Below are positions 1-64,000 of a stretch of DNA of 64,000 nucleotides, in pieces. Position numbers and translations under genes: made by a program. The notes beneath the pieces were generated by a model. It was not told the DNA's origin. It did not search any database and worked only from the letters and a program-made list of their open reading frames with translations. The stretch's first letter is position 1. Every line of letters starts with the position of its first letter. Source of the stretch: Fidelibacterota bacterium MT.SAG.3 (lineage in GTDB: Bacteria > Fidelibacterota > SORT01); assembly GCA_004402895.1 (NCBI GenBank), contig SORT01000002.1, positions 19,763 to 83,762 of the forward strand, given 5' to 3'.

Positions 1-54
1 AGCGGAGGGCGAGGGATTCGAACCCCCATTCCTTTGCGGGAAACGGTTTTGAAG
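1..54 (-). tRNA. 3' half of a class II (Ser/Sec-type) tRNA, probable integration scar
   Basis: Read on the minus strand, the stretch gives an anticodon loop CTTCAAA, a stem half ACCGT, a long variable arm (TTCC-CGCAAA-GGAA), a T arm with TTCGAAT, and an acceptor 3' strand GCCCTCC with discriminator G at position 3. The 5' half (acceptor GGAGGGC, D arm) is absent: bases beyond about 55 do not pair with the anticodon stem. The long variable arm and discriminator G fit tRNA-Ser or tRNA-Sec; the loop as written would be anticodon TCA, but if the crossover lies in the loop the original anticodon is unknown. A 3' fragment ending in the anticodon loop is what tyrosine-recombinase integration into a tRNA leaves at the far end of an element. 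No CCA is encoded. Confidence 0.65.
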
Positions 55-273
55 ATCGCGGTTGCCCTTGATACATAGGAACTTACAGGAATTGATGCCA
101 TATAATTGCCATTCTGTAGACCAATCCAGACCAATTGAGACTAAGTGTAAATCTAATCTTATATCACTAATATTTAAATTTATACCAGATGCTAATCTTT
201 GATTCCTCTCCAACTTTTTGATAGAAGTTAATTATAATTAATAAGACTTCTATTATTGAGATTTCGTAGTTCT

Positions 274-2469
274 TTAGGGTTCGACTATTTGCAGTGAAAA
301 GGAATCAAACCAAGCGCTGCCCTCTCCGGTTAAAGCTATACCAAAATCGATCCACTGTGCTTCATCTGAAACTTCACCGGTAATCTCAAAGAAACGCCAT
401 TCACTCGTCTTAATCGGCCGATCTTTCATGTTATCCTTAAAAAGGAGGGACTGAGTATCGCGCCCCCTTTTGTTAACTTTTAGCCACAAATAAGCATCAT
501 TTCCAGAGCCTTCCAGCTCCGTTCGTACTGCCGCCCGTAACTTGATTCGCTTACCGCGATACGAGGTAGCGTCCAAACGCTGCAAGAGTAAAGCATACGT
601 TTCCCCATAATGTTTGCCAAATTTCCTGCTGATTTTCACACACTTCTTGCCCTGTTGTGGAAGTTCGGTGCTGGTTTCAACAATAAAGTCAAAATTGGCC
701 AACCGGTATTTATGAGCACTCCACCCTTCAGGGATCACTCCCGGTTCACTGCTTTCAAAATTTAGATTCTTAGGTGAAGTCAGGATTCGTGGTTTCGAGC
801 GAGTTCCACCGGGATTTGGACGGGCGGCAGTGGTTTCGTCAACGAATAGCAACACATCATATAGTTCTGTTACCTGTACGTCTTCCGCATAACTTGAAGC
901 CGCTTGTGGGTTGAACACTGCGCCAATATAGCGGGTTTTGCGTGGTTTTGCAAACCACTCGGCTACATAGCCAGTTTCAGGTAATCTTCGTAAATCAAAG
1001 GCTGCATAAGGCAGACCGGTAGCGCCAAGTGTCGCATCGAGACTCTCTTCCGGCAGTGGTTTGACATGAAAGGGTCTTAAACCCCTGCTACTGCCAAAGG
1101 ATATCCAAATTGCTTGAAACGAACCTTGATTAAATGCAAATCCGAAAACAACCATATCCTTGCCATACATTTCTCGTAGAAATTGCCCCATCCAATTCTT
1201 CCGTGTGTTCACATGGCCATTGTGCGCCCATATCACGATTTTGGCATCGGGTCCTTCGTGTTCCATGATCCAATGAATATTTGCTGCCATGGAGCTGTCG
1301 CGAATAGCCGATCCAGATGGTATGTTCGATTGAATGTATTGTGATAGAATATTAGCGTGCAGTCGTGCAACCTTCCAATCTTTTTCGCCGGTTTGAGCGA
1401 TATATTTTCCACTGTTCGCATCTAAATCTTTAATCGTCGATGCGATAACTTGCAAGGTCTTAGACATTTCCTCTTTAGAGATATCAGCAAAATCCCATTT
1501 GTAGGGACTCTTTATCAGGGAGAGGGAAGCATTCTCGTTTAATACCGCCGCTACCTTGCGATCAACTTTATTTAAGTAGTTCTCCAGTACCTTAAGCGCT
1601 CGCGTCCCGTACGTCATGTCATATCCATAAAACTTGACTTTTTTCGTATGATTCGGATCAGCGTTATAACGCCGCATCCAGCGGATCATCTCCAATACTT
1701 CTTCCGTGTCCCAGGTCCAGAAATAAATTCCGGCCAGCGCTTTTTCGGGATCGCCCTTGCCTGTCAACACATACTCATTCACATCAAATCCTTCCGGCAT
1801 GGTCGCCTCAATGGCGAATATATTAAATTCCATCTCCGTGACTAGAAACTCTAGCATGCGATGTTTTAACTGGAAAAATTCGCGTGTTCCGTGGGTTGCC
1901 TCTCCAAGCGCCACCAGACGCGCATCACCGATGATTTGCTTCAACGGTTGCATATCCTCGAACCCTTGTTCCGCCTCCACCCCCTTCAAAGGAACCGCAT
2001 TGTCTTTAAGCCACTGAATGGTCGTCTGACGTCTGGCACGATTGGTTTCAAGTCGTTCCTTATATTCAGACGCTGAGAGCAGTTCTTCAATCTGGACTTT
2101 GTATTTCCCCTTCACCAAAGGTTCTTCATCACCTTCGATTTTATGGGGATAGATCTCCAACTGATAGTTTCCAGAGGTTTTAGCTTCGATCATCACATTT
2201 TCTGTACCCTGAGTGCCGGTCGGACCGTCAACTTCGTCAATCTTCTCTCCATTTGGATCGAGCACCGAAATCACCAAATCGATACCGATTTGCTCCACAG
2301 TGACATGCACAAATTGCCCAGACTTCAGCGCCACCTGATAGGTATGGCGCGCTCCTTCAGACATCGGGCTTTCGATTTCTTTCCCCGGAACGAGAGTTTT
2401 GACCTGTGTGCTGGCGCTCGAGCAATTCAACAACAAGAACGCAAACAGATACATAGTTAATGTTTTCAT
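274..2469 (-). CDS. Erythromycin-esterase-family lipoprotein with N-terminal PPC-like domain
   Basis: I start at the internal ATG (2469), preceded by GGAGGAGG and opening a signal peptide MKTLTMYLFAFLLLNC with a lipobox Cys at about residue 16; the ORF-track start at 2502 lacks this fit. The protein has 731 residues. Residues ~25-135 look like a beta-sandwich PPC/jelly-roll domain. Residues ~175-500 are the erythromycin esterase (EreA/EreB) fold, with the GEATHGTREFF motif that carries the catalytic Glu and His. The last ~130 residues resemble a carbohydrate-binding-like beta-sandwich. Family members hydrolyse lactone or ester bonds, but many chromosomal homologues have no proven macrolide activity, so the substrate is unknown. 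It is probably anchored in the outer membrane. Its only close gene neighbour is the divergent M28 peptidase. Confidence 0.85.
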   Translation of the reverse strand: MKTLTMYLFAFLLLNCSSASTQVKTLVPGKEIESPMSEGARHTYQVALKSGQFVHVTVEQIGIDLVISVLDPNGEKIDEVDGPTGTQGTENVMIEAKTSGNYQLEIYPHKIEGDEEPLVKGKYKVQIEELLSASEYKERLETNRARRQTTIQWLKDNAVPLKGVEAEQGFEDMQPLKQIIGDARLVALGEATHGTREFFQLKHRMLEFLVTEMEFNIFAIEATMPEGFDVNEYVLTGKGDPEKALAGIYFWTWDTEEVLEMIRWMRRYNADPNHTKKVKFYGYDMTYGTRALKVLENYLNKVDRKVAAVLNENASLSLIKSPYKWDFADISKEEMSKTLQVIASTIKDLDANSGKYIAQTGEKDWKVARLHANILSQYIQSNIPSGSAIRDSSMAANIHWIMEHEGPDAKIVIWAHNGHVNTRKNWMGQFLREMYGKDMVVFGFAFNQGSFQAIWISFGSSRGLRPFHVKPLPEESLDATLGATGLPYAAFDLRRLPETGYVAEWFAKPRKTRYIGAVFNPQAASSYAEDVQVTELYDVLLFVDETTAARPNPGGTRSKPRILTSPKNLNFESSEPGVIPEGWSAHKYRLANFDFIVETSTELPQQGKKCVKISRKFGKHYGETYALLLQRLDATSYRGKRIKLRAAVRTELEGSGNDAYLWLKVNKRGRDTQSLLFKDNMKDRPIKTSEWRFFEITGEVSDEAQWIDFGIALTGEGSAWFDSFSLQIVEP

Positions 2470-2843
2470 GTTGCCTCCTCCATGTGAAAGATAATTGGAC
2501 ATAGTATACGAAACTTCTTCGTACTAACAAAGTTTATTTTGTTGCGTGTAACAGCCAGATTCGGGGGTTTTGCAATATAAGACGTCAGTTGATCACGACA
2601 AAAGTGGCGCACAAGTCGATAGTTTTTAGTGGATAACGTCATGGTCTTGAATTTCGCGCTGGGTCTTATATAGATCGACATAATCTCTCGATTTTCGAGT
2701 TTTGGTACTGCGAAATTGTGTGTCATAACTGACATTTATGGGACAGTACTATTTAAGTAGTACTGCCAAAACATTAGATCGAATTATTTTGGGAATTACC
2801 TGTCATTATCATATATTAATATATCAATTTTTGAGGTCAATAA
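2470..2843. other. Intergenic region between two divergent genes
   Basis: This 374-bp divergent spacer must carry both promoters. The one clear element is the 8-bp perfect palindrome at 2744-2765. The small ORFs the track lists here (2466-2735 minus, 2738-2947 plus) have no recognisable domains and overlap likely control sequence. Confidence 0.6.
2744..2765. promoter_or_regulatory. Perfect dyad CAGTACTA-N6-TAGTACTG, operator-like
   Basis: An 8-bp perfect inverted repeat with a 6-bp centre (TTTAAG) lies 78 bp upstream of the M28 peptidase start. The size fits a homodimeric HTH repressor site. As RNA it would also form a hairpin, but no U-run follows, so a terminator is less likely. The cognate regulator is unknown. 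Confidence 0.4.
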
Positions 2844-4547
2844 ATGAAGGAAATGGATATGATGAAAAGATATTACTCTTCTATATTATTTATGTTAATC
2901 TCTCTGTCAGCAATCGGATGTGCATACCGACAAATAACGGTTCCTGAAGTGACAGACGATGAATTCGCCGCCGCTTACAGAAACGATTTGAAAACATTGT
3001 CGTCCGACGAATTTCAGGGGAGACGATCCGGTACACCGGGTGGAAAAAAGACCCAAGAATATCTGATAAACAGCTTCAAGTCAATGGGGTTGGAGCCTGG
3101 TAACAATGGAAGTTATTTGCAGGAAGTAAAGCTATTTTCAAGAATATCGACAGCTTCGGGTGTCAGGGCAGTAAATACGGAAGGCGATACTCTGGAGATA
3201 GAGTGGAAAACGCAAATTCTTCCCCTAGTAATAGGTGAAGATACCACGATTTCTATCATAGATAAGGAGTTGGTTTTTGTAGGATTCGGTGGCGATTCAG
3301 AGAAGTTTAACTGGCACGATTATGATGATATAGATGTTGAAGGAAAGATAGTAGTCATGCTCCGAAATCATGCCGGCTTTGCAAGTAAAGACAGTTCCGT
3401 CCTGAATGACCGTTCGAATGTAAGACTGGGATATACTTTTATAAAGATCAACACGGCGGAATCTCATGGCGCTTTTGGCACAATAATGATTTTAGATTCG
3501 GTGTTAGCAGGGAATAAATCCAGATGGAAGGGGTGGGCACGAGTCTCTTCATGGGGGAGGAATTCTCTTTATGACGGGAAGGTGGACAGTTCCACTCTAA
3601 AGTTGAGATTGACTTTGAATTTGGAAGTAGGAAAACAGTTTATGGCATTAGCAGGCTATGATTATGATTCACTCGTAGTTGCCGCATACTCTCCCGGATT
3701 TAAGTCTTTTGATCTTGCTGTTACGCTCAGCGGTGAATTTAAAAGAAAAGAAAGAATATATATTTCCAATAATGTATTAGGTCTTATCCGCGGCACTGAG
3801 CGTCCTGATGAAGTAGTGATCTACACAGCTCATTGGGATGGTTATGGTACATACAAAGGCGCAGAAGAGGATAGCATATATAACGGCGCAGCTGATAACG
3901 CAACTGGTACGGCGTCTATTTTGAGTCTTGCACGCTCATTCATGGCTCAACCCGTTCCTCCCAAGCGGTCGATACTGTTTATGGGTTTCACCGCGGAGGA
4001 GACGGGTTTATTGGGCTCTAAATATTACGTAGATAACCCGGTATTCCCGCTTTGGGAAAGCGTTGCTTTGATAAATACGGATATGTTGACCTTTGTCGGT
4101 GAAACTAACGACCTGATAATCTTTGGAAGAGGAAGATCAGATCTTGACAAGTATGCAGAACGCGCAGTAAAAAAACTGGGAATGCGTATTCAGGACGATC
4201 CCTGGCCCGAGCAGGGAAATTACTATAACTCTGACCATTACGTATTTGCTTTAAAGGGAGTGCCTTCTATGTCGATGCACAACGGGATAGACAGCCGGGA
4301 GCACGGCATGGAGTGGGGGATGAAAATTCAAAAGGATTTTATAGATTCAGACTTCCACAAGGTAAGTGATGAATACAGCGAAGATTTAAACTTGGATGGA
4401 ATAATGCAATACCTTCAGGTAATCTTTGACGTCGGATACACGTTGGCTAATTCTTCCAAATTTCCTAATTGGAATAAAGACGATGAATTTCGACCCATTC
4501 GTGACGCCAGCAGACGAGAAATAAAACTGATAAAAACCACTAAATGA
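2844..4547 (+). CDS. M28-family zinc aminopeptidase, lipoprotein
   Basis: The protein is 567 residues. ATG 2844 has GAGG seven bases upstream. The N-terminus is a lipoprotein signal (SILFMLISLSAIGC, Cys ~26). A PA-like insertion (residues ~130-200, with VFVGFGG and a GKIVVML strand) precedes the peptidase core. Di-zinc ligands of clan MH are visible: AHWDG (His ~330), DNATG (Asp ~351), AEETG (catalytic Glu and ligand ~383), NTDM (Asp ~412) and SDHY (His ~466). Such enzymes remove N-terminal amino acids from peptides and are exported or surface-anchored, fitting a peptide-scavenging heterotroph. The order of signal, PA domain and M28 core is normal for the family, and all ligands are present, so it should be active. 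Confidence 0.93.
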   Translation: MKEMDMMKRYYSSILFMLISLSAIGCAYRQITVPEVTDDEFAAAYRNDLKTLSSDEFQGRRSGTPGGKKTQEYLINSFKSMGLEPGNNGSYLQEVKLFSRISTASGVRAVNTEGDTLEIEWKTQILPLVIGEDTTISIIDKELVFVGFGGDSEKFNWHDYDDIDVEGKIVVMLRNHAGFASKDSSVLNDRSNVRLGYTFIKINTAESHGAFGTIMILDSVLAGNKSRWKGWARVSSWGRNSLYDGKVDSSTLKLRLTLNLEVGKQFMALAGYDYDSLVVAAYSPGFKSFDLAVTLSGEFKRKERIYISNNVLGLIRGTERPDEVVIYTAHWDGYGTYKGAEEDSIYNGAADNATGTASILSLARSFMAQPVPPKRSILFMGFTAEETGLLGSKYYVDNPVFPLWESVALINTDMLTFVGETNDLIIFGRGRSDLDKYAERAVKKLGMRIQDDPWPEQGNYYNSDHYVFALKGVPSMSMHNGIDSREHGMEWGMKIQKDFIDSDFHKVSDEYSEDLNLDGIMQYLQVIFDVGYTLANSSKFPNWNKDDEFRPIRDASRREIKLIKTTK

Positions 4548-4910
4548 ATTTTAAATGATGCGCGGTCAGGATGCCTTTGCCGATGGCGGGATTATGAAAA
4601 TCCTGACTTTTTAAACTCTTAATTTTCATAAACATATGAGTTCTGAGACGCGAAAAATGTGTATCTAAAACGACCGTTATTGATACAAAAATCCACTGTC
4701 TCAAAAGCTAATTGTCAGAAAATCTCGTTTTCATGAGTTTTGTGCAATTGATAGACATCAAAATGGTCTGTTACAAGTTGGGTTTGTGAGATTGAATTAC
4801 GTCATTGGGGATACAACTTATGAAATTCATTTTCTTTGGGTATAACTTTGAACTAAATTTTAATTAAATGGAAGTTATGTAAATCTAAACTAAATCAAGC
4901 GAGCAATCAG
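4548..4910. other. Intergenic region with first copy of a dispersed repeat
   Basis: 363 bp without a supported gene. It holds the first copy of the repeat with exact core 4693-4721. A GAGAC/GTCTC pair flanks its interior. No convincing promoter or terminator was seen. Confidence 0.6.
4693..4721 (+). repeat. 29-bp repeat, copy 1
   Basis: CCACTGTCTCAAAAGCTAAT followed by TGTCAGAAA is identical to 5818-5846 in the same orientation. Weaker similarity extends about 65 bp upstream (shared ATAAAC and AAAATGTGT) and about 15 bp downstream. The two copies bracket the UGA-interrupted lipoprotein gene. Confidence 0.8.
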
Positions 4911-5504
4911 CTAGTATGCCCATCCGTAACGTGTGAAGTGATTGATGTAGAATACGAGTGTTTTTTCCGCCTCGTTTACCGTGTATGTAACTACTTCGCC
5001 ACCAGTGCCGTCATCATGTATGAAGTAGATCTCTATCAGGTAAGGATCACCGTCAAAACCAAGCGCATCGTAATCCAACGTGATCTTTACGTCAGTGTTG
5101 AATACCATGCTCGGTAAGAACTCTACCTCGGCTGAACAGGGAATCTGTCCGTCCATGCAAGTTACCGACACCGATATCTTTGTATTATCGTCAACCGCTC
5201 CAGCAGGAATCTCTACTTTGTTTCCAAAGGTATTAGATCCTCCAACGGTACCACCAGCCTGAACGGTGATGGTCTTTGTCGTTGAGCTTGATTTATTAAG
5301 AGCAATCAACTTCTTCATTGATTTTGGGCTCCACTTTAGAAAGTTCACACCTTCTAATGAGGTTGCCGCTCCTCATACCGAAGCAGATGTCTTAGCTGAT
5401 TCCGGTGCCGTTGTTGCTGCATAATCGCAAGCAACCGAAAACAACATCGCTACAACTGTTATCGGTAAAAGCAGGTTTCTGAATTGTATTCTGTTTCTAT
5501 TCAT
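4911..5504 (-). pseudogene. ZU5-like lipoprotein gene interrupted by one in-frame UGA
   Basis: The ORF track splits this into two ORFs (5373-5576 and 4911-5348), but they share one frame, and the reading continues as ...KTSASV-UGA-GAATSLEGVNFLKW.... From ATG 5504 the product would have 197 codons, with a signal peptide ending in a lipobox-like FSVAC (Cys 26), a linker, then a beta-rich domain. That domain's GGTVGG...VEIPAGAV pattern and C-terminal HFTRYGW resemble ZU5-type extracellular modules. The UGA is codon 44, in the linker just after the signal peptide. A single nonsense mutation is the simplest explanation; readthrough or a sequencing error is possible. Other genes here use UGA as a normal stop, so recoding is unlikely. 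Start choice is uncertain because the SD is weak. Confidence 0.7.
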
Positions 5505-5817
5505 TATATTTATTTGGCTACTCATCATATGCTCTATTTGCACGGTTAATATAGTATAATCTATATGCGCTGTCAAGTAGTTTTTTAAAAAATCGACGTA
5601 AATTGTGAAATAAACCTCATAAAATGCGTTAATATAATGATACTATTGATATTAAGGTTATGTTGATATATTTTATATACTTAGTATGATATTAAGAACT
5701 ATTTGACTAATTCTGATAACTAGCCTTCGAATATAGGATTCTTACGATTTCTCATAAACGTGTAAGTTTTGGCACAAAAAAATGTGTCTCATAAACCTTG
5801 GTTAATAAGACAAAAAA

Positions 5818-5846
5818 CCACTGTCTCAAAAGCTAATTGTCAGAAA
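5818..5846 (+). repeat. 29-bp repeat, copy 2
   Basis: Identical to 4693-4721 in direct orientation. It ends 52 bp before the 83-bp site, whereas copy 1 has no clear site after it. Confidence 0.8.
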
Positions 5847-5898
5847 CTCTCGATTTCATGATCTTTGATTAGATTGTCAAAATCCCTCATTTTCTGCG

Positions 5899-5981
5899 AA
5901 TTCACTACATTTCTTGGGTTATATCGTGAGTTTTGCTCATAATTAGCGACTAATATCGTGAGTTCTTTGTGTAATGTAGTG
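5899..5981 (-). repeat. 83-bp site, copy 1 (att-like)
   Basis: On the minus strand it begins CACTACATTAC and ends AATGTAGTGAATT, a 9-bp inverted repeat at the ends (CACTACATT / AATGTAGTG). Inside are two direct copies of ACTCACGATAT 32 bp apart, and the outer arm ACTCACTACAT is a third variant. It aligns without gaps to 11345-11427 (66 of 83 positions by my count) in opposite orientation. It sits directly behind the integrase gene. The build of outer inverted arms plus internal direct repeats is typical of recombinase accessory sites. Confidence 0.75.
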
Positions 5982-6028
5982 AGTTTCGGGTCCGTTTAAT
6001 ATCATAGTAAAAGTAGGGCATCTCAGCC

Positions 6029-6637
6029 CTATTCTTCATCTGATTCCAGATTCTTTAATGCTTCTTCCACGTCTGTATCCATCACATCAGCATATACCTG
6101 AGTAACCGTCGGTGAACTATGACCGAGTTGCCTCTGCACAAGCCTGAGATTATACCCGCTCGCTTTATAGAGATTTGTTGCATAGGTATGTCGTAGTGAA
6201 TGAATTGAGTAGTGAGCGGAAATCCGCGCTCTTTTCGCCCATTTTTTAAAGACCTGCTGTATTCCAGACCGTGTCATCCTCTCCCCTCGCTCTGAAGGAA
6301 AGAGGTACTGTGAGTTAATAGATCGATAATCTAAGAATTCTATGATATGCTTCTTCAAATTTGATCCAATATCGACAACTCGATCTTTCCCTCCCTTGCC
6401 GTTTTTCACATGGATCGAACTCTGACCTCTCTTGAGGTAGAGACCCTCAATTTTTAAGTTCGCCATTTCCGAGACGCGTAGCCCAGATCCGAGTGCTAAC
6501 TCAATTATCAATGCATCCCGGACTGGCGCTTGTACTCCTCTCGATTTTGCGATTGTCGCTGCTTCACTGCAAGTCTTTCGAAGTTGTTTTGTTTCTTCCG
6601 GAGTTAAGAATTTATCCGGTGTTAGAATCCAATTCAT
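6029..6637 (-). CDS. Short tyrosine recombinase (phage integrase family), catalytic domain only
   Basis: The protein is 202 residues; ATG 6637 has a strong AAGGAGG. The complete catalytic set of the XerC/D-lambda integrase family is visible: Arg in GSGLRVSEM, Lys in NGKGGKDR, HSLRH (His and Arg), LGHSS (His) and the nucleophile in TQVYAD. Family members of ~300 residues carry an N-terminal SAM-like core-binding domain; here only ~30 residues precede the catalytic fold, so it is a catalytic-domain-only recombinase or an N-terminally truncated one. The good SD and intact frame suggest it is expressed. It lies between the 83-bp site and an 11-bp repeat array, both plausible binding targets. It probably excises, integrates or inverts the surrounding segment. 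Confidence 0.9.
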   Translation of the reverse strand: MNWILTPDKFLTPEETKQLRKTCSEAATIAKSRGVQAPVRDALIIELALGSGLRVSEMANLKIEGLYLKRGQSSIHVKNGKGGKDRVVDIGSNLKKHIIEFLDYRSINSQYLFPSERGERMTRSGIQQVFKKWAKRARISAHYSIHSLRHTYATNLYKASGYNLRLVQRQLGHSSPTVTQVYADVMDTDVEEALKNLESDEE

Positions 6638-7049
6638 GGTTAAGTCCTCCTTCGAGGTTCTTATACCATATTATTTTCAATCAAGACTTGGAGGAAGTAA
6701 GGATCATTCTTGGGCAATACTTAATCGATACTTGGAGCATACTTGAGCAATTCTTGGAAGTTACTCATTATAGTTCTAATCCGATTCTTTTCGGATTTTC
6801 TAGATATTCTTGGTATAATCTATTGTTATTATTTCACTTACCTAAAACAAAGGTCGGTTGTAGGAATGAAAAAGAAAAGCTTTATCTTTATGTTATTATT
6901 ATACTTACAAGATTATATCCTATGATAGCTCATTTCAATTTATCAGAAATGTAAACTCTATATATTGTGAATAGCCCTTGCGAATATACCAAATATGGGG
7001 TATCTTATATGTCGATTAAAAGATAAATAATGGAATTGGAGAATCAAAA
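6638..7049. other. Integrase upstream region
   Basis: 412 very AT-rich bases between the divergent integrase and HNH genes. They hold the 11-bp array and a TATAAT at 6814-6819 (plus strand) without a clear -35. The track ORFs 6493-6954 and 6743-6925 run through this region but have no domain and cross the array, so I do not call them. Confidence 0.5.
6686..6762 (+). repeat. Seven-unit 11-bp helically phased repeat array
   Basis: Units start every 11 bp at 6686, 6697, 6708, 6719, 6730, 6741 and 6752. The clearest are ACTTGGAGGAA, TCTTGGGCAAT, ACTTGGAGCAT, ACTTGAGCAAT and TCTTGGAAGTT, with consensus (A/T)CTTGG(A/G)GCAT; unit 2 is degenerate. The period is close to one helical turn, so all copies face the same side of the DNA. 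The array lies 49-125 bp upstream of the integrase start, where regulator, excisionase or integrase arm-type sites are expected. Confidence 0.65.
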
Positions 7050-7313
7050 ATGGCTAGCAAAAAGAAAATTGAACAAGCTTGGGATAAAGCCAAACCTATC
7101 AGGGGTAAAAATCCTGATTCGTGGCGTAAGGATAAATTTGGTAACAAAATTAGGCATGGTTCATATGGTACTGAGGGCGATTATGGATGGGAGTTAGACC
7201 ATAAAAATCCACAATCAAAAGGAGGTTCCAACAAACCGCAAAATATTCAACCCTTACATTGGGAAGAGAATCGACAAAAGAGTGATAAATATCCCTATAA
7301 GAAGAAAAAATAA
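7050..7313 (+). CDS. Small stand-alone HNH nuclease
   Basis: The protein is 87 residues and very basic; ATG 7050 has GGAG eight bases upstream. The C-terminal half holds the HNH core: WELDHKNPQSKGG, then NIQPLHW and an Asn in EENRQKSD. This ELDH...G...N...N arrangement is the beta-beta-alpha metal finger with its catalytic His present. No Cys zinc knuckle is seen. There is no additional domain, so it may be a minimal nicking nuclease or toxin, or work with the following HNH protein, whose gene starts 27 bp later. It lies inside the segment bounded by the 83-bp sites. AT-richness matches the next two genes and differs from the housekeeping region. Confidence 0.75.
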   Translation: MASKKKIEQAWDKAKPIRGKNPDSWRKDKFGNKIRHGSYGTEGDYGWELDHKNPQSKGGSNKPQNIQPLHWEENRQKSDKYPYKKKK

Positions 7314-7340
7314 TGCTGAGTAGATAGCAAAGAGAATCAT

Positions 7341-8234
7341 ATGTCTATACCAAAAGCTACTCGCGACATGCTACTTGTTGAAGCACAACATCGGTGTACA
7401 GTCTGTAACGAAAAGTGCTTTGAAATTCACCACATCATAGGAAAAGCTGACGGTGGAGATGATAGCCCAGAAAATTTGATTGTTATGTGTCCAAACTGTC
7501 ATCAACATAGATATCATCGATCAGGTGAATTCACTCGAGATCAATTACGGCAATATAAGAAAAATTTACAAGACAGAAATGAAATCGAGAAAAGATTACT
7601 TCAGAATATAGAAGATCTCTGGAAAGAGATTAAAGAAAAATCCGCTGCGGAAATTAACAAGAGTTTAATCACCAAACTTGAGGACGCCAATCAATTAATT
7701 GACAAAAGCAGATCACCTAAAATTGCTCAATCAGTAAGCCAAATGGCAATAAAAATGGCGGAATTATCCATTATGCCCAATGCAGCTAGGCGTGCAATAG
7801 AAGTTAAATATGAAGTAGAGCGACAGCAACTTAAGTCAAGCGTAGATCAATTATCAGTGGTTGGGATTGATGACGATGCTTATCGTAAAAACAATAAGTT
7901 TGGTCGAGCTTACGAATTTGTCCTAATTTTGGATCATTCGCCTGATTCAGACTGGGTGAAAATATTTGACTACAATTACAAGAATAGTGGGTATTCAATG
8001 AAAAGAGAAACACATATTAGAGGTGATAGGGCTGTTATGATTATAGCAGATTCGGATGATTTACAAGCACACACGAATTGGGTAAAGAAGTTGGTTGGGG
8101 AAACAAATACATGGCTTACCACTGAGGGATATCGAAATATTGATTGCCTGATCAACGAATCTCTTCACAAAGAACTAGAACAATTTGATGCAATTCAGTC
8201 AATGAAAAAACGTACACAGAGTATAAAGATTTAA
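7341..8234 (+). CDS. HNH endonuclease with unrecognised C-terminal domain
   Basis: The protein is 297 residues. The N-terminal ~55 residues are a complete Cys-type HNH module: CTVCNEKCFEIHHIIGKADGG followed by ENLIVMCPNCHQHRH-like spacing, giving two CxxC zinc pairs, the catalytic His and the Asn. A predicted coiled or helical linker (~60-145) leads to a ~150-residue alpha/beta C-terminal domain I do not recognise (RAYEFVLILDHSPDSDWVKIF). HNH plus a variable sensor domain is a layout common in restriction and phage-defence proteins, but no partner system is identified. Weak SD (AAAGAG) before ATG 7341. Probably co-transcribed with the small HNH gene. Confidence 0.75.
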   Translation: MSIPKATRDMLLVEAQHRCTVCNEKCFEIHHIIGKADGGDDSPENLIVMCPNCHQHRYHRSGEFTRDQLRQYKKNLQDRNEIEKRLLQNIEDLWKEIKEKSAAEINKSLITKLEDANQLIDKSRSPKIAQSVSQMAIKMAELSIMPNAARRAIEVKYEVERQQLKSSVDQLSVVGIDDDAYRKNNKFGRAYEFVLILDHSPDSDWVKIFDYNYKNSGYSMKRETHIRGDRAVMIIADSDDLQAHTNWVKKLVGETNTWLTTEGYRNIDCLINESLHKELEQFDAIQSMKKRTQSIKI

Positions 8235-8334
8235 AAGATAGAAATTATGCATGAATTTCACATCAACGATTTACGGAATATGAGTCACATCAAAGACCAA
8301 ACCACAATGTATAACTAAAATAAACAGAAATGAT

Positions 8335-10152
8335 TTGTGGAATAGTTTAAAGTCAACTTTCAGTAGATTACGGATATCAATCTTTAGAAAATATTTCCTT
8401 CTAAGGTACAAAGTTAAAAATTTTAGAAAAAAATATTTTTTACTAATAATTATCCTTTTCTTATTTCTGATAGTTCATATAATTCCCGTTTCCCTGAGAG
8501 CTATTCCCTTCCCTTACATTTTTTCCAATTATAGTCAGATGTTGACAATTATAGCTTCCTCCCTATCTTCAATACTGGGCATCCTCTTTGCAGTGTTGCT
8601 CGTAGCAAGCGAATTAACCAAGAAACGGTATCCTTCTTCAAGTTTTAAATCTTTGTTTAGTGACAAAGATATTATGCGTTTATTTCAAATATTTATTTCT
8701 ACTATTTTAATATCTATTTATACGCTATTAGCCTTAAATCCTAGTACTTCATCCCAGGTGATTAATGATAACCTCACTCATTTTAGTTTGATTTTATTTA
8801 TGTTCTGCCTCTTATACATTTACCCTACCTTGAAGAAAGTAATAATCTCTACCGTATCAAAAACAGAAATAAAAACGCTTGCAAATCAAATTAACATTCA
8901 GCACGTCTTTCAATTAGATCAGAATAGAGCCCGATCCGAACCGACAATGTTTTATTCTTTTGCAGAAGATAATCCAATCATTAAACTTTCAGAAATATCG
9001 ATGACAAGCATTAAAAGTGGCGACATTATTACTCCCAAGATTGTAATCGGAGAGGCTACGAACGCGCTTATAAGTTTATTAGACCGAAATAATGCTTCAT
9101 ACGACACTAGAAACTACATCAGCGGGTTTTCTGCAATATTCAATGTTACAGTGACTCATGCCATCAAATCTGACCAAAGAGGCACATTAAGTAATGTCAT
9201 AAATAGTTATGAGCGAATTCATAAATATTGTGCTGAAAACAAGTTTCCCCATTATGAATTAACTGAATTGAACGAGCAGCTAAAGGCTATTATAAGCAGA
9301 ATCATAAAATCTAATTTAGATGATGTAGCACATGATTGCATCTGGTCAATTAGAAATATCTTTGGATACCATTTACGACATAACATTCCCGAAGAGAAGG
9401 ACATAACATTCTTTAGCAAGAATTATGAAAATCCTAATCGGGATCTCGACAGCCAATGGCACGCAATTAGCACTGAGTATTTGAGAATGATTTACTATTT
9501 AACTAAGGAATGTATCGCTCTTGGTAAAGGAGATTTAACAATAAAATTCATTAATTGCCTATCTTCAATCCCAGAAATGATTGAGAGATCTAGTTTAGGA
9601 AATCAACAAATAAAATCAATGTATCAATCTTGTTACTATTACTTATATGATCTAGCTGTCCAAAGCATCAAGTCGGGAATAATAAATGAATTTGAAAAGC
9701 CTAGCATATTTTCCATGCTTCATCTTACATCATTGATCAAAAGTGAAAAGGATTGTGTTCAGGTCCCATTTCATTACTTTGGAGAATATCTATTCATTCT
9801 CACAGAAAATAGATTGCTAGATCAATTCTTATTAAATGAATTTATTGCAACAGGTCGAACTTGCCTGTCCGAAAATAGTAATTCAAAGTTAAATCTCGAA
9901 TCAATATTATACATAATAAGTATATTAAGCAGGATTAAGGACAAATTAGAAGGCATGGAAGATCCATTTAGATCTAAATTATATGTAGAATTATACTATC
10001 AAGTTGGATCACTAATTAAATGGCAAAATACGGAGAATTTTACTAATGAAAGGGTTCAAAATGAACTATCAGCTCTAACTAATAGTTTTAATCGAATAGA
10101 TGAGTTTAAACTTAATATGAATGAGTTGAGTGTAGAATGGCCAGGGATTTGA
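8335..10152 (+). CDS. Multi-pass membrane protein with large cytosolic domain, DUF2254-like N-terminus
   Basis: The protein is 605 residues from a TTG start; no in-frame ATG occurs before about residue 69 and no SD is obvious, so the start is uncertain. A basic N-terminus is followed by about four hydrophobic segments (~35-55, ~68-92, ~115-133, ~150-168). The second, LTIIASSLSSILGILFAVLLVASEL, resembles the DUF2254 membrane family. The remaining ~430 residues are soluble, helical and unrecognised. It lies 100 bp behind the HNH gene on the same strand and shares its low GC. A membrane-anchored protein next to nucleases in a mobile segment could be a membrane-acting effector, but that is speculation. 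Confidence 0.6.
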   Translation: MWNSLKSTFSRLRISIFRKYFLLRYKVKNFRKKYFLLIIILFLFLIVHIIPVSLRAIPFPYIFSNYSQMLTIIASSLSSILGILFAVLLVASELTKKRYPSSSFKSLFSDKDIMRLFQIFISTILISIYTLLALNPSTSSQVINDNLTHFSLILFMFCLLYIYPTLKKVIISTVSKTEIKTLANQINIQHVFQLDQNRARSEPTMFYSFAEDNPIIKLSEISMTSIKSGDIITPKIVIGEATNALISLLDRNNASYDTRNYISGFSAIFNVTVTHAIKSDQRGTLSNVINSYERIHKYCAENKFPHYELTELNEQLKAIISRIIKSNLDDVAHDCIWSIRNIFGYHLRHNIPEEKDITFFSKNYENPNRDLDSQWHAISTEYLRMIYYLTKECIALGKGDLTIKFINCLSSIPEMIERSSLGNQQIKSMYQSCYYYLYDLAVQSIKSGIINEFEKPSIFSMLHLTSLIKSEKDCVQVPFHYFGEYLFILTENRLLDQFLLNEFIATGRTCLSENSNSKLNLESILYIISILSRIKDKLEGMEDPFRSKLYVELYYQVGSLIKWQNTENFTNERVQNELSALTNSFNRIDEFKLNMNELSVEWPGI

Positions 10153-10480
10153 TTTATATTTCATGTTATTAAACACTTTCTTTATTAGTCTTGAACTGAA
10201 CATCCACTCCCCCACATCCTTCCAACGCTTTTTATACCTCAAAGGTGAACCAAATGGTTAGCTTTCCCACTTGTTAATCTTAGAAGCGCTTATTGCTCTC
10301 CTTTTATTTCAACAACACCATCTTCCTCGTCTAGACGAAATCGCCTTCTACAAGTCCGGAAATTTCAGTCTCATAATAAGATATGCTTATGTATCAGAGA
10401 GTTAGGCATTTCGCTTGCATTCTCGAGTACGATGAGTTATTCTTGAACACGTATTTAATCGAACAACCGGGAGTGAAACA
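10153..10480. other. Intergenic region; start of the duplicated block
   Basis: From 10402 the sequence belongs to the duplicated block also found from 11518 (shared TAGCATTTCGCTTGCATTC-type leader and CCGGGAGTGAAAC before the ATG). Bases 10153-10401 show no supported gene or signal. Confidence 0.6.
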
Positions 10481-11112
10481 ATGATACATAACCACCGAAT
10501 TCTTTATTTACTCATAATAATGCTTTCCGTGCCTTTTCTGGTGGGTTGTACGACAGCACCTCCGCCACCTCCTCTGGATACATCAGCTGCGGACAGTCGG
10601 GCTATAGAAGCTGCCAGCGCTCAGTGGGTTGATGCTTTCAACCAGGGTGATACAGCAGCTCTTGCCGCACTTTACACAGAAGAGGCAAAACTTCTTCCGC
10701 CAAACAGCCAAATGATTGTCGGTAGGGAGGGTATACAAGCCTTTTTCCAAGGTAGCTTCGACGCTGGTGAAGCGAAGGTACAACTCACAGTGATAGAGCT
10801 TTCTGTGAGTGGAGACATAGCGCATGTGGTCGGCAAATATACATTCACCCTGCAGCCCGAAGATGGTGAGGCTATCAGCGATAATGGTAAGTACGTGGAG
10901 ATATGGAAGCGTGAAAACGGTACATGGATAATGGATAAGGATATCTGGAACTCAAGCGTACCGCGTCCTACCGCTGAAAAAGAAGAAGAAGAAGAACTGT
11001 AGACGTAAATACAGGCTGTTATCAGCCTAATTACCTCAACGGGAGAAACTCTAAACGCCTAATTTCTAAGGGCTTAGGTGATCGTGTGGTACTGCCCCCC
11101 CGGACAATGTTC
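10402..11112 (+). repeat. Duplicated lipoprotein block, copy 1
   Basis: About 710 bp comprising a leader, a DUF4440-like lipoprotein gene and a 3' flank ending in TGCCCCCCCGGACAATGTTC, matched by 11518-12226. The final 20 bp are identical in both copies. Coding parts have diverged, so the duplication is not recent. Confidence 0.8.
10481..11002 (+). CDS. SnoaL/DUF4440-like (NTF2 fold) lipoprotein, copy 1
   Basis: The protein is 173 residues with GGGAG upstream of ATG 10481. Signal peptide LLIIMLSVPFLVGC gives a lipidated Cys at ~23, followed by a Pro-rich linker. Residues ~40-160 match the NTF2-like DUF4440/SnoaL pattern: an ending helix AxxWVDAFNQGDTAALAALY, then strands with VGREGI and a terminal WKRENGTWIM. 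NTF2-like folds bind small ligands or act as polyketide-type cyclases; no catalytic residues can be assigned, so no function is claimed. A Glu-rich tail ends the protein. A diverged copy lies 1117 bp downstream. Confidence 0.85.
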   Translation: MIHNHRILYLLIIMLSVPFLVGCTTAPPPPPLDTSAADSRAIEAASAQWVDAFNQGDTAALAALYTEEAKLLPPNSQMIVGREGIQAFFQGSFDAGEAKVQLTVIELSVSGDIAHVVGKYTFTLQPEDGEAISDNGKYVEIWKRENGTWIMDKDIWNSSVPRPTAEKEEEEEL

Positions 11113-11134
11113 GGGCTCACCCGGACTGAGCCCG
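11112..11134 (+). terminator. Strong GC-rich hairpin behind lipoprotein copy 1
   Basis: CGGGCTCA-CCCGGAC-TGAGCCCG forms an 8-bp perfect stem about 110 bp downstream of the stop. No U-run follows, so it may be an RNA-stabilising or Rho-assisted end rather than a classic intrinsic terminator. A smaller stem (AGGCTG-TTAT-CAGCCT, 11013-11028) lies directly behind the stop codon. The large hairpin is not conserved behind copy 2. Confidence 0.4.
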
Positions 11135-11344
11135 TGAGGGTAGGCTGTAAGTGTTGGTAATAGTACGTTTTGTCATAACCTGAAATGTAGCTAGATTTGC
11201 CTTCTACTAGGTATATCATTTGATTTGAACAAGTTTCATTTTACGGTTCAAGATTGGATATATAAGGGCATATATATTCTGTTTTTTCAGAGACCTATCC
11301 CAATTTGCCCTACTATTGTTCTAAAGTTAAACCGACTGCGAACC

Positions 11345-11427
11345 CACTACATTACCCAATGGACTCACGATATTACTCACAGATTTTCAGCAAAACTCAG
11401 GATATTTGCGTTGAAATGTGGTGAATT
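11345..11427 (+). repeat. 83-bp site, copy 2 (att-like, inverted relative to copy 1)
   Basis: It starts CACTACATTAC and ends AAATGTGGTGAATT, with ACTCACGATATTA and AAAACTCAGGATAT inside. It aligns without gaps to the reverse complement of 5899-5981. The pair encloses 5982-11344. Copy 2 has one mismatch in its right arm (GTGGTG versus GTAGTG) and one in its second internal repeat, suggesting decay or a different role. Confidence 0.75.
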
Positions 11428-11517
11428 TCGAATAATCACAATCGATATTATGATATTCTTAAAGCAGAATGTGTAGCTTTGGATCTATTACAACTTTTGT
11501 TAGCAAAGCCACAGGAA

Positions 11518-12226
11518 GTTAGCATTTCGCTTGCATTCCCGATGGACAATGAGTTATTCTTGGATACGTATTTAATCAAACTACCGGGAGTGAAACTATG
11601 ATACATAACCACCCAATACTTTTTTTACTCGTTCTAATGCTTGCCGTACCCATTCTTTTGAGTTGTACGACAGCGCCACCACCAGATACCACTGCTGAGG
11701 ACACTCAAGCTATAAATGCTGTCATAAAGCAGTTTGTCGATGCTTTCAACCAGGGTGATGCAGCTGCTGTTGCCGCACTTCACACAGAAGAAGCAAAACG
11801 TCTTCCGCCAAACAGTCCACTGATTGTCGGTAGGGAGGGTATACAAGCTTGGATGCAAGCCAGCCACGACGCAGGCTTAGGAAATTTACAACTTACAGTG
11901 ATAGACCTTCATGTGAATGGTGATATGGCACACGTGGTCGGCAAGTACACGCTCACCATACAGCCCGAAGAAGGTGAGGCTATCAGCGATAATGGCAAAT
12001 TCGTGGACTTATGGAAGCGTGAAAACGGTACCTGGAAGATAGATGTGAACATCTTTAACAGCAGTGTACCGCTTCCTGCCCCTGAAGAAGAAATGACAGA
12101 AGAAGAATAACTGCAGAGAAGAACAGAGGCTGTTTTCAGCTTAATCAGCTCAAAGGCAAAAACTCTAAATGCCTAATTTTTAATGGTTTAGGCGATCGCT
12201 TGATGTTGCCCCCCCGGACAATGTTC
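11518..12226 (+). repeat. Duplicated lipoprotein block, copy 2
   Basis: Direct repeat of 10402-11112, with the same leader and the same 20-bp end (12207-12226). The two copies are separated by ~405 bp that contain the 83-bp site. Confidence 0.8.
11598..12110 (+). CDS. SnoaL/DUF4440-like lipoprotein, copy 2
   Basis: The protein is 170 residues and, by eye, about two-thirds identical to copy 1 (10481-11002) along its whole length. Same signal peptide type (LLVLMLAVPILLSC), shorter Pro linker, same NTF2-like core (FVDAFNQGDAAA, VGREGI, WKRENGTWKID) and acidic tail. The leader GGGAGTGAAAC before the ATG is also conserved. Both reading frames are intact and substitutions look spread out rather than disruptive, so both copies are probably functional. 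The ligand or reaction is unknown. Confidence 0.85.
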   Translation: MIHNHPILFLLVLMLAVPILLSCTTAPPPDTTAEDTQAINAVIKQFVDAFNQGDAAAVAALHTEEAKRLPPNSPLIVGREGIQAWMQASHDAGLGNLQLTVIDLHVNGDMAHVVGKYTLTIQPEEGEAISDNGKFVDLWKRENGTWKIDVNIFNSSVPLPAPEEEMTEEE

Positions 12227-12362
12227 TGGTTTGCTAAGAATGGAGACTGCCCTAGAATAAAGAAACAGGCGAGAACGCTAACTGAGTATCACTCTCTTTT
12301 CTACGTGCTATCCGATGTTTAGAGGGCCACAGGAAAATCCATTAGACTGGCTCTCCTGTACC

Positions 12363-12875
12363 TCAAAAAATTGAAAACATTAACACAAGAATTAACGATT
12401 GAATGAACCAGCCGATCAGGCAGACCCCTACAGCGCGGAGTGTACTCTGGTAGTCAAGAGCTTGCCTTACCGCGATAACCATTGCCACCAACATCCAAAT
12501 TGCGGCGAATAGAAAAACTACCCCTGTCAACCCCGGGATAATAGCAAATACTCGGATCAACCCAGGGGAACTAGAAAAGCCGATTGTTCGCAACAACTCA
12601 CCGTGGTCTGCTTTGGTCTGTGGCTCGGGAAGAACTCTCGTTCCAATAAAGTAAGTTAGATAGGCCCAGACATACCATCCGATGAGGGCTACAACAGTCC
12701 CCGTCAAGATCCCGCCAAACCCTCCTCTTTCAATGCTTCCCAATCCCGCTGCGATACTGGAAAGAACAACAACCCCCATGGCCTGGCGCATTGCACCTTT
12801 ATCCGCCTCGACTTCTTCATACAGGTTGGCATCCAGCATTGCAGCACGAATAATACGGTTCTTAAAACTTGTCAT
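12363..12875 (-). CDS. Yip1-like multi-pass membrane protein
   Basis: The protein is 170 residues; ATG 12875 is preceded by AGAAGGTGCA. After a short cytosolic N-terminus (SFKNRIIRAAMLDANLYEEVEAD) come about four to five transmembrane segments (~30-48, ~55-78, ~100-125, ~125-140, ~148-168), with the GWYVWAYLTYFIGTRVL pattern typical of bacterial Yip1-domain proteins. Biochemical function of these bacterial members is unknown. It stands alone between the lipoprotein pair and the fumarase operon. Confidence 0.7.
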   Translation of the reverse strand: MTSFKNRIIRAAMLDANLYEEVEADKGAMRQAMGVVVLSSIAAGLGSIERGGFGGILTGTVVALIGWYVWAYLTYFIGTRVLPEPQTKADHGELLRTIGFSSSPGLIRVFAIIPGLTGVVFLFAAIWMLVAMVIAVRQALDYQSTLRAVGVCLIGWFIQSLILVLMFSIF

Positions 12876-13261
12876 TGCACCTTCTTGAACTAATTAACTA
12901 ATATAACCAGCTATAACTCTATGATCCGTTTTCTAAGTTAGTATCTTGATATTTGGAAGATACTCTAAGTCACTGCCATCAGTCAATAGGAATGTCATGG
13001 TCGATACTTAGTTGGGAAACATCGCCATATGAGACTGTATCTGCAACAAGTAATAATAAAAGGCTGACAATCATCGACTGCCAGCCCCTTCTTGCTATGA
13101 GATGGATTGGATATAAAAGGACACTTATGTATCCAGTTTTATGAATTAGCTATTTATGATGCAATATTTAGTTATACTTCGATTATGTTATGAAAGTCGA
13201 AGTAGAGTTATTAGAAAATTTTTAATTTTATTGTAAAGCTAAACCAAAACATTTAAGGCAT
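12876..13261. other. Intergenic region behind fumarase with terminator
   Basis: 386 bp containing the minus-strand terminator at 13062-13086 and an 8-bp inverted repeat TACTTCGA...TCGAAGTA (13175-13204, 14-nt centre) between it and the fumarase stop. No gene is supported here. Confidence 0.6.
13054..13086 (-). terminator. Rho-independent terminator of the aconitase-DJ1-fumarase operon
   Basis: On the minus strand GGCTGGCAGTC-GAT-GATTGTCAGCC forms an 11-bp stem (three G-T pairs) with a tight loop, followed by TTTTATTATT. It lies ~176 nt beyond the fumC stop and has the right orientation for that operon. Confidence 0.65.
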
Positions 13262-14665
13262 CTATTTCTTACTTATACCCGGTTTTGTGAGTTTCATGAG
13301 GTTTAGGACTCTGTTTATCTTGTCGTCTGAAAGGAGCTTTTTGCTCTTAAGTATCTGACGGATCGTCTTACCCTTTTTGAATGCCTCTTTGCTGATCTTC
13401 GCGGCTCTGTCGTAGCCGATTATAGGCGCGAGAGGTGTCGCGTTAGCGAGGCTCTGCTCGACTAATTCAGCGGCGCGCTCCCTGTTGACCTCTATACCGT
13501 CCACGCATTTTGACGCGAATGTCGCCGAGGCGGTCGAAAGCAGTTCTATCGATTGCAGCAGGTTATGAGCCATAACGGGCATCATGACGTTGAGTTCGAG
13601 AAGTCCACCCTGCCCCGCATTCGTGATAGCCGCGTCGTTGCCTATGATCTGCGCGGTCACCTGCATCACCATCTCCACCATCACGGGGTTGACCTTACCC
13701 GGCATTATGGAGGAGCCGGGCGCGACAGCGGGCAGGTCTATCTCTCCAATGCTCGTGCGCGGTCCCGCTCCCATGAGCCTAATATCGCTCGCCGCTTTCG
13801 AGATTCCGACGGCGGCTGATTTGAGTACGCCGGAAACATAAACGACGGCGTCTTTCGAGCCTTGCGCTTCAAAATGGTTTTTCGCTTCTATGAATTTCGC
13901 GCCCGTATCGAGCGAGATCTTCATCGCCACTTTTCTGCCGAAATCGGGATGAGCGTTTATGCCCGTTCCGACCGCTGTCCCGCCGACAGCGAGCTCTAAT
14001 AGATCGTTCGAGGCGAGTTTTATCCTGCCAATTGCGTGACTAACCTGAGAGGCGTAACCGCCGAACTCCTGTCCGAGCCGTACGGGAGTCGCATCCTGAA
14101 GATGCGTCCTTCCTATCTTCACTATCTTGTCAAATTTCTTCGCTTTGATCCCAAACGACTCTTCAAGCTGCTTTAACGCGGGAATCAAGTCCTCATGTAT
14201 AGATATATACGAAGAGAGATGAATAGCGGCAGGGATCACATCGTTGGAGGATTGGCACATATTCACATGGTCGTTCGGATGCACAGGCTCCCTCGAACCG
14301 ACAACGCCGCCCATAAGTTCGCTCGCCCTGTTCCCGATAACCTCGTTCGCGTTCATATTGGTCGAGGTGCCTGAACCGGTCTGGAAGATGTCGATAACGA
14401 ACTGGTCATCCATTTTACCGTCAACCACTTCGGTCGCCGCCTTGACGATAGCTTTTTTCCTGTCGCTGTCGAGCAGACCGAGTTCGCCGTTCACGCGTGC
14501 CGCCGCTCTTTTTATCATTCCGAGCGCCTGAATGAACCGCCTTGAGAAGCGGATACCGCTGATAGGAAAGTTCTCCACCGCACGCTGTGTTTGCGCTCCG
14601 TAATAAGAATTTTCGGGTACTTTCATCGTACCCATAGAGTCTTTTTCGATTCGAGTTTTCATCAT
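13262..14665 (-). CDS. fumC: Fumarate hydratase, class II
   Basis: Converts fumarate to L-malate in the TCA cycle. The ORF track starts at 14719, but family members begin close to TRIEKDSMG; I start at ATG 14665 (ATG 14662 is equally possible), behind GGAGAGGGG, giving 467 residues, the usual length. The superfamily signature GSSIMPGKVNP is present near residue 317, and GRTHLQDATP and QTGSGTSTNMN (substrate site) are intact. A soluble homotetramer without Fe-S cluster is expected. It is the last gene of a minus-strand operon with aconitase and a DJ-1-like protein, ending ahead of a terminator at 13086. Confidence 0.96.
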   Translation of the reverse strand: MMKTRIEKDSMGTMKVPENSYYGAQTQRAVENFPISGIRFSRRFIQALGMIKRAAARVNGELGLLDSDRKKAIVKAATEVVDGKMDDQFVIDIFQTGSGTSTNMNANEVIGNRASELMGGVVGSREPVHPNDHVNMCQSSNDVIPAAIHLSSYISIHEDLIPALKQLEESFGIKAKKFDKIVKIGRTHLQDATPVRLGQEFGGYASQVSHAIGRIKLASNDLLELAVGGTAVGTGINAHPDFGRKVAMKISLDTGAKFIEAKNHFEAQGSKDAVVYVSGVLKSAAVGISKAASDIRLMGAGPRTSIGEIDLPAVAPGSSIMPGKVNPVMVEMVMQVTAQIIGNDAAITNAGQGGLLELNVMMPVMAHNLLQSIELLSTASATFASKCVDGIEVNRERAAELVEQSLANATPLAPIIGYDRAAKISKEAFKKGKTIRQILKSKKLLSDDKINRVLNLMKLTKPGISKK

Positions 14666-14685
14666 CCCCTCTCCGTTCCCAACAG

Positions 14686-15204
14686 CTAACTGCTCAATTG
14701 CTTTATTATTTCTCTGCAAAACGCGGGAAGATCTTCCGGTTTACGTGACGTTATCAGGTTACCGTCCACGACCACCTCGCTGTCTGTCCAATCGGTCCCC
14801 GCCGCGATCATATCATCTTTTATCGCAATGTAGGATGTGGCTTTCTTCCCTTCAAGTATGCCCGCCGATACGAGCACCCACCCCGCATGGCAGATAGCCG
14901 CCACGACCTTACCTTCGTTATTCATGGTCCGGACCAGATCCACCGCGTGCTTGTTCAGACGAATCTTGTCGGGCGCCCAGCCACCCGGTATGATCACAGC
15001 GTCAAAATCGGCTGCCGAGCATTCCTCAATCTGAAGATCGACGTCTATCGGATAACCGTTTTTGCCGTAGTATGTTTTGTCGCCGATCCCGGCGCAGGTG
15101 ACGTCCGCTCCCGCTTCCGTCAAACGCAATTTCGGATACCAGACTTCCAAGTCCTGATAAAGCGGACCGATAGGTATCAGTACTTTTTTACCGTTAAGTT
15201 CCAT
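14686..15204 (-). CDS. DJ-1/PfpI-family protein (putative deglycase or protease-like)
   Basis: The protein is 172 residues. The DJ-1/PfpI nucleophile elbow AICHAGW (Cys ~105) and the N-terminal Glu in YQDLEVWYP that supports it are both present, as is the IIPGG strand. Family members have been described as glyoxalases, deglycases, chaperones or peptidases; activity cannot be told from sequence. It sits 12 bp behind aconitase and 20 bp ahead of fumC, so the three are almost certainly co-transcribed. A role protecting TCA enzymes or removing glyoxal-type damage is possible but inferred only from position. Confidence 0.88.
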   Translation of the reverse strand: MELNGKKVLIPIGPLYQDLEVWYPKLRLTEAGADVTCAGIGDKTYYGKNGYPIDVDLQIEECSAADFDAVIIPGGWAPDKIRLNKHAVDLVRTMNNEGKVVAAICHAGWVLVSAGILEGKKATSYIAIKDDMIAAGTDWTDSEVVVDGNLITSRKPEDLPAFCREIIKQLSS

Positions 15205-15216
15205 TTCAGCTGCCTT

Positions 15217-17145
15217 TCAATTTTGGTTAAGCGAACGGGTATAGGCGAGTTTTCCGCCTGCCTTCAGAATACTCTTTTCAAGGTCTGTCATATCGCTTTT
15301 GACTGTGAACTCCATTCCCTTGGTCAAGTTCTTGACGGTGAAATCATTACCGAACTCAAGATTGCTCAGAATATCGTTGATCTCGAGCTCATCGCCTTGA
15401 TCTATCTTATCGTTATCTGCAGCGTCTATCAGAAGCGGAAGGATTCCGAAATTTATCAGGTTCGCCCTGTGTATGCGGGCGAAGCTATTGACTATCAGGG
15501 CATCGATCCCGAGGAACATCGGCGCAAGAGCCGCATGCTCACGCGAGGAACCCTGACCGTAGTTGGTCCCTCCGACTATGATACCGCTGCCCGCCGCTTT
15601 CGCGCGCGCGGCGAATGTATCATCAACGTTCATATAAACGAATTCCGCTATCGCCGGTATGTTGCTCCGAAAAGGAAGAACTTTCGCGCCTGCCGGCAGG
15701 ATGTGGTCGGTCGTAATGTTGTCGCCGACCTTGAGGATAACTTCGCTCTTTATGGTGTCGGTAAGCGAGTCTTTCACCGGAACCTCTTTTATATTCGGTC
15801 CCCGCAATATTTCGACTCCCGAAGGATCGTCTATGGGAGGTATTATGCCCGAATCGTCAATCGTATATTGAGTCGGCGCTTCGATCTTTATTACCTGCTC
15901 TATCGTCGTCGGATCTACAAACTCGCCCGCCAACGCTGAAGCTGCAGCTATCTCAGGACTCACGAGATATATTTCGTCACCTTGAGTACCGCTTCTTCCG
16001 GGAAAATTTCTGTTACCAGTCCGCAGGGAGATCCCTCCTGTGGGCGGAGCCTGCCCCATTCCGATGCAGAAACCGCAAGCGGATTCGAGTATCCTTGAGC
16101 CGGATGAGATTATCATACCCAAGCCGCCACTCTCCGCTATCATCTGGAAAACCTGTTTTGAACCCGGCGCGACACCCATATCGACCCCCGGATGAATCTT
16201 CTTCCCTTCAAGCATTTTCGCCACCATCATCATATCTTCATATGAAGAGTTTGTACAGGTTCCTATCAACACTTGCACAACTTTCTTGCCTACAAGAGAT
16301 TTGACATGAGTTATATTGTCGGGACTGCCCGGTTCCGCCACTAAAGGCTCTAAAGCGCTCAGATCAATTTCAATGATCTCGTCGTACTCGGCGTCCTCAT
16401 CCGCGGAAAGCTCCACCCAGACATCTCCCCTGCCCTGCGCATCGAAAAACCGTTTCGTATTCTCATCCGACGGGAAGATCGAGGTCGTCGCGCCTGCTTC
16501 CGTGCCCATATTCGCGATGGCGAACCTATCTCCTGCTGAAAGCGCTTTTACTCCCGGTCCGAAATATTCCAACACCTTTCCGACTCCGCCCTTGACGGTG
16601 AGAATTTCCAAGATCTTGAAGATCACATTTTTCGCGTTGACGAACGGCTGGAGTTCACCCGTCAGATTTATGCCTATAATTTGCGGATATGTCAGGAAAA
16701 ACGGACCTCCGCCCATCGCCACCGCGACATCAAGTCCGCCCGCTCCAATGGATATCATACCCAAGCCGCCGCCGGTCGGAGTATGCGAATCACTGCCGAG
16801 GAGGGTTTTCCCCGGAACACCGAATCGTTCTCTATGAACCTGATGACAGATACCGTTGCCCGGTTTGGAGAAATATACGCCGTATTTTGCGGCAACCGAT
16901 TTCAGATACGCATGGTCATCTGCGTTGCGAAAATCCGTTTGCAGCATATTATGATCAACGTAACTTACCGATAATTCGGTCTTTACCCTGTCAAGCCCCA
17001 TCGCCTCAAATTGGAGATACGCCATTGTCCCTGTTGCGTCCTGAGTAAGAGTCTGGTCGATTTTTATTCCTATCTCGGAGCCTTTTACAGGCTCTCCTAC
17101 AACAATATGCTCGTTAATGATCTTTTCCGCTAAAGTTAATCCCAT
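15217..17145 (-). CDS. Aconitate hydratase
   Basis: Isomerises citrate and isocitrate in the TCA cycle using a [4Fe-4S] cluster. The protein is 642 residues, the short aconitase form rather than the ~890-residue AcnA. Cluster Cys are visible in IGTCTNSSYEDM (~292) and ACGFCIGMG (two Cys, ~356-359). DSHTPTGGG in the substrate site and the C-terminal swivel domain with GGTNYGQGSSREHAAL (Arg and Ser of the active site) are intact. ATG 17145 has GAAGGA upstream. It is the first gene of the aconitase, DJ-1, fumC operon and diverges from the DUF512-der-lepA operon, which ends with isocitrate dehydrogenase genes, so neighbouring transcripts supply consecutive TCA steps. Confidence 0.95.
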   Translation of the reverse strand: MGLTLAEKIINEHIVVGEPVKGSEIGIKIDQTLTQDATGTMAYLQFEAMGLDRVKTELSVSYVDHNMLQTDFRNADDHAYLKSVAAKYGVYFSKPGNGICHQVHRERFGVPGKTLLGSDSHTPTGGGLGMISIGAGGLDVAVAMGGGPFFLTYPQIIGINLTGELQPFVNAKNVIFKILEILTVKGGVGKVLEYFGPGVKALSAGDRFAIANMGTEAGATTSIFPSDENTKRFFDAQGRGDVWVELSADEDAEYDEIIEIDLSALEPLVAEPGSPDNITHVKSLVGKKVVQVLIGTCTNSSYEDMMMVAKMLEGKKIHPGVDMGVAPGSKQVFQMIAESGGLGMIISSGSRILESACGFCIGMGQAPPTGGISLRTGNRNFPGRSGTQGDEIYLVSPEIAAASALAGEFVDPTTIEQVIKIEAPTQYTIDDSGIIPPIDDPSGVEILRGPNIKEVPVKDSLTDTIKSEVILKVGDNITTDHILPAGAKVLPFRSNIPAIAEFVYMNVDDTFAARAKAAGSGIIVGGTNYGQGSSREHAALAPMFLGIDALIVNSFARIHRANLINFGILPLLIDAADNDKIDQGDELEINDILSNLEFGNDFTVKNLTKGMEFTVKSDMTDLEKSILKAGGKLAYTRSLNQN

Positions 17146-17208
17146 AAATCCTTCTCTATATATTCAGTACCTTTCGGCAATGTTTTTCATCTTTTGTAAG
17201 CTTCTAAA

Positions 17209-17257
17209 TATAATAAACATAGGAGAGAGTTACAAGGGTGCTTAAAGCGCCTTTTTT
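17209..17257 (+). promoter_or_regulatory. -10 box followed at once by an attenuator-like terminator
   Basis: TATAAT at 17209-17214 has a weak -35. Transcription from it would start near 17221 and run into GGTGCT-TAA-AGCGCC plus TTTTTT (17237-17257), a textbook intrinsic terminator on the plus strand. No plus-strand gene precedes it, so it lies in the leader of the DUF512 operon. A third segment AAGCACC (17265-17271) can pair perfectly with GGTGCTT (17237-17243) and would break the terminator stem. Confidence 0.5.
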
Positions 17258-17411
17258 CGGCTGAAAGCACCTTTCTTTTGCTTATTCCTTTAAAATGGGT
17301 CACTAAAATCGAATATTGTTTGCTAATCAACCGAAAAATCGCTTAATTAACAGGCTGCACAATGAATGAATGGCAAAATTTATCTGTTGTCGATAGAAAG
17401 GGCAATTGGTT

Positions 17412-18686
17412 TTGATTGAAATAAAAGATGTAGAGAAAGAGAGTATAGCTTCCGAAGTAGGCATCAAACCGGGAGATAAACTCATCAGCGTGAACGGATG
17501 CGGCGTCAGCGACATAATCGATTACCGATTTCTCGCCACTGATGATTCCGTTGACGTTGTAATCAAACGCGACAATAAAGAAGTTGCTTTCGAGATCGAA
17601 AAACATCCCGATGATGATATGGGCATTTCATTTGTTCCGAAGCAATACAAATCGTGCTGCAACAAATGCGTTTTCTGCTACGTTGACCAACTCCCCGCCG
17701 GAATGCGGCTTTCCCTTTATTTCAGAGATGGGGATTATCGTCTCTCATTTCTACATGGTAATTTCGTAACCCTTACAAATACATCGTGGAAAGAGCTCGA
17801 ACGGATCGTCCGTCAACGGTTAAGTCCTATTTATATATCAATTCATGTGACCGATCTCGAAACGCGCAAATTCATGCTCGGAATAGATTTTGACGACGAT
17901 ATACTGAAGAAGATCGCTTATCTCGATGAAAACAATATCGAGATGCATTCGCAGGTCGTCCTCTGCCCCGGTATGAATGACGGTGAGATTCTTGACAATA
18001 CAATCGAGGATCTCTGGAATTTCAGGAAAAATGTCCGCTCTATGGCTGTTGTTCCCATAGGACTTACAAAACACAGGGACGGGCTTACTAAGATTGACCC
18101 TGTAACTCCTGAATACGCCCGTGAAATGATCAAAAACGGCAGCCGATGGGATGAGCGGTTCCCACGCACAGACGGCAAACGATTCGTTTATCTATCGGAC
18201 GAATGGTATATCATGGCTGGAGAACCAATACCGGAAAAAGAATATTACGACGAGTTCCCACAATTGGATAACGGTATCGGTTCAGTCCGCGAGTTCTTAG
18301 ATGATCTTAACGACGCTAAAGGCGACTTTCCGAATCGTTTGGACAAACCGAAAGAGATAACCATCGTCACCGGAATGTTAGCGGAAGGGATACTGAATGA
18401 AAACCTCCTGCCCGCTTTGGAAAGAATAGAAAACCTCAAAGTCAAAATGCTTGTCGCAAAAAACGGTTTCTTAGGTGAATCGGTTACAATTTCGGGACTG
18501 CTATCGGCACAGGATATAATCAGGACTCTTCAAGAAGGCGATCCTATCGGTGAAGTATTCCTTCCGCCGCGTATATTGAACACGGACGGATTCCTCCTCG
18601 ATAATATGCGTCCCGAAGATATATCAAATGTTTGCGGTGTGCCGGTTCAAGTCTACAACGACGATTTTCACTCGCTTTACAGTTAA
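17412..18686 (+). CDS. DUF512-family protein (PDZ plus radical-SAM-like core)
   Basis: I choose the TTG at 17412 (MIEIKDVEKESIASEVG), nine bases after AAAGGG; the track start 17406 is also TTG but too close to that SD. The product has 424 residues. Residues ~1-60 form a PDZ-like domain (IKPGDKLISVNG). A Cys cluster CCNKCVFCYVDQLP follows (~78-90), then the family-typical RLSFLHGNFVTLTN and, in the C-terminal half, the DUF512 domain. The Cys pattern resembles a radical-SAM iron-sulfur site, but function is undetermined. The gene lies 5 bp ahead of der, an association also seen in other phyla (stated from memory). Confidence 0.85.
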   Translation: MIEIKDVEKESIASEVGIKPGDKLISVNGCGVSDIIDYRFLATDDSVDVVIKRDNKEVAFEIEKHPDDDMGISFVPKQYKSCCNKCVFCYVDQLPAGMRLSLYFRDGDYRLSFLHGNFVTLTNTSWKELERIVRQRLSPIYISIHVTDLETRKFMLGIDFDDDILKKIAYLDENNIEMHSQVVLCPGMNDGEILDNTIEDLWNFRKNVRSMAVVPIGLTKHRDGLTKIDPVTPEYAREMIKNGSRWDERFPRTDGKRFVYLSDEWYIMAGEPIPEKEYYDEFPQLDNGIGSVREFLDDLNDAKGDFPNRLDKPKEITIVTGMLAEGILNENLLPALERIENLKVKMLVAKNGFLGESVTISGLLSAQDIIRTLQEGDPIGEVFLPPRILNTDGFLLDNMRPEDISNVCGVPVQVYNDDFHSLYS

Positions 18687-18691
18687 GAATT

Positions 18692-20014
18692 TTGGCAAAA
18701 TCAATTCCCATAGTATCTATAATCGGTAGACCGAATGTCGGTAAGTCCACCCTCTTCAACCGTTTTATCGGACGACGAGACGCTATCGTTGATTCCACCG
18801 CAGGAGTGACACGAGACCGGAAATACGGAAACGTCAGCTGGTCGGGACATGAATTTATACTTGTCGATACGGGAGGATATGACGCAAAATCGGATGAACC
18901 TATCCTCTCATCTGTTCGCAAGCAAGCTTTGGCGGCAGTCGATGAGTCGGAACTCGTACTCTTCGTGGTTGATTCAGAAACAGGGATCACTGCAGGCGAT
19001 GAGGAGATCGCAAAGGTAATTTTGAGGCAATCTAAAAAGGTCATACTCGTTGTCAATAAAGTTGACGACAAAACACGCGAGCCGGATATATACGATTTTA
19101 TGAAACTCGGACTTGGAGAACCCTTTCCTATTTCCGCCGAATCGGGAAGAAGGACGGGCGATCTTCTCGAAGAAGCGGTAAAACACTTCAATACTTCCCC
19201 GGCGAACTCCATCGAAGAAGACGAGGGTATTAAAATCGCAATTGTCGGCGTTCCGAACGTTGGGAAATCATCTCTTGTCAATAGACTTTTGAACAAAGAG
19301 CAGCAGATCGTTACCGACATTCCCGGCACAACGAGAGACAGCGCCGACAGCAAGTTGTCTTACAAAGGCAAAATTTATACTCTGATCGATACAGCGGGAA
19401 TCAGAAGAAAAGCGAAAATCAAGGACGCCGTTGAATTTTACAGTACCGTTAGGGCGCGGAGAGCGATGGACAGAGCGGATGTGATAGTCGCGATGCTCGA
19501 TTCCATGCGAGGGATGGATAAACAGGATGTACATATAATCGTGGAAGCATTGGACAGGAGAAAATGTCTCGTGGTTGCCGTAAATAAATGGGACCTAATA
19601 AAAAAAACCAATCGTACTCATAAAGAATGGTCGGAAGAGCTCAAAGACAGGCTTCCTCTGTTGGAAAACTATCCGATAGAATTTATTTCCGCTCTCGACG
19701 GTCAGAGGATCCATAAGATACTTGACTTAGTCAGCAAAATTCAAAAAGAGTCCCAGAAAAACATAAAAACTAAAACTCTTAATGACTGGCTCACCCAAAC
19801 GGTCGCGCATACATCACCTCCGAGTTACAATAATCGTTTCGTGAAGATCACATTCGTCAATCAGGCGAAGGCAGTACCACCTACTTTTGTTTTTTTTACT
19901 AATTACCCGAAGGGTATAAAAGAGAACTATAAGCGTTTTCTTGAACATAACCTGCGTGCCGCTTTCGGATTTCACGGAGTTCCTATTACTCTTCTCTTCA
20001 AGGCTAAGAACTGA
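18692..20014 (+). CDS. der: Ribosome-assembly GTPase Der (EngA)
   Basis: The tandem-GTPase Der assists 50S subunit maturation. I start at TTG 18692 (then AKSIPIVSIIGRPNVGKST), five bases after the DUF512 stop; the track start lies inside that gene. That gives 440 residues, the usual length. Two complete G domains are visible: GRPNVGKST, DTGGYD and NKVD in the first, GVPNVGKSS (~186), DTAG and NKWD in the second. A C-terminal KH-like domain ends the protein. It is translationally close to its upstream partner and shares an operon with lepA, another ribosome-associated GTPase. Confidence 0.96.
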   Translation: MAKSIPIVSIIGRPNVGKSTLFNRFIGRRDAIVDSTAGVTRDRKYGNVSWSGHEFILVDTGGYDAKSDEPILSSVRKQALAAVDESELVLFVVDSETGITAGDEEIAKVILRQSKKVILVVNKVDDKTREPDIYDFMKLGLGEPFPISAESGRRTGDLLEEAVKHFNTSPANSIEEDEGIKIAIVGVPNVGKSSLVNRLLNKEQQIVTDIPGTTRDSADSKLSYKGKIYTLIDTAGIRRKAKIKDAVEFYSTVRARRAMDRADVIVAMLDSMRGMDKQDVHIIVEALDRRKCLVVAVNKWDLIKKTNRTHKEWSEELKDRLPLLENYPIEFISALDGQRIHKILDLVSKIQKESQKNIKTKTLNDWLTQTVAHTSPPSYNNRFVKITFVNQAKAVPPTFVFFTNYPKGIKENYKRFLEHNLRAAFGFHGVPITLLFKAKN

Positions 20015-20118
20015 GCAGCAAACAGCTTGTTAGGCATCTGAAGCTGAGTAATTATGTCTTACGTTGACTTCCCCCCTCAGATGGCTTAATATCTAAGGTC
20101 TTTAAATAACAGGAGAGT

Positions 20119-21918
20119 ATGAGCGCCGAAAATATACGAAATTTCTGCATTATAGCCCATATCGATCATGGCAAATCGACACTCGCCGATCGATTTCTCG
20201 AGCTGACCCATACCTTGAGCGATAAAGAAATGATGAATCAGGTGCTCGATGACATGGATATCGAGAGAGAACGCGGTATCACCATAAAATCTCATGCGAT
20301 AACTATGGATTATGATGCCAAGAACGGCAAAAAATATAAATTCAACCTTATAGACACACCTGGGCATGTAGATTTTTCGTATGAGGTCAGCCGCAGCCTT
20401 GCTGCCTGTGAGGGAGCGCTCCTTCTTGTGGACGCTGCGCAGGGTGTTGAAGCGCAGACTGTCAGTAATGCTTACCTCGCTGTTGACGGTGGGCTGAAAA
20501 TAATACCCATTATAAACAAAATAGATCTGGGTGCCAAAGAAGTTGATATTGCCATCGAACAGATCATCGAATTGCTCGGATGTAAGAAAGAGGAGATTTT
20601 TCTTATCAGCGCCAAAACCGGCGAAGGTGTCGATGAAATTCTTGAAGCCATAGTAGATATCATTCCACCTCCGGATGCAGACAGTTCTAAACCTCTCAGG
20701 GCGATAATATTCGACTCGACATTTGACAAATATCGCGGAGCAATTGCCTATTTGCGCGTATTTGAAGGAAAGTTAGTCGAGGGACAGCAGATAAAGTTCT
20801 TCTCAAACAATAAATCTCTTGAGGCTCTCGAGATCGGCATACTGCGTATGAAAAGGATAAAGAAAAAGGAGCTTAATGCGGGTGATGTCGGTTATTTGAT
20901 AGCGGGCGTAAAGGATGTGAAAGATACTAAAGTTGGCGATACCGTTACATCCGTTGATAATCCGGCGAAAGAAGCTCTTCCCGGCTACAAAGAGTCCAAA
21001 CCGATGGTATACAGCGGTATTTTCCCGATCGACAACGAAGATTACACCAAATTAAGGATGGCGCTGGAAAAATTACAGCTCAACGACGCTGCTATCTCCT
21101 TTGAACCTGAATCATCCGAAGCTCTCGGATTCGGATTTAGGTGCGGGTACCTCGGTATGCTTCACATGGAGATAGTTTTGGAACGATTATCAAGGGAATT
21201 CGATATGGATATCCTCGCGACTGTTCCGAATGCCAAGTATCTTGTAGAGTTACACAACGGTACTTCGATTGAAATTGATAATCCGGTAAAACTCCCTCCG
21301 GTGGGGGACATCGACAAGATAAAAGAGCCGTTTATCCGGGCGGCGATCATCACACCTTCCGAGTATATCGGAGGTATCATGAAACTCGCTCAGGAGAAGA
21401 GAGGCATTTACAAATCCACAGACTATCTTAATGCCAATCGCGTTGAAATCATTTATGAGCTGCCTCTTATGGAAGTTCTTTTTGATTTTTATGACCGTCT
21501 AAAATCTGTCAGCAGAGGGTATGCTTCACTTGATTATGACTATATCGGATACAGGGAAGGCAAACTCGTCCGGCTTGATATACTTATTAACGGAGACAAG
21601 ATCGATGCCTTTTCAATTATCGTCCATAAGGATAAGGCTTACGACTGGGGCAGAAGAATAACCGAGAAACTAAAAACCATTATTCCCCGTCAAATGTTCC
21701 CGATCGCACTGCAAGGTTCTATCGGCAGTAAAATTATTGCGCGTCAAACCGTAAGCGCGCTGAGAAAAAATGTTACTGCAAAATGTTACGGCGGAGATAT
21801 AACCCGTAAGCGAAAACTGTTAGAGAAGCAGAAAGCAGGGAAAAAACGGATGAAATTGGTCGGGAACGTGCAGGTTCCTCAGGAAGCGTTCATTGCCGTA
21901 TTGCAGTTGGATGACTAA
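20119..21918 (+). CDS. lepA: Elongation factor 4 (LepA), ribosome-associated GTPase
   Basis: The protein is 599 residues with an AGGAGAGT SD before ATG 20119. G1 AHIDHGKSTL (~14-23), G2/G3 with RGITIKSHA and DTPGHVDFSYEV, and NKIDL for G4 are all present. The LepA-specific C-terminal domain (RQTVSALRKNVTAKCYGGDITRKRKLL) is complete. LepA acts on stalled or back-translocating ribosomes. It lies 104 bp behind der; that gap shows no strong terminator. Confidence 0.97.
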   Translation: MSAENIRNFCIIAHIDHGKSTLADRFLELTHTLSDKEMMNQVLDDMDIERERGITIKSHAITMDYDAKNGKKYKFNLIDTPGHVDFSYEVSRSLAACEGALLLVDAAQGVEAQTVSNAYLAVDGGLKIIPIINKIDLGAKEVDIAIEQIIELLGCKKEEIFLISAKTGEGVDEILEAIVDIIPPPDADSSKPLRAIIFDSTFDKYRGAIAYLRVFEGKLVEGQQIKFFSNNKSLEALEIGILRMKRIKKKELNAGDVGYLIAGVKDVKDTKVGDTVTSVDNPAKEALPGYKESKPMVYSGIFPIDNEDYTKLRMALEKLQLNDAAISFEPESSEALGFGFRCGYLGMLHMEIVLERLSREFDMDILATVPNAKYLVELHNGTSIEIDNPVKLPPVGDIDKIKEPFIRAAIITPSEYIGGIMKLAQEKRGIYKSTDYLNANRVEIIYELPLMEVLFDFYDRLKSVSRGYASLDYDYIGYREGKLVRLDILINGDKIDAFSIIVHKDKAYDWGRRITEKLKTIIPRQMFPIALQGSIGSKIIARQTVSALRKNVTAKCYGGDITRKRKLLEKQKAGKKRMKLVGNVQVPQEAFIAVLQLDD

Positions 21919-21960
21919 TTTTCAGATATTTTAAGTTAGAATAACAAAAATGATTCGGTG

Positions 21961-22689
21961 ATGCAGGATTATTGGGAACTATATAAAGAATACTCAAGGG
22001 CTTCAAAATCGCCCTTTTATTCATTCTTGTTCGTTGTTCCGCTTATGATGACCTACGAAATTGCGGCTTTCATAATGAATAAGTCAGACATTGAAGGTCT
22101 TCGCAATGGAGCCGATGTGGTCACAAAACAGATATTGAATTTATTCGGCGTTGCGGGCTTCTATGGATTCAGCATCCTGGTTCTCGCCACTCTTATTGGG
22201 CTTTTCATTCATGAATTGCGAGATCATGAGTTCATTCTGAAATATCGATATCTTTTAACCATGCTTTGCGAATCTCTTCTTTACGCATTTCTGTTCGGGT
22301 TTGTGGTAAGCAAGATAACAAGTATCTTTCTTCAGTTTCCTTCTTCATTCAGCTGGAAACACCAACTCGTTTTATCATTGGGCGCCGGTGTCTATGAGGA
22401 ATTTTTGTTCAGAGTTGTGCTGATAACTCTTTTCGTACTTATTTTCACAAAAGTTGTCGGACTTACAAAGATCTTTTCGGTAACAATCTCTATTATTCTC
22501 TCCTCCCTGATATTTTCCGGATTCCATTACATAGGTTTCCTCGGTGAACCGTTTCTTTTCAGCACTTTTATGTTCAGGTTCATAGGCGGAACTATATTAT
22601 CCATTCTATATGTTGTTAGAGGCTTTGGAATCACGGCATATACTCACAGCTTTTATGATCTATTTATCGTTGCAGGAATTTTAGGATGA
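21961..22689 (+). CDS. CPBP-family intramembrane metalloprotease (CAAX protease/Abi)
   Basis: The protein is 242 residues from ATG 21961; the track uses the GTG directly before it. About seven to eight hydrophobic segments are seen. Motif 1 is GAGVYEEFLFRVVL (EExxxR, ~145-150) and motif 2 is FSGFHYIG (catalytic His ~188), the active-site signature of CPBP/Rce1-like glutamate proteases. The C-terminal THSFYD supplies the third-motif His. Substrates in bacteria are mostly unknown; some members give bacteriocin immunity. Its stop overlaps the next ATG by 4 bp (ATGA). Confidence 0.88.
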   Translation: MQDYWELYKEYSRASKSPFYSFLFVVPLMMTYEIAAFIMNKSDIEGLRNGADVVTKQILNLFGVAGFYGFSILVLATLIGLFIHELRDHEFILKYRYLLTMLCESLLYAFLFGFVVSKITSIFLQFPSSFSWKHQLVLSLGAGVYEEFLFRVVLITLFVLIFTKVVGLTKIFSVTISIILSSLIFSGFHYIGFLGEPFLFSTFMFRFIGGTILSILYVVRGFGITAYTHSFYDLFIVAGILG

Positions 22690-23099
22690 AATATCCGTTT
22701 CAGGTAAAATATAAAGTGGCTTTCCGCGATATTGACATGCATGGCGTTCTACACCATTCAAATTTTTTTTACTACTGCGAAAAGGCAAGAGTCGCGCTCT
22801 TGGAATCAAGCGGTCTTCCTTACAATTCGGTGATCGATCTGGGATTAGGGCTAGTATTAGTGGAAGCTAAACTCAGATATTTTGCTCCGGTAAAATTTGA
22901 TGACATTTTGGTGCTATACCTTGGAGTGTCTGAATTTAAAAAGACCTCCTTCAAAATATTATACTCATTGGAGGTTAATGGCAAAAAAGTATCTGAGGGA
23001 CATACTCACCACGTTTGCATTAATTTAGACTCGGGAAAACCGATTAAATTCCCCCTAAAACTTATCGAAGCGATGAAAACATATCCGGTCGGAACCTGA
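22686..23099 (+). CDS. YbgC/4HBT-type acyl-CoA thioesterase
   Basis: The protein is 137 residues with a hot-dog fold. FRDIDMHGVLHHSNFFYYCEKARVALL matches the 4-hydroxybenzoyl-CoA thioesterase family pattern with the catalytic Asp (D17 in DIDMHG) and the long helix after it. It starts in the ATGA overlap with the CPBP gene and ends 2 bp before the first dehydrogenase gene, so translation is coupled. The acyl-CoA substrate is not predictable. Confidence 0.87.
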   Translation: MKYPFQVKYKVAFRDIDMHGVLHHSNFFYYCEKARVALLESSGLPYNSVIDLGLGLVLVEAKLRYFAPVKFDDILVLYLGVSEFKKTSFKILYSLEVNGKKVSEGHTHHVCINLDSGKPIKFPLKLIEAMKTYPVGT

Positions 23100-23101
23100 C
23101 C

Positions 23102-24100
23102 ATGAATTATCATATTACATTGATTGAAGGCGATGGTATCGGACCGGAAGTAATGGGTTCTGCTCTTGAAATTCTTGATGCCGCCGGAGTGGATATCAGA
23201 TGGGACAAAGCGATAGCAGGACAGGAAGCGGTAGATAAATTCGGTGAAACGGTACCGGAAGAAACTATCAACTCGATTAAAAAAACAAAGGTAGCCTTCA
23301 AAGGACCTGTGACAACGCCCATAGGAAAAGGATTTCGATCCGCTAATGTAAGCCTGCGTCAAAAACTGAATCTTAACGCTTGCATGAGACCCGTAGCAAA
23401 CCTTCCCGGCATAACTACCCGACATCAAAACGTTGATCTTGTCGTGGTCAGAGAAAATAGTGAGGGTCTTTATTCCGGTCTTGAACACCAAGTTGTGAAA
23501 GGAGTTGTTGCCAGTCTGAAAGTCATCTCTCGGAGCGCATGTAATGCCATAGGTCAATTCGCATTTGACTACTGCCGTAATCATGGGAGAAGGAAAGTTA
23601 CGGCTGTGCACAAAGCGGCGGTCATGAAAAAATCTGACGGTCTGTTTCTTGAAGAAATTAGAAAAATCGCAAAAAAAAATCCGTTCATTGAATATGACGA
23701 ATTGGCGATCGACAGCCTCTCAATGCAGCTCGTTATGGAACCTTCAAAATTTGATGTATTGGTAATGGGTAATTTATACGGTGACATCATCAGCGATCTG
23801 GCAAGCGGATTGGTAGGAGGACTCGGAGTGGTGCCGGGAGCTAATATTGGGAAAGATTATGCCGTGTTCGAGCCTGTGCATGGCAGCGCTCCCGACTTAG
23901 CCGGCAAGGGTTTGGCAAATCCGCTTGCCGCTGTACTTTCAGGAGTTCTAATGCTCGAGTATCTCGGTGAACATGCTGCAGGAGATCGCATCAGAGATGC
24001 GGTTTATAAGGTGCTTGAAGATGGGAAAATCAGAACAGCTGATCTGGGCGGAAAATCAAGCACAAATGAATTTACCAGGGCGATCATAGAGATATTATGA
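23102..24100 (+). CDS. NAD-type isocitrate/isopropylmalate dehydrogenase family, catalytic copy
   Basis: The protein is 332 residues, the length of NAD-IDH (Idh3-like) and homoisocitrate-type enzymes. Catalytic features are intact: the substrate loop FRSANVSLRQK (Ser, Asn, Arg), RENSEGLYSGLEH (Tyr), HKAAVMKKSDG (Lys), GNLYGDIISDL (metal Asp) and HGSAPDLAGKGLANP (NAD adenosine site). IDH is favoured because aconitase and fumarase are divergently transcribed nearby and no leucine genes are present, but isopropylmalate or homoisocitrate cannot be excluded. The stop overlaps the next start by 4 bp. Confidence 0.85.
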   Translation: MNYHITLIEGDGIGPEVMGSALEILDAAGVDIRWDKAIAGQEAVDKFGETVPEETINSIKKTKVAFKGPVTTPIGKGFRSANVSLRQKLNLNACMRPVANLPGITTRHQNVDLVVVRENSEGLYSGLEHQVVKGVVASLKVISRSACNAIGQFAFDYCRNHGRRKVTAVHKAAVMKKSDGLFLEEIRKIAKKNPFIEYDELAIDSLSMQLVMEPSKFDVLVMGNLYGDIISDLASGLVGGLGVVPGANIGKDYAVFEPVHGSAPDLAGKGLANPLAAVLSGVLMLEYLGEHAAGDRIRDAVYKVLEDGKIRTADLGGKSSTNEFTRAIIEIL

Positions 24101-25095
24101 GTAAGACTGTTACAATAATACCCGGCGATTGGATAGGCCCAGAGATAGCCAAAGAAGTGACGAGAGTGGTGGATGAGTCGGGAGCAAAAATTGAATGGGA
24201 TTGGCAGGAATCCGGAGAAAAAGCGATAAAAGCTCACGGGACACCTTTGCCTCAAGAGCTGATGGACTCTGTCGAACGCAACAAAATTGCCCTTAAAGGT
24301 CTGATAGATATACCGCTCGGCGCTCCCTATGAGCCTCCAACAGTGGCTCTAAGAAAATCATTTGATCTTTATGCTAATCTGAGACCATGTAAACTATTCC
24401 CGGGCATCGAAAGTCGGTATGATGAAATTGATATCGTCGTAGTGAGGGAAAATACTCAGGGAGAATACTCCGGAATCGAACATAATGTATCGCCTGATAT
24501 CGTAGAGATGATGAAAGTCGTCACTGAAAATGCTTCAAGACGAATTTCGAAATTTGCTTTTGAATATGCAGTAGAAAACGACCGAAAAAAAATAATTACT
24601 GCTCACAAAGCGAATATCATGAAACTTTCCGACGGATTGTTCATGGATATAGCAATTGAAACCGCCAAAGAATATCCCGGCATAGAACATAGTACGATGA
24701 TCATAGACGCTTGCTGCATGAATCTTGTGATGAACCCCAATCGATTCGATGTTTTACTGATGGGGAATCTTTACGGTGACATTGTTTCCGATCTTGTAAC
24801 AGGAATGGTCGGAGGGATCAGCGCCGTATACGGAGTGAATATCGGCAAAGAGATTCGTGTTTTTGAAGTTATGTACGGGAAAGCGCCCGAAAAGGCAAAC
24901 GTGTCGGATGCCAGCCCCCTACCCTTGCTGATGTCAGCCATCGCTCTTCTTAATTATTTAGGTGAATCCGATGCCGCAGAGAGCATTCGTTCATCAATCT
25001 CTTTAAACTTAAACGACGGTATCAAGCCTGCAAACTTAGGCGGGAACGCCTCTCTCGTGGATTTCACCAATTCCATCATAGAAAAGTTGCACTGA
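24097..25095 (+). CDS. IDH-family paralogue with degenerate active site, probable regulatory subunit
   Basis: The protein is 332 residues, aligning end to end with the preceding gene. The fold motifs are kept (RENTQGEYSGIEH, HKANIMKLSDG, GNLYGDIVSDL), but the substrate loop reads YEPPTVALRK, replacing the catalytic Ser and Asn with Pro and Thr. The NAD adenosine motif HGSAPDLAG is replaced by YGKAPEKANVSD. This mirrors eukaryotic Idh3, where catalytic and regulatory paralogues assemble. The ATGA overlap favours a 1:1 complex. It may alternatively use a different substrate. Confidence 0.75.
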   Translation: MSKTVTIIPGDWIGPEIAKEVTRVVDESGAKIEWDWQESGEKAIKAHGTPLPQELMDSVERNKIALKGLIDIPLGAPYEPPTVALRKSFDLYANLRPCKLFPGIESRYDEIDIVVVRENTQGEYSGIEHNVSPDIVEMMKVVTENASRRISKFAFEYAVENDRKKIITAHKANIMKLSDGLFMDIAIETAKEYPGIEHSTMIIDACCMNLVMNPNRFDVLLMGNLYGDIVSDLVTGMVGGISAVYGVNIGKEIRVFEVMYGKAPEKANVSDASPLPLLMSAIALLNYLGESDAAESIRSSISLNLNDGIKPANLGGNASLVDFTNSIIEKLH

Positions 25096-25209
25096 TTAAA
25101 GAGAAATTGGGTGTTTTATCCAAAGTATTCGTACCGGTCACAAATTTATGAATATTTGCGATTCAGAATTAATCCGATGAAATATTTATCCGGTTAATAA
25201 TTAGATATT

Positions 25210-26127
25210 ATGCCCGCTAAAAACAAAATAATGATCTTAGGATGCGGCGGCATGCTTGGAGAAGCTTTCTATAACACATTTAAAGGCGATTATGATATTC
25301 GAGCGTCAGATATTGACGTAAATGAATCCTGGTTGACTGAGCTGGATGTCAGAAATTACGATGCGATAAGGCAAGATGCTTTAAAGTTTAAACCGGAATT
25401 TATAATTAATCTTGCCGCTTATACAGATCTTGAATTTTGTGAAAATAACCCAGATGAGACATTTCTCACCAATACAAACGGTGCAGAAAATGGAGCGCGA
25501 ATTTCAGAAGAGATGGGCAGTACTTATGTATTCATTTCAACCGCGGGTATCTTTGATGGTAACAAGGATATTTACAACGACCATGATATTCCCTCACCGC
25601 TCAGTGTTTACGGGAAATCGAAATATCGCGCCGAACTTTCAATAAAAGATATTTGTACAAAATATTTTATTTTTCGTGCCGGCTGGATGATGGGAGGAGG
25701 TCAGAAAGACAAAAAATTCGTTCATAAGATCATAAAACAACTTATAGAGGGTAAAAAAGAGCTTTATGTTGTCAACGACCTAAAAGGTTCCCCTACTTAT
25801 ACGTATGACTTTGCTGAAAACACGAAGGAAATGATCGCTACAAAGTTTTACGGGCTTTACAATATGACTTGTGAGGGCGGTCCCTCCCGTTATGAAGTGG
25901 CTGCGGAGATGCTGAAAATATTCGATTTACAGAATAGAATTGAACTGATAGAGGTCAAATCCGATCATTTCAGCCAAGAGTATTTTGCTCCACGTCCTGA
26001 ATCGGAAGTATTGGACAACCTTAAATTAAAAACGATAAATCTTGATAATATGAGAGCCTGGGATCTTAGTTTGAAGGAGTACCTTGAGAAGGATTGGGCT
26101 CAAATTGTTAAAGAGAAAGTGTCGTAA
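25210..26127 (+). CDS. RmlD-like NAD(P)-dependent sugar-nucleotide reductase
   Basis: The protein is 305 residues. Rossmann motif ILGCGGMLGEA (~9-19), the TDLEFCENNPD segment typical of dTDP-4-dehydrorhamnose reductase, and the SDR catalytic YGKSK (~133-137) are present. RmlD reduces dTDP-4-keto-rhamnose; no rmlA, rmlB or rmlC is in this window, so the keto-sugar is uncertain. It heads the polysaccharide region and is followed 27 bp later by the flavoprotein gene. A related reductase (31406-32281) lies nearby. Confidence 0.82.
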   Translation: MPAKNKIMILGCGGMLGEAFYNTFKGDYDIRASDIDVNESWLTELDVRNYDAIRQDALKFKPEFIINLAAYTDLEFCENNPDETFLTNTNGAENGARISEEMGSTYVFISTAGIFDGNKDIYNDHDIPSPLSVYGKSKYRAELSIKDICTKYFIFRAGWMMGGGQKDKKFVHKIIKQLIEGKKELYVVNDLKGSPTYTYDFAENTKEMIATKFYGLYNMTCEGGPSRYEVAAEMLKIFDLQNRIELIEVKSDHFSQEYFAPRPESEVLDNLKLKTINLDNMRAWDLSLKEYLEKDWAQIVKEKVS

Positions 26128-26154
26128 CATCCTAAAATCCAAATTAAAGATCAA

Positions 26155-27612
26155 TTGAGAGAATCTTACGATTATATAATATTAGGGGCTGGGGTCGCCG
26201 GTCTCTCCTTCGCTCACGAAGTTGCAAAAAATGGTAATAGCGTCCTGATTCTTGAAAAAGCTAAGGTCATCGGCGGTCTCTCTCAAACACTCGAATATAA
26301 GGGATTTCTGTTCGATTATTGCGCTCACAGATTTCATACCGCTGACAAAGAATTACTCGATGAAGTAAAAAATATTGTCGGCTCCAATTTTACCAGGCAT
26401 ATTCAGAAGAGTCGCATGTATATGTTCGGCAGGTTTCTGAAATATCCATTCGAACTACAAAATCTGCTCAGGGCGATGAAACTCACACAAGCTATGAGGG
26501 CGGTATTTTCTTTCGGTTTGAAATTTATTATCCGTCAGCTCCGAGCTCTGCTAAATATGGAGCGAACCGATTTTAAAAGCTACAAAGATTGGTTTGTTCA
26601 TTATTTCGGCAATACACTTTATTCGATCATGTGTGAACCCTACACCACGAAAATATGGAAAACTAATCCGGGCAATATTTCTGCCGATTGGGCAGATCAG
26701 AGGTTTCAAGGCACAAAATTGGTAAAACTCTTTAAAAGGATCATCGTAAAATTGCTGAAATTGGACTTTTCTTCCTATTCACTCGAAGATGACAGTTTGG
26801 CACCTGACGGCGGAGAATTTTATTATGGTGAGACAGGCGCGCAAGATATCCCCCATGGATTCGAAAGAGAACTGAAGAAATTAGACTCTGAAATTCTCAC
26901 AAAAGTGGTCATTTCTAAAATTATTGAAAATGAAAAGGCGGTCGAATTCACAATGAGTGGAAGTGAAGAGTCTGTTCACAAAGTTGCCGCTAAAAAATCA
27001 ATTATCAGCACCATCCCGCTGCATGACTGTTATGATTATGTAGATCGCGATAAGAAAGAAGTCAAAGAAAGTCTTGATAGCCTGAAATATATGGACATCA
27101 TCTTCGTATATTTATTGATTGATAAAGAACAGGTGAGTAACGATCATTGGTTATATTTCCCTGACGAAGATATAATATTCAATCGGTCGGTCGAATTTAA
27201 ATCCTGGTCCAAAAAGATGACGCCGGAGGGGAAAACCGCTATATGCCTTGATATTACATGCTTCGAGGGTGATGATACTTGGAATAAATCTAATCAATCA
27301 CTTATTGAAGAATGCATCGGTTCATCGGTTAAAGTTGGGTTGATTGAGGAGAGTGAAGTCTTCGATTCACTTGTAATACGAGTCAAAGACGCCTACCCCT
27401 TTTACGATTTGAACTACAAGAGCAAATTACTGAAAATCGTTACTTTCTTAGAGGATAAGAATGTAGTTCATTGTCTCGGAAGAACAGGTATTTTTAGGTA
27501 TAATAATTCTGACGGCTCAATCGAAATGGGGATTCAATTAGCAAAAAAACTTATTGCTGACGAATCTGGCGCTACTGCTCTTGATTACGAGATTAAAGAG
27601 ATCAGTTACTAA
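26155..27612 (+). CDS. FAD-dependent UDP-galactopyranose-mutase/amine-oxidase-like flavoprotein
   Basis: The protein is 485 residues from a TTG start without clear SD. The N-terminal dinucleotide site DYIILGAGVAGLSFAHEV is followed by the GG-motif (VIGGLSQT) and by AHRFHT, where UDP-galactopyranose mutases and related protoporphyrinogen-oxidase-like enzymes bind flavin and substrate. The C-terminus has the FAD-binding LGRTGIFRY...GSIEMG. True UGM is ~370-390 residues, so this is a longer relative; many sit in O-antigen loci. The last 99 bp are repeated at 33027-33125, showing that a second copy once existed nearby. Confidence 0.78.
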   Translation: MRESYDYIILGAGVAGLSFAHEVAKNGNSVLILEKAKVIGGLSQTLEYKGFLFDYCAHRFHTADKELLDEVKNIVGSNFTRHIQKSRMYMFGRFLKYPFELQNLLRAMKLTQAMRAVFSFGLKFIIRQLRALLNMERTDFKSYKDWFVHYFGNTLYSIMCEPYTTKIWKTNPGNISADWADQRFQGTKLVKLFKRIIVKLLKLDFSSYSLEDDSLAPDGGEFYYGETGAQDIPHGFERELKKLDSEILTKVVISKIIENEKAVEFTMSGSEESVHKVAAKKSIISTIPLHDCYDYVDRDKKEVKESLDSLKYMDIIFVYLLIDKEQVSNDHWLYFPDEDIIFNRSVEFKSWSKKMTPEGKTAICLDITCFEGDDTWNKSNQSLIEECIGSSVKVGLIEESEVFDSLVIRVKDAYPFYDLNYKSKLLKIVTFLEDKNVVHCLGRTGIFRYNNSDGSIEMGIQLAKKLIADESGATALDYEIKEISY

Positions 27613-27747
27613 TAGTATTGCTATCTGTCCGTTATGGTACGTACTACCCTTGCCTGTTGTTCCTCACCCCATCTATTACTATCCATATTATGTTTTGTTT
27701 TTTATTAACCAGGTAAATGTAATTTAAATTCCTTCACTATAATATAC

Positions 27748-28386
27748 TTAATTTTCATCATTTAGAATTTTTATTAGTTGGTTTACTACCCTATTTGATT
27801 TCAGAGACTTTGAAAGTAAACTTGCATCTAATTCCCCACTGTAGGTGTCATATTTCAATATTGATGGACGTCCTCCATTGGGCAAGATATCTTCTTCCAC
27901 AGGTTCAGCTAAATCAACGGTACTTTGATATGAATGCCAGCTGTCTGCTTCATCGAAAGTATTGTTTGAAGATAAATTCCTTTTATCAAGCCTTCGGCGA
28001 ATTTCGTTTTCATCTTCGCATACTACTTGCAAAATGCAAATAGGGACAGATTCTGCCAGAGCAAAGTCATACACTGCTGTTCTCTGTTTCCGAAAACTGA
28101 AAGTTCCATCGAGAATTGCGTTATCACCAACGGAGATCTCTTTTTTTGCCCTTTCAAGCATTTCATTATACACGACAGGGGATACTACGTCAACAAAAAC
28201 TGAATCTGATAGAATAAAATTATATGCACCCAAGGATTTATTAGATTTATCGGGCTGTAGATTCATCTCCTTACGAACTGCAGCGGAATGGAATACTTTT
28301 GTATTGGGGATACGGTCAGCTATCTTTTGGGCAACATAGCTTTTGCCTGTTGCCGTAAAGCCATTCATTATTATTAGTAGACACAT
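27748..28386 (-). CDS. P-loop kinase-like ATPase (AAA_33/zeta-like)
   Basis: The protein is 212 residues. Walker A NGFTATGKSYVA (~8-19) is at the N-terminus; the DGTFSFRKQR segment and an RRRLDKR lid region resemble small phosphotransferases such as gluconate, APS or zeta-toxin-type kinases. It would phosphorylate a small molecule or sugar with ATP; the substrate is unknown. It lies on the opposite strand to the flanking sugar genes, 14 bp behind a 61-residue unknown gene. Confidence 0.7.
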   Translation of the reverse strand: MCLLIIMNGFTATGKSYVAQKIADRIPNTKVFHSAAVRKEMNLQPDKSNKSLGAYNFILSDSVFVDVVSPVVYNEMLERAKKEISVGDNAILDGTFSFRKQRTAVYDFALAESVPICILQVVCEDENEIRRRLDKRNLSSNNTFDEADSWHSYQSTVDLAEPVEEDILPNGGRPSILKYDTYSGELDASLLSKSLKSNRVVNQLIKILNDEN

Positions 28387-28400
28387 TGCATACAGGAATT

Positions 28401-28586
28401 TTAAACCACAATTTTATCTGTTGGATAATTCAGAAACTTAATAGAGTAATCAATAACTTCATTATTATGGGTCAAAATACCGTGTGCATCTCCGGGATAC
28501 AGACCGGGTGGAGTAATAACAAGTTTCTTAATTACATAGCCACCTATATCCTCAACTGGGATTTCATCTCTACGATTTATATTCAT
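28401..28586 (-). CDS. Small hypothetical protein, possibly a gene fragment
   Basis: I start at the internal ATG 28586, preceded by AGGGGAAAAT, giving 61 residues (MNINRRDEIPVEDIGGY...) instead of the track's 68. No domain is recognised. The last strand pattern (GILTHNNEVIDYSIKFLNY) could be part of a longer enzyme cut short. It precedes the P-loop kinase on the same strand and may be co-transcribed with it. Confidence 0.45.
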   Translation of the reverse strand: MNINRRDEIPVEDIGGYVIKKLVITPPGLYPGDAHGILTHNNEVIDYSIKFLNYPTDKIVV

Positions 28587-28776
28587 ATTTTCCCCTGTAA
28601 TTATCAAAGTGTTTCATGGTTCCTATTAGCATCTGAGATGAAGGGAAGTTTGATTAGTTAATTAAATTCCTATATGCGATCGTCCGGTGTAGTTGACGTT
28701 TGTTTTCTAAACCGGAGTTCGCATCCAAATTTTATTTCTTTGAGTTCATTCGAGTAAGTACCACTCCTGATACGAT

Positions 28777-29133
28777 TCATTCGTTTTTGGCGCTGACCTT
28801 ATCATTTGATGCCGGCATCTTTACTGCAAGATGAATTGTTTTCACACTTTCGCCACTATAACCGTGTCGTTCACCGGGCTGAAGTAGCACACCATCCCAG
28901 GGTTCCATTTGAATAGTCTCTCCTTCAACGGTAATTTTACCTCCTTCGGGAAACCAAATTATTTCCTCCGATTCAGAATGATAATGATCATCAAATTTAC
29001 CATTTGGAAGATCTGAATGATAAAATATAATACTATCCACAGGAGTTTTAAATTTATGTTCAAGAAGAACTCTGCTTACTCGTCCATAAGGTCTCTCGAA
29101 TTTTTCTCCTTCACTAAATTTTAATATTTTCAT
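28777..29133 (-). CDS. Cupin-domain protein
   Basis: The protein is 118 residues. A single cupin beta-barrel: motif 1 DDHYHSESEEIIWFPEGGKITV carries two His and a Glu for metal, motif 2 PGERHGYSG carries the third His. Such small cupins are isomerases, epimerases or metal-binding sensors of sugars; the substrate is not predictable. It is located in the sugar-nucleotide region on the minus strand, and another small cupin-like gene lies at 32309. The Ser/Lys-rich tail after the barrel is unremarkable. Confidence 0.82.
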   Translation of the reverse strand: MKILKFSEGEKFERPYGRVSRVLLEHKFKTPVDSIIFYHSDLPNGKFDDHYHSESEEIIWFPEGGKITVEGETIQMEPWDGVLLQPGERHGYSGESVKTIHLAVKMPASNDKVSAKNE

Positions 29134-29657
29134 GTTCTAATTCCTATTCCACAATTACATTGTCTTTGCCATAAGGATATTTAATAGCTATCAAATTTAT
29201 GTACGTTTCAGCTTTGAATGAATACTCATTGAACTTCCAATCTACAAAGGAAGAAGGTTTAATTAAAAGAAAGAGTTACCGACATCCTCTTTAATCCATC
29301 ATTTATTGAGTAATCTAAACATTGTTTCTTTAATTTAGGGTATAAATTAATTTAAATCAAATGGAATTTCTTAGCCTTTTACTTCTTCGAGATTATCATT
29401 GCCAATCAATGCTAATGAAGCTCATTTTTCTCTCTAATCTCAACGAATCTTTGATATATAATCGGTAGAGAAAAAGTTTTGCTTGACATTCAAATATCCA
29501 ACTTATAGCTTTTATTTGTGTTATTAAGCATAATGTTAACAACTTTGCACCGTATATATTGGATTGGATTTTACACAGTTTTATTGCCAAAATAAATTGG
29601 GGATTATCCCCTTCGCATATCCCTATTAAAAAGTAATTTTATGAATAAGGATTATAA
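29134..29657. other. Intergenic region between divergent cupin and nucleotidyltransferase genes
   Basis: 524 AT-rich bases. The only promoter-like match is TTGACA at 29483-29488 with TATAGC at 29504-29509 (15-bp spacer, short) on the plus strand, ~150 bp ahead of the nucleotidyltransferase gene. The minus ORF 29396-29590 has no domain and is rejected. Confidence 0.4.
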
Positions 29658-31409
29658 ATGCATGCTGTGATTTTAGCCGCGGGTCAGGGAACTCGGTTAA
29701 ATAAAAATCTCCCAAAATGCCTAATTGAGATCAACGGAGTGACTTTGGTAGAGCGTCAGGTCGCTATCTTTAAATCGGTAGGGATCAAGAACATTACCGT
29801 AGTCATCGGGAACGGTGGAGTTTGGACTCCCGAACATCATAAGTTAATTAATAATATCAAGGGCATAATTGTAATCATTAATGAAAGATCGATTGGAACT
29901 CAAAGCCCTTACAGCCTATATCTCGGTATCAAGGACATCAATGATTCAATCATTGTGATCGACGGAGACATTGTTCTCGAAGAGAGCACTATCAAGGCAT
30001 TATCAGAAATCGAAGATAAATCAATATTATTAGCCAAGTGGAATGAGGATGGGACTGGAAGTAAAGTTATTTTTGAAGAAAATAAGAAAAAGAGCTACAT
30101 CTTAACCCAAATGAGTGATCAGATAATATCCGAATATGTTTACGCAGGTGTCATCAGGATTGACATTAAAATCATCAACCTCCTAAGAGAAATCTTAGGT
30201 AAAGGAAAATTCGACAATGAACAACTTGAAATGCCTATCTCTGAATTGCTCAATCATACTCGCATAGAATGCATTAAATTGCTGAGCAATTATGAAGGCA
30301 ACGAGTTGCTTGAATTGGCTGTCATGGCGGGCGGATCTTATTCTAAGACGAGCAAAGTGCTTAAAGGGAAGAATAAATTACCGATGATTCGTAAAGAAAT
30401 TACTCCACAAGGTGAGAGTAAACTTATTGACGAAATTGAATGGATCACCAACCTTCCCGATCCGGTAAAGAAACACTTTCCGGTTATTATTTCACAAAAT
30501 ATAAACTTGGAACCCACTTATTACGAGATGCCATGCTACTCATTCCCCACTTTACGCACATTATTAATGGATGGAGAGATTAATTCCGGTGAAGCTCTTC
30601 AATATCTTACCAAAATATTTGATTTTGTCTTTAAAGAACTCTACACAGAAAAACAACCAATTCGCAGAAATTATATTAAAGAAATCCACCTCCGTAAAAT
30701 TTTTACTCGGTTGCATGAAACCAAAAATATGGTTTATTCGTTTCGAGAGTTGATAGACGCTGAGCAATTGATAATCAATGGAAAGGAATACACTAATATT
30801 TTACCGATAATAAGTCAGATCAGCCAGAACGGTAAAATCATCAACTTGATCTCACCAACCTCGGCTTCTCGTACTCACGGCGATTTACATTTTGACAATA
30901 TTTTGATTAATCGCGAAAAAGATGATTTTATACTGGTCGACCCAAGAGGGAATTTTGACTATGACATCACTTACGATTTAGGAAAAATATGGCATTCTTG
31001 TCACGGGCTATATGATTTCATCCATTCTGGTAAATTCACAATTGAAAGGGACGGATTAAAATTAGATTACAGGTTTGAGGAGAGCGATTCTCTAAAAGAA
31101 TACAATATCGTATTACAGTCACTTCCATCTTTACTAATTGACTATGATGAAATCAAAAACGATGATTCTTGGTTAATTAAGACTCTTTTCAGCGAGGCAT
31201 CTCATTTCGCCAGCGTTGCGCCTTTTCATATAAAAATGGATGGAAATGAGAATTTAGCTATCCTGTGTTACATCCGCGGTGTTGAACTGATGAACGATTT
31301 TTATGAGTTAGCCTTAGAGAAAGTTAAGTCCGAACAGGTAATTGAAGGTCATCTAATTAATGTGAATACTTCTGAAGATTTTCAGATAGCGCAAATTAAA
31401 TTTAAATGA
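29658..31409 (+). CDS. Sugar nucleotidyltransferase fused to an aminoglycoside/choline-kinase-like domain
   Basis: The protein is 583 residues. Residues 1-~230 are an NTP transferase with AVILAAGQGTRL (nucleotide loop), LPKCLIEING and a metal-binding VIDGDI (~101). Residues ~260-560 form an APH/choline-kinase-like phosphotransferase: SRTHGDLHFDNIL (catalytic loop ~407-415) and VDPRGNFDYD in place of the usual DFD/DxD metal motif. The architecture predicts phosphorylation of a small alcohol or sugar and then its activation to an NDP derivative in one polypeptide, as in CDP-choline or CDP-polyol paths, but the substrate is unknown. Its TGA overlaps the next ATG. Confidence 0.82.
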   Translation: MHAVILAAGQGTRLNKNLPKCLIEINGVTLVERQVAIFKSVGIKNITVVIGNGGVWTPEHHKLINNIKGIIVIINERSIGTQSPYSLYLGIKDINDSIIVIDGDIVLEESTIKALSEIEDKSILLAKWNEDGTGSKVIFEENKKKSYILTQMSDQIISEYVYAGVIRIDIKIINLLREILGKGKFDNEQLEMPISELLNHTRIECIKLLSNYEGNELLELAVMAGGSYSKTSKVLKGKNKLPMIRKEITPQGESKLIDEIEWITNLPDPVKKHFPVIISQNINLEPTYYEMPCYSFPTLRTLLMDGEINSGEALQYLTKIFDFVFKELYTEKQPIRRNYIKEIHLRKIFTRLHETKNMVYSFRELIDAEQLIINGKEYTNILPIISQISQNGKIINLISPTSASRTHGDLHFDNILINREKDDFILVDPRGNFDYDITYDLGKIWHSCHGLYDFIHSGKFTIERDGLKLDYRFEESDSLKEYNIVLQSLPSLLIDYDEIKNDDSWLIKTLFSEASHFASVAPFHIKMDGNENLAILCYIRGVELMNDFYELALEKVKSEQVIEGHLINVNTSEDFQIAQIKFK

Positions 31410-32281
31410 AAATATTGTTGACAGGCGGGAGTTCGTTTTTAGGGAAAAAAACGCTTTCGCTAATCTCCGATAGTTTTAATGTTATAGGCACTTTCAATAG
31501 TAAAAGATCGGAGAAACTGATACACTTGGATTTATCAGATATTGCTCAGATATCTAAGATATTTAATGAAATATTGCCTGATGTAGTTCTCCATCTCGCC
31601 TCAATAACCGACCTTTCTATTTGCGAAAATAATCAAGAGATGGCTAAAATTGTTAACTCAATTGCAACATTGGAATTAGCCAGAATGTGTGACTTAAACA
31701 ATGCCAGAATGATTTATATCTCTTCTGATTATGTTTTTAGCGGTAATGATGGACCATATGATGAACATGCCAAACCCGGTCCTTTAAGTTATTACGGCCA
31801 ATCGAAACTCGGTGGGGAAGAAATTCTTTCAATCTTGAACAATTCAGTTGTCTGTAGAATCCCCATTCTTTATGGATTTAATGACCAAGATGATAAGGAG
31901 ACATTTGTATCACAAGTTTTAAGAAAAACCGATAATAAAGAGAAGTTCAGGGTTGACAACCATAGGATCAAATACCCTGTACTAATTGACGATGTCGCCA
32001 TCTTCATCAAAACGTTGGTGGAAAGTACCGAAACGGGGATTTTTCATCTCTCAAGTAAACTTCCCTTAACCAGATATGATTGGGCATTGAAAATTGCTGA
32101 AACTTTTGACATTCCTGCCACACTCATTAAAAAAGATGACGAACTTGAAAAAGATGCATTCCCGCCTAGACCAGTGGATGTTGACTTACTGAATACTAGA
32201 CATGATTTTGTATTTCGTTCAGTAGATGAAGGACTCCGCATTATCAAAGAACAAATGGGTAATAAAAGTCACTTGAATTAA
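31406..32281 (+). CDS. RmlD-like sugar-nucleotide reductase/epimerase
   Basis: The protein is 291 residues. MKILLTGGSSFLGKKTL is the Rossmann dinucleotide site; SSDYVFSG and the catalytic YYGQSK (~131-136) follow the SDR RmlD/MAT2B pattern. It shares the ITDLSICENN segment with the protein at 25210, so the two are paralogues with possibly different substrates. It starts within the ATGA overlap with the fusion protein gene, so the reductase probably acts before or after that enzyme in the same pathway. Confidence 0.82.
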   Translation: MKILLTGGSSFLGKKTLSLISDSFNVIGTFNSKRSEKLIHLDLSDIAQISKIFNEILPDVVLHLASITDLSICENNQEMAKIVNSIATLELARMCDLNNARMIYISSDYVFSGNDGPYDEHAKPGPLSYYGQSKLGGEEILSILNNSVVCRIPILYGFNDQDDKETFVSQVLRKTDNKEKFRVDNHRIKYPVLIDDVAIFIKTLVESTETGIFHLSSKLPLTRYDWALKIAETFDIPATLIKKDDELEKDAFPPRPVDVDLLNTRHDFVFRSVDEGLRIIKEQMGNKSHLN

Positions 32282-32308
32282 CCGGCAAAATAGGAGATTG
32301 AGATACAA

Positions 32309-32671
32309 TTGAAATTATTACTTTCAGAAAATATCAAAAAGGATCACAGGGATGATGGTAGGGTAATACAAAAGTTATTTTCGGGAAAATTAGCGGAAAA
32401 TTTTAATAGTTTTGCTATTTATGTAGTTGAGATACCAGCAGGAACGTATGTTCCTATCGTTTATCATACTAAATCAGTTAAGCTTTATTACTTTATTACA
32501 TCGGGTAGTGTGTCAATCAACGGTGATAATTATAAATTTTCACCAGAAGATGCTGTGCTCATTGAGCCAGGTGAACCCCATGCTATCCTGACAGAGTCAG
32601 ATACTAAACTTTTTGAGGTGAAGATTCCCGATGAATCTGATAAAATTGTTTTGCAGGAAGATGACGGTTGA
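32309..32671 (+). CDS. Small cupin-like protein
   Basis: The protein is 120 residues from a TTG start with AGGAG ~12 bases upstream. A beta-barrel pattern with YFITSGSVSING and PGEPHAIL fits a cupin; only the motif-2 His is retained, and motif 1 has VKLYYF rather than HxH, so metal binding is doubtful. It lies 27 bp behind the reductase gene on the same strand and probably ends that operon, just ahead of the gene remnants. Confidence 0.65.
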   Translation: MKLLLSENIKKDHRDDGRVIQKLFSGKLAENFNSFAIYVVEIPAGTYVPIVYHTKSVKLYYFITSGSVSINGDNYKFSPEDAVLIEPGEPHAILTESDTKLFEVKIPDESDKIVLQEDDG

Positions 32672-32701
32672 ACTGATTGACTTGATAATTTAGAGAATAT
32701 T

Positions 32702-32836
32702 CTAAAAAGTTCTATTCAGAATCAACAATCCTGTCTTGGATGTTACCTTCCGCTCGTAGATGTCAGAAATAAAATACTTCAGTTTAACGCTTTGTAACCT
32801 TGTCCCTTGCCCTGCAGCTAAGATTATTGCTCTCAT
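32702..32836 (-). pseudogene. 5' remnant of a sugar nucleotidyltransferase gene
   Basis: Not in the ORF track. From ATG 32836 the minus strand reads MRAIILAAGQGTRL, the nucleotide-binding signature of NTP transferases, then leaves family similarity (QSVKLKYFISDIYERK...) and stops after 44 residues. Only the first ~14 residues of the domain survive. It sits 27 bp behind the epimerase remnant on the same strand, an operon-like order. Confidence 0.7.
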
Positions 32837-32863
32837 TGTTTTATTTAAAGGATTTATTAACGA

Positions 32864-33026
32864 TTAAATGGATAATTGAGCTACAGGAATATTCTCTTCA
32901 GATTCAAAATAAATCTTTAAACGCTCGGCGAATGACACAGAAGGTTCATACCCAAGTATAGCACGGGCTTTGGATATATCAGCCAATGAATGTTTCACGT
33001 CTCCCTGCCTCGTTTCTCCGAAGATA
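32864..33026 (-). pseudogene. 3' remnant of a NAD-dependent sugar epimerase gene
   Basis: Not in the ORF track. The minus strand reads IFGETRQGDVKHSLADISKA, then RAILGYEPSVSFAERLKIYF to a stop: 53 residues matching the C-terminus of UDP-GlcNAc/UDP-glucose 4-epimerase-like proteins (R-GDV-HS-ADI-KA---LGY-P). The N-terminal ~250 residues are missing; the break is at the joint with the flavoprotein remnant. Confidence 0.8.
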
Positions 33027-33125
33027 GGCTCAATCGAAATGGGGATTCAATTAGCAAAAAAACTTATTGCTGACGAATCAGACGCTACTGCTCTTGATTA
33101 CGAAGTAAAAGAGATCAGTTATTAA
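33027..33125 (+). pseudogene. 3' remnant of a second flavoprotein gene
   Basis: Not in the ORF track. Aligned with the last 99 bp of the flavoprotein gene (27514-27612) without gaps. It reads GSIEMGIQLAKKLIADESDA and ends at a stop codon. The few differences are mostly silent or conservative (SGA to SDA, YEI to YEV), so the lost copy had evolved as a working gene before truncation. Confidence 0.88.
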
Positions 33126-33783
33126 GGATCGTAAATCGGCATAATTAATTAGGCTGGTTTAATCAGAATTACCATGAATCTCCTTCTTCAAAAAATAATA
33201 TTGATGTAAGAAGTCAGTTTAATAAATAACTAAAATAGTTTGTAGGCCAATGGACTTCTACTGTCATTCCAAAATATATTAGCGAGTAAGAGGTATGAAG
33301 TAAATGATAAACTATGGGTTATCAAATTGTTAATAATATACTTGAAGCAATGGGTATATAGTAAAACAAATGAGAATTAATGGGAAAAACTGGACACATA
33401 TTAACATTTGAGATAAATTATAAAATCTAATTATTATCAAATTACCCTAGTCCAGAATCAATGAAGGCTATTTACTCGAATATGAAAATCACTGTTCTTA
33501 ATCTTTTCATCTGTGAATTAATGCATTGTTAAACAATTTTAATCCTAATATTGAAGATTTGATTTTATAGAATATTTGGAAATCGTGGCCATTTTAATTT
33601 TCCTAAATAATTTTTTTAAGAATCTATAAATTGATAAAACTAGTTAGGCTCAATTGAGTATTTTAAAACCTCCTCTCTGTAGAGATATAAGAATTCAGTA
33701 AATTAATTTCGAATTCTTGTAGATGACAACCTTACTCTAACTATATCATGATATTTATATTCGCGTTTCTATGATGTTTACTA
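33126..33783. other. Gene-free AT-rich stretch
   Basis: About 660 very AT-rich bases with no supported gene. An 8-bp inverted repeat AAGAATTC...GAATTCTT (33689-33718) is the only structure I noticed. It may be further decayed coding sequence. Confidence 0.5.
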
Positions 33784-33812
33784 AAAAAGGGATAATTGAT
33801 TTATCCCTTTTT
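33784..33812 (-). terminator. Bidirectional intrinsic terminator behind the sigma-like gene
   Basis: AAAAAGGGATAA-TTGAT-TTATCCCTTTTT makes a 12-bp stem with A and U tracts on both sides, so it works on either strand. It lies 14 bases behind the stop of the minus-strand regulator. Confidence 0.85.
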
Positions 33813-33826
33813 CTACTTTCATTTAA

Positions 33827-34411
33827 TCAAGCAATCTTGAAGGAGATAGCCAGATCTTTTGGAATATCTAAAGAGACGGTTATCTCTCTTCCCACCCTTC
33901 TTAAACATTTGGAAATTCCAGAAGTTGAGCTATTAAATAGTGATGATAACTCTTTCACCTTATAACCTTGCATTCTTTTTATAAGAATCGAGCGGTCTCT
34001 TTCCGTTAATGTTGTCAGGAAGTTCTTAAAATCTATCCTAAACGCGATCATATCGGCTAAAGGTATGCTTCTCTTATGGAATGAATCTATCAAAAGATCA
34101 TCTGATCCTTCTGTTCCACCTAAGTGCAACACCCTGACATCATCATTATAGTATCTAATTTTTGAATACACATCTTTAGTACCGTTGTGTCCGTTATTTC
34201 CGAAAGGTCTTCGCTTTTCACTTCTGAATTCACCTGCCCGGTATTGCATGTTATTCACCAACTCTCCAAGAGATAGTTCATATCTTCGTGAAAAAGCTGA
34301 AGTATATGTTGTATATGATAGACAGAGAAGATCTTGCTTAAGATCCATATCTCCTCTCGATATTCTCTCAGCATGCCGTTCCAAATGGGCGTACATATCC
34401 AGATACTCCAT
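33827..34411 (-). CDS. Sigma-70 region-4-like regulator
   Basis: The protein is 194 residues. Residues ~135-180 (TERDRSILIKRMQGYKVKELSSLFNSSTSGISKCLRRV) follow the sigma region 4/LuxR-like HTH pattern: a helix that counts the -35 box in sigma factors, with KELS...SxSGISK as the HTH. The N-terminal part (LKQDLLCLSY, a basic SEKRRPFG) resembles a reduced region 2 but is not convincing, so it may be a sigma-like transcription regulator rather than a true sigma factor. ATG 34411 follows GAGGAGGC, which is held in a perfect inverted repeat (see 34417-34486), suggesting translational control. It has its own terminator and stands alone among polysaccharide genes. Confidence 0.65.
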   Translation of the reverse strand: MEYLDMYAHLERHAERISRGDMDLKQDLLCLSYTTYTSAFSRRYELSLGELVNNMQYRAGEFRSEKRRPFGNNGHNGTKDVYSKIRYYNDDVRVLHLGGTEGSDDLLIDSFHKRSIPLADMIAFRIDFKNFLTTLTERDRSILIKRMQGYKVKELSSLFNSSTSGISKCLRRVGREITVSLDIPKDLAISFKIA

Positions 34412-34416
34412 GATTT

Positions 34417-34486
34417 GCCTCCTCTGTTTTTTATTATTGAATTGAGGAGGCGATTACACAGGTATTAGATGTTCCTATGCCTCCTT
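34417..34486 (-). promoter_or_regulatory. SD-sequestering hairpin with a competing upstream segment
   Basis: Three segments occur on the minus strand: A AAGGAGGC (34486-34479), B GCCTCCTC (34451-34444) and C GAGGAGGC (34424-34417). C is the Shine-Dalgarno of the sigma-like gene, five bases before its ATG. B pairs with C over 8 perfect bases (19-nt loop) and with A over 7 bases (27-nt loop), so B:C blocks and A:B frees the ribosome site if A is transcribed. The pattern fits a thermosensor or switch; no ligand domain is recognised. Confidence 0.6.
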
Positions 34487-34951
34487 ATAATGTTGGTATT
34501 CGCGGTTTGATCTATTGAACATGATTTAATCTGAGTTTTTTACGAATATCTAGGTTACGAGAATTTCATCTTCTCGTATGATTTCTACTTTATCTTCAAG
34601 TAATTTTGATCTGACCTAGCTCCATAGAAATGATCTTTGGATATCTTTTTGCAGTCTTCTATCTTCAGAATATCCATTTGTATGCTGAAACTTTTTTTGC
34701 AATTTACACCCAGACATAACATATCTTGGCAAACATTTCTGCCTCTTTATGAAATATGTAAATAGTGACTAGTTAACGAAATCAAGTCTAATAAATCTGT
34801 TTTTCTCTATTATACATATACGTAAAATCTACTGCTAATTTCACTATTTAAAGAGTTCTTTGCCTCCCTTTCAGCATCATCAGAAACTTACTGAGTTAGG
34901 TTACCTATAAGTATATTTAGATAAAGATTTGAATCAAAATTCTACTCTTAC
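34487..34951. other. Upstream region of the regulator and space behind the epimerase gene
   Basis: About 465 bp. An 8-bp inverted repeat TACGAGAA-TTTCATC-TTCTCGTA (34556-34578) is visible. No gene was recognised. The regulator promoter must lie here. Confidence 0.5.
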
Positions 34952-35905
34952 TCATAAACGGGTGTTATTATTATACCACTCTACATATTTTTTAAGCCCT
35001 TCTCGCACCGAAGTTTCCGGCGCATAATCAAGAAGCTGCTTTGCCTTGTCGATGTTCGCGAATGTTTTATCTACATCTCCCGGTTGCATCGGCAAATTTT
35101 CAGTGATCAGCTCACAACCTGTCGACTCCCCAATAAGTTCAAGAAGTCTGTTCAAATCTACCGTTTCCGATTCACCTATATTAATAATCTCAAAATCGAG
35201 ATCTCTCTCAACCGCCGCTGCTATTCCCTGAATTATATCATCTATATAAGTAAAATCCCTGCGGGAATTGCCGTCTCCATAAATTGAAATAAGATCCCCG
35301 TCATAAGCCTTCTTCACAAATTTTGCTATCGCCATTTCGGGACGTTGTCTCGGACCATATACGGTGAAAAACCGTAAGCAAGTCGCCGAAATTTTGTAAA
35401 GATGCCAATAGTTATAGCAGAGAAGTTCGGCAGCTATCTTGGTGGCGGCATATGGGGAGATCGGATTATTTACATTCATCGTTTCCTTGTAAGGAACATC
35501 AGGCGAATTCCCATAAACTGAAGATGATGACGCTAAAACCAACCTCCTGATATTATTTTTCTTCATCATCTCCAATATATTAAGCGTTCCGAGCACATTT
35601 ACCCGATTATATCCGAGTGGATCCTCAATCGACGGTCTGACACCCGCCTTTGCCGCCAAGTGAACGACTACCTCAAAAGTATGTTCATTGAACACCTTCT
35701 TAATAGCCTCTGTTTCCGTAATATCGCCTTCTATCAATTCGAATAAATCATGGGAAATTGAAGATTTTAAGTTCTTCTCTTTAACAGCGCGATCATAGAA
35801 AGGATCGAAATTATCAAATCCCACCACCATGTTTCCCTCTTCTAATAACCGTTCACTAAGATGCGAACCGATAAATCCGGCTGCTCCTGTAACAAGTATC
35901 TTCAA
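34952..35905 (-). CDS. UDP-glucuronate 4-epimerase-like NAD-dependent epimerase
   Basis: The protein is 317 residues from a TTG start. MKILVTGAAGFIGSHL is the NAD site; VVGFDNFDPFYD is characteristic of UDP-glucuronate/galacturonate epimerases. SSSVYG and the catalytic YAATK (Tyr, Lys ~147-151) follow, then GPRQRPEMAIAKF. The reaction interconverts UDP-glucuronate and UDP-galacturonate for capsule or O-antigen. It is divergent from the aminotransferase gene at 36141. Confidence 0.88.
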   Translation of the reverse strand: MKILVTGAAGFIGSHLSERLLEEGNMVVGFDNFDPFYDRAVKEKNLKSSISHDLFELIEGDITETEAIKKVFNEHTFEVVVHLAAKAGVRPSIEDPLGYNRVNVLGTLNILEMMKKNNIRRLVLASSSSVYGNSPDVPYKETMNVNNPISPYAATKIAAELLCYNYWHLYKISATCLRFFTVYGPRQRPEMAIAKFVKKAYDGDLISIYGDGNSRRDFTYIDDIIQGIAAAVERDLDFEIINIGESETVDLNRLLELIGESTGCELITENLPMQPGDVDKTFANIDKAKQLLDYAPETSVREGLKKYVEWYNNNTRL

Positions 35906-36140
35906 TCTTTATAATTTTCCATTGTATTATGCCGTTGACTTCAAAGCGACGCAAAATCTACAACTCCGAATGCTGAATTACAATAAAGATTCATTTCGGT
36001 TCTCAGGCTAATATATGATCTATCTTCCTGAATTAACTTGTTTACTTAACACGGCATATCTATAATTACGGGAGAATAAATTTAAAGATATGATCTTGGT
36101 CTTTAACTTGTTTAATATTAGGTGTTTATAAGGATAAATA

Positions 36141-37253
36141 ATGAAGATAAATATGGCTGATTTAAAGAAACAGCATGATGGAATAAGAGAGGAACTCGAC
36201 AGCGTAATCAAGGAAGTAATTGACAGCAGCGCCTTTATACTTGGAAGCAAGGTAACTGATTTTGAAAACAGTTATTCCGTATTCACCGGCGCTAAACACA
36301 CTGTCGGAATGGCATCAGGTACAGGAGCTCTTCACGCTGCTCTCGTTGCTCTTGATGTAGGCGTCGGAGATGAAGTTATAACCGTTCCGTTTACTTTCGC
36401 GGCAACCGTAGAAATGATCTACCTCAGCGGAGCCAAGCCCGTTTTCGTTGATATTGAGCCCGATAGTTTCACTATGGATGTTTCTAAGATAGAGGATGCC
36501 ATAACGGATAAAACAAAGGTTATCATGCCTGTTCACCTATACGGTCAGATGGCGGATATGGATCGGATCATGGCAATCGCGGAGAAGCATCAACTCAAAG
36601 TTATCGAAGATGCTGCTCAGGCGCAGGGAGCCGAATTCAACGGAGCTCACGCCGGCACCATAGGTGACATAGGAACGTTCAGTTTTTTCCCAGGTAAAAA
36701 TTTAGGAGCCATGGGCGATGCAGGAGCTTGTACTACTAACAGAGACACATTGGCTGAAAAAATGAGGATGATTTTAAATCACGGACAGAGCATTAAATAT
36801 GAGCACACTATCATCGGCTACAACTATAGGCTTGATTCAATTCAAGCCGCCGTGCTCGACGTTAAATTGAAAGAGCTCACAAAATGGAATGCCCACCGGA
36901 ATAAAATCGCATCGGTATATTCTGAAAATCTAAAGGATACAGGTCTGATTCTGCCCATAATAAATGAAAACAGAAACCACGTGTGGCATCAATATGTAAT
37001 CCGGACAGGGAAAAGAGAAGAGCTTAAGAAAGCCCTTGCTGAATTGGGTATCGCAACGGCGCTTCATTACCCGATTCCTTTACACTTACAACCCGCTTTT
37101 TCTTATCTAAATTATTCTACAGGTGATTTTCCGGTAGCGGAATTGTGCAGTGAAGAGGTATTATCCTTACCTATGTACCCCGAACTCCCTGAGGAAACCG
37201 CTGTTGAGATCTCTCAGGAGATTGTAAAAATCTGCAAAGAATTGGGAATTTAA
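36141..37253 (+). CDS. DegT/DnrJ/EryC1/StrS sugar aminotransferase
   Basis: The protein is 370 residues of PLP type I fold. EDAAQAQGAEFNG holds the Asp that contacts the PLP nitrogen, and FFPGKNLGAMGDAG carries the Schiff-base Lys. RLDSIQAAVL and the C-terminal VWHQYVIRT are family-typical. Such enzymes transfer amino groups to keto-sugar nucleotides. It ends 5 bp from the convergent Omp85 gene, with no room for a separate terminator. Confidence 0.92.
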   Translation: MKINMADLKKQHDGIREELDSVIKEVIDSSAFILGSKVTDFENSYSVFTGAKHTVGMASGTGALHAALVALDVGVGDEVITVPFTFAATVEMIYLSGAKPVFVDIEPDSFTMDVSKIEDAITDKTKVIMPVHLYGQMADMDRIMAIAEKHQLKVIEDAAQAQGAEFNGAHAGTIGDIGTFSFFPGKNLGAMGDAGACTTNRDTLAEKMRMILNHGQSIKYEHTIIGYNYRLDSIQAAVLDVKLKELTKWNAHRNKIASVYSENLKDTGLILPIINENRNHVWHQYVIRTGKREELKKALAELGIATALHYPIPLHLQPAFSYLNYSTGDFPVAELCSEEVLSLPMYPELPEETAVEISQEIVKICKELGI

Positions 37254-37258
37254 ATTAG

Positions 37259-38947
37259 TTAAAAGGCGCCGTTCAAGCTCAGATGTATTTTCCCGTTTGA
37301 GAAGCTGTCGCCCTCACCGATACCGAAATCGATTCCTATTTGACCTACTGCGGTTGAGGTTCTTATCCCCGCTCCGTAAGAGTATCTGCTGATATCTCCT
37401 TCCTGCTGTCTGTCGGAGATGAATCCTATATCGGTGAAAACGAACAAACGGGAAATTTTGCCCGTGATAAGACGATATTCAATATTTGCCCAACCTACAC
37501 TCGCTCCTCTGAATTGATTTTCCCTATAGCCCCGCAATGAAGTCGCGCCCCCGACCCTGAACAGGTCGCTGAAGGGCACTTTCCCATCATCTGTTCTAAC
37601 GTTGAACGCATGGATGTTCAAAGAGATAATACTTCGATTTGTAATTCCAATATAATATTCCGCTATCAAACTCACCCTTCTTCCACCCTCGCCTTTCTTC
37701 CCTGATTCTTTTCTAAGCGCAGTGCTGACGCTGGTCTCATAATAAAATCCCTTTAGCGGATTAGCCGGGAAATCTCTGTCATCATAAGTAAAGCCCCCTG
37801 TAACAAGATAAATTGAGTGATCGACCAAACCATATTCCTCCTGAGCGAATGAGCGGGCGCTTATATTCTCCCGGGCGCTTTCGCCAAAAAGAGTCAGGTT
37901 GATTGAAAAGGGAATTTTCACCCTCACTTCAGAGTTTCGTTTCAGATATGAAGAGTCTTGAACCAACTGCGAAAATCCCAAACCTAATTTTAAATTCAGA
38001 TCGAACGGATACGGCTCCTCATAGCTTAATTTCAATTCCTCCGTATTCCTGTCCTCCTTGCTCCATTTTGCCTGGAGTCTCCGCCCGCTGCCGAATAGAT
38101 TCCCGAATCCGAAATCGAGAGATCCGGTAAAGTATCCGTCACTTCCTCCGGAACTTTCGGGAATATATCCTATGATCCCCTGCATCCTGTTGGCGCTCGA
38201 TTCTTCTAAGTTCACGATTAGAGCCTTTGAGCCGTTCAAGCCTGAGCTGATGCCCAATTGCTTCGCATTAGAGATATATCCCAATCGATTTAGGGAGGAC
38301 AAGCGCCTGTCAAATCCCGTTATGCTGTATTTCATACCTTTATTGAATTGCATCTCATTAAGTAAGAATCTCGGGTTTGTATTTTCATTACCTCTGAATA
38401 ACACACTGTCGATCTCTATCAGTTCACCCGCTTCCAAATCAAATTCAAGAACGACTTCATGCTCACTTTCAGAATGCAGGATCACGGAATTCACGATCAC
38501 CTTAGATAAAGGGTAGCCTCTCTCGGCTAATTCGGTTGACATTTTTACCGCCTCGTTTCTGATCAGTTCTTTACTTATATTCTCTCCCTCAAAATCACCG
38601 AGACTCTCTTCTCCAATTATGTCACTGTTTTTCAAGCGGCTCTTACCGAAACTATATGATTTTCCCTCATTCATCAGCAAATTCATTTTGGTAATTTTTT
38701 TACTCTTCATAAGAGAAAATCTGTCGATGACTGCATCGAAATAACCTCTCTCTCGATACAGCAACAAGATCCTGTCGCTGAGCTGCTTTGCGTTCTCTTT
38801 GGAATATCTGTTCAACAGCTGCTCAATGTCAGCAGCCTCTCTTTCGCTTACTCCGGAGTGTTCAAACTCAATAGATTGTGAAAAGGCGAATGTCCAGCCT
38901 GTCAGTGAAATCAGAATGACTAATAATATGGATTTCGCTAAAACCAT
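37259..38947 (-). CDS. Omp85/BamA-TamA-like outer-membrane protein
   Basis: The protein is 562 residues. Signal peptide LAKSILLVILISLTGWTFAFSQS. Residues ~25-230 form two to three POTRA-like modules (GYFDAVIDRF, RGYPLSKVIVNS, EIDSVLFRGNENT). The rest is a 16-strand D15 barrel with the conserved GGATSLRGYRENQFRG (lid-lock LRGY motif) and terminal strand ending in Phe. BamA itself is ~750-800 residues with five POTRAs, so this is a shorter, specialised Omp85. Its start overlaps the end of the 1157-residue barrel-like protein gene by 10 bp, suggesting it inserts or secretes its neighbours. Confidence 0.88.
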   Translation of the reverse strand: MVLAKSILLVILISLTGWTFAFSQSIEFEHSGVSEREAADIEQLLNRYSKENAKQLSDRILLLYRERGYFDAVIDRFSLMKSKKITKMNLLMNEGKSYSFGKSRLKNSDIIGEESLGDFEGENISKELIRNEAVKMSTELAERGYPLSKVIVNSVILHSESEHEVVLEFDLEAGELIEIDSVLFRGNENTNPRFLLNEMQFNKGMKYSITGFDRRLSSLNRLGYISNAKQLGISSGLNGSKALIVNLEESSANRMQGIIGYIPESSGGSDGYFTGSLDFGFGNLFGSGRRLQAKWSKEDRNTEELKLSYEEPYPFDLNLKLGLGFSQLVQDSSYLKRNSEVRVKIPFSINLTLFGESARENISARSFAQEEYGLVDHSIYLVTGGFTYDDRDFPANPLKGFYYETSVSTALRKESGKKGEGGRRVSLIAEYYIGITNRSIISLNIHAFNVRTDDGKVPFSDLFRVGGATSLRGYRENQFRGASVGWANIEYRLITGKISRLFVFTDIGFISDRQQEGDISRYSYGAGIRTSTAVGQIGIDFGIGEGDSFSNGKIHLSLNGAF

Positions 38948-41900
38948 GCTCTAACTTCCGCTTTACCCACATGACGTGTATCGCGGAAGGATTCATTCCT
39001 CCCTTCATATGTTAACATGGCGTTCAAGTTACTTCCCATTTTGTAGTCAAAGCTGAGGCTCCATTTATAGCTATCTCCCTCTTTAAGTCCATTCGCCATT
39101 TCAAATGTCAGCGGAGCGCCGTTTGGGGTAACTCCGACGTGCGCCCACGAAGTCAGAAATCGTACCATCCCCCTTCCCTTGAGAAAATAATTATTTCTTA
39201 GCTCTATCTCTGTAAGACTTGCCTTCAGATCGTTTGAGGAAAGTCTATCCACATCCCTGCCGACAGTTAATTTAGCGCCGAATTCTACTCTGCTTGAAGG
39301 AAGACGTGAGAGATCAATGCTGACTTCATTGGATATTATATCCCTGCCTCTTCGAAGTGACGAAGAAAAAGAGCGGAGAGTTGAAGAGCGACTTCCCTCA
39401 ATATCATATCTGGTTTTCGTTGAACGGGTTTGTCTCCATCTGAAAGATGCCTCTTTTGTCAGGCTCTCTTCACCACCGGTAATAAATTGATTATTAAAAT
39501 TCTCTAAATATCTATATCTCAAACGTAAATAACTTCCGTTTCTCCGTTTGAACATTGTCAGATCCTCCTCAAAAGTCAGGTTCCCCAATAGAGTGCTGTC
39601 AGGATTTCTGAATTTGGAAGGTTCGAGGCGGAGCAGAGCGCCGGTGTCGGAATCTTTTGATTTTTCGTCGATCCTGATAAAAGTTCGAGAGCTCACACCC
39701 TGCCAGAAACCTGATTTTGCCCGCCTATTTCTTCTATTAGCGTTCAATCGTTTAGGTTCGATCATAAATCTCATACTCACCCGGATATCTGTTACTGGTT
39801 CATAATTGTCCGTTTGTCTTGTCCTGAGTATAAAATCTCCGCTGATGTCAGGAACATATTCATTGGCATCTTCATCAAATCGGAAATTTCCTCTTCCCTC
39901 CTCAACTTTCAGGTATACACGTTCGATTCCGGCAAGTAGTTCGCTTGCCGCTCTGTAGTCAATTACCAGACGCAGCGCTCCGTTCATCGGGTGCAGGTCG
40001 GAACGCATGTCTATCAGATTCGATTGAGAATTTGACGAATTATCCTTGAACACTCCTTTAAACTCCCGCGTTCTTCTTGAAAACCGTAAATTGGCTGAAT
40101 AGATCTTAGTTGATGGAATCTCAATTCCGAGAGTTTTAGAAACCGCTTTTGAACGTGGTACCGACAGTCTGTCCAGACGCTCTTCGTCATTGCGAATAGT
40201 GTATTCCGTGAGAAGATTAAGCGGACCGATATTTTTTATTTCTATTCCTGCAAAATATTCCTTATATTTGAATCCGCTGTTCAAACTATCGCTATCCTCT
40301 TTATCCTCAAACTCAAAACCGAAAACGGGTGTGAAATTATTCCAATTCTTTTTTAAACGACCCTTTCTTCTTTTCCATTCGCTCTTGATCACTCCGTCAT
40401 TCGTTTTTGAGTCTAAAATTTCCTGGTTCAGCTTGATATTTCCGAGAAAACGGATATTTTTTTCTCCACCGATCTCAATCCGGTCCGATCTCCATTCGTT
40501 CTCTACTTCAAGCCTCCCGAATCTGCCGTACAGTTCATCTGAACCTCTGCTTTTGATTTTTGCCCCGCCTTCCATGATAGTTTCCGTTCCCTCAAGCCCT
40601 ACAGGCTTATTCCATCTTCTGTCAAATTCAATTTCATCGATCCGATCCAAACTGTTGAATTCTTCCGCTATCCTTCGGATGTACGAGTCGAATATCACTC
40701 CTCCTTTATCAGGCGCAGTTGTATTAAAGACTCCTTTGATGAGCAAGGCGCTTCCCGTGTTATCTTTGTCATTGAGAGATGAAAACGTGTTCTTATCTTT
40801 GCTGCTCAATCCGATCTCCGTTTGGATGCTGATCTTTTCCGAAGGCTGTACAGCCAAATTGAAACTTACTATCGATTGAGCTGACGGCGACCGAATTCTT
40901 TTTTTCGCAATATAGGAGCCGTTCCCACTTCCTACATATTCGAAATAAAAATTTCCCTGAGGCGAAACAAGCAGAGAATCGCCCAACTTATTGTCATAAT
41001 CTCCATTCCCTTCACCCACCTGAGTAAAAAACACCGACCATACGCCGTTAAACGTTCCATCCTGGTTCAAACCGACATACTTGAAGACCGAATCTCCTTT
41101 TAGGGAACTGAAAATTTTATTATAAGCGCCTTTATCCTTCCCGACCTTGTTGCCGCCGTCAACGAAAACGTTTTCTTCATCAGTGGAGGCGAGCGCTGAA
41201 AGTTCCGACTCACTGAAAGTGGTTCCGATCGGATTATCACGGTCATCCGATTCTCTGATAAACCGACCTCCAAACCTGACCTTTCCGGCGATGATTTCCG
41301 TTGTCAACGAAGACGCCAACACACTTCGATTATAGCTCCTGTCCGAGAATTCGTAATCAACTGCAATTCGTGAATCGGAGGAAATGATGCGATATGGAGT
41401 GAATGTCAGCTCGGCATTTGAATAATCGATTACATAATCTTTAGTTTCACCCCTCGACATTTTTTCGCCGTCAATATATACGTTTTCGGAACCCGCGATT
41501 ATAAATACCGCCAAATTACCTTCATCCCCGATAAGGCGGTAGGGTCCTTGATTTCCTTCTACCCCATTGAACGACAGGGTCCTGAATTTACCTCTGCTCA
41601 CAGCGCCGGTGACCATGACAGTTGTGCCACCTACGTCAGCGCTGCCACTGCCTCCTTGCAGTTTTCTTCTATAATTAGCGAAGTTCGAGCCGCTCAGATT
41701 AACACTGATATCTCCAAGAGTAAGCTCAAAATTCTCTCCGGTCAATCCCACATAGACTTTATCTATCTCCTTCAGAGTCTGCGTATTTCCTTCCGGCTGG
41801 ATCGGACTGTTTTGATCGGTCATAGACGCAATGAGATTTATGCCGTCGGAAATTTCTCCTTCCATTTGAATCCGCAAACTGGAATTCAGAGAGAGTCCTT

Positions 41901-42411
41901 CATTTGTTCCCACCTTCACTCCCCGCACCAAAGAACCATGTGTATTCAAACGTTCATCTCGAATTGGAGCCGTGCTGCGAATTGTTTTATCAGTCTGTGG
42001 ATTGATTTTGACAAGAGACACCGAATCGTCCTCCGGAGAGATAAACCCTGTCCAATATTGCGCTACTATCGGTTCAAAGGGCTGATTTGTTTGATACGAC
42101 AGCAGGAGGGAATCATATTCAATCGCACTGCCGGTTAATTTTAACACGCCGTTCATGTAATCAATTACGTAATCCATATTGAGCCGAAGAGTATCGTTTT
42201 TAGAAATCACTGTCTCAGAATTTTCTCTGATATGCCGATGAGGTAGAGGGTACACCGATGAATCAGGATATATTTTAATTTGTACTTCCCTGTCACGCAC
42301 AGAGCGGTTCCTGATAATTTCTATCTCTTGAGCGTTAACTTCCTGTAACACACCGATTCCAATCAGTGCGAATAATATTAACTGAAATTTATATGATGAG
42401 AAATGTATCAT
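38938..42411 (-). CDS. Very large barrel-like surface protein, unassigned family
   Basis: The protein is 1157 residues with a signal peptide (LFALIGIGVLQEVNAQE). An early domain (~30-130) with DTLRLNMDYVIDYMNGVLKL repeats at ~330-380 (ETKDYVIDYSNAELTFTP), so it recurs. Between them IASMTDQNSPIQPEGNTQTL and LGDISVNLSGSNFANYRRKLQG resemble, from memory, large FCB-phylum outer-membrane proteins distantly like SprA. The C-terminal ~600 residues are a long run of alternating beta strands rich in Arg, Glu and Tyr, fitting a big barrel. Coupled to the NHL gene (ATGA) and the Omp85 gene (10-bp overlap). Function unknown. Confidence 0.6.
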   Translation of the reverse strand: MIHFSSYKFQLILFALIGIGVLQEVNAQEIEIIRNRSVRDREVQIKIYPDSSVYPLPHRHIRENSETVISKNDTLRLNMDYVIDYMNGVLKLTGSAIEYDSLLLSYQTNQPFEPIVAQYWTGFISPEDDSVSLVKINPQTDKTIRSTAPIRDERLNTHGSLVRGVKVGTNEGLSLNSSLRIQMEGEISDGINLIASMTDQNSPIQPEGNTQTLKEIDKVYVGLTGENFELTLGDISVNLSGSNFANYRRKLQGGSGSADVGGTTVMVTGAVSRGKFRTLSFNGVEGNQGPYRLIGDEGNLAVFIIAGSENVYIDGEKMSRGETKDYVIDYSNAELTFTPYRIISSDSRIAVDYEFSDRSYNRSVLASSLTTEIIAGKVRFGGRFIRESDDRDNPIGTTFSESELSALASTDEENVFVDGGNKVGKDKGAYNKIFSSLKGDSVFKYVGLNQDGTFNGVWSVFFTQVGEGNGDYDNKLGDSLLVSPQGNFYFEYVGSGNGSYIAKKRIRSPSAQSIVSFNLAVQPSEKISIQTEIGLSSKDKNTFSSLNDKDNTGSALLIKGVFNTTAPDKGGVIFDSYIRRIAEEFNSLDRIDEIEFDRRWNKPVGLEGTETIMEGGAKIKSRGSDELYGRFGRLEVENEWRSDRIEIGGEKNIRFLGNIKLNQEILDSKTNDGVIKSEWKRRKGRLKKNWNNFTPVFGFEFEDKEDSDSLNSGFKYKEYFAGIEIKNIGPLNLLTEYTIRNDEERLDRLSVPRSKAVSKTLGIEIPSTKIYSANLRFSRRTREFKGVFKDNSSNSQSNLIDMRSDLHPMNGALRLVIDYRAASELLAGIERVYLKVEEGRGNFRFDEDANEYVPDISGDFILRTRQTDNYEPVTDIRVSMRFMIEPKRLNANRRNRRAKSGFWQGVSSRTFIRIDEKSKDSDTGALLRLEPSKFRNPDSTLLGNLTFEEDLTMFKRRNGSYLRLRYRYLENFNNQFITGGEESLTKEASFRWRQTRSTKTRYDIEGSRSSTLRSFSSSLRRGRDIISNEVSIDLSRLPSSRVEFGAKLTVGRDVDRLSSNDLKASLTEIELRNNYFLKGRGMVRFLTSWAHVGVTPNGAPLTFEMANGLKEGDSYKWSLSFDYKMGSNLNAMLTYEGRNESFRDTRHVGKAEVRAWF

Positions 42412-43298
42412 CTCTTCTTGAGCTGTAAGATCTTGTTGCTCCGGGAATCCAACAGGTATAGCTCGTTCCCTCTGACAGCGATATCAACCGGAGCTGTTAA
42501 TTGGCTTTCGAGTTCTGAAAGTTTTATCTCTGAATACGCATCGCTGTTTTCTTGAAAAATGAAAATTGAATTCAGTTCGATGTCCAGCAGGAAAACTTCT
42601 CCATCGCTTCCGACAGATAAAGCGGTCGCCGCCATGATTATCCCTTCACCTCTTGAGAATAGAAAATTCCCGAATTCATCATAATATAAAAGCATATTCC
42701 TTGCAACATCGGCTACAACAACTTTCTCATCAGGAGTTATTCCGATGCTCCCCGGTTCGATTATATTTCCCTCCGCATATCCTAATCCACCAAACTCCAA
42801 AAGAAATTTCCCTTCAAGGGAATATTTCAGCAATTTACCGTTGAACGAATCTGAGAGATACAAATTACCGCGAGCCGATTGAGCCACACCAGCCGGATAC
42901 TCGAATTCTCCTTCTTCGAATCCTCCGCTGCCGTCCAGAATAGATATAAAATTCAGCTCCCTGTCATACCTTTGAATTCGATGATTATTCCGATCTGCCA
43001 CAAAAACGTCCAAGGATGTGACCCAGATAGCCGATGGTGAATCGAACTGCTCCTCCTGCCATCCGAATCCACCTATAAATCCTAAAACTTCACCCTTTTT
43101 TGAAATCCGTAAAAGCCTGTTATTCCGCTGATCAAGAGCATAAAAATCGCCTGACTGCGAGATATCGAAATTCGTCAGTTCAGCCCCATTATCGAGACCC
43201 TCTATTTTCAGCTCTCGGCTGACCTCCCAGGTCGACTGTGCTTTGAGAGAAAGCTGCAATAGGGATATGAGCAAGATTAGGATAATTCTATTTGTCAA
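42408..43298 (-). CDS. Secreted NHL-repeat beta-propeller protein
   Basis: The protein is 296 residues. TTG start with GGAG six bases upstream; signal peptide IILILLISLLQLSLKAQ. About six NHL-type blades follow (DISQSGDFYALDQRNNRLLR, SAIWVTSLDVFVADRNNHRIQ, GVAQSARGNLYLSDSFNGKLLK and so on). NHL propellers bind proteins or glycans. Its stop overlaps the 1157-residue gene start, so it is translated with the barrel and is a likely periplasmic or surface partner. Confidence 0.85.
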   Translation of the reverse strand: MTNRIILILLISLLQLSLKAQSTWEVSRELKIEGLDNGAELTNFDISQSGDFYALDQRNNRLLRISKKGEVLGFIGGFGWQEEQFDSPSAIWVTSLDVFVADRNNHRIQRYDRELNFISILDGSGGFEEGEFEYPAGVAQSARGNLYLSDSFNGKLLKYSLEGKFLLEFGGLGYAEGNIIEPGSIGITPDEKVVVADVARNMLLYYDEFGNFLFSRGEGIIMAATALSVGSDGEVFLLDIELNSIFIFQENSDAYSEIKLSELESQLTAPVDIAVRGNELYLLDSRSNKILQLKKR

Positions 43299-43424
43299 CG
43301 TTCACTCCGGAAACGGCTCCATTGTTTTGCAATTACTTTAGGTTATAAATCTGTTCTTACTACCTGTAACTGTTAACTGGAGCGTTCCTCCGGGCTATTG
43401 GTTGAGAGTGATGAAAGAGTATTT

Positions 43425-44198
43425 TCAACTGTTACTCTTTGCGCCGGCTCTTTGAGGAACTTGACTCGAGTAATACTGATATAAACCATAACTGCCGATA
43501 ATTATCAATATTATGCTGACTATTTGTGCTTGAGTGAATGCTCCGAAAAACAGATCGTTTTTCCGATAATATTCCACTATGAAACGCTGAATTCCGGATA
43601 AAACAAGATAATACCAAAGCGGTATCCAATTTGATTCAATTTTCTTTCTATTATACCAGATGATCGCGAAAATTGCGAATAGCGCTGTCATCTCGTATAG
43701 TTGAGTGGGGTGTACAGGAAAGTCAACAGGATCGATCCCGTTTGGAAAGGCTACTCCCCATGAAACATCTGTCGGTTTTCCCCAATCGTCTCCGACAAGG
43801 AAACAGCCTATTCTTCCTATTCCATGTCCCAACGCCAATAGAGGAGCCGTAATTCCTGCTACCATGCCTACGGATAAATTCAATTTACGAGTCCAATAAA
43901 TGGTCGCGATCATTCCTCCGATAAATCCGCCATACCACACAAGACCGGCTCCTGAAAAAATCATTCCTATAGGATCCCTTAGAACAGAATCAAAATATAT
44001 CAGAAGAAAATTCAGTTTGGCTCCAGCCACTCCGCCTAACGCCGCCGCCATAACCAATTCGTACGCGAGTTCAGGGTCTTTTTTATTTCTGCTCAGTTCT
44101 TTTCTAAGCAGCCACGCGCATGTTAGAAAGGCAAATGCCATCATGAATCCAAAACTTGTAATCTGTATTGGACCGAATTTGAATAGAATTGGGTACAC
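43425..44198 (-). CDS. lgt: Prolipoprotein diacylglyceryl transferase
   Basis: The protein is 257 residues. Transfers diacylglycerol to the lipobox Cys of prolipoproteins in the inner membrane, the first step for the many lipoproteins here. About seven transmembrane segments; the Lgt signature GRIGCFLVGDDWG with the essential Arg, plus HPTQLYEM, is present. GTG start with GGAG ~11 bases upstream. It stands between the envelope operon and the AMMECR1 group. Confidence 0.95.
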   Translation of the reverse strand: MYPILFKFGPIQITSFGFMMAFAFLTCAWLLRKELSRNKKDPELAYELVMAAALGGVAGAKLNFLLIYFDSVLRDPIGMIFSGAGLVWYGGFIGGMIATIYWTRKLNLSVGMVAGITAPLLALGHGIGRIGCFLVGDDWGKPTDVSWGVAFPNGIDPVDFPVHPTQLYEMTALFAIFAIIWYNRKKIESNWIPLWYYLVLSGIQRFIVEYYRKNDLFFGAFTQAQIVSIILIIIGSYGLYQYYSSQVPQRAGAKSNS

Positions 44199-44338
44199 TT
44201 CTGAATTTACTCCTTATCTGTGCTTATACTGTTTGTTTTAACGCAATCACGATCAATTAGTTCACTGATCATCATGCAATATTATAACTATTGCCTCTAT
44301 AATACAAGCCTAAAGAGGTATTATAATAGATTTCAATT

Positions 44339-45184
44339 TCAATTCAGCGCGGCTTTCAACTCCTCCGCTTTTTCCCTTGTTAGAATCCCCTTTGTTTCAC
44401 ATTCAGTAACGGCTTTAAGCGCCAATATCCGATAGATTCCCAGCTCTTCTTCGCTATTTTCAAGTGATTTCAGATGCGCTCTCACCGACTCAACGTCGCC
44501 TCTTGCGATGGAGCCGGTCAAGGAACCAACGCCATTTTCATTCCAACCTTCGACGCTGCTTTTCGCAAGAGCCGTGACAACGTCTCTTGCCTCTTCCATA
44601 CCCGCTTCCCCCATTAGTTTGAGGGATGACTCTAATAATATGTTGAGATAACCGCTCGCAAAGGTACAGGCGGCATGATATAACGCTTTTTTGCCCGCAT
44701 CGATATGAAAAGGTATACCGCCTATCGATCTGACCAAATCCATAGCCATCCCCTTATCCTTCCCCTCAACAGCAAAGTGAACTCCTTCAAGAGGCAAAAT
44801 ATTTTCTGCCGGGAAAGATGCCACAGGGTGTATAGCTGCGGTTTTCGCGCCGCATTCCCGCAGTGGTTCCAGGATAGACGATTCTTTTATTCCTGAAGTA
44901 TGAATCAGCAATGTTCCCGATTTATATTTCCAATCTTTTTTGATGACCTCTACCGCGCTTTCGAGAGAATCGTCCGGCAGTGTAAGAATGATCAGATCAG
45001 TTGTTTCGGGGATCAACGAGTAATCTTCTCCGAAGAGAGGAGCTCTGACCATTTCGGCTAAAGAGCCGGCAGATCTTGATGACCTGCTCACGATAGCTAC
45101 CGGATTATTCCCGACGTTCACCAATGCGCTCAACAGAGAGCGTCCTACTCTGCCCGCGCCTATAAGCGATATATTCCGGCTCAT
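44339..45184 (-). CDS. Rossmann plus DUF2520 protein
   Basis: I start at ATG 45184 (MSRNISLIGAGRVGRSLLSA), just behind the AMMECR1 stop, rather than the track's 45262 that reads through that gene; 281 residues result. The N-terminal half is a NAD(P)-binding domain (GAGRVG, TLPDDSLESAVE, HTSG) like F420- or pyrroline-5-carboxylate-type reductases. The C-terminal half is the helical DUF2520 (HAACTFASGYLNILLESS). Reductase activity is plausible; the substrate is unknown. Confidence 0.85.
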   Translation of the reverse strand: MSRNISLIGAGRVGRSLLSALVNVGNNPVAIVSRSSRSAGSLAEMVRAPLFGEDYSLIPETTDLIILTLPDDSLESAVEVIKKDWKYKSGTLLIHTSGIKESSILEPLRECGAKTAAIHPVASFPAENILPLEGVHFAVEGKDKGMAMDLVRSIGGIPFHIDAGKKALYHAACTFASGYLNILLESSLKLMGEAGMEEARDVVTALAKSSVEGWNENGVGSLTGSIARGDVESVRAHLKSLENSEEELGIYRILALKAVTECETKGILTREKAEELKAALN

Positions 45185-45188
45185 ATTT

Positions 45189-45743
45189 TCAGTTGCTTTT
45201 CTTCTCTTCAAATACTTCGGCAGAGAAGATAGAGATATTTGTCTCTTCGGATTTCCACGCATCCCGCGGTAAACGAGCCTTCTCGCAAGTGTGTTCTAGA
45301 AATCTGATTTTATCCCAATTGTTTTCTGTTGCTACTTGAGGTAAGAGTAAACCCTTGTCATTTCCCCTGCTGATAACCAATCCATGCTTGCCTACTTCAA
45401 TTGCATCGGGAGAGTCGATTTTCTGCAGTGGAAACAGAAGTGAGATTTCCAACACAATATCATTCAATTCCGCCTCTTTTACCGGATCGAACCGTGGATC
45501 TTCAGTTGCGGCAGCTTTCGTCATCTCTACAATAGCCTCCGGAAGGGACTTAACACCCTCAAGGTAGCCGATACAGCCTCGCAGTTTGCCTTCTACGGTA
45601 TGTAAGCTCACAAAAACGCCCATAGGCTCATAAGCCAAATTTGAGAGTCTCTCGGGTATTTTTACCTCTTCGCCCTTCACACAAACTGTGAGCACCTCTC
45701 TTGCGGCGCTTAACATATTATTCTTATCGGCGTCTGAGAACAT
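45189..45743 (-). CDS. AMMECR1-domain protein (AmmeMemoRadiSam system protein A)
   Basis: The protein is 184 residues. The AMMECR1 signature LRGCIGYLEG (~53-62) and EDPRFDPV are present, with GLLLPQVATENNWD near the end. In many prokaryotes this protein is encoded with a MEMO-like protein and a radical-SAM enzyme; the MEMO gene is directly upstream (4-bp gap), but the radical-SAM partner is not in the window. Biochemical role unsettled. Confidence 0.92.
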   Translation of the reverse strand: MFSDADKNNMLSAAREVLTVCVKGEEVKIPERLSNLAYEPMGVFVSLHTVEGKLRGCIGYLEGVKSLPEAIVEMTKAAATEDPRFDPVKEAELNDIVLEISLLFPLQKIDSPDAIEVGKHGLVISRGNDKGLLLPQVATENNWDKIRFLEHTCEKARLPRDAWKSEETNISIFSAEVFEEKKSN

Positions 45744-45747
45744 AAGA

Positions 45748-46581
45748 TCAACCTCTGATCACGGCAGAAAGATATCCGACAACAGAGGAATAATCGCCGC
45801 TTACATCACCCGATGTCGCATATTTCAGTATTTCTACGTTTGATGCACCCTGTAATCTTGCTGCCTCCATTACTATCAGCAGGGGATTAATACCGCACGC
45901 TTCACATTCACCACTCTTGCAAGCGGTATAGAGTTCATTAATGGACATACTTTCGATAAATCCGGCGGTGCTTTTATCAAGGAGATTGGCTTTATCCTGT
46001 TCATGAAAATGTGAAAGATCAGTGCTTGCGATCATTAAAACATCAGAGTTTGACCTGTTCACAGATTCTGACAGAACTGAAGCTATATCAGTTGCCATTG
46101 TTAGATCAATATTTCCAATTACAATCGGGACGATCTCAAAATCATCAGATAAGACCGCTTGAAGGAAGGGCAGCTGCACTTCCAAAGAATGTTCCTTGCC
46201 ATGGCCGACAGAAGAATAATTAAGCTGGGCGGAGGCTTCAACCAACTCATTTGACAGCTCACTATCTATCGATATGTCTCCCATAGGAGTTGAATATGCG
46301 GAGCCGTCATAAATATTCCCTCCTTCAAAATATTCATAATGGCTCGGCGCTAATATGATTATTTTGCTGATCTCCAAATTTTTAAGAAGCCGATACCCTT
46401 CTCCGGCAACTGCTCCTGAATAAATGAGACCTGCATGAGGAGAAACCAACGCGATAATTTTTTTTTTATCTTTTGGAACCGCGTCAGACTCAAGGCAGCT
46501 TTCAACTAACGACTCTAACTCTACTCTGTCAGCGGGATAAAATGATCCTGCCACGGTGGCAGGACGGATATCGGTACTCAT
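45748..46581 (-). CDS. MEMO-family dioxygenase-like protein (AmmeMemoRadiSam system protein B)
   Basis: The protein is 277 residues. RPATVAGSFYPAD and SPHAGLIYSGAVAGEGY carry the first metal His; LAPSHYEYF and HGKEHSLEVQLPFLQ carry the others; STDLSHF is the last conserved block. The fold is that of extradiol LigB-type dioxygenases, but enzymatic function is uncertain. First gene of the MEMO, AMMECR1, DUF2520 operon. Confidence 0.93.
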   Translation of the reverse strand: MSTDIRPATVAGSFYPADRVELESLVESCLESDAVPKDKKKIIALVSPHAGLIYSGAVAGEGYRLLKNLEISKIIILAPSHYEYFEGGNIYDGSAYSTPMGDISIDSELSNELVEASAQLNYSSVGHGKEHSLEVQLPFLQAVLSDDFEIVPIVIGNIDLTMATDIASVLSESVNRSNSDVLMIASTDLSHFHEQDKANLLDKSTAGFIESMSINELYTACKSGECEACGINPLLIVMEAARLQGASNVEILKYATSGDVSGDYSSVVGYLSAVIRG

Positions 46582-46782
46582 TATGAGGCAACCTGATTTT
46601 AATTTTTCTGCAATTAATATATCAGATCAGCGAGCGGAGTCAAAGGTAATTCTCTCAATCCAGATAATAGAAGAAGGGCCTTCATTTTCACTCTCCTATT
46701 TTGGATTAATTAACTCGTGTGTATGATAAATTATATTAATTGTCCCGGCTATAAAATGTCAAGCGTTATCTATAAAACGATT

Positions 46783-47994
46783 TTAATATCTATATGAGAT
46801 AGAAAAGAGGAATCTTCCGTCAACCGCATCTTCTTTGATCAATTGCGTGAAAAGTTCACTACCTAACTGCCGCTCCCATTTTGTTCTAATATAAGTGAAA
46901 TCCAATTTTATTTGTTTATCGAGCAGCATTCCCGCTCCTGCGGAAATTGCAAATCGGTCATCGCCAACATCATTCTTATATGCGCTTGGACTGTCGGACA
47001 ATCCAAACCTGATCTTCGCATTTGAATACGGAAGAAGATATTCAAGTCCGACGCCATATCCGACGGTGGAATTTAAGTTCGCCGCGATAGCCCTGTTTAT
47101 CTCTCCGTCTATGATAATATCGTTTAAATCGATTATATCAGAATCGAAATCTATCTGACTGTAATCAATAAAATGCAGGTCGGCGGCTATAAGAAAATCT
47201 CCGAAATTAGTAGAAATCCCGAGGTTAGATTTAAACGGCATATTTAATTTATATTCATTCGTTCCGACATCCTCAAGAGAGCCTACTCCAATATCTTCCA
47301 CCTTGTAGTAAGTTGGCATAGTAATGCTTAGACCAACATTTGCTTTATCTCCTCGATACAGCCCCCCAAAAATCATCGAAAATCCGGTGTATTCAGCCTT
47401 GATAATATAGGCTATATCATCTGAAGTTCCTGTCAGCCGGAAATCGTAGTCACGACTCCCCGTTAGCAAGTTCAGAGAAACTCCAAATGAAGTTCGAGGC
47501 GAGATTTCTATTCCCATCGCTCCCGTCCAGGCTTGTATCCCTCCATTCTCTAAAACACTTAGTGTCCCGCCTGAATTATCAATTGGAGCGATTAAATTGT
47601 TATCAAAACCGTGAAGCATGTTTCTCCCGAATGCCCATACCAAACTTCCCCTCTGCGTAGGAACTTTAAAAGTCACACCAATGCCGTCCAGACGGCTATA
47701 ACTCTCATCAGAAATTGAAGCCGAATTACTGCCGTACGATATATCCGCCGAGTGTGACAGATGACCGAAAGATGTATAAAATGAATTCTTATTCAATTGA
47801 GTAAGACCTGCGGGATTCCAAAAAGTAGCGCTGTAATCATTGCTGACCGCTGTATATGCCCCTCCTAATGCCAATGCTCTCGCACCCATCCCCCTCAACC
47901 CCACGAATGGACGTAATGCGTCTGTAATATCTTGAGCATTCGGCTGCATCGGCAAACTGATTAATAACAGAATTATTGATGCTGCGTATCTCAA
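46783..47994 (-). CDS. PorV/OMPP1-like outer-membrane barrel
   Basis: The protein is 403 residues from a TTG start; signal peptide AASIILLLISLPMQPNAQ. The mature N-terminus LRGMGARALALGGAYTAVSNDYSATFWNPAGL is the hallmark of PorV/UPF0164 and FadL-like proteins. Beta-strand alternation continues to a C-terminal aromatic ending SISYRY. PorV shuttles cargo in the type IX secretion system of Bacteroidetes; no other T9SS genes are in this window, so that role is only a possibility. Confidence 0.85.
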   Translation of the reverse strand: MRYAASIILLLISLPMQPNAQDITDALRPFVGLRGMGARALALGGAYTAVSNDYSATFWNPAGLTQLNKNSFYTSFGHLSHSADISYGSNSASISDESYSRLDGIGVTFKVPTQRGSLVWAFGRNMLHGFDNNLIAPIDNSGGTLSVLENGGIQAWTGAMGIEISPRTSFGVSLNLLTGSRDYDFRLTGTSDDIAYIIKAEYTGFSMIFGGLYRGDKANVGLSITMPTYYKVEDIGVGSLEDVGTNEYKLNMPFKSNLGISTNFGDFLIAADLHFIDYSQIDFDSDIIDLNDIIIDGEINRAIAANLNSTVGYGVGLEYLLPYSNAKIRFGLSDSPSAYKNDVGDDRFAISAGAGMLLDKQIKLDFTYIRTKWERQLGSELFTQLIKEDAVDGRFLFSISYRY

Positions 47995-48049
47995 ATGTTC
48001 CTCTCTAAATTAAATTGGGAAGTCTGTTGTATTCACAGCAGGAAATTTA

Positions 48050-48946
48050 TTAATTATCGCTCTTTTTACTTTTGCTTTTACTCTTACTGCCTGTACTCTT
48101 CCAAGGTGTGTTTGTTTTGGGTCTGGATCTGACTACCTCTTTTCTTGGACTTCTTGTAGAGCTTACAGAGCTTCTCCTGGGAGTCGATTTCGACACTTCT
48201 TTCCTCGGCTTATTGACAGTCCGTGGTTTCGTCGATTTACTCGAGCTTCGTTTTTTGTGATCGGAATCGGTCGCACTCGGCTTAGATACTTTTTGAATAT
48301 TTACGCTCGAGCTTCCCGGTTTGCCACCGCGGTAAGGGGGTATGACCGCAATATTCGGAATGTAATATGGTACGGGATTGGGATTAGTGGGAGAAACACC
48401 GCCACTTGTCTGAGTTAAACTGTTGTATCTTCTCCTCTGATCCGAAGACCCTGAACTGCCATCTGTAACGTATACGATAGTTCGCGGGTAATATGAATAT
48501 GGCCTGTAAATCGAGCCATAATTATTATAGTGAGGCGAATAATAATCGCTCCAATAGCTGTAATCATCCCAGTAGTAGTCATAGTATGGATCGTAGGCAT
48601 AATAATCGTACCAGGAATCCCATCTTGGACCTGAGGAGTATCCGAAATAAATACTAAAATTCCTATGATGCAGATTCTGATATGGGCGGTACATACCTCT
48701 CCAATACCACGCATGGTCATACCTGGTCATCATATAACGGTTCATATAATATGGATCGTAATAATAGTTTCCGGTCAAACTATTATCAGCAGCTTCATAA
48801 ACAACTTCCGTTTCTGCCTCAGTAATCTCTGTCGATTCACTTTCGCGGAAACCGTCATAATATGTGCTTTGGTTTGGATTCCTGGTTGTTGTGTAACATC
48901 CGAGAAATAGAATAAAAAACATAAAGACTAATGGAGATTTTCTCAT
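48050..48946 (-). CDS. Tyrosine-rich, C-terminally basic lipoprotein
   Basis: The protein is 298 residues. Signal SPLVFMFFILFLGC gives a lipid-modified Cys ~17. Residues ~60-165 are extraordinarily rich in Tyr, Trp, Asp and Ser (DYYAYDPYYDYYWDDYSYW). Residues ~215-298 are a basic Ser/Lys/Arg/Pro tail (KSKSKSKKSDN). No domain is recognised; low complexity suggests a surface coat, adhesin or LPS/peptidoglycan-binding element. It lies 55 bp upstream of the PorV-like gene on the same strand and may be co-transcribed. Confidence 0.7.
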   Translation of the reverse strand: MRKSPLVFMFFILFLGCYTTTRNPNQSTYYDGFRESESTEITEAETEVVYEAADNSLTGNYYYDPYYMNRYMMTRYDHAWYWRGMYRPYQNLHHRNFSIYFGYSSGPRWDSWYDYYAYDPYYDYYWDDYSYWSDYYSPHYNNYGSIYRPYSYYPRTIVYVTDGSSGSSDQRRRYNSLTQTSGGVSPTNPNPVPYYIPNIAVIPPYRGGKPGSSSVNIQKVSKPSATDSDHKKRSSSKSTKPRTVNKPRKEVSKSTPRRSSVSSTRSPRKEVVRSRPKTNTPWKSTGSKSKSKSKKSDN

Positions 48947-49048
48947 GCTCTGCCTCTCTCTAAAAATATTGACAACAATATAGCATCTACCCTGTTAAAT
49001 TACCATAAGAATCAAAAGTTCCAACTCTTAGGAAAATATATTGTCCTG

Positions 49049-50542
49049 TTACAGCAGAACTTCTAACGCTTCTTCAATTTTCCTCATGCCGGCGAGTAAA
49101 AATAAATCTGAGTCAGCTTCCGAAAGTAGTGATTTTACTCTTTTAAGCTCTATCTTGGCTTTCTTATAATCTCCTTCGTCAAAATATATTTGAACAAGCA
49201 GTGACCTAAGAAAATAATTATTCGGATTTACAGAAAGTACATTTTCCGCTATCTCTTTTGATTTTTCATACTCCTCGTCAAGCCTATACGCTTCTGCCAA
49301 TCTCCAGTTAAGCCATGAAGAATGTTTAGCCATGTCAGATGTAAAACATCTTGAAGTAAAAATTTTAACGGCTTCCGAATATCTCTCCTGGCTCATCTTA
49401 ATGTCCGCGTCCAACAGCGCATTAATAGGGTCTAATCTCTTAAAGACACTGCTATTCTCTTCGGTAAGTGAGGTGATAATATCTCTCATTCCCTCCGATT
49501 CATCAATAGCGGATTGGATATCTTTATGCGCCAAGTGATAAATGCCCTTGATCAGATGTTTAAAAGGTTTTGTTCTCTCACTCGAATCAAGTATGTCAAG
49601 ACCTTCCGTATCGGAATCGAATTCATCCCATCTTTTGGTCAAGATAAGAGCCATATACCTGTTCACTACAGCGTCTAATAAAACGTTTTCACCCGGTTGC
49701 AATTTAGTTGCAATTGCATAATATTTCACCGCTTCGCTGATCTGACCTCTCCCAAGATATGCGGCTCCGATATTTTTATGAATTGCCGCACCAAGGAAAT
49801 TCTTACTTTCGACCAATTCAGGTCTGATTTCGAGTCCTCTTTTTAAATTCTCCAAAGCCTCTTCATACCGCCCGACTCTAATGAGAATTTCCCCGATACT
49901 GTCATATGGGTTTACCTTTCCCGGAGCTTTTTCAGCATATTTTTTCAAGTTATCAATCGCTTCATCATAGCGATTAAGTTCGGCATACATATACCCGAGT
50001 ATGTTATATACAGGCGCGAAGTCTTCATCTATGTCAACAACATTATTATAAAATTCGATTGCCGCTTCTATGTCGTTCTCCCGAACGGCTAAGCTTGCCT
50101 TGTAAAGGTGCGCTTCAAAAGATTTAGGATATTTTTGATACAACACTTCTATCAGGCTATCTGAAAGATCCTGATTGTTTTGTTCACCTGAGTTTCTATT
50201 GATCTCAATTATCAACGCTTCTCTTTCACTTACATAATCTTTGAGAAGCGTGGCTTTTTCTATCATTTGCCGCGATTTAACATATTCTCCATTAATACCA
50301 TATGAAAAAAATAATTGTAGATATGCCATAGCGAATTCATTATCCAACTCTATAGCCTTCTCAAGAAAACCGATCGCTTCAGCGGGGTAAAAATTCTGAT
50401 TCATCTCTTCAGCATTTAGATACAATTCGTATGCTTCAGGTGAAACGGTAGTGACTTTGGGGGAGGTTCTTAATCCCGTGGCAATTACTGCGATAAGAAC
50501 TGTCAACATAATAGCGATACTAATTAATACTCTTTTAGTCAT
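49049..50542 (-). CDS. Membrane-anchored TPR protein
   Basis: The protein is 497 residues. An N-terminal transmembrane anchor (VLISIAIMLTVLIAVIATGL) is followed by at least eight TPR-like units, such as EAIEFYNNVVDIDEDFAPVYNILGYMY, EAIDNLKKYAEKAPGKVNPYDSIGEI and EALENLKRGLEIRPELVESKNFLG. TPR arrays scaffold protein assemblies; the partner is unknown. Stand-alone gene. Confidence 0.88.
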   Translation of the reverse strand: MTKRVLISIAIMLTVLIAVIATGLRTSPKVTTVSPEAYELYLNAEEMNQNFYPAEAIGFLEKAIELDNEFAMAYLQLFFSYGINGEYVKSRQMIEKATLLKDYVSEREALIIEINRNSGEQNNQDLSDSLIEVLYQKYPKSFEAHLYKASLAVRENDIEAAIEFYNNVVDIDEDFAPVYNILGYMYAELNRYDEAIDNLKKYAEKAPGKVNPYDSIGEILIRVGRYEEALENLKRGLEIRPELVESKNFLGAAIHKNIGAAYLGRGQISEAVKYYAIATKLQPGENVLLDAVVNRYMALILTKRWDEFDSDTEGLDILDSSERTKPFKHLIKGIYHLAHKDIQSAIDESEGMRDIITSLTEENSSVFKRLDPINALLDADIKMSQERYSEAVKIFTSRCFTSDMAKHSSWLNWRLAEAYRLDEEYEKSKEIAENVLSVNPNNYFLRSLLVQIYFDEGDYKKAKIELKRVKSLLSEADSDLFLLAGMRKIEEALEVLL

Positions 50543-50740
50543 ATCCTTCTAATTTCCATCCCAAATATCGGTCTTCATAATCCTCATTTTGTATTTTTAC
50601 CCTATCCCTATACGGTGTTCAAACACATTTTTCCTGCATAAAATATACGATTTTTCAATATACATTGTTACATAATTAACTATTTATTTTCAACAAGAAG
50701 ATTATCTTGGTTGTGATAAATAATTGAATTAAAATATAAT

Positions 50741-51190
50741 ATGAATAATAACAATAACTTAGATGCAATTTATAATAAATTATCAGATGGGATGCGGCAA
50801 TTCAGCTCCACTGAAGAGAAGATGGAATATCTTTCTAATGCCCTTCATGATTCATTAGAACATTACTATTGGGTAGGATTTTATTTCCCTCATGAAAAGG
50901 AGATGCTGATAGGTCCGAGCGCGGGACCGCCGGCATGCGCTGCAATCGGATACGAGGGAGTCTGTGGAGCGGCATTTAAATCGGGTAAAAGCGTTATTGT
51001 CGCTAATGTAGACGAATTCCCAGGTCACATTGCCTGCGACCCTAACTCAAAATCCGAGATAGTTGTCCCTCTGAAAAACTCCAATGGTAATGTCATTGCC
51101 CTTTTGGATGTTGATAGTGACCGTCTCGGCGCTTTCAGTGAATCTGACGCTGTATTTTTAGAAAAGTTGGTTAACGAAATCTCTGTTTAA
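50741..51190 (+). CDS. msrC: GAF-domain free methionine-(R)-sulfoxide reductase-like
   Basis: The protein is 149 residues. WVGFYF, GPPACAAIGYEGVCGAA and FPGHIACDPNSKSEIVVPL contain the three Cys used by fRMsr (YebR/MsrC), which reduces free Met-R-sulfoxide in the cytosol. All three are present and spaced as in the family. Convergent with the 5'-nucleotidase gene, 14 bp apart. Confidence 0.9.
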   Translation: MNNNNNLDAIYNKLSDGMRQFSSTEEKMEYLSNALHDSLEHYYWVGFYFPHEKEMLIGPSAGPPACAAIGYEGVCGAAFKSGKSVIVANVDEFPGHIACDPNSKSEIVVPLKNSNGNVIALLDVDSDRLGAFSESDAVFLEKLVNEISV

Positions 51191-51204
51191 AAACACTGCT
51201 TTAA

Positions 51205-52788
51205 CTACTCTTCTACCCTGATAATCGCTCCGGTCAGCTTTGCGTCTATAACTTTATTCCCGGAAAGAAATTCTATCGTTGCTTCAGACAATAGTTTCCT
51301 GCTATCCACTCCATTTTTAGGTGTGAATCCAAAATAAAATTCGGCTTGGCTGAATAGCACAAAATCGATCGATCCACACTTGTAAGTTGCCTCAGGATCT
51401 ATCTCTTTCCCGTTTACCCAAGCGCCTAACAGTTCGGATTTGTCGCCACTGATCCGGTATTTGTAAGAGAGCCCGGACATTTGTAACTCTTCGTTCCCGG
51501 TTTTCCTCGCTACTTCGATATTGAACTTTATCATATTGAGAAGCTCTTCACCCGTAACCTCAAATGTCACCAACGTATTTTCAAATGGAAGCATCTCCTT
51601 TATATCGAGTCTCGTTAGAGGTCCGGCGCTCACATTTTTCCTGATGCCACCACTGTTCATGATGGCGAAATCTGAATTGGTAGCGCTTTTTATTATTGAA
51701 GCTACCCAGCTTCCCACATTCGATTCCCTCCTTGAAGAACGTTCAAGATCGGATAATAGCGTTGCCAACGTGTCACCGTACATTTTCTGAATTTCAGCTT
51801 CGAATCCACTGATTTTACTCGCAAGGTTGGGTTCAACCACAATTGAATCGACCCACAGAGGTATTAATCTTCCATCATACCAAAAAACAGTGTCACCCTG
51901 CACCACGATTTCCAACCTACCGAGATTTGCCGTTCTCGAACCCGTTTGTAAAATAATGACCCTGTTTTCAATCAGGGGTTTTTCAAGCCGTGTGTGCCCA
52001 TGTCCCCCAATTATTATATCAACGCCTTTCACCTCTCTGGCGAGTTCCTTATCCTCTTCTACTCCGGCATGAGTAAGCAGAATGATCAAATCTGTGAGAG
52101 GATCGATCTCCTTCACTACAGCTTCCGCAGCTATCGTTAGATCAATCAGTTCGAGTCCTACTATTCTTGATTTCAATACAACATCATAGAAGTGCTTTGT
52201 CATGAGTCCGATCACACCGACTTTTATTCCCGCTATCTCTAAAATCTCATAAGTAGCCGCTATCGGCTTGCCCTCTTTCAATAAGTTAGCGTTCACGATC
52301 GGAAAGTCGGCTATTTCATAAAATTTGGTGACGTTATCCTGACCATTGTCGAATTCATGATTCCCGAGGGTCATTATATCATAACCCATCTCATTCATCA
52401 TTTGCAGAAGCGCTCCACCCTTAGCGCCCTCAACCTCTTTTTCCGATAAGAGCGTCCCTGTCATTAGATCACCTGCATCCATCAATAGAGTAGGCAGGCC
52501 TTTTTCCCTTTCACGCTTTATATACGCATCAAGCGCTCCGAACCCACCGATAAGTGGCTTCACTTCTCCTTCTATCCAAAAAGCATTTAAAGGAATATAT
52601 TGGGCGTGCATGTCATTGGTATGAAGAATCACCAATTTAGCGGATTCCGGCTGAGTTGATTTTTCGGTTTCAGACCCACCTGTGCAACCGATGAGTATAA
52701 AAATCAGCATCAGAAAAGCTATAAATTTGAACCTTCGCCCAATAATCTTATTCTGTGAATTGCGCTTCGCTAAAGATGTACTAATCAT
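51205..52788 (-). CDS. 5'-nucleotidase/UshA-like metallophosphatase lipoprotein
   Basis: The protein is 527 residues. After a basic start, FLMLIFILIGC makes a lipoprotein anchor (Cys ~35). The calcineurin-like domain has LHTNDMHAQY (metal Asp, His), DAGDLMTGT, GNHEFDNG and GGHGHT, a complete di-metal set. The C-terminal 5'-nucleotidase domain has SGGIRKNVSAG and the substrate-binding LPFENTLV. It hydrolyses nucleotides or sugar phosphates outside the inner membrane. Overlaps the upstream saccharopine-dehydrogenase-like gene by 8 bp. Confidence 0.93.
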   Translation of the reverse strand: MISTSLAKRNSQNKIIGRRFKFIAFLMLIFILIGCTGGSETEKSTQPESAKLVILHTNDMHAQYIPLNAFWIEGEVKPLIGGFGALDAYIKREREKGLPTLLMDAGDLMTGTLLSEKEVEGAKGGALLQMMNEMGYDIMTLGNHEFDNGQDNVTKFYEIADFPIVNANLLKEGKPIAATYEILEIAGIKVGVIGLMTKHFYDVVLKSRIVGLELIDLTIAAEAVVKEIDPLTDLIILLTHAGVEEDKELAREVKGVDIIIGGHGHTRLEKPLIENRVIILQTGSRTANLGRLEIVVQGDTVFWYDGRLIPLWVDSIVVEPNLASKISGFEAEIQKMYGDTLATLLSDLERSSRRESNVGSWVASIIKSATNSDFAIMNSGGIRKNVSAGPLTRLDIKEMLPFENTLVTFEVTGEELLNMIKFNIEVARKTGNEELQMSGLSYKYRISGDKSELLGAWVNGKEIDPEATYKCGSIDFVLFSQAEFYFGFTPKNGVDSRKLLSEATIEFLSGNKVIDAKLTGAIIRVEE

Positions 52789-53938
52789 TTACCGGCTCCT
52801 CACTTATCTTGAAATTAATATCTCTCTTTTTCAATTCATTCACAAACAGCTCTAGCTCCAATGCTTTCTCCTGCGGTAAAGCCCCTGGTCCCTTCGTCTC
52901 GCCCCTTCCCATCATCAGTCCGACAATGGCGGCGGGATAACCGGTTGTTCGCATCATTGACGTCATATTGAAATCTTCATCGTAATGATCTACAAGATCC
53001 CATGTCTCTTTAATCCTCTTGCCCTCTTTTATTCCCGATACTTCTAATTTAACAAGTGTAACATCTTTGCCCGAATTCGGAAGGTTTTTCTCTAACAGCG
53101 CGGCTAACAGATTTTGTGGAATCACTGCCTCATTATCAATTGTAATCTCTTCCGTATCAGCCAAACCAATATCGAACATCGCTTTAATCAGGTCTCTATG
53201 CCCTTTATACCGAATGGTTTTGTAATCAAGGAATTTAATTTTGTCCTTGTAAGTCTCCGGTAAGGTCGAAGTTCCTCCAAGAGTAATAAACGCCTCCATC
53301 TCTGGAAACTCATCTCCGAAACTCAGTTCTTCTAAACCGCTCAATGTAGGAACGCTCTTCAGTTCACCGTCCGATAACATCACAGCCTCACCTAAATACT
53401 CATTGAGAAGTCCATGTACAGAAAATAGCTGCATGTAATTTAATGGTGGAACTGGATTCAACGGCAGCCCTCCAACTCGAATTTTCAGACTTTCTACCTC
53501 ATCAAAACTTTCAATTATGTAGGCAGAAACGGCATTAGCCATTCCGGGAGCCAATCCGCAATCGGGTATAACAGTAACGCCATTTTTAACCGCTTCATCA
53601 TGAAGTTTCAATTCCTCATGAACAATGTCCGTGTTACCACCAAGATCGCAAAAATTGCATCCTGTCTCGACGGCTGTCTTCGCTAAATCCAAATTGAACA
53701 TATAAGGCACCGCACTTATTACGACTGAATTGCCTGCCATGAGAGCGGCAACATCCTTTAGATTTGTTACGTCAACAATAGCGCTATGCAATTTGGGATC
53801 CTCTATTCCGTCTAAACAATTCATAATTTGCTCTTCTGATCTGTCAGCCACAATAACCTTTTCGACATCTTTTTGATTCAGGCAATCAAACGCTATTGCT
53901 CTTCCCATTCTGCCTGCGCCAAGTATAAGAATATTCAT
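52781..53938 (-). CDS. Saccharopine-dehydrogenase-family oxidoreductase (lysine 6-dehydrogenase-like)
   Basis: The protein is 385 residues. MNILILGAGRMGRAIAFDCL binds NAD(P); VISAVPYMFNLDLAKTAVETGCNFCDLGGN and DCGLAPGMANAVSAYI follow the saccharopine dehydrogenase/Lys6DH layout, and TTGYPAAIVGLMM near the end is typical. Activity on lysine, saccharopine or a related amino acid is likely but unresolved. It lies between a PD40 lipoprotein gene (1-bp gap) and the nucleotidase gene. Confidence 0.85.
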   Translation of the reverse strand: MNILILGAGRMGRAIAFDCLNQKDVEKVIVADRSEEQIMNCLDGIEDPKLHSAIVDVTNLKDVAALMAGNSVVISAVPYMFNLDLAKTAVETGCNFCDLGGNTDIVHEELKLHDEAVKNGVTVIPDCGLAPGMANAVSAYIIESFDEVESLKIRVGGLPLNPVPPLNYMQLFSVHGLLNEYLGEAVMLSDGELKSVPTLSGLEELSFGDEFPEMEAFITLGGTSTLPETYKDKIKFLDYKTIRYKGHRDLIKAMFDIGLADTEEITIDNEAVIPQNLLAALLEKNLPNSGKDVTLVKLEVSGIKEGKRIKETWDLVDHYDEDFNMTSMMRTTGYPAAIVGLMMGRGETKGPGALPQEKALELELFVNELKKRDINFKISEEPVND

Positions 53939-53939
53939 T

Positions 53940-55058
53940 TTATTTTATCCAGTCCACAATGAATAAATTCGTTTCCCCGCGAACTTTATTATTCCGGTTT
54001 GACGCAAACACAAGCTTATTTCCATCCTTAGAAAACATCGGGAAGCCGTCAAATGTTGAATTATACGTTATCTGTTCCAACCCGCTACCATCACTGTTTA
54101 CCATCCATAGATCAAAATTTCTACCCTTAGGATCGGCTAAATTCGAGCTGAATATGATCCTGTTGCCGTCAGGATGGAAATAGGGGCCGAAATTAGCCGC
54201 GCCGTTATCAGTAACTTGGGTTTTATTGGAGCCGTCTGAATCCATCACATATATTTCCAATTTTCCGGGACGTATCAGATCCGTTTCAAGTAGATTGATA
54301 TAGTTTGCTTTTTCGGTGGAATCGGTCGGATGATAGGCGCGAAATACAATTTTTGAAGCATCTTTGTTAAAAAACGGCCCTCCATCATATCCAATCTCAT
54401 CAGTCAACTGAAATAGTCCACTCCCATCCGAGTTCATCGTCCATATATCCAGATCACCGCTGCGTTTAGATGTAAAAACTATCTTGCTGCCGTCTTCAGA
54501 AAGCGTAGCCTCTGCGTCATAGCCATATTCATCAGTCAATTTTGTGAGTTCGGAGCCATCGTTATTTGCTATATAAATGTCATAGTAAGGGTAAACAGCC
54601 CATGTGTATCCTTTGGAATAGTCCGGTTCAGGCGGACATTCAGTTGCTTCCGCGTGTGTAGAGGAATATAATATCTTGGCGCTGCCCGGCATAAAATATC
54701 CACACGTAGTCCTCCCTTTTCCTGTACTGACCAACCTCTGATTATTTCCATCTACATCCATAATAAAAATCTGATCACATTCATATTCCCCGCGCGTTGT
54801 CTGAAATATCAATTCAGTGTCATCCGAATTGAAATATGCTTCTGCATTCTGACCGCCAAATGTCAGTTGAATTATTTTTCCGAAGTGCCGTTCTCCCGTT
54901 ACAATCAGCGGATTCGCCTCTTCTTTTGTTTTCACCATTCCGATCCCGCTTTCTTCTTCAATTATAATTGTTTTTGAGCAAGACACCGAAAGCAGAATAG
55001 TTAGTATGACTACAAATTCTATGATTTTGGATCGCAATTTTCTCCCTAATTCAGACAA
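53940..55058 (-). CDS. TolB/PD40-type beta-propeller lipoprotein
   Basis: The protein is 372 residues from a TTG start; signal IIEFVVILTILLSVSC with lipid Cys ~28. Five to six PD40 (WD40-like) repeats follow (GGQNAEAYFNSDDTELIFQT, ATLSEDGSKIVFTSKRSGDLD, YFHPDGNRIIFSSN, MFSKDGNKLVFASN), as in TolB C-terminal propellers. It may bind peptides or an envelope partner. First gene of a probable three-gene operon with the dehydrogenase and nucleotidase. Confidence 0.88.
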   Translation of the reverse strand: MSELGRKLRSKIIEFVVILTILLSVSCSKTIIIEEESGIGMVKTKEEANPLIVTGERHFGKIIQLTFGGQNAEAYFNSDDTELIFQTTRGEYECDQIFIMDVDGNNQRLVSTGKGRTTCGYFMPGSAKILYSSTHAEATECPPEPDYSKGYTWAVYPYYDIYIANNDGSELTKLTDEYGYDAEATLSEDGSKIVFTSKRSGDLDIWTMNSDGSGLFQLTDEIGYDGGPFFNKDASKIVFRAYHPTDSTEKANYINLLETDLIRPGKLEIYVMDSDGSNKTQVTDNGAANFGPYFHPDGNRIIFSSNLADPKGRNFDLWMVNSDGSGLEQITYNSTFDGFPMFSKDGNKLVFASNRNNKVRGETNLFIVDWIK

Positions 55059-55110
55059 ATTTCTTTTATGAAATTTAACTCAGGAATTGGAATAATTCAA
55101 TACTACAAAT

Positions 55111-56307
55111 TCAGCGCAGGGTCGTTTCCACCATTCTACAAAGCCAGGCGACAAGGAGTCCAGGATATACGCCAATTATGTTTCCTAAAATCGCCATCAT
55201 AAGTCCGACAGGAGCCATACTCGGCGAATAAACTTCAGCAACGACCGGCGCCGATGCCGTTCCTCCCACGTTCGCCTGACTGCCTACCGCAAAGAAAAAC
55301 ATAGGCGCTTTTATGAGCTTCGCCGTAACTAAAAGAACTGTCCCATGCACCAATAACCAAACGATTCCAATCCCAACAAAAACCGGTGATTCCAATATCA
55401 TTGCCAAATCAGCGCGAGCTCCCACGGATGCCAATAATAAATATAAACCCATGTAACCGACTTTTGAGGCTCCGGCGTCTTCAAGCCGGGAAACTTTTGT
55501 AAAGGAAAGAGCTACGCCAAATAGTGACGCAAATATCACTGTCCATGTAAAGGCGCTGACTATCCCGCCTATATTCGGCAGAAACTCTCCCAATCGTAAA
55601 AAAAGGTATGACCCCGTGAATCCTAATCCGAGCATTAGTGATAAATCCCTGAGAGTAATAGGCTTACCTCGACTCTCCTGCACTTTCTTCAGATTATCAC
55701 GGACTTTATCAAGCACCGTTCGGTCTGCTCCCGTCCATTTATCAAATTTTGCTTGAAAACCTGAAAACGCGATTATCAACCCCATCCATCCATATCCAAC
55801 TACAGTGTCCACCACGATAACAGGTCCGTACATCGCCGCAGGCGTTCCGATCCCCTCTGCGATAGCCATCATATTCGCAGTACCTCCGATCCAACTACCG
55901 GATAACATTCCCATTCCCTTCCAGATACCCTCAGGCGCCCAATTGAGAAACAGCGCTAACGCGATGGGAGCGCCTATGACTATGCCGAATGTACCCGCAA
56001 GCATCATGGTCAAGGCTGTCTTTCCAAGTTTAATTATCTCGGGAAGGTTGGCAGATAACAGCATCAGTATAAGACTAAATGGAAGCAGATACCGTGTTAT
56101 CCATGAGTATACCGGCGAACTATCAGGAAGAATACCCAGAGTAGTGGAGATCATCGGTACAAAATAAGCCCAGATAACCGGAGGCAAATAATGGAACAGC
56201 TTCTTTAACTGCTTGACCTCAGAGAGGATAAAGACAAATGCCACCGCTCCGGTGAGATAAATAAAAATGGTCGTAGGATCAGATATTAGGGTTACATTTT
56301 CAGACAT
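55111..56307 (-). CDS. DUF819-family membrane protein, putative transporter
   Basis: The protein is 398 residues with about ten transmembrane segments. The MGMLSGSWIGGTANMMAIAEG and GSQANVGGTASAPVVAEVY signatures are typical of DUF819, and match half-repeats characteristic of inverted-repeat transporters. Substrate unknown. It begins with ATG 56307 and stands ahead of the PD40 operon on the same strand (52-bp gap). Confidence 0.9.
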   Translation of the reverse strand: MSENVTLISDPTTIFIYLTGAVAFVFILSEVKQLKKLFHYLPPVIWAYFVPMISTTLGILPDSSPVYSWITRYLLPFSLILMLLSANLPEIIKLGKTALTMMLAGTFGIVIGAPIALALFLNWAPEGIWKGMGMLSGSWIGGTANMMAIAEGIGTPAAMYGPVIVVDTVVGYGWMGLIIAFSGFQAKFDKWTGADRTVLDKVRDNLKKVQESRGKPITLRDLSLMLGLGFTGSYLFLRLGEFLPNIGGIVSAFTWTVIFASLFGVALSFTKVSRLEDAGASKVGYMGLYLLLASVGARADLAMILESPVFVGIGIVWLLVHGTVLLVTAKLIKAPMFFFAVGSQANVGGTASAPVVAEVYSPSMAPVGLMMAILGNIIGVYPGLLVAWLCRMVETTLR

Positions 56308-56384
56308 GATCTGCTATTTTCGCTCCTTGAATAATGAAATTATTTTAAATAAAAAATATATCTAGTTAAGGTAGATACAATAAC

Positions 56385-57008
56385 CTATACATTCACTTTC
56401 TGGCTCTTCTGATCAGCGCCCCCCAGATACTTCCCGAATTGACCTGCTAAATGAGCGCTGACCGTTATGCCCCAAAATGTGAAAAATGGAATACCTATCC
56501 CAAACATCAGAGAACCGAAGAAAAATGAAAAACTTATTATCGCTAACGACAGCAGAACCATAGGAATGTAAATTCCGGTATTATTCATTATTGTATTTAT
56601 CATTTCATTTACTCTATATGCCGACATAAAATCACCTGTCCTTGCAAAATTTATGGTCACCATCGGCAGCCAGAAAATGAGCAATAATATTAAAACCAAC
56701 GTTATAGCACCCGTGTCTCCTATTGTATCGTCAAGAAATACGGTAATAATTATAACCGGAAGAGTATATGAAAAATAGATTATTAGAATCATAAATCCTT
56801 TTTGAAATTTATCGGTGAGATCAGACCAATCAGGAAGGATCTCTTCTTTTCCATTGATAGTATTTTGCAGTACACTAAAATAATATCCCAAAACAAATGG
56901 ATATCCTATAAAAAAGAGCGATGCAATATTCCAAAGCCCTCCGATAAAGATCTTGGAACGCCATGAGCTGTCTTTGAACATAAAACTAAATGATTTGGAA
57001 AAATCCAT
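56385..57008 (-). CDS. DUF4013-like membrane protein
   Basis: The protein is 207 residues with five to six hydrophobic segments. FMFKDSSWRSKIFIGGLWNI and GYYFSVLQNTINGKEEILPDWSD fit the DUF4013 pattern (amphipathic start, PxW motif). Function unknown. Confidence 0.75.
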   Translation of the reverse strand: MDFSKSFSFMFKDSSWRSKIFIGGLWNIASLFFIGYPFVLGYYFSVLQNTINGKEEILPDWSDLTDKFQKGFMILIIYFSYTLPVIIITVFLDDTIGDTGAITLVLILLLIFWLPMVTINFARTGDFMSAYRVNEMINTIMNNTGIYIPMVLLSLAIISFSFFFGSLMFGIGIPFFTFWGITVSAHLAGQFGKYLGGADQKSQKVNV

Positions 57009-57198
57009 TATTTTATCGGCAGCTCCTTTACGTTAAATACGAGTACAATTCTAAAATAGTTGTCTTAGCGGCACACATTAATGCGGTTAAGATAGAAGTA
57101 ACTCTCTTTTCCGGCAAGTATAAAATTATATCTCTGAGAGTATCACGGCGATTTACGTCTTGATTAAAATTCAATTTTTCTCTAATTTCAAGCTCAAT

Positions 57199-57684
57199 AT
57201 GATGATATTTCTTCTACGATGTATAAAAAACACTCCGTTAATTCTTCTCATCATCAGTTCGATCTTAGCGACCGATATCAGCCAACTCTTCGCAGCTCAA
57301 CTGAGATGCCCTGACCAGTTTCTAAAAAACGGAATATTCTTACTTAAGAAAAAAAAGACCAGTGATGCGCTATCCACATTCAATCAAATTGTACACAACT
57401 TTCCGCAATGCCCGCAAGCGGAGGAAGCTCAGTGGCAATTGGTAAAATACTACTCAAATGTTGCTCGGGGTAACAATAGTGACGAGTATTATCAATTAGC
57501 GTCTGACCACATAAAATTTTATCTTTTCTACTGGCCAAACGGTATATACAGGCAAGCCGTACTAAAGGAACAGGATTGGAACCAACGAAGTTTAGCGCCT
57601 CTGCTGATGCGGAAAAGTATTTTTATCTCTTTACTCTCTTTGGCGCTTTTGATCGTCGTTGCGTTGACTCTTGGTTCCAAATGA
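57199..57684 (+). CDS. Small TPR-like envelope protein with C-terminal anchor
   Basis: The track starts at TTG 57160; I prefer ATG 57199, where the hydrophobic segment (MMIFLLRCIKNTPLILLII) begins, giving 161 residues. A short TPR/BamD-like unit (FLKNGIFLLKKKKTSDALST...FPQCPQAEEAQWQLVKYY) and a C-terminal transmembrane helix (ISLLSLALLIVVALTL) follow. No SD is seen. Unassigned. Confidence 0.5.
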   Translation: MMIFLLRCIKNTPLILLIISSILATDISQLFAAQLRCPDQFLKNGIFLLKKKKTSDALSTFNQIVHNFPQCPQAEEAQWQLVKYYSNVARGNNSDEYYQLASDHIKFYLFYWPNGIYRQAVLKEQDWNQRSLAPLLMRKSIFISLLSLALLIVVALTLGSK

Positions 57685-57685
57685 A

Positions 57686-58252
57686 TTACTCAGCTGCTTC
57701 AGGTTTCTTGAAATTCAGATCATAATCAAACGATACTTTTATTTTCCAATATTTATCACTTCCTATTCTGCTGCTTTCAAATGTCGGTTTGATAAATATT
57801 TTTTCTGCCAAAAGATGTTTATAAGAGACTGTCAGTTCAGATTTATCAAATCCTGAAAGATCGGATGAATATGAAGACCTGAATTCGGCTCCCTTGAATG
57901 ATCGAGAATAACCCACCCAGACCATATCTCTTCGGTCTTCAAAATAGTCCTGAAAAACCGCCTCATATCCAACAAATTGATAGATAGCGCGCATACTTTG
58001 AGTATTAATTGATTGCGCCGAACGTTTAAAATGCTCTATTTCGGCTTTTACTCCCTTATATATGGGGGATTTCGCCATAATCCGCTCACCTCTGTATTCG
58101 ATGCCGTTAGTTCGCTCCCATACTCGCGAAGCGGAGAAGAGCTCTCCGCTAAAAGCAAACTCGAACAGCCTGTCATACGGTTTATCCTGTATATTCGCGC
58201 TGCTCATGAACAAACTCAAAGAAAGTGTTTTCAGTAGTAAACTTACATCCAT
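57686..58252 (-). CDS. Hypothetical exported beta-rich protein
   Basis: The protein is 188 residues. A possible signal peptide (LLLKTLSLSLFMSSANIQ) leads into alternating strands (MVWVGYSRSFKGAEFRSSY, LTVSYKHLLAEKIFIKPTF, YWKIKVSFDYDLNF), resembling a small outer-membrane barrel. No family recognised. Its stop abuts the convergent TPR-like gene. Confidence 0.55.
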   Translation of the reverse strand: MDVSLLLKTLSLSLFMSSANIQDKPYDRLFEFAFSGELFSASRVWERTNGIEYRGERIMAKSPIYKGVKAEIEHFKRSAQSINTQSMRAIYQFVGYEAVFQDYFEDRRDMVWVGYSRSFKGAEFRSSYSSDLSGFDKSELTVSYKHLLAEKIFIKPTFESSRIGSDKYWKIKVSFDYDLNFKKPEAAE

Positions 58253-58372
58253 ATTTTCTCAGCTATTCCTATTGAATTCAATTTTATTTAATTCGATAAA
58301 ATAATGAATTGGAACTACAATTTCTTGTTTATCTGACATTATAGTCCATAAATTCTGCCGCAAGGAATAATA

Positions 58373-59749
58373 TTGAATAGTTTACTTATAAAAGATCCGC
58401 TGTTGACCGTTACGATGGATCCGGAAAATGATAACTTCACTTCCGGCTGGGTTCTCATCAAGAAGAATAAGATTGACAGCATCGGGACCGGAAAGCAGCC
58501 TGATGCTGACACGGTCATAGACGCAAAAGGCATGGTGCTTCTTCCCGGCTTGGTAAATACGCACCATCATATGTATCAGACACTCACGCGAAATCTTCCC
58601 GGCGCTCAAAATTCTCATCTATTTTCATGGTTAGAGACGCTCTACGAAGTTTGGGGAGAATTGACCGAAGAAGCTGTCTTTGTCAGCGCTCAGGTCGCGA
58701 TAGCAGAGCTGCTGCTATCCGGCTGCACAACCACATCCGACCATCTCTATCTGTTTCCTTCCGCAGCATCCAAACATCTCATTGACAAGGAGATAGATGC
58801 GGCATTGGAGCTTGGAATTCGGTTCCATCCTACACGCGGCTCTATGTCTTTAGGAAGAAGCGCGGGTGGATTACCTCCTGACACTGTTATCCAGACAGAA
58901 GAGGAAATAATCGATGATTCCATTCGATTGATAGAAAAATACCATGACCCTGAACCGTTATCAATGTTGAGAGTAGCTCTCGCGCCCTGCTCACCCTTTT
59001 CTGTTACTCCTGATCTTATGAAAAAATCCCGTGAACTTGCCGACAAGTATGATGTGAGATTACACACCCATCTGGCTGAATCCAAAGATGAGGAAAAATT
59101 TTGTCTTGACAAATTCGGTCAGAGACCTGTGGATTTCGCTGAATCGCTCGGTTGGCTGGGAGACGATGTCTGGTTTGCGCACACCGTCCATTTGAACGAT
59201 AACGAAATTGAAAAACTTTCAGCTACCAAAACCGGAGTCTCTCATTGTCCTACTTCAAACATGAGATTAGGCTCCGGCATTGCGCCTGTGGCTAAAATGC
59301 TTGATGCGGGTGTATCGGTTTCGATAGGTGTGGACGGTTCTGCTTCAAATGACAGCTCCAATATGTTGAACGAACTCCGTCAATCGCTGCTGTTGCAGCG
59401 CCTTACGGATGACAGATGGCTTTCTGCGGCTGAAGTACTTCGCATGGGCACATTGGGCGGCGCAGAAATTCTCGGCAGAAAAAATATCGGAATGATCAAG
59501 CCGGGCGCGGCAGCAGATCTGATCCTGATAGATCTGAACGATATAGGATACGCCGGATCAAAATCCGATCCACTTGCTGCTATAGTTTTTTGTATAGGCA
59601 CGCAGAGAGTTTCCTGGTCGATAATTAACGGAAAAATCGTAGTTGAAAATGGCGAACTTAAAGGTCTGAACCTCAAAGAGATTTCTGATAGAGCGGACAA
59701 AATATCTCAAGAGATGATTAGCCGTTCAAATAAAAACAGTGTAACTTAA
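58373..59749 (+). CDS. Amidohydrolase, 8-oxoguanine-deaminase/AtzB-like
   Basis: The protein is 458 residues from TTG 58373 with AAGGA six bases upstream. Metal site LVNTHHHMYQTLTRNLPG (HxH), LHTHLAES, HTVHLN and VDGSASND (metal Asp) give a complete cytosine-deaminase-like amidohydrolase centre. The NLPG and FSWLETLYEVW pattern matches 8-oxoguanine/guanine-type deaminases and hydroxyatrazine hydrolases. Linked to xanthine-dehydrogenase-type subunits, so a purine substrate is likely. Eight bases before the FAD-subunit gene. Confidence 0.87.
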   Translation: MNSLLIKDPLLTVTMDPENDNFTSGWVLIKKNKIDSIGTGKQPDADTVIDAKGMVLLPGLVNTHHHMYQTLTRNLPGAQNSHLFSWLETLYEVWGELTEEAVFVSAQVAIAELLLSGCTTTSDHLYLFPSAASKHLIDKEIDAALELGIRFHPTRGSMSLGRSAGGLPPDTVIQTEEEIIDDSIRLIEKYHDPEPLSMLRVALAPCSPFSVTPDLMKKSRELADKYDVRLHTHLAESKDEEKFCLDKFGQRPVDFAESLGWLGDDVWFAHTVHLNDNEIEKLSATKTGVSHCPTSNMRLGSGIAPVAKMLDAGVSVSIGVDGSASNDSSNMLNELRQSLLLQRLTDDRWLSAAEVLRMGTLGGAEILGRKNIGMIKPGAAADLILIDLNDIGYAGSKSDPLAAIVFCIGTQRVSWSIINGKIVVENGELKGLNLKEISDRADKISQEMISRSNKNSVT

Positions 59750-59756
59750 TCGTGAT

Positions 59757-60611
59757 ATGGGATTAACAAAACTTTCTGACTACTATCGCCCAAAAAAACT
59801 TACAGAAGCAATTCGGCTTCTGAAAGAGAATGACGGATACTTTCCAATTGGAGGCGGCACATGGCTTATACCTTACGGAGGTCCGGAAGTAAGAGGCATT
59901 GTTGATCTCTCCGAAGCGGGCATCAGAGAGATCAGACTCGAAGAAACCTTAATGTACATCGGCGCGTCAACAACATTGAACGACCTGCTCACTGCTCCTG
60001 AAACGTCCTCACATCCATACGGCTTTATCCGGGAAACAATCAATTCTGAAGGCAGCACAAGGCTTATTGACTCTGTCTCAACCGTGGGTGGTAAAATTGC
60101 GCTCGGAAGAGGCGATTCATCATTTCTTGCGGGTTTGGCTGCCATTGATGCTACCATAATACTGTTCGGTAAAATGAGTGAGGATATCAAACTTTGGGAC
60201 TATCTGAATGATTCCGAACTCCGAAACGAAAACCACATTATTTCAGGCATAGAGATCTCGACTCCCGAAAATATACATTCAGTGATATTTGAGTCCATAA
60301 GCTATATCCGATCCTCTCCTCCACTGATCTCGCTTGCGTTATACCTGACCTTATCCGGCAACTTGATCGAATCGGTAAGGATAGTTTTCTCTTCGATAGA
60401 AGAAAAATTGGTCAGATTGGAAGAGGCGGAAACGATGCTTCTCGGTAAAGAATTGAATGATGAACTGATAAAGAAAGTTTCAGCATTGGCAGCGAAGACC
60501 ATTGAGCCTTCGTATGATCCAAAAGGCTCGGCTGAATATAAAAAAGCAATGGCGGGTCTCTTGATCGAAAGATCTCTCATTAAGATCAACAGCAATAGAG
60601 GCGTTAGTTGA
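59757..60611 (+). CDS. FAD-binding subunit of a xanthine-dehydrogenase-type hydroxylase
   Basis: The protein is 284 residues. DYYRPKKLTEAIRLL and FPIGGGTWLIP are the FAD-binding start of CoxM/XdhB-like subunits; IGASTTLNDLL and STVGGKIALG contact FAD. The stop overlaps the next TTG (TTGA). It transfers electrons from the iron-sulfur subunit to FAD/NAD. Confidence 0.88.
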   Translation: MGLTKLSDYYRPKKLTEAIRLLKENDGYFPIGGGTWLIPYGGPEVRGIVDLSEAGIREIRLEETLMYIGASTTLNDLLTAPETSSHPYGFIRETINSEGSTRLIDSVSTVGGKIALGRGDSSFLAGLAAIDATIILFGKMSEDIKLWDYLNDSELRNENHIISGIEISTPENIHSVIFESISYIRSSPPLISLALYLTLSGNLIESVRIVFSSIEEKLVRLEEAETMLLGKELNDELIKKVSALAAKTIEPSYDPKGSAEYKKAMAGLLIERSLIKINSNRGVS

Positions 60612-61066
60612 AAAGCATCACCATATCCGTCAACGATAAAAAAATCCATGCGGAAATTCCCGCTCCACAAACACTTCTTGATTTTCTGCGCTCAAACGGA
60701 ATAATGAGCGTAAAACGCGGATGTGAGTCGGGAGAATGTGGATCTTGCGCTGTTCTCGTTGATGATGAACCGAGAGCATCATGTATCACTCTGACCCTCC
60801 AGGCAGACGGTAAAGAAGTTAAAACGGTTGATGCATTATCTACCCGTCCCGACCTCTCGGAACTGCAAAAAAGATTCATTGAAGTCGGGGCAATTCAATG
60901 CGGATACTGTACTCCGGCACTGCTTTTATTGGCGGACCATTATTTAAATAATGCGCTCTCCCCTTCAGAAAAAGAACTGCGGGAAGCGATTTCGGGTGTT
61001 TTATGCAGATGTACAGGTTACCTCAAACCCGTCGAAGCGATAAAAAAAGAGTTTAAGGCAAATTGA
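60608..61066 (+). CDS. [2Fe-2S] subunit of the xanthine-dehydrogenase-type hydroxylase
   Basis: The protein is 152 residues from TTG 60608 in a TTGA overlap. The plant-type cluster CESGECGSC (with a fourth Cys ~60) and the helical cluster CGYC...CRCTGY supply eight Cys for two [2Fe-2S] clusters. Length is normal for CoxS/XdhC-like subunits. Coupled at both ends. Confidence 0.95.
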   Translation: MKSITISVNDKKIHAEIPAPQTLLDFLRSNGIMSVKRGCESGECGSCAVLVDDEPRASCITLTLQADGKEVKTVDALSTRPDLSELQKRFIEVGAIQCGYCTPALLLLADHYLNNALSPSEKELREAISGVLCRCTGYLKPVEAIKKEFKAN

Positions 61067-63372
61067 TTAGTTCAAAAGATTTTCGAGTCGTTGGCAAGGT
61101 CACGCCGCGCGTGGACGCGGAAAAGTTATCCCGCGGCAAAGGCGCTTTCAGCGATGATATCGAATTCCGTGAACTGCTGCATCTGAAGGTTCTAAGGAGT
61201 CCGCATGCGCATGCACGGATAACATCAATCGACACATCAAAGGCTAAGGCTCTTGCGGGAGTTCATGCCGTGCTGACTCATGAGGATTTACCGAGGATCC
61301 CTCACACTACCGCAGGTCAGGGGTGGCCGGAGCCATCGCCATATGATACAGTCATTCTTGATAACAAGGTCAGATTCGTTGGTGACCGGGTTGCCGCGGT
61401 CGCAGCCGAAACTTCCGAAATCGCCGAAAAAGCCTGCTCTCTCATTGAAGTTGATTATGAAACTCTTGAGGCGCTGTTTGACCCTGAGAAGGCATCTAAA
61501 CCGGGCGCAATTATTATTCATGACGAGGAGGATTCAAGCGGGATATTCGATAAATCTTCCAACATAGCATCCAAACTTGAAGCCACATATGGAGATGTTG
61601 AAGAAGCATTTAAAGACGCGTATAAAATATTCGAAGAGCATTACGAGGTCGGCTACGTTCAACAAGCCTCGATTGAGCCCCACATTTGTATAACCTGGTT
61701 GGACGAGGACGACAGGCTTGTCATTAGAACTACCACACAGGTGCCGTTTCATGTCAGGAGAATCGTAGCAAATGTACTGCAATTGCCCGTGAAAAAGATT
61801 CGTGTGATGAAGCCCCGCGTGGGCGGAGGTTTCGGCGGTAAGCAGGAAATATTAAACGAGGAACTCTGCGGGGCTTTCACCATGGCGACCGGTAAAGCTG
61901 TTCGTTATTGGATGACGAGAGAAGAAGAGCTTCACGCAGCCAGGACACGACATCCGCAAAAACTCTTCTTCAAAACCGCCGTTTCAAAAGAGGGCAAGAT
62001 TCTCGCCATGGAAGTCAGGGTTATTGAAAACACAGGAGCATACGGTACTCACGGACACACCGTGATGACAGTTACCGGGAATAAGATCTTTTCGATGTAT
62101 AACATTCCTAATATAAAATTCGTAGGAGAAGCGGTCTATACCAATCTTCCGGTTGCCGGAGCTTTCCGTGGCTACGGAACTCCACAGGGGATTTTCGCCT
62201 TAGAATCGCATATTGATGAAATAGCCGATAAACTCGGAATTGACCAAATTGAGTTCAGGCTGAATAACTTGTATAAAGAAGGCGACAGTTTGCCGATTAC
62301 CTCCAAAATGGCTGAAGGCGGAGGCGCCGACGCTCAGGTCATCCGCTCTTCCGGTTTAGAGGAATGTATCAGAAGAGGCGCAAAAGCCATCGGCTGGGGC
62401 AGCCCCAAAGAACCGACAGCTGTAGGAAGATCACGGGGTATAGGGATTGCCATCAATACGCAAGGCTCAGGCATTCCTAATGTGGACATGGCTGCGAGTT
62501 CTATCAAGATGAACGAAGATGGTTCTTTCAACCTGCTATGCGGAGCAACAGATATCGGTACCGGCTCGGATACCGCCCTTGCCCAGATCGCGGCGGAAGC
62601 TCTTTGCGTCCCGGTCGATGATATACTTATTTACAGCTCAGACACCGACATGACACCATTTGACACCGGAGCGTATGCTTCAAGCACCACCTACATCTCT
62701 GGCGCAGCAGTTTTAGTGGCGGCAAAAAAAGTTAAATCGCAAATCTTAGATGTTGCCGCTGAAATGCTTGAAGTCGAAAAGGAACATCTGATCTGCTCCG
62801 ATAGTAAGGTGAGCACCCAAGAGGGGAAAATCGTTACATATGAGCAAATTTGCCTTTACTCTTTATACCAGCGCAACCAGTTCCAGATAATGGCGGTTGG
62901 AAGTACGGTAAGTTCCGAGTCGCCTCCACCGTATTCAGTCGTATTCGCGGATGTTGAAGTAGACGATGACACGGGTCAGATCAGGCTGCTGAAATTAGTT
63001 GCAGCCGTCGATTGCGGCGTTGCAGTCAATCCCCATATGGCGGAAGGTCAGGTTGAGGGAGCGATCACGCAGGGAATGGGCTATGCTCTTTCTGAATTCA
63101 TGCCGTTTGATAAAAACGGCGCTCCTCTTTTCAAAACATTTAGAGATTACAATATCTTCAGGTCTTCCGATATGCCTGAAATAGAAATAATTCTCGTGGA
63201 GACATACGAACCGACGGGACCATACGGAGCGAAAGCAGTGGCGGAAGTTCCTATAAGCGGTCCCGCGCCGGCGATAGCCAACGCTGTAAGCAATGCCGTA
63301 GGAGCAAGAGTGCGCTCACTGCCGATCACGCCTGAAAAAGTCTGGAAGGAACTTAAAAATAATAATAATTAG
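61063..63372 (+). CDS. Molybdopterin-binding catalytic subunit of the hydroxylase
   Basis: The protein is 769 residues from TTG 61063 (TTGA overlap). GGGFGGKQE (~253), AFRGYGTPQG (~366) and GAKAVAEVPI with the catalytic Glu (~727) mark the xanthine oxidase family molybdenum site. With the FAD and Fe-S subunits it forms a three-subunit hydroxylase. The deaminase upstream suggests purines (8-oxoguanine to urate, or xanthine), but CO-dehydrogenase-like or other aldehydes cannot be excluded by sequence alone; the CO-DH signature AYRCSFR loop is absent. Confidence 0.9.
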   Translation: MISSKDFRVVGKVTPRVDAEKLSRGKGAFSDDIEFRELLHLKVLRSPHAHARITSIDTSKAKALAGVHAVLTHEDLPRIPHTTAGQGWPEPSPYDTVILDNKVRFVGDRVAAVAAETSEIAEKACSLIEVDYETLEALFDPEKASKPGAIIIHDEEDSSGIFDKSSNIASKLEATYGDVEEAFKDAYKIFEEHYEVGYVQQASIEPHICITWLDEDDRLVIRTTTQVPFHVRRIVANVLQLPVKKIRVMKPRVGGGFGGKQEILNEELCGAFTMATGKAVRYWMTREEELHAARTRHPQKLFFKTAVSKEGKILAMEVRVIENTGAYGTHGHTVMTVTGNKIFSMYNIPNIKFVGEAVYTNLPVAGAFRGYGTPQGIFALESHIDEIADKLGIDQIEFRLNNLYKEGDSLPITSKMAEGGGADAQVIRSSGLEECIRRGAKAIGWGSPKEPTAVGRSRGIGIAINTQGSGIPNVDMAASSIKMNEDGSFNLLCGATDIGTGSDTALAQIAAEALCVPVDDILIYSSDTDMTPFDTGAYASSTTYISGAAVLVAAKKVKSQILDVAAEMLEVEKEHLICSDSKVSTQEGKIVTYEQICLYSLYQRNQFQIMAVGSTVSSESPPPYSVVFADVEVDDDTGQIRLLKLVAAVDCGVAVNPHMAEGQVEGAITQGMGYALSEFMPFDKNGAPLFKTFRDYNIFRSSDMPEIEIILVETYEPTGPYGAKAVAEVPISGPAPAIANAVSNAVGARVRSLPITPEKVWKELKNNNN

Positions 63373-63801
63373 ATGAAGCTTTCGGTCGGACAAAAAGCCT
63401 CCCGCACTGTTACCCTGACAAGCGAACATGTTCAGTCATATTCCGAATTGACCGGTGATCAGAATCCCCTGCATTTCGACAAAGAATTTACCGCTAAAAC
63501 AAAATTCGTTAAATTAGTTGTTCAGGGCGGATTAACCACAGGACTGCTACATGCTCTTGTGGCGATGGATATGCCCGGTCCCGGAACAGTATTTCTAAGT
63601 CAGAATTCGAAGTTTGTAGCTCCGGTATTCATAGGCGACACTATCACCGCTACCGCGGAAATATTGAGTTTGCACGAGACTAAGCCTGTTACTCAGTTAG
63701 GGATAGTCATAAAACGACAAGACGAGGAAGTAGTATTAGAGGGTGAGGCATGGTGTTACACGTTCAGAGTATCTCAGAACTCCTACGTTTTTGAGAATTA
63801 A
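63373..63801 (+). CDS. MaoC-like (R)-hydratase/hot-dog protein
   Basis: The protein is 142 residues. LTGDQNPLHFDKEFT carries the hydratase motif Asp and His of PhaJ-type enoyl-CoA hydratases; VVQGGLTTGLL follows. It starts directly after the molybdopterin subunit stop and belongs to the operon by position, but its role with a purine hydroxylase is unclear; it may simply be read through. Last complete gene of the window. Confidence 0.85.
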   Translation: MKLSVGQKASRTVTLTSEHVQSYSELTGDQNPLHFDKEFTAKTKFVKLVVQGGLTTGLLHALVAMDMPGPGTVFLSQNSKFVAPVFIGDTITATAEILSLHETKPVTQLGIVIKRQDEEVVLEGEAWCYTFRVSQNSYVFEN

Positions 63802-63824
63802 GAGATTAAGGGGAGTCAAATCCG

Positions 63825-63863
63825 CTGGGTTCTCCCGAAGGGACTCCTTCGGAGGATTCCCAG
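63825..63863. terminator. Long imperfect hairpin behind the operon
   Basis: CTGGGttcTCCCGAAGG-GACT-CCTTCGGAGGAttCCCAG forms a perfect 7-bp inner stem (CCGAAGG/CCTTCGG) and a 5-bp outer stem. It lies 24 bp behind the last stop. Without a clean U-run it may be a REP-like element rather than an intrinsic terminator. Confidence 0.5.
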
Positions 63864-63923
63864 ACTTTCTCGCTATGCTTTACATTGGCTACTAGTCAAC
63901 AATAGAGCCATATATGCTCCTCA

Positions 63924-63944
63924 AATCCCCTAAAAACGGGGATT
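63924..63944. terminator. Second hairpin, AATCCCC-TAAAAAC-GGGGATT
   Basis: A 7-bp perfect stem with a 7-nt loop, 60 bp behind the first. No U-run. Bases 63945-64000 hold nothing recognisable. Confidence 0.4.
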
Positions 63945-64000
63945 CACACAAGTGCTGTTTTGTGTTGTTTTACGTCTTTTAATGATCTTTGGTTGGGCAC

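Follow-up and report, generated by a model that had tools for sequence, protein, structure and literature searches.

We propose that the DNA analysed here encodes an Xer-type tyrosine recombinase with a complex recombination site of its own, approximately 85 bp long, and that the segment between two inversely oriented copies of this site represents one module which the system may be able to move. Judging from the sequence comparisons described below, we assign this reading a probability of roughly 55%. The window, i.e. the whole stretch of 64,000 nucleotides under study, belongs to a genome (Fidelibacterota bacterium MT.SAG.3) that is available as a MAG of 1.75 Mb with a completeness of 69%; the sister genome is a single-cell assembly. 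The relevant features are compiled in Table 1.

Table 1. Positions of the two sites, their parts and the neighbouring genes in the window.
Feature	Position	Strand	Remarks
Left site (winL), recombinase-adjacent	5898..5986	-	box 1 at 5974-5986, box 2 at 5953-5965
winL core	5898-5933	-	6-bp centre CCCAAG at 5913-5918
winL inner flank TTAAACGGACC	5987..6020	-	part of the 122-nt inverted repeat
Tyrosine recombinase, 202 aa, catalytic domain only, Xer-like	6029..6637	-	all six catalytic residues present
HNH protein, 87 aa, cargo	7050..7313	+	PF01844, E=4e-6
HNH protein, 297 aa, cargo	7341..8234	+	
Membrane protein, 605 aa	8335..10152	+	weak DUF2254 match
DUF4440/SnoaL-like lipoprotein, copy 1, between the sites	10481..11002	+	48% GC; missing from the original prediction
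winR inner flank GTTAAACCGAC	11306..11339	+	part of the 122-nt inverted repeat
Right site (winR)	11340..11428	+	box 1 at 11340-11352, box 2 at 11361-11373
winR core	11393-11428	+	6-bp centre GCGTTG at 11408-11413
DUF4440/SnoaL-like lipoprotein, copy 2, just outside winR	11598..12110	+	syntenic in G001, G002 and G004

The recombinase had been described from the sequence alone as a catalytic domain with a full active site, and this description holds. Residues 9-186 match PF00589 (E=1.1e-37), an N-terminal core-binding domain is absent, and 14 orthologues all retain R54, K81, H146, R149, H173 and Y182. The enzyme thus has the catalytic fold with the R-K-H-R-H/W-Y residues by which the tyrosine recombinase superfamily is defined, and the structures nearest to it by sequence are of the XerC/XerA type. 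The match to the XerC and XerD models begins only at model position 102-111 and stays far below their cut-offs (123.7 bits compared to 335 for XerC, 122.1 bits compared to 330 for XerD). These scores and the missing N-terminal domain place the enzyme outside the chromosomal XerC/XerD recombinases. It is not an integron integrase IntI either (85.1 bits, cut-off 265, TIGR02249).

All nearest named relatives of the recombinase are Neomarinimicrobiota, and it is present in 18 of the 245 genomes (7%) of this group. An origin from phages or plasmids was considered and rejected, as no relative above 37% identity occurs among the best listed matches in the phage and plasmid collections; viral contigs reach at best 35% over the conserved part of the enzyme, short segments aside. 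Behind the small recombinases of Salinibacter plasmids (37%), no four-box site of the kind described below is found. The contig G000:C44 (L085:1-114) starts within a second recombinase of the same family (63% identity over residues 160-197), and no four-box site was noticed behind it.

The two sites in the window were predicted to be inversely oriented and to agree at 66 of 83 positions without gaps, and this count is exact (5899-5981 on the minus strand, 11345-11427 on the plus strand). The inverted outer arms and the inner ACTCACGATAT direct repeats are likewise present as described. The inverted repeat is prolonged inward to an imperfect repeat of 122 nt with 75% identity (5899-6020 and 11306-11427; BLAST E ~3e-18 within the own genome). 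Aligned copies reveal that each site consists of four recombinase-type boxes with spacings of 21, 32 and 6 bp. Boxes 1 and 2 are direct repeats 21 bp apart, box 3 follows 32 bp beyond, and boxes 3 and 4 are inverted arms of 15 bp which flank a centre of 6 bp, which makes the core dif-like. A TTAAAC-type motif ahead of box 1 is conserved in many copies. Between the end of the recombinase match and the start of the left site lie 42 bp.

To relate the site to the enzyme without a prior model, approximately 260 bp behind each recombinase gene were scored for four similar 13-mers in 27 geometries. The 18 loci included are non-redundant, reach 50% recombinase identity or more and have sufficient downstream sequence. 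Eleven of the 18 loci (61%) score between 42 and 63, and all eleven choose 21/32/6 out of the 27 geometries. Shuffled sequences (five per locus) score 32-46; the lowest of the eleven loci (42) lies inside this range by its score, and this site is backed by its geometry and position. A site of the same geometry is therefore located 31-85 bp behind the gene in 11 of 18 relatives across Neomarinimicrobiota, and the other seven have no recognisable adjacent site in the approximately 260 bp behind the gene. The box sequences vary by clade (CTCACTACAT, TTCACCACA, ACTGGMTAGAT). Site identity tracks recombinase identity over the eleven loci (Mantel r=0.72, p=5e-5), to which shared descent contributes as well.

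This recurrence behind orthologous recombinases is in agreement with the arrangement originally suspected. It supports the notion that the two sequences are recombinase-type sites and that the left one is probably cognate to the adjoining enzyme. We also considered a dispersed intergenic repeat or regulatory operator which lies beside the recombinase gene by chance. While the sites of family f18 do sit between ordinary genes without such a recombinase, position and geometry are conserved behind the gene at eleven loci, and the 6-bp centre possesses a class structure; we regard this as the least probable of the explanations weighed here.

The class structure becomes apparent from the comparison of 29 sites. 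The six columns of the centre are variable and the arms are conserved, with a mean entropy of 1.44 bits compared to 0.49 and 0.93 bits for the two arms. The centres nevertheless recur as whole words: TCTCTG and CTGTAG occur four times each, GCGTTG and CCGTGG three times each, and TATACA is found at two independent loci and in one orthologous copy. In total 21 pairs of identical centres were observed, whereas column shuffles predict 1.9 (2000 shuffles, maximum 11). Classes are common to different genomes, and the right site is 86% identical to one of the sites on contig C12 (C12b) outside the centre, with a different centre. Within this genome, winR falls into one centre class with site C12a, and the site on C36 into one with C12b. 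Some other column windows beat their shuffles too, so that part of the class signal represents shared descent; overall relatedness alone would still not seem to be a full explanation. Conserved arms around a variable centre that falls into classes are the pattern one would expect of a strand-exchange region. For dif it is reported that cleavage and exchange are defined by the 6-bp central region,PMC5357621 and Xer recombination at plasmid dif (pdif) sites requires identical or nearly identical spacers.PMC13141974

The centres of the left and right site share two of six positions. Efficient inversion between both sites is therefore not expected, and we consider it disfavoured. The original prediction was inversion of the 5.4 kb by the recombinase, in accordance with the inverted orientation of the sites, the position of the gene inside the segment and the size of the enzyme, since the FimB/FimE invertases are also of catalytic-domain-only size. 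Apart from the different centres, two observations argue against this view: the enzyme does not belong to the Fim-type DNA invertases (37 bits, cut-off 221), and no inverted allele was seen in the same-genus genome G002. An invertible segment thus appears improbable.

Further copies of the site occur well beyond the window. The own genome contains four more, three of them on contig C12 in the same orientation and one on contig C36. Three copies are present in G002, and G001, G003 and G004 have none. The seven sites of these two same-genus genomes lie away from the recombinase gene and in varied contexts. With a sequence model derived from 11 sites, matches were obtained in 15 of the 245 Neomarinimicrobiota genomes (6%), mainly in one other family (f18) and at most seven per genome. 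Approximately 20 further copies are found in this other family, mostly distant from any such recombinase, and several f18 genomes, including the single-contig genome G059, have sites and no close recombinase. Widespread sites with no recombinase nearby had been regarded as an argument against the whole idea. They do exist in the literal sense, yet the link to the recombinase survives them because of the conserved copy adjacent to its gene.

A further hint comes from the boundaries between genomes, at which the original prediction had looked for a discontinuity. Contig C10 of G002 follows the window with 95% identity for 1.7 kb from position 11345 outward (site, DUF4440 gene and Yip1 gene), and inward of this position its DNA is unrelated. 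G001 and G004 align with the window from 11508 outward at 96% and 91% identity, respectively, and the site is absent there. The right site thus marks a breakpoint between genomes of one genus. Its exact position cannot be set at the 6-bp centre from G002, as the identity across the site itself is too uniform (approximately 81-93%). On the left, similarity to G001 ends at 5639, and this boundary is less sharp. The recombinase of G002 adjoins other cargo, an LmuB/Mad3-like ATPase, G001 retains only a remnant (the 3' end) of the recombinase gene, and it is absent from G003 and G004. Both ends of contig C42 and the start of contig C22 of G002 (L084/L083) contain the same 55-mer from within the recombinase gene, present in both orientations; since this apparent inversion seems to truncate another gene, it is probably an artefact of assembly or whole-genome amplification.

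The predicted cargo of two HNH proteins and a membrane protein is found between the sites, and it is low in GC, with 37% in each HNH gene and 32% in the membrane protein gene compared to 41.6% in the window. The 297-aa HNH protein is not an IscB (57 bits, cut-off 175). The membrane protein possesses hydrophobic segments near residues 29-60, 69-96, 116-134 and 153-171. The DUF4440 lipoprotein gene and its flanks form a tandem duplication (10398-11115 and 11516-12229) with the right site between both copies, and a site also precedes a further DUF4440 paralogue on C36.

The three cargo genes have no homologues among the loci fetched from relatives. This, together with the similar inner flanks and the resemblance of the repeats to outward-pointing ends, would suit a transposon-like element that moves as a unit from 5898 to 11428 with the 122-nt inverted repeats as its true ends. 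However, the copies on C12 are direct and not inverted, solitary sites are common, a transposase is missing, and no empty copy of the 5.4-kb segment was found among the relatives compared. We therefore hold this alternative to be very improbable.

Among known systems, the TnpI/irs system of the Tn3-family elements Tn4430 and Tn5401 has an inverted core (IR1-IR2) and the accessory direct repeats DR1 and DR2.PMC7157771 The layout is alike, as in both cases an inverted core with two direct repeats lies beside a tyrosine recombinase gene. The Tn4430 subgroup is further defined by TnpA together with inverted repeats of 38-40 bp, whereas the genes of our segment include no Tn3-family TnpA. Here the recombinase also lacks the N-terminal domain, the site is downstream of the gene, and many dispersed copies with several centre classes are found. 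In Acinetobacter, a pdif module is a group of genes between two inversely oriented sites whose 6-bp spacers differ; one molecule carries several classes of spacer, and identical or nearly identical ones recombine.PMC13141974 Our segment likewise has an inversely oriented site at either end, and the 6-bp spacers fall into several classes. The pdif site, on the other hand, consists of two short arms (distinct 11-bp XerC and XerD arms) used by the host XerCD, and all modules of this type in the literature found are from Acinetobacter and rely on host XerCD. In the present case four-box sites of approximately 85 bp with 15-bp arms and accessory boxes are combined with a dedicated single recombinase whose gene lies within the segment; the contig is long and apparently chromosomal. 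As a Tn3 transposase is missing and the sites differ from the short ones of XerCD, the system belongs to neither group, with the layout of the former and the module logic of the latter.

Integrons offer another comparison. Next to the integrase gene, attI1 combines an inverted core with two IntI sites in direct repeat, which resembles the layout here, but the partner sites in our genomes are full copies of the same site and not folded attC. The sites are not attC themselves, which are imperfect hairpins unlike attI, as all copies follow one four-box plan. Attempts to find attC-like single-strand folding gave energies modestly below those of shuffles and structures that were inconsistent between copies. 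A mid-site hairpin was rejected as well, with weak covariation and an about equal score for a slid register. XerS/difSL, XerH/difH and XerA/dif share with our system a single recombinase and two inverted arms around a centre of 6-11 bp. These enzymes serve in chromosome dimer resolution and have an N-terminal domain, in contrast to the 202-aa recombinase. To our knowledge, accessory direct repeats and many copies have not been described for them. In the case of XerS/difSL, gene and site are linked.PMC5357621

The authors therefore propose the following mechanism for the Xer-type enzyme, which appears to be specific to Neomarinimicrobiota and would act with its catalytic domain only on the complex site. 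Two copies of the enzyme may occupy the inverted arms (boxes 3 and 4), with strand exchange taking place over the 6-bp centre. Boxes 1 and 2 keep helical phase with the core (two and three turns) and could be accessory binding sites that determine the pairing of sites. The copy next to the gene would represent the resident site and the remaining copies its partners, with efficient recombination between matching centres only. The segment from 5898 to 11428 would then be one module whose two inversely oriented end sites differ in centre class. It would be unable to invert by itself, and it could move via cointegrates with matched sites elsewhere, as do the Acinetobacter dif modules.

The main rival explanation is that enzyme and site serve to resolve multimers or cointegrates of integrative elements, comparable to TnpI/irs and XerS/difSL, and that the dispersed copies are relics of such elements. 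The irs-like layout of four boxes is an argument for it.PMC7157771 In family f3 RadC and the recombinase gene, in this order, form an operon, and the element that carries them also encodes a full-length integrase, which indicates that integration there has its own enzyme. However, the two same-genus genomes contain seven sites situated apart from the gene in varied surroundings, pure self-resolution needs no centre classes, and neither a transposase nor a full-length integrase or replication gene is present among the genes of the window segment. We consider a resolution module possible, if doubtful. The f3 recombinase is also found near a PD-(D/E)XK nuclease, a DUF932 protein and an HTH protein. 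In this family, the RadC-domain gene (L254:5273-6321; orthologues in L246, L251, L255 and L027) runs four bases into the small recombinase gene, which suggests that both form a functional pair.

Returning to the recombinase with its own site, a wider reading is a gene-shuffling system of Neomarinimicrobiota, in which the dedicated recombinase and the dispersed 85-bp sites in their compatibility classes move modules, such as the HNH and membrane-protein genes here and a defence-type ATPase in the sister genome. We put this forward tentatively. If true, the phylum would possess a chromosomal equivalent of the dif modules that has a recombinase of its own, an independent single-enzyme version in which linked recombinase, complex site and spacer classes are open to laboratory testing. 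The recognition motif could be used to locate module boundaries in uncultured marine genomes, and the system would offer a minimal tyrosine recombinase (approximately 200 aa) with matching site. The original statement that no named element has such a site is in line with our search, as no description of the site or the enzyme group was found in the literature searched, with most subscription papers outside its coverage.

We further report observations on the surroundings of the sites. The genus is rich in interspersed repeats, and the short intergenic stretches 2696-2762, 4618-4742, 5749-5867, 10302-10349, 11015-11170 and 13054-13207 of the window recur often in all four related genomes. A repeat with the core GGACGACANTCATCGACTGCCAGC directly follows some sites (L061:5132-5180, L061:8938-9060, L082:9540-9606, L114 and L115) and occurs in G001 and G004 without a site; other elements may use it as their attachment sequence. 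Approximately 3 kb from site C12a, L061:985-2028 encodes an NgoFVII-type restriction enzyme (PADLOC REase_II, E=8e-90), and L061:10997-12931, also on C12, a protein of 644 aa with weak matches to RNA polymerase Rpb2 domains. The region L112 (G002:C21:1-20000) contains an array of repeats in the same direction, one every 1-3 kb, with tRNA T-arm-like fragments (GGGTTCGATTCCCAGAC), and looks like the result of repeated tRNA-gene integration or a cassette-like array.
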